Notes under the pieces: generated by a model
Seen by the model: only the letters and a program-made list of their open reading frames with translations
Database searches by the model: none
What the model was told of the DNA's origin: nothing
Source of the DNA: a virus
DNA: 23,547 bases
IMG/VR virus record: IMGVR_UViG_3300031688_000131
Coordinates: 1 to 23,547 of that record
Strand: one strand, 5' to 3'
Program-made: the position numbers and the translations under genes
In this document: in pieces, positions 1 through 23,547 of the stretch
Numbering within the stretch: position 1 is the first letter of the stretch
Layout: each line of letters opens with the position of its first letter

Positions 1-323
1 TTAGATTTTAATGCTGCAGCTGCAATTGCTTGAGCTCCACCTCCACCACCACCACCAGCTACGATAGCGTCTAGTCCTTGAGATAATGCTGCATCTGTTT
101 CTTGTGCTTGAAAGTTTGAAGCTTGTTGATTTACAGTTGCGTCCTCCATTACGTTTTCCGCTCCTGCAAACTCATTTTTCATTTCAAAGTTATCAAATGC
201 TTGTTTTGCTTGTTGTTGTTCCGCTAGTGCAGATGCTGCCTCTCTTTTTCGAGCGCCTCTACCTGCTAGTGATCCAGCTATTTGTCCAACTCCTCCTATT
301 ATTCCTCCTATTGCTGATGCCAT
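1..323 (-). CDS. Probable internal virion / DNA-ejection protein, N-terminal part (runs off left edge)
   Basis: Translation from ATG at 323 is open to the window edge, giving 107 residues. The N-terminus is a Gly/Ile/Ala-rich hydrophobic stretch (MASAIGGIIGGVGQIAGSLAG), then a basic patch (RGARKRE), then a Gln/Ala/Glu-rich helical segment, and near residues 88-95 a run of eight glycines. Small-residue hydrophobic N-termini followed by Q/A-rich helices are typical of podovirus internal virion (ejection) proteins, which leave the capsid with the DNA and cross the host envelope. I recall marine podophage proteins starting almost the same way and carrying the NVMEDATVN-like segment seen here at about residues 58-66. 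The start lies 2 bases after the acetyltransferase-like stop, so the two are probably co-transcribed with the nozzle gene. The function is inferred, since the C-terminal part is missing. Confidence 0.55.
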   Translation of the reverse strand, partial: MASAIGGIIGGVGQIAGSLAGRGARKREAASALAEQQQAKQAFDNFEMKNEFAGAENVMEDATVNQQASNFQAQETDAALSQGLDAIVAGGGGGGGAQAIAAAALKS

Positions 324-325
324 TT

Positions 326-727
326 CTAATGTTTTATTAATAATTCGTGACTGGTTCCCATTGAAGTGAAACCTGATTTTGTATACTTGTCAAGTAGAAC
401 TCCAGTTTTGGCCCAAGCAAAAGAATATTTAAATCCCATGTCTTTTGCAAAGTCTTTTGTAAAGTCTACTAATAACTGTAATGCGTCACTTCTGTCATTG
501 TCTTTGTAGTATCTATCCGATACAACAACAGCTGGAATTGCAGTTTTTGAGTTTGTTGTATAAAGAAACATTGCCGCTATAGGGTCGTTCTCTTTACACA
601 CCATGAAGCCTCCTAGTCCATCATTTGGAAGGAAGTCTCTTTGAATTGGCTCTTGATCGTAAGCTTCCCACCAACTAGGTAGGAAACTCCAATCTCTTTC
701 TATTAATTTTCTTACTTGTAATTTAAT
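326..727 (-). CDS. Acetyltransferase (GNAT)-like protein, apparent non-standard start
   Basis: An ATG at 604 would give 92 residues, but the same frame stays open upstream to the nozzle-gene stop TAA at 728-730. The added 41 codons read like family sequence (RKLIERDWSFLPSWWEAY, then a DFLPNDGLGGFMV segment). I recall marine phage acyl-CoA N-acyltransferase-like proteins of about 130 residues that begin with this motif, so I annotate the long form (133 residues). No in-frame ATG, GTG, TTG or CTG exists between 605 and 727. The candidate is ATT at 727-725, directly after the upstream TAA. The later part (IAAMFLYTTNSKTAIPAVVVSD, then a helix, then KYTKSGFTSMGTSHELL) fits a GNAT-type core, where a small enzyme would move an acetyl group to an amine. 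The substrate is unknown. It sits between the nozzle and ejection genes. Family is moderately sure, start uncertain. Confidence 0.55.
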   Translation of the reverse strand: MKLQVRKLIERDWSFLPSWWEAYDQEPIQRDFLPNDGLGGFMVCKENDPIAAMFLYTTNSKTAIPAVVVSDRYYKDNDRSDALQLLVDFTKDFAKDMGFKYSFAWAKTGVLLDKYTKSGFTSMGTSHELLIKH

Positions 728-3700
728 TTAATTTGATGATATTTTAGTTTCACTGTTTACAGCGAATAGTTCTGCTTTAGTTTCTAAAGCGTATTGAAGT
801 ATTACTTTATTATAAAATCCTTTAATTCCTGATTTATCTTGAGTACCGTTTATAAATACCGTAGTGCCATCGTCTGCAACTACATCGCCTAACCCTAAAT
901 CTGTTAATCCGTAAGTAGGTATTTGACCAACTATAGGTGCAAAATACTTATCTTCCTTCTTAACAAAAGGCCATGTGTTAGCTATAACGAGATCTTCACT
1001 ATCTGTATCAATAGATGTTGCAACCCATCCTGGGGTTCCTTCATAACCTAATGTTAAGTAATCTTTTAAAGCTGAGGGATTATCATTTAAGATAACTTCA
1101 ATTTCAGATACATAAGATGCAGGTAAAAAATCACCAGGATTATCTGGATCAGGTTTAACGGGTAGATTATAAAAGTGATTCCTTGGAACTGTGTTTGAAT
1201 TGTGAACAAACATTTTACCACCTTTATAAGTGTAAAACTTATTGTTCATTGATAAACCGTCTTCAGGTACATAAGAAACCCTACTAGACCATCCTCGTCG
1301 AGCTGTTTCGTATCTCCAAGTGATATTATTAGTTTCACCTGTTATAGCGTCCTCAGCGTCAATCATGGCGTCATTTTGGTTATAACCTTGCATAGATAGC
1401 ATGTACGAACCAGAGTAATCATCATAAGCTCCTACTAGTTTAGTAGCAGAGTGTAATCGATCTCTAAAATGATCTTTCAATCCATTAGAACTAACTTCGT
1501 TTATTTGCCCATTTCCAGGAGTAACCTGTAGTACAGCACCTCTATTAGCATCTGTAATCCAAAAGTTATTACCATAACTTGCAAAAGATTCAGGATTTTT
1601 AGATATACCATACTCGCCTACGAATGGTGTGGTCTGTCCTAACACTCTGTTAGAAGCACTCACGTTGCCGCCACCGTCTGCATTAAAAAGTAAATCCTTA
1701 TCCGCTAGTATTCTAAATATCTTGTCCTCACAGGCTGCTATAATGTTTGTATCACGTGTATGCAGCAACTGTAAGCTTCCATAGTTAGGCTCTAGTTCTT
1801 TTGTTATTCCATCGGCTGTTATAAACTGATTCAGTCTATTAGTATCTGTTCTTCCGTTGTAGATTCCTGACCATGTTAAACCGTAAGGTCTTTTTATGAC
1901 TGAGTTTCTATCAGTAGGCACATTAACTTTAACACCTTTAACTAGTTGAACTGTATTAAACTTATTAAAAATTCTAGTAGTTTCAAGATATACACCAGCA
2001 TTTAAAGGCTGAACTTCTGCAATTGAGTTAAACCAATCTATTTTGTTATCACATCCATGCTGCGTACAAACACAAAACGTTTCAGATGACTCCCAAAACA
2101 AATCTAAATTAGACTCGTTAGTAGCAGGTTCTGTTTCAAACCAAAGCTGATTTAATGTTTCTAACTCGCCATCATATGAGAATTCAGATTGCGTTGTTTC
2201 TAAACCATTTCTGGCTGCTCTAACAAAGAATCTACCACCTAATCTTTCTATAGCTTGGTCTGAGGTATTTGTACTGTATAATTCAAACGTTGGGTTAGAT
2301 GGTATATTTACAGGCAAACCGCTATTTCCAGTAGCCACTAGACCAACGTCTCCTTCGTTTATTGTATATACGCCACCAAAAGTAATATCCAATTGCTTAC
2401 CATTGTAACCACGTATTGAGTTTACTTTAAGATAAGTGTTTTCGGGCGCTATATATGTGGTTGTGCCAGATGTTTTAAATCTAACATATAAATCATTAGT
2501 TAAACGAGTTAAGTCTGCGGTTGTGTCACTATTATCTACGTTAGTAATAACTTCGTCAATAGGATTAACTTCAGGTTGATTTTGTCTAATAAAACCATTA
2601 AACTCGTCTATAACTTGGTTTTGAAAAGTAAGCCTTGCACTTCCCGAGTTACTATTGCCCTCTGTTCTAAGCCCCATTAATGTATTACCTATTGTTTGAG
2701 TAGTGCTTACGTCATAAGCAGCATGCCCAAAATTACCTACATTGCTTAAAGTGACGTTAGATAAAATTTTTGATAGTTGAGATTTAACATCATCAGGTGC
2801 TTCGTTGACAATGTCCTGAACTAAAAATCTTTGTTTACTTGTTGAGGTTACAGCATTGTTTCTTCTAAGCACTAAAGTTGAAGCCTCATTATCTCCAGGA
2901 CCTCCTGTTACTTTGTTCCTATCTGTTGATTGAAATTCAATCCAAATAAATTCACTATCGGAATCTAAGCTGGAGCCATCGTTATAAATATTATAACTAA
3001 TTAAGTTGTGAAAATCTGTAGAAGGATCTTTAATAAAGTATCTATATCGGTCTGCCCATGGTGGTGCAGCTGAATTAATTGTAGTTTGTATCTGTTGTCT
3101 TGATGGCTGATTAAAAGCGCTAATCAAAGGCGACTGTTCTATTATGTTTCCATTAGTTTGTGTAATAGATCCTGCTTGAAGCATTGCTCCTTGACGGCCG
3201 TAAGCATCTATGTACGCAACTCCTACTTCATATTGCCTATTACCTTTAACATGTAAGCCATCTCCTGTACCAGCAGTTACAAAAACGTTTGTTAAGTCTA
3301 AAGCTGCAGGCTGATCAAATCCTATTTGATAATTACCATACACTAATCTATTAGCTGTAATCTCTTGAGCTTTAGCTAATTGAGGTACCTCATCATAAGG
3401 TCTACTAAGTTGATTAGCTGGCAAAGCACTATATATTTTTCTAGCTGATAATTGATATCTTAATGGTAATAAAGAATAATCATGAGGATATCTTGGTGCT
3501 CCAGTATTTGGAATCCTACCTCCTGTAGTATCAGTCTCATATGATGGACCTAATATAAAATCATGGCCTCTATGTTCTAGCGGTAAGTCTAACGTTTCAA
3601 GTACATATATAGTAGAACTAATAGATTCAGTATATAGTAGCTCAACAGCTACAACGTCTCTAGGACCTCTAGGTATTTCATTAAGGTTTATTTTACCAAC

Positions 3701-4315
3701 ATTGTTGTACATGGTGGTGTTGTATCCTTCTATAAAATTAGCTTCTTCACTGGAGTACACGGCATTACCTTGGCTAGTCCAAACAGGAGGCGCAGGATCA
3801 AAATTAACATTTGGTGCAGTAGGTACTCCAACGGTTGATGCTGCTACCCAAGATCTACCTCCACTATTAACAACATCCCCAATAGCATATCCAACTGTAT
3901 TGTCAAAATTGTTTTGCGATGTTGTTGGTCTAGTCTTTGGAATTACTGCAGGTTGTGTGAATGGAGCGTATGGACTATATTGCCCATCTTCATACTGCCA
4001 TCTATAACTAAACCTAGGGAATATTTTTTCAAAAGGCGCATCCGGTTGTAATAGCTCTTCTGCAGTAGTTGGATTGTATTCTTCTAATTCTAATGTAATA
4101 GGTTCCCACGGGTGTAACTTTATAACAGCAATATCTGCTTCATTAAAGTCGACACCTCTTATACTCGTAGATGGCCTTGTAGTGTGATCATAAGCTTTAA
4201 ATCTATCTATCTCAAGCTTCTTGGGTTCGTTAAGATTGTCGGTCCAGTAAAGGTTTCCGTCAATAATATTGACCCCAGTAATTAAGTTCTCTTCTGAAAA
4301 ATTTAATACTCCCAT
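728..4315 (-). CDS. Tail nozzle / muzzle-like protein (tail tubular protein B-type), main part
   Basis: 1195 residues. It begins with LNFSEENLITGVNIIDGNLY followed by WTDNLNEPKKLEIDRF (residues 4-39), a segment I recognise from the interior of tail proteins of marine podophages and crAss-like phages. Further family motifs are YEDGQYSPYAPF (108-119), ALPANQLSRPYDEVP (297-311), QEITANRLVYGNY (317-329), a GVKVNV/SGIYN segment, and TTPFVGEYGISKNPESFAS near 893-911 followed by TDANRGAVL. In such phages this protein forms the distal tube of the short tail below the connector. Relatives carry an N-terminal section (NxxxDxRxLPxGxYRDAxN) in the same chain. Here that section is in the gene ending at 5837, so this ORF looks like a nozzle missing its first 100 or so residues. 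The start overlaps the previous stop by one base (TAATG). Residues 141-181 look like an inserted carbohydrate-binding motif. A CxCxxHxC cluster lies at 748-755. Confidence 0.8.
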   Translation of the reverse strand: MGVLNFSEENLITGVNIIDGNLYWTDNLNEPKKLEIDRFKAYDHTTRPSTSIRGVDFNEADIAVIKLHPWEPITLELEEYNPTTAEELLQPDAPFEKIFPRFSYRWQYEDGQYSPYAPFTQPAVIPKTRPTTSQNNFDNTVGYAIGDVVNSGGRSWVAASTVGVPTAPNVNFDPAPPVWTSQGNAVYSSEEANFIEGYNTTMYNNVGKINLNEIPRGPRDVVAVELLYTESISSTIYVLETLDLPLEHRGHDFILGPSYETDTTGGRIPNTGAPRYPHDYSLLPLRYQLSARKIYSALPANQLSRPYDEVPQLAKAQEITANRLVYGNYQIGFDQPAALDLTNVFVTAGTGDGLHVKGNRQYEVGVAYIDAYGRQGAMLQAGSITQTNGNIIEQSPLISAFNQPSRQQIQTTINSAAPPWADRYRYFIKDPSTDFHNLISYNIYNDGSSLDSDSEFIWIEFQSTDRNKVTGGPGDNEASTLVLRRNNAVTSTSKQRFLVQDIVNEAPDDVKSQLSKILSNVTLSNVGNFGHAAYDVSTTQTIGNTLMGLRTEGNSNSGSARLTFQNQVIDEFNGFIRQNQPEVNPIDEVITNVDNSDTTADLTRLTNDLYVRFKTSGTTTYIAPENTYLKVNSIRGYNGKQLDITFGGVYTINEGDVGLVATGNSGLPVNIPSNPTFELYSTNTSDQAIERLGGRFFVRAARNGLETTQSEFSYDGELETLNQLWFETEPATNESNLDLFWESSETFCVCTQHGCDNKIDWFNSIAEVQPLNAGVYLETTRIFNKFNTVQLVKGVKVNVPTDRNSVIKRPYGLTWSGIYNGRTDTNRLNQFITADGITKELEPNYGSLQLLHTRDTNIIAACEDKIFRILADKDLLFNADGGGNVSASNRVLGQTTPFVGEYGISKNPESFASYGNNFWITDANRGAVLQVTPGNGQINEVSSNGLKDHFRDRLHSATKLVGAYDDYSGSYMLSMQGYNQNDAMIDAEDAITGETNNITWRYETARRGWSSRVSYVPEDGLSMNNKFYTYKGGKMFVHNSNTVPRNHFYNLPVKPDPDNPGDFLPASYVSEIEVILNDNPSALKDYLTLGYEGTPGWVATSIDTDSEDLVIANTWPFVKKEDKYFAPIVGQIPTYGLTDLGLGDVVADDGTTVFINGTQDKSGIKGFYNKVILQYALETKAELFAVNSETKISSN
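3773..3895 (-). other. Carbohydrate-binding (CBM5/12-like) motif inside nozzle gene
   Basis: Residues 141-181 of the nozzle protein read VGYAIGDVVNSGGRSWVAAS, then a TVGVPTAPN stretch, then PAPPVW. The order Y-x-x-GD-V-x-x-G-x-x-W-x-A, short linker, W is that of small chitin/cellulose-binding domains. It interrupts a region where related nozzle proteins, as I recall them, go straight from the YSPFAPF-type segment to the next strand. Confidence 0.4.
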
Positions 4316-5835
4316 TAAGTTTGTGGTCTTATTTCTACTATTACAGTAATATTCATGTCGTCAGTGTTCGCATCGTACCCAAGATTATCAGTAGCATTAA
4401 GAGAAAGTATACCATTAATATTCCCAATTCCTTGAAACTTAAACGTTTGCTGAATAACTCCTCCGCCTACAGGTGCTTCCATTAATGGATTTGCTGCTGA
4501 ATTAAAGCCTTGCCCTAAACCTGTTGAAGTAAAAGTAAGTCCATGAACTGTTCCTAAATCGTCCCAATCAGTACCTCCATCTGTGCTGTTAGCTCCACCT
4601 CTAGTTTGCGCCATAGCCAGCTTAACAGGTCTATCTTGCGTTGGTCTGACTGGTGTTACACCCCACGGGTGTATTGTTATACTCATTTCCCATAAACCTC
4701 CTCCAGCAAATTGAAAACTAACCCTATTTTGTCGTTTAGAAAGTCTTCCTGGTGTAGGGAAAATAGCGAACGGTCCACTGCCTGGTACAGTAAGCCAGTC
4801 AAGTAAAGCACTCGGTGTGCCTCCCATAAATATTGTAGGTAGCGCAGCTCTTGTTTCAAAAACAACTGTGATTGAATTTGATACAGTGTTCCCGTTAGGG
4901 TCAGTGTATGTTCCTGTTACAACGCGTGTTTGAGCTGTATGTCGTGTAAATTGTTGTTGCCAACTAAGAAGATCTTCAAATTCTCTGCGACTAGCTAGCG
5001 TTACATCATTTCTATCTTGAAACCCTAGCCCATCATCAACGGTAAACACAACTTGTTCTCCGTTACCATCTGGTATTACTGGCGCAGTTTGGCCTGGAAG
5101 AAGAGTGTAGCTAAGATGTGCATGCAACACTACATTTGAATCTGTAAATACAGGTCCGCTTTGAGTTAACACAAGAGATGGTCCTGGTGGTGGATCTGGA
5201 ACAACAAACGGAGTTGGTCCCACGATTGGAGGTGGAGTTGGTGCTACTGTTCTAATAAAATCTTGTCCTATATTAAAAAAGCAAACAAGACCTCCTACAG
5301 TTAATGAAGGTTGCCCTCTTCTCGCGGAGTTAGCTGAAGTTATTTGATCTACTAATGTAAATTCTTGTACAAATGTACAAACGTTTACATTCATTGTAGC
5401 ACATGTAGTAGCTCCGTCAGCAAGAATCCAATTGTTACCTTCGTTGCTAAATGCGACTGTTTCGTAATGAGGTGCATTTACTCTAACTTGACCTGAGGCT
5501 CCTGTAGCTGCAAATGTTCTATCAGTTTGATCTAAGCATTCAATTATAGATACTCTTCTGCGTTCTGTGACTTGGTCATTACAACCAGTCATCCCTATTT
5601 TTATCTCACAGTAGTATTCACCTGAGCTAGCCACAGATGTTAAATCTACTTGATACTCTTTAGCGATAGCGCCAGTAATCTCAACTGCACCACCTCCAAG
5701 TAAATCATCAAAAAACCATTGATAATGTAAACAAGCTGCTAATTTGTGAAAGATATGAATCTCCACGTTATCAGCGTAAACCCGCGCTGTTAAAGGCACG
5801 GGTACTGTTGAATTTATATGTTTATATGTTGTCAT
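4315..5835 (-). CDS. Ig-like domain virion protein inserted between nozzle parts
   Basis: I choose ATG at 5835 (MTTYKHINST, 506 residues). A longer frame opening at 5946 would overlap the last 37 codons of the upstream gene, while 5835 lies one base after that gene's stop. Residues about 8-95 look like an Ig-like fold: a YQWFFDD strand with Trp40, then the hallmark SSGEYYCEI (Cys76). A proline-rich hinge (PTPPPIVGPTPFVVPDPPPGP, about 210-232) precedes a second all-beta half. That half contains a TVDDGLGF/TGTYTDPNGNTVSNSITVVF segment like PKD/Ig repeats, and a C-terminal region ending NITVIVEI. There is no membrane segment or catalytic motif. Phage Ig-like domains usually decorate the virion and bind carbohydrate weakly. 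Its position between two halves of a nozzle suggests a tail-surface part. The exact function is not recognised. Confidence 0.6.
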   Translation of the reverse strand: MTTYKHINSTVPVPLTARVYADNVEIHIFHKLAACLHYQWFFDDLLGGGAVEITGAIAKEYQVDLTSVASSGEYYCEIKIGMTGCNDQVTERRRVSIIECLDQTDRTFAATGASGQVRVNAPHYETVAFSNEGNNWILADGATTCATMNVNVCTFVQEFTLVDQITSANSARRGQPSLTVGGLVCFFNIGQDFIRTVAPTPPPIVGPTPFVVPDPPPGPSLVLTQSGPVFTDSNVVLHAHLSYTLLPGQTAPVIPDGNGEQVVFTVDDGLGFQDRNDVTLASRREFEDLLSWQQQFTRHTAQTRVVTGTYTDPNGNTVSNSITVVFETRAALPTIFMGGTPSALLDWLTVPGSGPFAIFPTPGRLSKRQNRVSFQFAGGGLWEMSITIHPWGVTPVRPTQDRPVKLAMAQTRGGANSTDGGTDWDDLGTVHGLTFTSTGLGQGFNSAANPLMEAPVGGGVIQQTFKFQGIGNINGILSLNATDNLGYDANTDDMNITVIVEIRPQT

Positions 5836-5836
5836 T

Positions 5837-7711
5837 TTAAGAATGTGTTGGTAAAGGACAATTATCTCCGCCTTGTAATCCGCCTCCAAAGTCAATGCTA
5901 CCTGTTCTTCCTGATACTTGATTCCCTTGAGAATCACAAGGTACATAAGTTATATTATAAGTTATATCAAAAGTCCGTGGTGACACTAAAGCGAAAAGTG
6001 ATCCACCGCCAGTCACTGCCGAGTAAAAGAATCCTGTATCTGAAGTGATAGTGTAATTACAATTCGCGAATGAGGCTGGTGGATTGGAAGTTGCAGTGGC
6101 TGAATTTCTTGTGATAGTCACACCAAGATTCGATACTGCGTCCACTACTGGTATATGAAATACTCCATTAGCATCTGAGCCTGCTACTTCCGAAGTAAAA
6201 CAGTTTGCATTAACAGGTCCTTGACCTCCATCAAATGGGTCTCTGTTAGTCGCTACGGCATTAAAGGTAACCTCCGTGTGACTTGCATTAGCGCCTACAT
6301 CAAAAGTAATCGTGAAATCAGTATCACCTATGGGTAAACTACTAGGATTAGGGAAGGTTTCTCCATTGATATTCGTAGGTGAAGTTGTTATACCACCCGC
6401 TCCCATTCCGGCGGAAGCTTGAACGCCATTAGCAGCAAAGTTAGAAGTTATTCTTAATACGAAAGAATTACCTGTTGATCCTCTTACAACAGATGTTGGT
6501 AAACCATTAGGTAGAGAGAATATAAAGTCGCCTACGAATGGTACTGCCTCAATTCCACCACCAGTCCAAGTTACAGTTATAGTTGCATCCGCAATAGGAT
6601 TCCATGTTCCTGATATAGTAACCGAAGCTGCGTTGGTTCCAGTAGTTCCTCCGGTAACTGCACCAGCTGTTACACCTGCAGGTAATCCCGATACTGTAAA
6701 GGTAGGCGCTGTTCCGCTCCATTGAAAGCCTGAGCTTGGAGTTATAGTTGATTGAAAAGATATTGGTTCTGGAGTACCTTGAATACCTTGTTCGCTGCCA
6801 ATACCACCAGCAACTGAAGAGTTAGTCACTCCTCCGCCTGTACTAGCTGATAAATTATGAGTAACAATTGCTGCGGTTGAGAATACAACAGTATAGGTTG
6901 CTGTAGCAGAGCCGTTATCATCTGTAGCTGTTACGCTACCGTTTATAGTTGTACCTGTCCCACTAACTGATATGCTAGAAGTTGTTTCACCAGTGCTCCA
7001 AAGAAATGAAACCGTTCCAGTTGCTGCTCCAGCACTAGCTGTTAGTGTAACCGGAGAAGATGCGTCAGGAAATGTTCCTGCTCCACTTATAGATACAGTT
7101 ATATTATTAGGTGGTGGGGGTGGCGGTGGATATGTGCATGTATCAGCCGTGTTAGCACTTGAATTATAATTACTGGCAGACGGATCCATACAACCGTATA
7201 CTCTAGGTATACAAGTTCCATTGTCAAATTCTGCAGCTGCATTATAATTAAAAGCACCTGTATTTGTACATCCCCCTACCGGTGGAGTAAATACAATGTT
7301 TATGTTAGGTCTCATGTTAGGATCATCCGGTGTTAGATCCAAGAATGGTCTTAACTCAGGAGCACATTGAGGTTTTACTTTATCTCTTCCAACCGAATCA
7401 ATTAATATAGTACTAACACTATCATTAGGTTCATCGTATTCATAAATAGCATCTGTAGTTGCGCCTTTATTAAACCAATATACTTTATCGTTATTAGGGT
7501 CTCTAACCGAACCAATAGTAGTACCTACAATAGTTGTTTGGCCAGCTATCTCTTCATTTCCTTTAAGATTTTCAACAGCACCAACATCTCCACCTTCAGA
7601 CTCTCCAACGTTAACGTTAAGAGCATCTCGGTAAGTTCCCGGCGGTAGCATGCGAGCATCTACGTCTCGTTCTATCTTAGCTTGATTAAATAGTCTTTTA
7701 ACTTCTCCCAT
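5837..7711 (-). CDS. Nozzle N-terminal segment fused to GC-NYN repeats and Ig/PKD-like domains
   Basis: 624 residues. The first ~110 (FNQAKIERDVDARMLPPGTY, RDALNVNVGESEGGDVGAVE, IGSVRDPNNDKVYWF, IYEYD, STILID) match the N-terminus of podovirus/crAss-type nozzle proteins as I remember them. The sequence that normally follows (LNFxxxNLITGxNxIDxxLxWTDN) is absent here but opens the ORF at 4315. From about residue 147 there are two GC-x6-NYN-type cysteine repeats (147-167, 173-192), a seven-proline run (195-201), and then serial beta-rich units. The first is PKD-like (VTLTASAGAATGTVSFLWST, then TATDDNG). Later Gly/Ser/Thr-rich units end with a cysteine-containing tail (GGDNCPLPTHS). This looks like a tail baseplate anchor carrying display domains. 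A terminator-like hairpin lies upstream at 7765-7793, so expression may differ from the capsid genes. The N-terminal call is fairly sure; the display role is inferred. Confidence 0.65.
   Translation of the reverse strand: MGEVKRLFNQAKIERDVDARMLPPGTYRDALNVNVGESEGGDVGAVENLKGNEEIAGQTTIVGTTIGSVRDPNNDKVYWFNKGATTDAIYEYDEPNDSVSTILIDSVGRDKVKPQCAPELRPFLDLTPDDPNMRPNINIVFTPPVGGCTNTGAFNYNAAAEFDNGTCIPRVYGCMDPSASNYNSSANTADTCTYPPPPPPPNNITVSISGAGTFPDASSPVTLTASAGAATGTVSFLWSTGETTSSISVSGTGTTINGSVTATDDNGSATATYTVVFSTAAIVTHNLSASTGGGVTNSSVAGGIGSEQGIQGTPEPISFQSTITPSSGFQWSGTAPTFTVSGLPAGVTAGAVTGGTTGTNAASVTISGTWNPIADATITVTWTGGGIEAVPFVGDFIFSLPNGLPTSVVRGSTGNSFVLRITSNFAANGVQASAGMGAGGITTSPTNINGETFPNPSSLPIGDTDFTITFDVGANASHTEVTFNAVATNRDPFDGGQGPVNANCFTSEVAGSDANGVFHIPVVDAVSNLGVTITRNSATATSNPPASFANCNYTITSDTGFFYSAVTGGGSLFALVSPRTFDITYNITYVPCDSQGNQVSGRTGSIDFGGGLQGGDNCPLPTHS
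7136..7273 (-). repeat. Two GC-x6-NYN-type cysteine repeats within the nozzle-anchor gene
   Basis: The encoded copies are GCTNTGAFNYNAAAEFDNGTC and, five residues on, GCMDPSASNYNSSANTADTC, with paired cysteines 19 and 18 residues apart. The pattern GCxDPxAxNYNxxAxxxxxxC is a short repeat I know from secreted proteins of marine Bacteroidota and some phages. It is followed at once by a polyproline spacer (7109-7129). Within each copy the two Cys could form a disulfide or, with the Asp/Asn residues, a small metal-binding loop. Both are inference. Confidence 0.6.
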
Positions 7712-7764
7712 TTGATTTGTTTAGTTATATTACTTAAAGATTGCATTATTATTATAAAAACACA

Positions 7765-7793
7765 CGTTACACCGAATTATATTCAATGTAACG
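7765..7793 (-). terminator. Terminator-like hairpin between connector and nozzle genes
   Basis: On the minus strand CGTTACA pairs with TGTAACG (7 bp). Inside, after a 2x2 mismatch, GAAT pairs with ATTC around a 3-base loop. Four bases downstream comes TTTTT, then a T/A-rich run (7756-7745). It lies 43 bases after the stop of the 314-residue gene and about 50 bases before the nozzle-anchor start, within the largest gene-free gap of the window (7712-7836). Most likely an intrinsic, perhaps leaky, terminator. A processing site is the alternative. Confidence 0.55.
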
Positions 7794-7836
7794 CGCGCAT
7801 ATGTATATATTACTCAAAAACTTAAAAACAGATAAT

Positions 7837-8781
7837 TTAGTGTTTTATCCACTTAGCTTTTCCTCTCATTACCTGAGCTATTTCAGCCATATCATAGTCT
7901 TGTAATCTTATCTTGGTATTCCTCATTTTAGCACTTGCTTCTTTCTTATATAAAGCAACTGCCATTGCAGCAGACGGTCTAACCTTACACAGGTTATATA
8001 TAATGAAAGCATACATAGCGTCCTCAGCTAGTTTGGGTATCATAACGTTACCTAAATCCCCGTTATCAGCTAAACCATCAGATATGTAATGAAAGTTGAT
8101 TAGAGAGTCCGTACCGCGCTCTATTGAACTATCGAAGAACACAACACCTGCATCGTTATCAATGAAGTATGTACCTGAAGAGTTTGAGTGAGATGGGTTA
8201 CTTCCAAACCTAGCATTAAAGTAAGAGAAGTTGTCATCGTTAAAATTGTTATCATAAAAGTCTTGAGCTGTGCCTCCGTCTGGAACTGCAGCTTGGAACT
8301 TTTGTATACCTTCGGTATCTCTAACAGTTTGATTTGTCCCTGCAAACGGATCAAATACGTAATTATAATTTGCATCCTGTATGAAAGACGAACCGTTAGT
8401 GACGTCTTTAGCAGGCATAAGTAATATGTTAGTACCTTTAGCTGTTGTTAAAGTTATTTTGTTTAGATTAACATAATCTTGAGGCAAGGGGAATTGCCCA
8501 GCAGGACCTAATTCTATTTCAATAGACTTGTTTGAACGCAATATATCGTAGCTAAACTCTTGCATACATCTCTGAGCCCAAAATTCAACTTCATACTTAG
8601 GGACTTTAGATATTATCTTACCATCACCTGTATAAGCCACTATAAAGTTATTTACAACATCCTCTATTGAAGTTCTACTGTAATAACCTAGCCCTTGAAA
8701 GTTAGCTGGTATATCAGCTACTCTAGATTCAAAGTCTGCGTAATAACCTAATTCAGTATGTACTTTTCTTGATATAGCCAT
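7837..8781 (-). CDS. Head-tail adaptor / tail connector protein
   Basis: 314 residues. Helical N-terminal part with RTSIEDVVNNFIVAYTGDGK (36-55), then a Trp/Gln-containing helix (FWAQRCMQEFSYDILRSNKS), then a beta section (IELGPAGQFPLPQDYVNLNK). A small beta insertion follows, then INFHYISDGLADNGD and a helical tail (EDAMYAFIIYNLCKVRP ... GKAKWIKH). The layout of a helix bundle with a PLPxDYV loop and FxYxSDG strand is that of the adaptor that sits under the portal in marine podophages and resembles the gp11/gp4-type tail tubular A or stabilisation proteins. The gene starts where the preceding gene ends (ATG of this gene shares 8781 with that stop), so the two are translationally coupled. Role in the connector is inferred from family resemblance and position between capsid and nozzle genes. 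Confidence 0.65.
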   Translation of the reverse strand: MAISRKVHTELGYYADFESRVADIPANFQGLGYYSRTSIEDVVNNFIVAYTGDGKIISKVPKYEVEFWAQRCMQEFSYDILRSNKSIEIELGPAGQFPLPQDYVNLNKITLTTAKGTNILLMPAKDVTNGSSFIQDANYNYVFDPFAGTNQTVRDTEGIQKFQAAVPDGGTAQDFYDNNFNDDNFSYFNARFGSNPSHSNSSGTYFIDNDAGVVFFDSSIERGTDSLINFHYISDGLADNGDLGNVMIPKLAEDAMYAFIIYNLCKVRPSAAMAVALYKKEASAKMRNTKIRLQDYDMAEIAQVMRGKAKWIKH

Positions 8782-9482
8782 TATTGTTCAGATTGTATTA
8801 TTTGTGTTTCTTTTTGTGCAGCTATCTGAGCTACGTCTATAGCTTTAATTGATACTCCGGCTAAACCTACTATTTTAGCTACTAGTTCTGTTTCTTCAGA
8901 CTTATGTAATTCAAAGTTGCTATACACAACATTTGCAGGAGTAGCGATTATTTGACCTGCTACTGATGTACCAACCCAAACCGGATCGTTTGGTCTACGC
9001 ACGTAACCTATAGTAGCTTGTACGATAGCTGTTGGTTTAATTACAACACCACCTTCATGCAGTATGTATACTGGACTACTGATACTTGGCCTAGTAAGAG
9101 GAGCTCTGTTTACAAAAGAAAAATCTCTGTCAGATATTTCCTGAGCAAATACACCTTGAACATAGATAGAACCTAATCTGTAAAAGTTTAAAGGCCATTC
9201 GTAGTAATCTCCAATGTTGTTTCCTACTGCATCCACAAAAACGATTTCATCCATAACAGCATTGTTATGAAAGTAAGATATTTTCTCACCTACACTACGA
9301 ACAGTATCCGAGTAATCTGATTCATTGCTTGCAGCTCTATTGGCTGCTGAAAAGTAAGATTCGAATATTTCGAGTTGAGATTGTCTAGCGTAGTCGTTGA
9401 ACTCTCTAGGTGTTACATACCCGCGATTTTCTTTGTTCAGTATCGTTAATACCGTCTTGTAAACGTTGTCTATATTTACCAT
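8781..9482 (-). CDS. Ring/collar (connector) protein
   Basis: 233 residues. Starts MVNIDNVYKTVLTILNKENR then GYVTPREFNDYARQSQLEIFE, a helical opening that I associate with a connector-ring protein conserved in marine podophages and crAss-like phages. The middle is beta-rich (EIVFVDAVGNN, YYEWPLNFYRLGSIYV, PVYILHEGGVVIKP, TIGYVRRPNDPVW). The C-terminus is helical and amphipathic (ELHKSEETELVAKIVGLAGV ... QIAAQKETQIIQSEQ). The YVRRPxDPxW strand is typical of this family, where the protein checks and extends the portal channel. No Shine-Dalgarno precedes the ATG, only an A-rich leader (ACAAATAGATAAAT). It overlaps the next gene by one base. The connector role is family-based inference. Confidence 0.6.
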   Translation of the reverse strand: MVNIDNVYKTVLTILNKENRGYVTPREFNDYARQSQLEIFESYFSAANRAASNESDYSDTVRSVGEKISYFHNNAVMDEIVFVDAVGNNIGDYYEWPLNFYRLGSIYVQGVFAQEISDRDFSFVNRAPLTRPSISSPVYILHEGGVVIKPTAIVQATIGYVRRPNDPVWVGTSVAGQIIATPANVVYSNFELHKSEETELVAKIVGLAGVSIKAIDVAQIAAQKETQIIQSEQ

Positions 9483-9503
9483 TTATCTATTTGTTTATTT
9501 AGT

Positions 9504-9527
9504 TGGTTATGGTTAACCGAATAACCA
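9504..9527 (-). other. Hairpin with nested palindrome between two virion genes
   Basis: TGGTTAT pairs with ATAACCA (7 bp) around a 10-base loop that itself contains the palindrome GGTTAACC. The 56-base gap holds no reading frame. On the minus strand the hairpin is followed by A/C-rich sequence rather than a T run, so a classical terminator is unlikely. It could be an RNA processing or stability element, or a protein-binding site. Confidence 0.3.
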
Positions 9528-9538
9528 CAACCTGGTTT

Positions 9539-10264
9539 TTATGAAAGTTTCTTTTCAATAGCTTTCATAACGTCCACTCCACTATCTGTTTTCAAGAATC
9601 GTGCGAATGCCGCGTAAGGGTGTTCATCAAAGGGAACTGTCATTACTTTTTTACCGTTAGCTGACCATTTAAATGTAGTGTTATCATCTGTTAGTTTCAT
9701 GATTCCAACTTCAACAGCTCTATTAGCTAAATTACGAAGTTTTATATCTTCATCCTGAGCAAGCTCTATGAACAATGCTGGCTCATCTCTAGCAAACATA
9801 TAACAATCTCTTTTAATCTCCTTAGAAGTCATCTTAACAACCTCAGATCCAACCTCAGTTCTTAGTATAGCTTCAAGGTGTTCAACTTCTAGTTCTTGAA
9901 CTAACTTCAATGCTTCCATTTCAAGTTCAATCATTTCTACCTCGTCAATAGCTTCTTGTGCAAAGTCTAATTCTTCATATATATTTCCTTTACCAGGATG
10001 ATGTATAGATAATAACTGTTGCAATAAGACATTGTTTCTAGGTACGACAATTGTTCCATCTTGGAATATAACATGTGCTAGTTGCGCAAAGCTATCTTGT
10101 TCGTCTAAGAATAAAGACTTTTGATTCGTAGCGTAACGAATCTCTCTGTTTACGTTCAATTTTTCATCAAAAATAACGATGTTTGAACTTTTAATTTTAT
10201 AGGTTAATGGTGACATACCATTTGAAAGAACATAAGTTCTCTCTTTCAATTCCCAATTTTTCAT
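9539..10264 (-). CDS. Conserved phage virion-module protein of unknown function
   Basis: I choose ATG at 10264 (MKNWELKERTYVLSNG, 241 residues). A longer frame from 10303 would start inside a terminator hairpin. N-terminal beta section: SPLTYKI, then NVNREIRYATNQKSLFLDEQ, then IFQDGTIVVP. A long acidic helix follows (about 96-136, EELDFAQEAIDEVEMIELEM onward), then SKEIKRDCYMFARDEPALFI, and a C-terminal TFKWSANGKKVMTVPFDEHP segment before a last helix. I recall the same motif order in genes next to the capsid gene of marine podophages, but no established function. The position, first gene after the capsid terminator and before the ring proteins, suggests a capsid-associated or neck protein made in lower amount than the capsid. 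No signal peptide, membrane segment or catalytic motif. Confidence 0.6.
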   Translation of the reverse strand: MKNWELKERTYVLSNGMSPLTYKIKSSNIVIFDEKLNVNREIRYATNQKSLFLDEQDSFAQLAHVIFQDGTIVVPRNNVLLQQLLSIHHPGKGNIYEELDFAQEAIDEVEMIELEMEALKLVQELEVEHLEAILRTEVGSEVVKMTSKEIKRDCYMFARDEPALFIELAQDEDIKLRNLANRAVEVGIMKLTDDNTTFKWSANGKKVMTVPFDEHPYAAFARFLKTDSGVDVMKAIEKKLS

Positions 10265-10292
10265 AATATATAATTTAATAAGATAATAAATT

Positions 10293-10315
10293 ACCCCCGT
10301 CATTACAACGAGGGT
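10293..10315 (-). terminator. Terminator-like hairpin after the capsid gene
   Basis: On the minus strand ACCCTCGTT pairs with GACGGGGGT through nine pairs (two or so G-T wobbles) around a 5-base loop GTAAT. The sequence downstream is AATTTATTATCTTATT, A/T-rich with scattered T. It lies 33 bases after the capsid stop and 29 bases before the next start. Place and shape recall the partial terminator behind the capsid gene in T7-like phages, which reduces transcription of the later tail genes. Confidence 0.55.
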
Positions 10316-10347
10316 GAATTTACATAGTTTTTACTCTTGTCTAATTC

Positions 10348-11772
10348 TTATTTCAATAAGAAGAAGTTGTTTGCTCCTTGTGTAATCAAAGCACGTTCAG
10401 ATAAGAAATTAACTCTCATTTCGTCAATGTCAGAAGTTTGTGCACCACCAACAGATCCAGTTAACCAAGTTTTTAATTTTCTATCGTCAGTCTCAGAAGA
10501 ACGGTAACGTACGTGTAAGAATGGACGCTTGATGTTTTTACCAAGATCTTGATCGTATACAGTAGACGTTCCAGCAGGAATGATAGTTCCTTCAACATCT
10601 CCAAAACCACCTCTTGTTGCGAAGTCATTTAAGTATTTCCAGTCAGTCTTGTAAAAGTCATAAGAACCACGACGGAAACCAGAGAAGCCTAAGTTTAATG
10701 CCATATCTTCTTCGTTGTTGAATACTCCGTAAGAAGTACCACCAGCTCCGTAAGAATTTTTAGACGCTAAAACATCATCAATTGCTAAAGAAAGATCACG
10801 GTTTGCGTAGATCATATTTTCTTCAATAGATCCGTTCTTGTCTAATTGCTTAAGGATAACATCGAAACCATCCATTGTTGGAGTTCCACCACCTCTAAGG
10901 TCAGTAGCAAGATCAGTGTAAACATTACCACGAGCTTCAAGAGCTGCGAAGTAACCTTCAGATCCCTGTACAGTAGCTGCACCAGCAGCAGTAAGCTTAA
11001 CTGACTCAACCATAGACATTTCTAGGTAGTCCTCAAATCTTTGGCGAGTTTCGTGCTCAGACTTTAGGTACCATAGGTATCCAGATTTTCCACCATTACC
11101 TTCAACTTCAATCCATCCGATTTGAGCAGTGTCAGAACCGCTGATAGCGTAGTTGTCTTTTAAGATAATTGGCTTGTTAGTGTAAGAGTTGTAGTCAGCG
11201 TCAATTGATCCAACCATTCCGGCAGATCCTTTAGCAAACTCAGATCCGTAAACAACAGCAGTTGCAGCAGCAAAGCCAGCAGCGCCTGTTACAGCAGCCC
11301 AGTCAGCAGCAGTGTAAGGAAGAGCAGTAAAGGTTCCAGTACCACCAGCAGCGGTTACACCAGAAACTGTTACAACACCTTTTACAACTGGTCCAGTATG
11401 TGCACCAGCAGCAGTTAATCCTTGAACCATGATAGTTTGTCCTACTCTCATAACTGGAGCAGAAGTAGCTTCAACGCCAGCAGGGTAAGTTACTGTGAAT
11501 ACGTTAGTTCCAGCAATTTGAATGTTATCGTAACGTGTGTGAAGACGTCCTTGTTCTACCCAACGAATCTCGTCAGAAGTTGAAGGCATCTCAGCAGATA
11601 CTAAACGTAAGAAAGAAGTAATAGAGCGATTTCCGTAGATCTCAGCTTCTTTTTCGTATACATCTGGTAAAAATTGTTTTGTAAAGTCGAAATCATTAAT
11701 ATAATTTCCTTGAAATAATTGTCCTTTTGTTTGAGAAGGTTGTAAGTTCCCAATTCCAGTAGTTAATGCCAT
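10348..11772 (-). CDS. Major capsid protein
   Basis: 474 residues, following scaffold and portal genes. N-terminal arm with NYINDFDFTKQFLPDVYEKE, then SITSFLRLVSAEMPSTSDEI and RWVEQGRLHTRYDN. An Ala/Gly/Thr/Val-rich beta insertion lies at about 88-175 (VMRVGQTIMVQGL ... VVYGSEFAKGSAGM). Then comes an E-loop/long helix region (KSEHETRQRFEDYLEMSMVE, then LEARGNVYTDL), and a C-terminal region with DFATRGGFGDVEGTIIPAG and KRPFLHVRYRSSETDDRKLK. Order and composition fit the HK97-fold capsid proteins of marine podophages and crAss-like phages. The gene uses noticeably regular, GCA/GCT-rich alanine codons, as expected for a strongly expressed product. It has an A-rich leader without Shine-Dalgarno, and a terminator-like hairpin follows at 10293-10315. 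Alternative roles are unlikely. Confidence 0.85.
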   Translation of the reverse strand: MALTTGIGNLQPSQTKGQLFQGNYINDFDFTKQFLPDVYEKEAEIYGNRSITSFLRLVSAEMPSTSDEIRWVEQGRLHTRYDNIQIAGTNVFTVTYPAGVEATSAPVMRVGQTIMVQGLTAAGAHTGPVVKGVVTVSGVTAAGGTGTFTALPYTAADWAAVTGAAGFAAATAVVYGSEFAKGSAGMVGSIDADYNSYTNKPIILKDNYAISGSDTAQIGWIEVEGNGGKSGYLWYLKSEHETRQRFEDYLEMSMVESVKLTAAGAATVQGSEGYFAALEARGNVYTDLATDLRGGGTPTMDGFDVILKQLDKNGSIEENMIYANRDLSLAIDDVLASKNSYGAGGTSYGVFNNEEDMALNLGFSGFRRGSYDFYKTDWKYLNDFATRGGFGDVEGTIIPAGTSTVYDQDLGKNIKRPFLHVRYRSSETDDRKLKTWLTGSVGGAQTSDIDEMRVNFLSERALITQGANNFFLLK

Positions 11773-11808
11773 TTTTGTGTTTTTTAGTAATTTTGTTTAA
11801 ACTTAGAT

Positions 11809-12990
11809 TTATTTTCTAAGTCTCATTTTTAATTTAGAGCTAGTGTCTCCTGATACAACTTTGAATTTCTGTCCGGTTGTAGATTTTACAGTACCTTCTT
11901 GTCTGGGATCCATCTTGATATTTTTAGAGTCCTTAGCGGACTTACGAAGAGCATCGGCACGGCCTTGCTCATAAAAATGTTCTGCTAGTTTGTCTGCATT
12001 TCGTGCAGCAAATAAAGCTTTGTGATACCCTTTGGCATTGTTAATCTGTCCATCTTCTCCTAGAAAATTACCTACAAAGTTATTGATATCTGATTGTTGA
12101 GTTTTAACCTCATCAGTATTACTAACTTTAAAACGATATTTATCACTTCCAACCTGAAAGTCAAATCCTTTAAAGTCTTCATTAAAGACATCACTTGTTT
12201 TTTGTAAGAAAGATTCAGTTGCCTTCTTGGAAGACTCTTCACTCTTTTGATACTCTGTCTGTGCGCTAAGGGCTTGCTGGTACTCTTGAGGAATATCATT
12301 TTGCTTATTCAACTTGATGTCAGCATAATACTTCTCTTTGTTTCCTTCTAAGAACCGCTTAGCATTGTGTAATTCTTCTTTAAACGCTCGTTTCTTTGAA
12401 CGTATATCTCTTGGGTCATCGTCATCATCGTACGAGAAGTTATCTTCCATGTACTCATCAACTTCTTTCCCGTCCCAAGGTTTTGATTGTTTATAATATT
12501 CTCTAAGTAAAGAACCATCATCGTAAGCTTCTAGATCTCTATTCAATAATACATAGTCTTCAACCGAACCTCCTGTTTCTTCCATAAACTTTACAAGCTT
12601 ATCAACATTTTCAGGTAATTCAATTTGTGGTATTGTATTCTGTACAAGCTCTTCGGCTTCTTCAATAACGGGCTTTGATTCAGATACTTCCTCTTCGTCA
12701 TTAACTAACTCAAGAGGAGAATCTTCTTCAACAATTTCAGCTTCTTCATTCTCAGCTTTAGGTTCAACCGTTGGCTCTATGGCCTCTTCTGGTGTTTCAC
12801 TTGGTGTAACATCCTTTAGTTGTCCTAAATCATCTAAGACTATCTTAGGCACTTCATCGTTGCTCTTACCAGCAGCTTCTGGGGCAATATCCCCAGACTC
12901 TACCGCTTTATCTAATACTTCTTGTTCTCGTGACACTGTTGATGTTTCTTCGGTTTCAACAGCACCTTTAATTTTCCATTCCTCACTCAT
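11809..12990 (-). CDS. Capsid scaffolding protein
   Basis: 393 residues, very rich in Glu/Asp in the first 120 (VEEDSPLELVNDEEEVSESK is one stretch), with five consecutive Asp at 188-192. The middle is charged and helical (RAFKEELHNAKRFLEGNKEK). A conserved region follows: FNEDFKGFDFQVGSDKYRFK, then QQSDINNFVGNFL, then KGYHKALFAARNADKLAEHF. The basic C-terminus is KLKMRLRK. An acidic, coiled-coil-prone protein with a basic tail placed directly between portal and capsid genes is the usual signature of the scaffold that directs capsid assembly and is then removed. The basic tail is the part that in other scaffolds contacts the capsid. I recall marine podophage homologues with the FKGFEF...DINNF...YHRALAAA pattern. 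No protease gene is seen in the window. Confidence 0.75.
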   Translation of the reverse strand: MSEEWKIKGAVETEETSTVSREQEVLDKAVESGDIAPEAAGKSNDEVPKIVLDDLGQLKDVTPSETPEEAIEPTVEPKAENEEAEIVEEDSPLELVNDEEEVSESKPVIEEAEELVQNTIPQIELPENVDKLVKFMEETGGSVEDYVLLNRDLEAYDDGSLLREYYKQSKPWDGKEVDEYMEDNFSYDDDDDPRDIRSKKRAFKEELHNAKRFLEGNKEKYYADIKLNKQNDIPQEYQQALSAQTEYQKSEESSKKATESFLQKTSDVFNEDFKGFDFQVGSDKYRFKVSNTDEVKTQQSDINNFVGNFLGEDGQINNAKGYHKALFAARNADKLAEHFYEQGRADALRKSAKDSKNIKMDPRQEGTVKSTTGQKFKVVSGDTSSKLKMRLRK

Positions 12991-13021
12991 AATTTAATAA
13001 TATATAATAGTTAGTAATACT

Positions 13022-15379
13022 TTAACTCGGTTCGAATCTGCTCATATCAAATCCTCCAAGAACATCGTTCCCTTTAGACTCGAATGATTTCGAAGGTTTA
13101 GCTGTTGAAGCTGGACCTGTAATATCAGATTCTGTTAATTGACCAGAAGCTATTTCTTTCTTAGCCTCTAGCTCCATGCTCTTTAATTGAACATTCAAAT
13201 CAAATTCAAACTGCATTAGTTCTCTTTTAGTCTGAGCTTCTACTTCAAGCATTTTAATATCAAACTGCACTTGAGCTTGAGATAATTTAATCTTAGACTC
13301 TGTCTTAATAGTTTCAGCTTGCGCTTTTGCCATTTCAGCCATTTGAGCAGCCTTACCATTAGCTTCAGATTGAGCAGCAATGTTTCTCTCAGCTTTCTCT
13401 TGATCTGCAACTTGTTTTCTAGCTCTTCTATATTTTAATAATTGATTAGCTAGTTTTATATTCTTTATTTGTCTTACATCAATAACATCTTCTAATTGTA
13501 TCTGATCTCTTGATAAAGCTAATTGTATGTTGTTTTCAACAAGTTGCTTTTCGTCTTCGTCAGGATCTAATTCTAAGAATATACCAAAGTCATGTAAGTG
13601 TAATCTATCAAGTTCCTTTAAAGCACCTACACTAAATCTTCCAATCCCACTAACCATAGCGTCTCTCTGTGGGTGAAACTCCATTATATCTTTCAATCTA
13701 ACAGCAATAGCTTCTCCAAGAGTAGTCGTTATATATAGTGAACTATGTAGTATATGTCTTGTTGCTGTGTTTGAATTAGCAGCTGCAAGCTTTTGAACTC
13801 CTACGAGTGCATACTGATCAGGGTCAGATCCGTCTCTAGCTTCATTTAAGCCAGTTACATCTCTAATCATGTTCAAGTAGTAATTGTAAGCTTGAATAAG
13901 CAGTGTAGACTGTTGTCCACCACCACCAGGTAATTCCTGTATAGGTATCTTACCAGCATTCATTTCACCATCAACCGTCATAGATCTACCAATAACAGAA
14001 CCTGTTTGGAAGTATAGATTAAGAGCTTCTTGTGGATTGTAGTTAGTACCATTACCTAAATCAATCTCAGCTAAACCATCAGCATCAAGATAAACACCAG
14101 ATGGTGTCATTCTTTGTAATACTTGTTGTAGTTTTAAGTGAGTCAATTGAATTAAATCAGCATACGTTACCATTCTGCTAACTAAACTCTCAAGGTTACC
14201 TTTATACATTCTAGGAGCACTAGCAATGTAGTTCATCATAACCTTATTAGTATTCGAATCAGGACGAACCATATTAGAAGCTTTTTCCCACTTAAGAATC
14301 TTATCTGATCCTAAAATAGTAACACCTTCAAATATAACCTCTCTTGCAACAGCAACTTTTTCAAATCTATTTCTTTGATCTTTAGGCGGATCAAAAGTAT
14401 CATCTTTCTTGATAGCTTTACTAGCGCCAGTAGATGTCTCTTTAATCTTATGAACACTCTTTTCCCAAGTCTTCCAGTTAAAGTATAATACTGACACTGA
14501 ATTACTGTCTGCACCACCTGTATCATTATTACTAGATCTCTCAATAAGCTCTTTAAACTCTTCGTCTGAAATATCAGGAAATTGTTTTTTAAGCTCGTTT
14601 GCTGTAATAGATTTAACTTCACCAAAGTAATACACATCTTCAAAGTTAGGATCTTCTGTGTAAGAATAAACTAAGTTAGCAGGGTCTACGTACTCAAGGT
14701 TAACACCATCAGTATTGTTAAACGTATGTTTAGCGCATGAAATACCAATAACTGTTTGATCGTAATCTAAACGTTTCTTAATCTCGTGATACTTATTCTT
14801 TTTAAATACATTATCAATAGCTTGCTCAATAGCAATCTCGATGCTCTGCTTGTATCCAATTTGCATGTGCAACTCTAATTCTTCAGCATTTGCAGGCAAG
14901 TCTTCAGCTTTAACGTTTCTGGTATTGATACCTAATGTGGATTCAATATCATTAATCATCTCCTGAGCATTCATGTCTTCTAATATGTAGTCAACAAAAT
15001 CAGTTCGTTCTTTAGTTGATGTTGGATCTTGTGCAAAAGCTTTAATAGTAAAAAGCCTGTCTTGCATACCGTTAACCACTATATCTACAAACTTAGGTAT
15101 AATAGGTACTGGTGTCCAGTCTAAATTAAGATAAGATAAGTCTCCATTAACTGAAAATTCATCTTTATATTTAGAGGTAGATTGCTCTCCTCTAGCATAT
15201 AGCCTTAACTTGTGAAAGTTTCTTTGAGATTCTGCGAATCTACCACTCCCTGTTTGTTTTCTAAACCATTCGTTGTGAATACCTCGTGCCACTTCCAATC
15301 CGTACTCCATGCTAGATTTCTTAGCATCTGATACAGCTTGGCTGGGAAATTGGGATACTTGTCCTTTAGCTTCTGCCAT
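13022..15379 (-). CDS. Portal protein
   Basis: 785 residues, encoded directly after the large terminase, a length usual for portals of this marine/crAss-like group. N-terminal stem-wing region: FHKLRLYARGEQST (55-68), then LSYLNLDWTPVPIIPKFVDI and VVNGMQDRLF (81-110). Next LDYDQTVIGISCAKHTFN, and GVNLEYVDPANLVYSYTEDP, the wing strand common in portals. The later YADLIQLTHLKLQQVLQRMT and YNYYLNMIRDVTGLNEARDG form the stem/crown helices. From about 651 to 745 there is a long Lys/Glu/Ala/Gln coiled coil, forming the barrel or a capsid-interior extension. The portal ring is the DNA gate at one capsid vertex, receives the terminase during packaging and the connector proteins afterwards. Spacing to the terminase gene is 2 bases. 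No Shine-Dalgarno. Confidence 0.85.
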   Translation of the reverse strand: MAEAKGQVSQFPSQAVSDAKKSSMEYGLEVARGIHNEWFRKQTGSGRFAESQRNFHKLRLYARGEQSTSKYKDEFSVNGDLSYLNLDWTPVPIIPKFVDIVVNGMQDRLFTIKAFAQDPTSTKERTDFVDYILEDMNAQEMINDIESTLGINTRNVKAEDLPANAEELELHMQIGYKQSIEIAIEQAIDNVFKKNKYHEIKKRLDYDQTVIGISCAKHTFNNTDGVNLEYVDPANLVYSYTEDPNFEDVYYFGEVKSITANELKKQFPDISDEEFKELIERSSNNDTGGADSNSVSVLYFNWKTWEKSVHKIKETSTGASKAIKKDDTFDPPKDQRNRFEKVAVAREVIFEGVTILGSDKILKWEKASNMVRPDSNTNKVMMNYIASAPRMYKGNLESLVSRMVTYADLIQLTHLKLQQVLQRMTPSGVYLDADGLAEIDLGNGTNYNPQEALNLYFQTGSVIGRSMTVDGEMNAGKIPIQELPGGGGQQSTLLIQAYNYYLNMIRDVTGLNEARDGSDPDQYALVGVQKLAAANSNTATRHILHSSLYITTTLGEAIAVRLKDIMEFHPQRDAMVSGIGRFSVGALKELDRLHLHDFGIFLELDPDEDEKQLVENNIQLALSRDQIQLEDVIDVRQIKNIKLANQLLKYRRARKQVADQEKAERNIAAQSEANGKAAQMAEMAKAQAETIKTESKIKLSQAQVQFDIKMLEVEAQTKRELMQFEFDLNVQLKSMELEAKKEIASGQLTESDITGPASTAKPSKSFESKGNDVLGGFDMSRFEPS

Positions 15380-15381
15380 TT

Positions 15382-17613
15382 TTATTGTATTATTTTACTA
15401 CTCTGTCCTGAGTTATTATATCTAGAGAATCCGAAATCAACTTTCTTAACCTCTCTAGTGCTTTTAGAAGCATACAAGTGTCTCTGGCAAGCCATTATAG
15501 CTAAACCAGAACTAATTGATGCATCAAACTTTGTTCTATTATTAATATCAAATCCTGCCCAGTCTTCAAGAGTTCTTTGAAAGTACATCTTACCACAATC
15601 ACCATTATCATTTAGACCAACATGATCTTCTATATAACTTTCTATTGCAGCGGCATGCGCTTGCTTTATGTCCTCTGACGAATTGGGTATACCACCTAAT
15701 TCTTTTTCAGTAACTGATAACTTGCTACGAACCTTGTCTGGTCTATTCATTGAATAACCTCGATAGCCTCGTCTTTTAATATGATATAATAACCTCGGTT
15801 TATTGTTTTCCGCTAATATCGGCATTCCATAGAATATCATTGACATCAATACATCTTCAAAGAATATCTCAGCCGTTTGAGGCCTTGCTATATATTCTAA
15901 AAAGAATTGACTTGAAGGAACTTCTGCAAGCATACTGAAAGCAGTAAGCCCGTGAAGTGCTCCGTTTGATCCACTTCCATCAACAGTACCGCTAATATCA
16001 TAACTGTCACATCCAAAAGCTCCAAGGTTTTTATTTCCAGGGTGCTTGATTCCGTTCTTCATTATAACATTGTTTTGCATGCTAAGTGGCGGAAGCCAAG
16101 ATACTCTAAACCTACCGTTAGGATTAGGGCTAAACTGAACTTCAGAGTCTTTAACTCCGTTCTTCCAATGAAATGATCCTGTTGTAACATAACCACTCTT
16201 TGTAAGCTCTTCGTTAAAATCTGTTTGTTCGTATATTTTATTTAAGTTGAATAAAGACTTTGCTATCTCATCTCTGAATGCATGCTTCTCTGATCTTGGA
16301 AACTGTCTATAATATTCATTTAATCCGTCGTTGTTATCTCTAAGCCCATCTGCTTCATTCTCCCAATGCTCGATAACTCCTGAGTAGATAAGCTCATTGT
16401 CAATTCCTTTGACTGGCTTTTCTGGGTTATCGAAGACAGGAAATCCATACATATCAATGAATCCCTCGAAGTTCCATTCCATAGGTATGAACAAACTATA
16501 TAATCCACTAGCAGTCTGCCCGTTACGGTTTCGTTTCCTAACGTCTGAGTCATAGTATAGTTTTTTAAAATTACCTCCACCTTTCTTAAGAGCATTTGAT
16601 GTTGATCCCATCATACACTTACCAACTATCTTAGCACCAAGCCTTAAACAAGTTTTAGTTACTCGCCAGTTATTAAGTATATTATCAGGACGTTCCCATT
16701 TACCAGATTCATCGTGAACTAGTAGTCTTAATTTTTCTCCATCGTACGAGTTGTCGCCCGTGTTCTTCCAGTCGATCGTTGTATCAAGACCTTTTTGGTT
16801 GTCTTCCTCATTCGTTTCCTTAATGGATTTACGGGTGAGTCTTCTTGACGGTACCTTGTATGATAGCTCCGTCTTTGGTCTTTCCATTCCGTCTTGCGTC
16901 GGTTTAAAGAAGAAGGGGTAGTTAGATGATATCGGGACAACTTTGTCTGTAAACATCTTTTTAGCATCTGCCCCGGACTTTGATAAGATCCCAAATCTTG
17001 AGTCTCTAGAAAGCGTAGCCTGATTAACAGTTTCTGACGATGCCATGAATGAAAATCCCGATCGTCTATTCTTGAGATAGCACATTCCATAACTTCTTGC
17101 ATCCGCACAGCATGCTTCCCAGAATATGTATAATATTCTATTTGCTTGTCTGAAGTCTGGTAATCCAACGTCAATCTTGGTCCAGTTGAGGTAGACGTAG
17201 TGAGCACCTGTAACGTATTGAGGCTCACCGTTGCACATGAACCACTCACCATCGCTACGCTTGCTATACTCACTGCTGATATATTCGTAATACTTTTCTT
17301 TAATATTTTCAGGATACTGTTTAAAATCATTTAATGTTTTAATTTTATCCAGTGTCTCAGGTCTTTTTGTTCTAGTATATACTTGTTCTTCTGGCTTATT
17401 ACTATTGTATTGAATTTTTTTAGGTGTTGCAGGTAATCCAACTTTTAAACCTTGAATTATGTATATATCACCTAGCGTTCCGTCTTTACTTATTATTACG
17501 CAGTCTAAATCTACATTAAATCCATATTTGAATGACTTGGATTTATTCATTTTCTGCACGTACTTTTTATCTAAATGCTCTCGTGTTACCGAGTAAAGCG
17601 TTTGCTTATACAT
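15382..17613 (-). CDS. Terminase large subunit (packaging ATPase-nuclease)
   Basis: 743 residues. ATPase part: a modified P-loop KNRRSGFS at 181-188 (the Arg/Lys-rich form typical of terminases), Walker B LRLLVHDE at 295-302 with Glu302 as likely catalytic residue, and a coupling motif MMGSTSN at 334-340. The linker contains YYRQFPRSEKHAF (434-446), a common large-terminase segment. The nuclease part starts at GAFGCDSYDISGTVDGSGSN (531-550), with Asp536/Asp539 candidates for metal binding, and continues with EYIARPQTAEIFFEDVLMSM. The enzyme cuts concatemeric DNA and drives it into the procapsid through the portal, encoded next. It starts on the TAATG overlap with the 85-residue gene, so the two are translationally coupled. 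An N-terminal extension of about 120 residues precedes the ATPase, as in the long terminases of marine and crAss-like phages. Confidence 0.88.
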   Translation of the reverse strand: MYKQTLYSVTREHLDKKYVQKMNKSKSFKYGFNVDLDCVIISKDGTLGDIYIIQGLKVGLPATPKKIQYNSNKPEEQVYTRTKRPETLDKIKTLNDFKQYPENIKEKYYEYISSEYSKRSDGEWFMCNGEPQYVTGAHYVYLNWTKIDVGLPDFRQANRILYIFWEACCADARSYGMCYLKNRRSGFSFMASSETVNQATLSRDSRFGILSKSGADAKKMFTDKVVPISSNYPFFFKPTQDGMERPKTELSYKVPSRRLTRKSIKETNEEDNQKGLDTTIDWKNTGDNSYDGEKLRLLVHDESGKWERPDNILNNWRVTKTCLRLGAKIVGKCMMGSTSNALKKGGGNFKKLYYDSDVRKRNRNGQTASGLYSLFIPMEWNFEGFIDMYGFPVFDNPEKPVKGIDNELIYSGVIEHWENEADGLRDNNDGLNEYYRQFPRSEKHAFRDEIAKSLFNLNKIYEQTDFNEELTKSGYVTTGSFHWKNGVKDSEVQFSPNPNGRFRVSWLPPLSMQNNVIMKNGIKHPGNKNLGAFGCDSYDISGTVDGSGSNGALHGLTAFSMLAEVPSSQFFLEYIARPQTAEIFFEDVLMSMIFYGMPILAENNKPRLLYHIKRRGYRGYSMNRPDKVRSKLSVTEKELGGIPNSSEDIKQAHAAAIESYIEDHVGLNDNGDCGKMYFQRTLEDWAGFDINNRTKFDASISSGLAIMACQRHLYASKSTREVKKVDFGFSRYNNSGQSSKIIQ

Positions 17614-17870
17614 TATTTAATTCTTTCTTCAACACCGAAGAAGTTAGTTTCACTTTTCTTAGTGTCTTTACTTACGTTGTTTAACTCTTCTACCTTTTCA
17701 ATCATAGCCATTGCGTCATCCATTGCAAGTCTATAAGCGGAAGCGGATACTTTAACCTTTTCAGGATCAATCTCCTTTGAGTCCATTTTTCTATTCATTA
17801 CCTTGATTAATTCGCTAATTGAATTCTCAGCTGCATCAAGAAGTAACTTTTTTGTTTTCGTTATGTCCAT
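17613..17870 (-). CDS. Small helical protein upstream of terminase; candidate small terminase subunit
   Basis: 85 residues, highly charged, predicted all-helical (TKKLLLDAAENSISELIKVM, then a KMDSKEIDPEKVKVSASAYR segment, then MAMIEKVEELNN). No cysteine, no membrane segment, no enzyme motif. Its stop overlaps the terminase ATG by one base, and its own start lies 35 bases inside the upstream GroES-like gene. Position, size and helicity agree with a small terminase subunit, which binds DNA and regulates the large subunit. However, no helix-turn-helix is obvious and 85 residues is short for that family. I recall similar small proteins at this spot in related phages without proven function, so the small-terminase role is inference from context only. 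Confidence 0.4.
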   Translation of the reverse strand: MDITKTKKLLLDAAENSISELIKVMNRKMDSKEIDPEKVKVSASAYRLAMDDAMAMIEKVEELNNVSKDTKKSETNFFGVEERIK

Positions 17871-18423
17871 AGTTGATGGTTATGTCTTTTGATAAAATTC
17901 TATATAATTTACTTCCATCTATATTAAACTCGTATTCTGAATCAGGTGTAAACCCTACTATATCGCCATAGGTCAATCCTAAGGACTCCAAATAGTCATT
18001 CATATATATAATGACACCTAAAAGCTTTTGTTCGCTCTCGGTGCTCCATACGTCTTCGTTATCTAAAGGTTTAACGAAACAATATTGATTTAAGCAGTGC
18101 CAATTGTCATTTTGCTTGTATGCAAACAACTGATCAGTTGCTACTATGTATCTATCGTCGTCTATGTAACTAGCTGAGTTTCTCTCAACACCGTGAACAT
18201 CGAACCATCTTCTAAATACATTGTGATGTACTATAACCTCGTCTCCGGGTTTAATTGTAGTGTCAACGTTTATAGGAACGTTTAATACAGTCCCTACTCT
18301 GTTAACAAATTCATAATCTCTTTCAGTGATCTCAGTGTTTAAGATCAGTTCTTTACCGTCTACAGATACTTTATCATTGTAGCGGTTTTCAGTTGATATA
18401 ATATAATTGTAAAGTGATTTCAT
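17836..18423 (-). CDS. GroES-like co-chaperonin, apparently two barrels
   Basis: 195 residues. The first half has KELILNT, then RVGTVLNVPINVDTTIKPGD followed by EVIVHHNVF (43-70), then YIDDDRYIVATDQLFAY. The second half has YCFVKPL (114-120), a mobile-loop-like gap, LLGVIIYMN, then GLTYGDIVGFTPDSEYEFNI followed by DGSKLYRILSKDITI (149-183). Each half follows the GroES order: VKPL-type strand, loop, G-x-V strand, GD-x-V turn, x-DG-x-x-Y strand, D-I end. Phage co-chaperonins (T4 Gp31 is the known case) work with host GroEL to fold the capsid protein, and the late-module location fits. Two barrels in one chain would resemble chloroplast Cpn20. Family assignment rests on motif order, not a search. 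It is part of a tight cluster, one base after the 72-residue gene. Confidence 0.55.
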   Translation of the reverse strand: MKSLYNYIISTENRYNDKVSVDGKELILNTEITERDYEFVNRVGTVLNVPINVDTTIKPGDEVIVHHNVFRRWFDVHGVERNSASYIDDDRYIVATDQLFAYKQNDNWHCLNQYCFVKPLDNEDVWSTESEQKLLGVIIYMNDYLESLGLTYGDIVGFTPDSEYEFNIDGSKLYRILSKDITINYGHNENKKVTS

Positions 18424-18424
18424 T

Positions 18425-18643
18425 TTAGTAATCTAAGTTGTACTCAATTGAGATCGCCATATTACTATTAAAGTTTTTCCAAGGTAACTGTGATCCTTTC
18501 TTTTCAATGTATATATTGTAAGATCCGTTCTCTTCTAATATATCACAAATTCTATGGCCTCCATATACTTCTTGGCCAACAGCGTAGTGCATGGCTTCGT
18601 TCTTATAGTCTTGGCCGATGCTTATCTTTCTAATAAGTTTCAT
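18425..18643 (-). CDS. Small conserved phage protein of unknown function
   Basis: 72 residues (MKLIRKISIGQDYKNEAMHY, then AVGQEVYGGHRICDILEEN). It is followed by a beta-type segment YNIYIEKKGSQLPWKNFNSN and a C-terminus of ISIEYNLDY. No signal peptide, membrane segment or recognisable catalytic motif. I recall short proteins with the same IRKISIG...DYKN...MHY opening and a W-K-x-F-N core next to co-chaperonin-like genes in marine phages, which supports a real gene rather than chance. The start is preceded by an A/T-only leader, and the stop is one base before the next start, so it belongs to the cluster leading to the terminase. No function can be given. Confidence 0.6.
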   Translation of the reverse strand: MKLIRKISIGQDYKNEAMHYAVGQEVYGGHRICDILEENGSYNIYIEKKGSQLPWKNFNSNMAISIEYNLDY

Positions 18644-18658
18644 ATAATTAAATTAAGT

Positions 18659-18805
18659 TTATTTTTTTATTTTATGGTGTATTTGAATACCGGTATAAAT
18701 TATAGTCAAACATAATACTATAGTTTGAAGTACTGGATTAAATTCTTCAATTGCGCTAAACAAAACTGCTCCTATGTTCAATCCATATATCTTTAAGTCG
18801 TTCAT
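18659..18805 (-). CDS. 48-residue single-span membrane protein in lysis cassette
   Basis: Short ORF, ATG at 18805 to TAA at 18659: MNDLKIYGLNIGAVLFSAIE, then an EFNPVLQ segment, then a hydrophobic core TIVLCLTIIYTGIQI ending in a basic tail HHKIKK. Its ATG overlaps the holin stop as ATGA, the classic translational coupling arrangement, and it ends 15 bases before the next gene. A hydrophobic N-terminal half, one clear membrane span (about 27-42) and a basic end suggest a second holin, antiholin or other lysis accessory. I recall very similar small proteins (xLKIYGLNIGA) next to this holin type in marine phages. The lysis role is inferred from neighbour and topology. No endolysin or spanin is visible in the window. 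Confidence 0.6.
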   Translation of the reverse strand: MNDLKIYGLNIGAVLFSAIEEFNPVLQTIVLCLTIIYTGIQIHHKIKK

Positions 18806-19221
18806 TTTTGATGTTTATTATTTCCCATTACTTTTTCAAATCCTCGACTACCAAAATACCCCATAAAAACTATTTGGAGTAAATCTTTAACTGTGTCTAG
18901 ATCCTCTAACTGATATGCCCAACCAATTGCAAATGCAACCGTTAAGAAAGCTAAAGTTAATGGTCTAACATTAGATGCAAGCCAAGATCCACTTCTTGAA
19001 TCTGCTACCCATCTTTTAGTTATGCCATTGAACTCATGAACTTCTTGTTCTAATTTCTTTAAAGCAATCTCTTTATCACCTTCTGTCATGTCAGATCCAC
19101 CGATAATGGCTTTAATAACATTTCCAATAGGAGTACTTCCTGACAAGGCACCTACAACGCCAGGAATCTTCTGTAATAGAAATTTCCCAACGTCAGTGTC
19201 TTTAAACTTTTTTTTACTCAT
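18802..19221 (-). CDS. Holin, 3-TM gene-transfer-agent type
   Basis: 139 residues. The amphipathic N-terminus (KFLLQKIPGVVGALSGSTPI, then GNVIKAIIGG) is followed by a charged helix (EGDKEIALKKLEQEVHEFNG). Next is the signature WVADSRSGSWLASNVRPLTL (71-90) leading into a hydrophobic span AFLTVAFAIGWAYQL, and a second weak span (LLQIVFMGYFG) ending GSRGFEK. The DS-x-S-x-SW-x-x-x-x-RPL pattern and GSRGxEK end match the GTA_holin_3TM family (holins for gene-transfer-agent release). Holins make the membrane holes that start lysis. A rare Shine-Dalgarno-like AAGGA lies 7 bases before the ATG. The start shares a base with the stop of the adhesin gene, and the stop overlaps the 48-residue gene. Good confidence in family, no endolysin seen nearby. 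Confidence 0.7.
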   Translation of the reverse strand: MSKKKFKDTDVGKFLLQKIPGVVGALSGSTPIGNVIKAIIGGSDMTEGDKEIALKKLEQEVHEFNGITKRWVADSRSGSWLASNVRPLTLAFLTVAFAIGWAYQLEDLDTVKDLLQIVFMGYFGSRGFEKVMGNNKHQK

Positions 19222-21788
19222 TATCGTCCTTGATTATATAAAACTGTTATCTCTGGAGAATCTAATCTCAGTGAATAAACTTGGAATTTAGATATATCAA
19301 AATCTCCAAATCTAAATTTGTTTGCACTTACCGTTTCAAAGTCCCTCCCAATGTCTGTTATGTCGTCCATATCCCCAGCAGTACAGGTGCCAGTAAGAAC
19401 ATTGTTTTGATAAAAATCATAAGAATCGCCTAAACCTTTTTGAAAAACAATATGTTCCCAAGTGTTATAAGGTGTTATAGAACCTATAATACGGTTATTA
19501 TTATTGTCTGATCTTGCATGTTTATAAAACCATCCAGTACCATTAGTAGTACCATCATCTTCCCAGTGTAAACTTTTGTCTGTTGGATGCTGTGACGCAT
19601 TTGAGAATATAGGTATTTGTCCAGCTACACCAGGATCTCTTAATCTAATCCAAAAAGATACTGAAAACACATTAGCTATAGGCTCTTCAAACTCAAAGTA
19701 CCTGTCGGTACCTAAAGTAAAAAAACTTGTATCACCATCAGTGCTGTACTGAGGTAATGCAGATCCAGGTGAGCTCAAGATGGCATCGTTGCCGTCATAT
19801 ATGTACCTGTTCTTTGTTTTATTGTAATTACTCAAAACCTGTGAGCTACTAAGCTTGCTATTAAATATAATACCTTCACCTACTTTACCTTCAAAACTTC
19901 TTTGTAAAGAATTCGCTACAACACCAGAATTACCAAATAGAACTTGCGCTGGAAATGTATTCCCTCCAAAATCTTGTAATTGTCTATCTATGTCTAAGTC
20001 TATAATACCGTCTTGAAGATCATTGCCGTTCTGATTAAATATTATTGTAGTAATAGGTAAACCATTGATATAGAATTGCTTATCACTACCATCTGTACCA
20101 TCCTCAGTGTAAACTAATTGTTGCCAACCAGCTCCATCAAATCTATCGTTATTCTGATCAAAAGAACTAAACCCAGAAACAGCTCCATGCCCTGTCCCGT
20201 GATTTTGTGACGAAGACATTTGTAGACTACGCCCATTAGTTGTTCCTCCTACTATAAACTGCACTAAGTTAATAGTACTAGAATATAAATTTTGAATGGA
20301 AAATAATACTGGTGCACTTACGCCAGCAGGGTTTGCTGGTATGTTAAACCAAAAAGAAAAACTCTTGCTGCCTGTTACATCAGTCTTAATAATACCTTTA
20401 ACGTCATCTAAGTTGCTTCCAGGAAATCGTAAAAAATCAGTAGTAATGTTCTTAACGATAGAGCTAGCCCTTGCCATGTGGCTACCAAATCCAGAAAGAT
20501 CTAGAACTGCGGCATCAGTCGGCTGTGGACTTACTGAATCGTGCTTATGGGGTGATGCTCTGAATATTATGTCATCCTCACCATCTAGCTTTTCATTTAA
20601 AGGAACAGAATCATCCGCAAACGACATGTATGCGTATTCTACTCCCATAAGATTATTAATAGATCTTTCAGACGTTGACCAACTCCATCCATTGTTATTA
20701 AACGCTGGGGCTCTAACGGCATAAGCTTGTAATCCTTCAGAAGCTAAGCCTAATTCGTTACTGGTTCCACGTGTACTGTCATATAGTTTCCACTCAAGAT
20801 CATCACCTGCGCCTCCACTAACTCTTTTAACCATCATCATTTTAGGCTTGAAACCAACGTCATACGCCTCAGCAGTACCAGTTCCAACAAATGTGCCCAT
20901 CTTGCTATATCCCCTAATCTCAGTAAAACTATATATGCTAGAGTTTGAGGGTGTTGAACTTAAATATGCATTACTTACGTTAACTTGTCCTAGCGTCTGA
21001 GAGTTGAGCGCTCCGGCTGGTGCAGCCTCTGATGAAGCGTCACTTGTTAATGAGCTGTATCCATTAGCTATACTCCTAAAAGCATCTTGAGCTACATAAG
21101 TAAGTGAATTAAATAGGCTATTTTGTTTTAGAAAAAACATAGATGGACTTACGTTTAATCCATGCTGGAATGAATGAACACTATTTGCGTCTCCACTACT
21201 AGAAGGTACATTTATTGCGCTAAACCCGCCTTTTTCATTTACAGTTCTAGTGTAATCACCTCCTGTGCTTGCTTCGGTAAGCGATTCTGTTTCTACAGGA
21301 TTACCTTTCCAACACCAAGCTGTGTATCTATAGTTAACATTATTTTTATTAATGCTATCACTATCACCAATAATAAAACCGTTGTGTGTAAAACCTAAAA
21401 CTTCATCAGTAGCAACATAAGATACTCCACTAGCTTCAGTAGCTGTGGTTGCTCCTCTTAAAGAGTCTATAAACCTAATCGGTTGGGTTGTCCCTGGATC
21501 ACCAGTGTTTTGTTTAAGCATGATAAGCGCAGGCTTAAAGCCCACGTCTATCAGTCTATTAGTTTGGCCATTACCTGTCCACTCTACAACATTAAAGTGT
21601 TCAGATGGAGTAATATCAGGTAAGTACCTATGGTTAGTTAAATCTCTCCAAGCACCTGAATTTTCGTCTCCAGCAACGTTTAAGAAACTGTCGCCATCAT
21701 TGGCATCAAGATTAACCATAAGGCCACGTTCTTGATTACCCTCCGCTACAACGGGAATTGATGATGCTATTAATTGATGATTAACCAT
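19221..21788 (-). CDS. LamG-type modular tail adhesin / receptor-binding protein
   Basis: 855 residues. The N-terminus (GLMVNLDANDGDSF ... GAWRDLT, 22-51) resembles the opening strand of a concanavalin A-like domain. Three repeats of the GF-x-P type follow, at about 80-160 (DVGFKPALIMLKQN ... YTAWCWKG), 208-292 (HGLNVSPSMFFLKQN) and 310-395 (DVGFKPKMMMVKRV ... YAYMSFAD). These match units common in marine phage tail proteins. Then come two LamG-like lectin folds, about 452-661 (SFSFWFNIPAN ... WQQLVYTEDG ... FEGKVGEGIIFNSKL) and about 688-855 (VSFWIRLRDPG ... WEHIVFQKG ... FQVYSLRLDSPEITVLYNQG). LamG folds bind glycans, so a role in host surface recognition is likely. There is no catalytic motif. 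It follows the tail-fibre genes and precedes the holin. Confidence 0.7.
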   Translation of the reverse strand: MVNHQLIASSIPVVAEGNQERGLMVNLDANDGDSFLNVAGDENSGAWRDLTNHRYLPDITPSEHFNVVEWTGNGQTNRLIDVGFKPALIMLKQNTGDPGTTQPIRFIDSLRGATTATEASGVSYVATDEVLGFTHNGFIIGDSDSINKNNVNYRYTAWCWKGNPVETESLTEASTGGDYTRTVNEKGGFSAINVPSSSGDANSVHSFQHGLNVSPSMFFLKQNSLFNSLTYVAQDAFRSIANGYSSLTSDASSEAAPAGALNSQTLGQVNVSNAYLSSTPSNSSIYSFTEIRGYSKMGTFVGTGTAEAYDVGFKPKMMMVKRVSGGAGDDLEWKLYDSTRGTSNELGLASEGLQAYAVRAPAFNNNGWSWSTSERSINNLMGVEYAYMSFADDSVPLNEKLDGEDDIIFRASPHKHDSVSPQPTDAAVLDLSGFGSHMARASSIVKNITTDFLRFPGSNLDDVKGIIKTDVTGSKSFSFWFNIPANPAGVSAPVLFSIQNLYSSTINLVQFIVGGTTNGRSLQMSSSQNHGTGHGAVSGFSSFDQNNDRFDGAGWQQLVYTEDGTDGSDKQFYINGLPITTIIFNQNGNDLQDGIIDLDIDRQLQDFGGNTFPAQVLFGNSGVVANSLQRSFEGKVGEGIIFNSKLSSSQVLSNYNKTKNRYIYDGNDAILSSPGSALPQYSTDGDTSFFTLGTDRYFEFEEPIANVFSVSFWIRLRDPGVAGQIPIFSNASQHPTDKSLHWEDDGTTNGTGWFYKHARSDNNNNRIIGSITPYNTWEHIVFQKGLGDSYDFYQNNVLTGTCTAGDMDDITDIGRDFETVSANKFRFGDFDISKFQVYSLRLDSPEITVLYNQGR

Positions 21789-21789
21789 A

Positions 21790-22299
21790 TTACATTGTTA
21801 TGCTATACATAATAACTTCTCTCTTTCCAGTGAGTGCGTTTATAGCGCTTTCATTTCTTTGAATACTAGCTCTTATAACTAGTCTTTCCGCTTTGATTGT
21901 TGCTGGTATGTTACCGCAACCGTCCATCTTTCTAATAACGTAAAAGTCAGTTTCAGATAACATCTTACCGGCTATCTTGTTAAGCTCATCTATTTTTGCT
22001 AGTTTTAAATCAGCCAGATCACCAAGCTCCTTTAATGAAACATCATAAGTAAACCCAGCTACATTGCTGGATTCACCTGTGATTGTATTCGTATGTTCAA
22101 TGGTCTTACTGAAATGCAAATTACTAAGTGTATGTACAACCGAGTCGTGTGTCGGCGTAACTACATCATAGAACCCTAGCTCTTCAAGTTTTGAAGGGCT
22201 AAGGGTATCTGCTTTTAAGATGGTAGTACCTTTGTGTTTTAAAACTGTTGGTATTTGTCTGTACTTTACGACTTTACCACTCTCTATTCTTGCTTTCAT
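21790..22299 (-). CDS. Tail-fibre associated / assembly-chaperone-like protein
   Basis: 169 residues. N-terminus MKARIESGKVVKYRQIPTVL, then ELGFYDVVTPTHDSVVHTLS, a beta-type segment, then a helical C-terminal part LKELGDLADLKLAKIDELNK followed by IAGKMLSETDFYVIRKMDGC. The end has AERLVIRASIQRNESAINAL and TGKREVIMYSI. The layout (short N-terminal beta motif GFYDVVTP, then LxxLKxxKIxxLNxxAxxxLSxTDxYVIR and an RxxxRxxxxxxExxINAL helix) is that of small proteins next to tail-fibre genes, often described as fibre assembly or fibre-tip proteins. It sits one base from both neighbours, the tail fibre upstream and the adhesin downstream, which supports a joint role. Whether it is a chaperone or a virion part cannot be told. 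Confidence 0.5.
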   Translation of the reverse strand: MKARIESGKVVKYRQIPTVLKHKGTTILKADTLSPSKLEELGFYDVVTPTHDSVVHTLSNLHFSKTIEHTNTITGESSNVAGFTYDVSLKELGDLADLKLAKIDELNKIAGKMLSETDFYVIRKMDGCGNIPATIKAERLVIRASIQRNESAINALTGKREVIMYSITM

Positions 22300-22300
22300 A

Positions 22301-23547
22301 CTATGCTGTTGCTATTGTTGCGTAATACACGGGTGTAGTTGCATCAACACAAGTAACTTGTATTAATGTAGCTCCTGTAGCTGTTGCTGATCCGCCAGAG
22401 ACTTCTCTAACTGAACTAGGTAGCGTTACTGCAAAATCCCCTGTAATTACTATGTTCTTTGTGTTTGCTAGTTGTGGATTATCAAATGTCAATGTAGTAG
22501 CTTCATCAATTGTTACATTGAATACGTCTGCTGCTTGAAAGTCTAAAGTAGCTGTTCCATTTGCTTCTGTTATAGATACCGCTTTTCCTACGAAAGATAC
22601 AACGTTAGCTAATGTGTGAACTACTTGAATATTATCAGTAGCTGCTGGCGGTGGGTTATCAAATATAACTACGTTACCAGCTACGCTGTAAGTAGATTCA
22701 AATTGATAGACTCCGTCAATAAATACATTGATATTCTTTATGTCAACTATCGGAGATGAGATAACAAATGAAGCTTGTGCTCCATCTGCACTAAAGGTGT
22801 TCTTTTGTATGGTAGAACTGCTGCCTCCAATTGCATCCCATTGATTAGTGTAACCTTCAAAACTATTGCTTGTTGAGTTAAATCTAATCATACCCGCAAC
22901 TCCTGTAGGTCTTTGAGCTGGAAGACCTGCTGGTACTTTAAACGATCCAGTTCCTGATGCAGAAACATTTGAATTTGCATCTACAGATAAAGGAGAGTCT
23001 GCAAGCGTATCAGAATCTGAGAATAAAGGTATTGTGTTAGCAGTACCAGTTCCATCAACAAATGCTGTATTACCAGCTAAGGCTGTTGTACTTGAAGTAC
23101 CTAACGCTAGCAAAGCTGTATTACCAGCTAAAGCAGTTGTACCCGATGTACCCAATCCAGGGAAAGAAACTTTAGCAGAGTTGTCTCCTATCGCTGTAGC
23201 TTGAGCTGTACTAATAGTAGTAGTGTCACCTTCAAGTGCAGTTCCAGTAGTCGTTCCAATTTCTAGCAAAGCTGTATCACCTGCTAGGGCTGTACCTGCT
23301 GTAGTCCCTAAACCTGGGAAAGAAACTTTATTAGAGTTATCAGCTATAGCAGTTGTTTGTGCTGTAGAGATAGTTACCGTGTCTCCTTGCAACGCTGTTG
23401 TTGATGTAGTACCTAAAGCTAACAAGCTAGTGTCACCCTCTAATGCAGATCCAGCAGCAGTGCCAAATCCAGGGAAAGCAGCTTTGCCACTGTTAGTTGT
23501 AATAGCGCTACTTTGTATTGTAGATATAGTTACTGTATCACCCTGTA
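22301..23547 (-). CDS. Tail fibre protein, C-terminal part (runs off right edge)
   Basis: The frame is open to the right edge; a TTG at 23425 would be an internal codon, not a start. 414 residues are visible. The upstream part has three copies of a 52-residue unit (GDTVTISTAQTTAIADNS, then VSFPGLGT, then GTALAGDTALL-like steps). A neck follows (NTIPLFSDSDTLADSPLSVD, then SASGTGSFKVPAG). Next GMIRFNSTSNSFEGYTNQWD, a motif typical of phage fibre tips, and a beta part with NINVFIDGVYQFESTYSV and VVIFDNPPPAATDNIQVVH. The C-terminus ends VTLPSSVREV...YYATIATA. No catalytic residues are apparent. Such fibres reach out to the host surface. Upstream repeats probably form a trimeric stalk, inferred from their low-complexity glycine/threonine pattern. 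Confidence 0.7.
   Translation of the reverse strand, partial: QGDTVTISTIQSSAITTNSGKAAFPGFGTAAGSALEGDTSLLALGTTSTTALQGDTVTISTAQTTAIADNSNKVSFPGLGTTAGTALAGDTALLEIGTTTGTALEGDTTTISTAQATAIGDNSAKVSFPGLGTSGTTALAGNTALLALGTSSTTALAGNTAFVDGTGTANTIPLFSDSDTLADSPLSVDANSNVSASGTGSFKVPAGLPAQRPTGVAGMIRFNSTSNSFEGYTNQWDAIGGSSSTIQKNTFSADGAQASFVISSPIVDIKNINVFIDGVYQFESTYSVAGNVVIFDNPPPAATDNIQVVHTLANVVSFVGKAVSITEANGTATLDFQAADVFNVTIDEATTLTFDNPQLANTKNIVITGDFAVTLPSSVREVSGGSATATGATLIQVTCVDATTPVYYATIATA
23075..23542 (-). repeat. Three tandem 156-base repeats in tail-fibre gene
   Basis: Units start at 23542, 23386 and 23230 on the minus strand, each 52 codons, and probably continue off the right edge. Encoded order in each: GDT-x-TIST-x-Q, an AI-x-x-NS-x-K step, FPG-x-GT, then two x-x-TAL-x-G(D/N)T-type steps. 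Copies 2 and 3 are close (GDTVTISTAQTTAIADNSNK against GDTTTISTAQATAIGDNSAK) and copy 1 is more divergent. A half-unit (TALAGNTAF) follows at the left end. Confidence 0.75.

Follow-up and report, generated by a model that had tools for sequence, protein, structure and literature searches.

A crAss-type tail muzzle gene divided between predicted propeller blades, with variable sequence at the break

Organization of the locus

The window, i.e., the whole stretch of DNA analyzed here, is a virus record of 23.5 kb (probably a fragment) in which three consecutive open reading frames, referred to as ORF1, ORF2 and ORF3, carry the two parts of a tail muzzle gene and the sequence lying between them. 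The features of this region are as follows:

7837..8781, minus strand: virion structural protein of 314 aa, encoded just upstream of the muzzle gene in relatives (PHROG_13977; alignment)
7711-5837, minus strand: ORF1, 624 aa
7400..7711, minus strand: ORF1 residues 1-104, muzzle N-terminus comprising the N-terminal segment and predicted propeller blade 1 (PHROG_14478 1-104; independent muzzle profile 1-112; AF2)
7394..7522, minus strand: predicted propeller blade 1, ORF1 residues 64-106 (AF2 strands; equivalent to blade 64-112 in the L097 muzzle model)
5837..7393, minus strand: C-terminal extension of ORF1, ~518 aa, T/S/G/N/V/P-rich and unrelated to the muzzle (no family match; composition)
7136..7273, minus strand: two cysteine motifs, GCTNTGAFNYNAAAEFDNGTC and GCMDPSASNYNSSANTADTC, then a proline run (read from the sequence)
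5833..5839, minus strand: junction of the ORF1 stop and ORF2 start, TAA-A-ATG (sequence; codon usage)
4315..5835, minus strand: ORF2, ~506 aa, putative extra chain within the break, no homologue detected in searches
4313..4317, minus strand: overlap of the ORF2 stop and ORF3 start, TAATG (sequence; codon usage)
728..4315, minus strand: ORF3, 1195 aa, remainder of the muzzle, beginning with propeller blade 2 and ending C-terminally in ELFAVNSE (PHROG_14478, 4.7e-81; muzzle profile 115-1116)
326..727, minus strand: post-muzzle gene (phrog_17252), its frame extending upstream of the listed ATG (identity to L089; position in L082 and L022)

The coordinates and both junctions, a gap of one base and a TAATG overlap, were rechecked on the sequence and are as described in the initial annotation. 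The start of ORF2 is the ATG at 5835, one base past the TAA of ORF1, the listed start at 5946 reflecting only the longest open frame. Codon usage supports the frame of ORF1 up to its stop (5.87 vs -2.87) and likewise that of ORF2 (3.77 vs -7.08). ORF1 and ORF3 share a reading frame and ORF2 lies in a different one, as had also been noted, but the shared frame carries no meaning, since the chains of other split relatives (L057, L063 and L065) are not in one frame.

Genes matching PHROG_14543 and PHROG_13977 stand immediately upstream of the muzzle, with the portal and terminase genes farther away, and the same gene order around the muzzle is found in L002 and L004. The product of 7837..8781 is called the ring protein on account of its position, and it was this protein that was used for the tree. 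The post-muzzle gene is 76.9% identical to L089 15286-15690 with the whole 134 aa covered, and a phrog_17252-type gene occupies the same place past the muzzle end in L082 and L022.

Muzzle homology and position of the break

Judged by homology, ORF1 residues 1-104 represent the N-terminal part of a tail muzzle of the crAss type, a protein resembling the T7 nozzle. Residues 4-106 match PHROG_14478 positions 1-104 (5.6e-19), and ORF1 scores 26.8 bits with Pfam crAss_MUZ, 0.2 bits short of the cut-off of 27. The initial annotation had seen a nozzle-type N-terminus in the 5837-7711 product; the homology is thereby borne out, while the precise family is that of the crAss-type muzzle, a homologue of the nozzle. 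It had further proposed that the ORF at 4315 resumes where the N-terminal part stops, and on an independent muzzle profile, built without the window and without its split relatives, ORF1 indeed covers positions 1-112 and ORF3 115-1116, with nothing lost or duplicated. The chains of L091 (1-114, 113-190 and 198-1118) and L092 (1-125, 113-187 and 198-1118) follow one another on this profile. Both products also align, as that annotation had suggested they should be compared, to gp097 of Cellulophaga phage phi38:1, a single gene holding both parts: ORF1 residues 1-106 correspond to 60713-61033 and ORF3 from residue 3 on to 61043 onward. What relatives encode as one chain across this position is encoded here in separate ORFs, with unrelated sequence in between. 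The C-terminal piece of the muzzle lies within the ORF3 chain itself, and the N-terminal part in ORF1 is conserved as much as the remainder (45.7% vs 36.8-46.2%, with L022 as reference).

The fold was examined on L097, a relative unbroken at this site, whose muzzle model (pTM 0.73) has as its best PDB matches the phiCrAss001 muzzle (7qok, E=3.2e-27; 7qol, 1.2e-26), followed by other phage tail proteins (cyanophage A4, SU10). A sequence-profile search of solved structures did not reach the crAss muzzle that the fold search reached, and ORF1 alone gave only chance matches against the PDB. In the L097 model blade 1 spans 64-112 and the break falls directly past its last strand (106-112). In the AF2 model of ORF1, confidence is confined to residues ~55-108, which form a four-stranded blade (strands 64-71, 76-82, 86-93 and 98-106); outside the blade the model is unreliable (mean pLDDT 37). 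According to these models, the break in the window is located between blades 1 and 2, with no blade cut.

Sequence homology, fold (tested on L097) and gene position all place the locus in the Crassvirus/phi38:1-type tail muzzle family, from whose single-polypeptide organization the window departs by having three ORFs with stops and restarts. This is a variant feature and not grounds for exclusion, because cultured members such as phi46:3 also vary in chain number. Judged by the portal, the annotated phages closest to the window are an unclassified Caudoviricetes and Maribacter phage Panino, together with the elemo and phi38:1 groups.

The Crassvirus muzzle (phiCrAss001 gp44; PF25731/PF25729; 7qok, 7qol) shares with the window homology at the N-terminus and in the C-terminal domain (seen with profiles in relatives), the same fold as given by the best PDB match of L097, and the same place behind ring-type virion proteins. 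It has been described as akin to the T7 nozzle and proposed to act as a gate for the release of the genome and cargo (PMC10172136). However, gp44 is a single polypeptide with its extra Ig-like domains built into the chain at propeller links (IG1 at the blade 2/3 link, IG2 in blade 3; PMC10172136), whereas the chain in the window is broken between blades 1 and 2 with the additions on chain ends, and most of its clade, unlike gp44, is also broken at the next link. The closest cultured homologues, annotated as phi38:1-type 'virion structural protein' (PHROG_14478; phi38:1 gp097, Flavobacterium elemo phages, Tenacibaculum Gundel_1), have the same gene order but are encoded by one gene as one chain across the break site. 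In phi46:3 and phi19:3 the C-terminal muzzle piece is a separate gene (gp112 and gp121, respectively) following an insert of ~1.5 kb, i.e., a cultured break at another position. The T7-type nozzle (gp12) and the nozzles of SU10-like podophages are likewise beta-propeller tail-tip proteins but, unlike the window's muzzle, consist of one chain. To our knowledge, these nozzles carry no inserts comparable to those of the window.

Recurrence of the break and turnover of the inserts

Relatives were collected by a portal search and the alignment of ring proteins; a single-protein scan of viral contigs gave no relatives with ORF3 and only two loci with the ring protein. Seventeen further contigs, drawn from many metagenomes and one MAG, have the same break, with variable inserts and differing junction types. 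In the ring-protein tree, 17 split rows (the window included) belong to one supported clade of 21 rows (100/94), the remaining 4 being unsplit at the window's site, and a single origin of the split is compatible with the data (p-AU 0.42). The 18th split case, L168, is found in a Bacteroidetes MAG. L163, which has a frameshift at the window's site and no insert, where its relative L153 is open, was classed as a probable error and left out of the split count. Downstream chains open with MA, MS or MP at the homology boundary, and restart codons outscore internal Met codons as start contexts (65 vs 482, p=6e-22, the cases not being independent), those of ORF2 and ORF3 in the window being moderate, i.e., ahead of 84% and 87% of the internal Met codons, respectively.

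Beyond the single case originally annotated, the split is clade-wide: most split-clade contigs readable throughout have a second break at the next blade, and in sister clades the muzzle is broken elsewhere (sites C and D). Among the 49 environmental contigs that could be read at all four sites, 48 carry a break, and in nearly all of the 48 the phage has a single break region, a pattern suggestive of a shared purpose. It seems somewhat more probable than the contrary that in a large group of environmental phages the muzzle is a display platform built from 2-4 chains and broken at one of a few fixed positions (blade 1/2, blade 2/3, a middle-domain site or before the C-terminal piece), with variable ectodomain cassettes at each break and the position depending on the clade; cassettes would range from ~400 to >2,300 residues, nearly every phage having one such region but in differing places.

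All ten split records examined contain exactly one set of co-directed muzzle pieces and no second muzzle copy was found in these records; the idea of a second copy was dropped for this reason. The assembly containing L168 carries an additional C-split muzzle on a different contig. The idea of a diversity-generating retroelement target was provisionally set aside, no reverse transcriptase (RVT_1) having been found in the records (possibly incomplete) of 12 relatives other than the window.

The initial annotation had assigned Ig/PKD-like and cysteine-repeat display domains to the inserted sequence. The two cysteine motifs are visible by eye (GCTNTGAFNYN...C and GCMDPSASNYN...C), but the domain identity was not borne out: outside the muzzle part, the ORF1 extension and ORF2 gave no Pfam, PHROG or NCBIfam domain, and specifically no Ig-superfamily, BACON or C-type lectin domain in Pfam and NCBIfam. 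Single-protein scans of viral contigs yielded no relative of the extension (with patterns taken from it) or of ORF2. Matches to Ig, PKD, FN3, BACON and cadherin domains, mostly under the cut-off, belong to the inserts of other phages.

Turnover is seen in L090 and L092, with ring DNA 94% and N-part DNA 95% identical, and inserts unrelated after 683 nt. Compared with the near-identical L022 (97.5% upstream), L030 has several hundred residues inserted in frame inside blade 1. The inserts are long, protein-like open frames, with several ORFs, shifting frames, multiple stops and fresh ATGs. The sequence at the break, of ~1,000 residues, is fast-changing and probably surface-displayed, display being suggested by its position, composition and turnover and by the domains in other phages' inserts. 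Ig-like/BACON adhesins and tentaclins are modular beta-rich domains on phages of Bacteroidota and of the gut, for which surface binding has been proposed or demonstrated (PMC13370021, PMC6949934, PMC10743442), and resemble those in some relatives' inserts, although the window's insert matches none; they have been described as adhesins in their own right rather than as parts of a divided muzzle, and no muzzle is mentioned in PMC13370021 and PMC10743442. No description of a split muzzle was found in the openly accessible papers searched.

Explanations for the divided gene

The reading that we consider quite likely is that of a multi-chain muzzle, reassembled without a covalent link and bearing swappable tail-tip domains on its chain ends. 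Of this reading, the split, its conservation, the exact complementarity of the pieces, the location between blades and the turnover of inserts are observed, separate translation, reassembly, distal display and receptor binding being inferred. The muzzle would be translated one chain after another. Chain A would consist of the N-terminal segment and blade 1, continued at the C-terminus by a long variable extension; the ORF2 chain would be an extra protein inside the break; and the ORF3 chain would restart at blade 2 and bear the remaining muzzle. Because the break falls between blades and cuts none, the muzzle parts probably rejoin noncovalently. The break would open an inter-blade loop, leaving one chain with a free C-terminus and the next with a new N-terminus, and a domain of any length could therefore hang from the propeller, its two ends needing no meeting. 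On geometric reasoning, the extensions probably point toward the host and serve as swappable adhesion or receptor-binding modules, since all inter-blade links should share one face and IG1 of phiCrAss001 sits at the next link, on the distal side.

It is also conceivable, but unlikely, that ORF3 alone is a working muzzle and ORF1 an independent fibre or adaptor keeping the blade-1 region only for docking to the barrel. The long variable end of ORF1 resembles tail adhesins and its predicted four-stranded blade is confident by itself; against this, there is no duplication, ORF3 lacks the N-part, of which each split record's set has exactly one, and this part is conserved like the remainder, as would be the case if the propeller were still completed by it. 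It is improbable that the gene simply decayed or was split at random, with no function in the break and the inserts as passengers: phage genes are often split and the window's inserts have no known domain, yet across the clade inserts remain long open frames while being swapped, and a break at one site or another is present in almost every fully readable environmental contig.

There is equally little, or slightly less, to be said for a self-splicing intron, an intein, or programmed frameshifting or readthrough restoring a single chain, in spite of the common frame of ORF1 and ORF3 and of the introns and inteins that fragment genes in Zeta crAss-like phages (PMC7886860). The intron idea was dropped, since window positions 600-8000 gave no match to Rfam at E<=1 and six relatives gave none at the gathering score; Pfam scans gave no intein domain, the inserts are multi-ORF coding sequence with fresh starts, and recoding is at odds with the relatives whose chains change frame. 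Sequencing or assembly error, either false indels in one gene or an insert mis-joined into it, is very improbable, for although the window's junctions are known from the assembled sequence of a probable fragment, and a stray case exists in L163, 17 other contigs show the break with inserts and junction types that differ from one another, codon usage supports ORF1 and ORF2 as far as the stop of each, and the restarts with MA, MS or MP lie at the homology boundary.

If the propeller of the multi-chain muzzle does consist of separate chains, the gate relies on noncovalent contacts and could come apart at a seam, and the repeated breakage of a structural gene has a simple reason, namely a freed chain end on which domains of any size can be exchanged. 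The resulting predictions, concerning the chains present in virions, the position of the seam and a host range that tracks the cassette, are open to ordinary means. In such phages annotation pipelines will miss N-terminal or C-terminal muzzle pieces.

A muzzle encoded in consecutive genes

All genes of the window are on the minus strand, and the terminase, the portal and a number of virion structural proteins of PHROG families lie upstream of three consecutive ORFs, whose coordinates and junctions in the initial annotation proved correct when the window was re-read:

7711-5837, minus strand: ORF1, 624 aa, muzzle N-terminus with an extension
5835 (start ATG) to 4315 (stop), minus strand: ORF2, about 506 aa, the extra chain
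4315-728, minus strand: ORF3, 1195 aa, the rest of the muzzle

ORF1 and ORF2 are separated by a one-base gap, while ORF2 and ORF3 overlap in TAATG. Residues 4-106 of ORF1 correspond to positions 1-104 of PHROG_14478 (family length 1474 positions), which ORF3 also matches in four stretches; Pfam crAss_MUZ gives 26.8 bits with ORF1, slightly under its cut-off of 27. The proposal that the ORF1 N-terminus and ORF3 are parts of one protein was borne out by alignment to muzzle homologues, as both are found in a single gene of the cultured Cellulophaga phage phi38:1 (ORF1 1-106 at 60713-61033, ORF3 from residue 3 onward at 61043) and are complementary in a muzzle profile. This independent profile was built from 27 relatives unbroken at site A, the position of the window's break, leaving out the window and all split relatives. 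Since ORF1 covers its positions 1-112, ORF3 115-1116 and ORF2 none, the break has neither removed nor duplicated any muzzle sequence. The elemo phages and Tenacibaculum Gundel_1 also have one chain across site A.

Muzzle proteins as a family, their propeller and their in-line Ig insertions are already known; the encoding of this known protein as separate chains appears to be new, a literature search outside subscription journals having returned no description of it. The hosts of the cultured relatives belong to the Flavobacteriia, and Bacteroidetes and Flammeovirgaceae are the labels given to two MAG contigs.

The gene following the muzzle end is phrog_17252-like in the window and in relatives L089, L082 and L022. 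At 326-727 (minus strand) the ORF listed with 92 aa forms the 3' portion of a frame that is open further upstream and matches a 134-aa gene of L089 at 76.9% over the full length; the expected start of this frame (IKLQVRKLIERDW...) has no ATG, suggesting either initiation at a codon other than AUG or an error in the sequence.

Conservation of the split and separate translation

Relatives were gathered by portal scans and by scans with an alignment of the ring protein (the 314-aa virion structural protein directly upstream of the muzzle), giving about 160 loci. After duplicate removal, 86 environmental contigs were readable at site A, 18 of them split and 68 not; as they come from metagenomes and are in part related to one another, counts of breaks do not equal independent events. 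One of the 18, L163, is probably an error, being a bare frameshift without insert (11215-11227, compared with L153) beside an open relative, yet this is also how a nascent split would be expected to look. The remaining 17, the window included, form one supported clade (100/94) of the ring-protein tree together with four rows unsplit at A, and topology testing does not reject a single origin of the split (p-AU 0.42). An additional case, L168, lies on a contig of a Bacteroidetes MAG; the same assembly also holds a further muzzle, C-split, on a different contig. The site A split is a conserved architecture. When the whole records of ten split relatives were searched, each proved to contain exactly one set of co-directed muzzle pieces, two pieces in L089 and three (about 1-113, 104-185 and 194-1070) in the other nine, so that most of the split clade breaks the chain a second time, at the next blade link.

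The strongest rival explanation is that ORF1 has been repurposed as an independent fibre. The N-part (the N-terminal segment with propeller blade 1) is conserved to the same degree as the rest of the muzzle, and for this reason we argue that it is still structural. That splicing or readthrough restores one muzzle chain is unlikely on several grounds: codon usage supports the ORF1 and ORF2 frames as far as their respective stops; the downstream chains start where homology resumes, with MASN, MASK, MAEK, MAAI or the like; restart contexts are closer to ordinary gene starts than those of internal Met codons (65 vs 482, p=6e-22, a value overstated by relatedness of the sequences); an Rfam scan of window positions 600-8000 and six relatives gave no matches; and no reverse transcriptase was found in the records of 12 relatives. 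The contexts of the window's own ORF2 and ORF3 starts are moderate only (84th and 87th percentile). In L028, L047, L052, L091, L066, L094 and L093 an ORF of 69-82 aa in another frame (e.g. MAQFQISP...VTVEYTEI) separates chain A from the chain that follows.

Break position and added sequence

Fold evidence comes mainly from L097, a relative with one chain across site A, whose residues 1-923 were modelled with AlphaFold2 (mean pLDDT 72.7, pTM 0.73). Among solved structures this model matched the phiCrAss001 muzzle best (7qok, 7qol; E about 1e-27), with tail proteins of cyanophage A4 and SU10 ranking next. The model contains a four-stranded blade (strands 64-71, 76-82, 95-101 and 106-112), directly past the last strand of which lies the site A break; the predicted structure of ORF1, confident at about residues 55-108 only, has a four-stranded blade there too. 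As the break directly follows a blade in both models, the split falls between propeller blades, cutting none.

We infer that the muzzle chains assemble into a single propeller without a covalent bond, and that the break would turn a loop into free ends on which long, exchangeable modules can be hung. The inter-blade links of a propeller are all on one face. For this reason, and because IG1 of the phiCrAss001 muzzle sits at such a link (PMC10172136), on the distal side, the extensions are probably directed at the host, with host-surface binding as their likeliest use.

The sequence added at the breaks turns over fast. L090 and L092 share 94% DNA identity in the ring-protein gene and 95% in the N-part, and their inserts are similar over 683 nt and unrelated beyond. 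L030 and L022 are 97.5% identical upstream, yet L030 has, within its blade 1, an extra in-frame stretch several hundred residues long, a recent insertion:

L030 9428-11161, compared with L022 17600-17908: blade 1 insertion flanked by proline-rich repeats

Searches found no relatives of the window's ORF1 tail and ORF2, and domain-family searches found no domains in them. In inserts of other phages, matches to Cadherin_3/Cadherin_4 passed the cut-off and those to Ig_2, PKD, FN3 and BACON stayed under it. T/S/N/G/V/P make up 60% of the ORF1 tail, which is poor in charged residues and contains two cysteine motifs, and GC is higher in the insert (0.41-0.43) than in adjoining virion genes (about 0.36).

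Breaks elsewhere in the muzzle

Four sites were read: A (between blades 1 and 2), B (the next link), C (model position about 576-590) and D (before the C-terminal ELFAV piece). Among the 49 environmental contigs complete at all four, breaks were called at D in 23, C in 18, A and B in three, A in two, C and D in one, A and C in one (L163, which would count as C alone should its frameshift be an error) and nowhere in one (L147), the C and D calls being based on profile hits, with ORF lists checked for a subset. In L022 and L082, unsplit at A and read over additional sequence, the C-terminal muzzle piece is a 107-aa gene of its own following an ORF of 2,288 and 2,347 aa, respectively; these two ORFs, between the muzzle and that piece, are the largest cassettes seen here at a break:

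L173 467-7330, reverse strand: 2,288-aa ORF of L022
L172 446-7486, reverse strand: 2,347-aa ORF of L082

Cultured phi46:3 and phi19:3 likewise have a separate gene for a C-terminal muzzle piece, past an insert of ~1.5 kb, making them a practical system for testing the idea of a multi-chain muzzle:

L006 12852-13577: phi46:3 gp112, annotated structural
L007 12855-13580: phi19:3 gp121, annotated structural

The cultured elemo and phi38:1 phages are unbroken at the sites read. In Maribacter phage Panino (L001, ~11121-11124) muzzle homology continues in another frame from model position 672, where one annotated gene gives way to the next; this may represent a frameshift, an error or another split.
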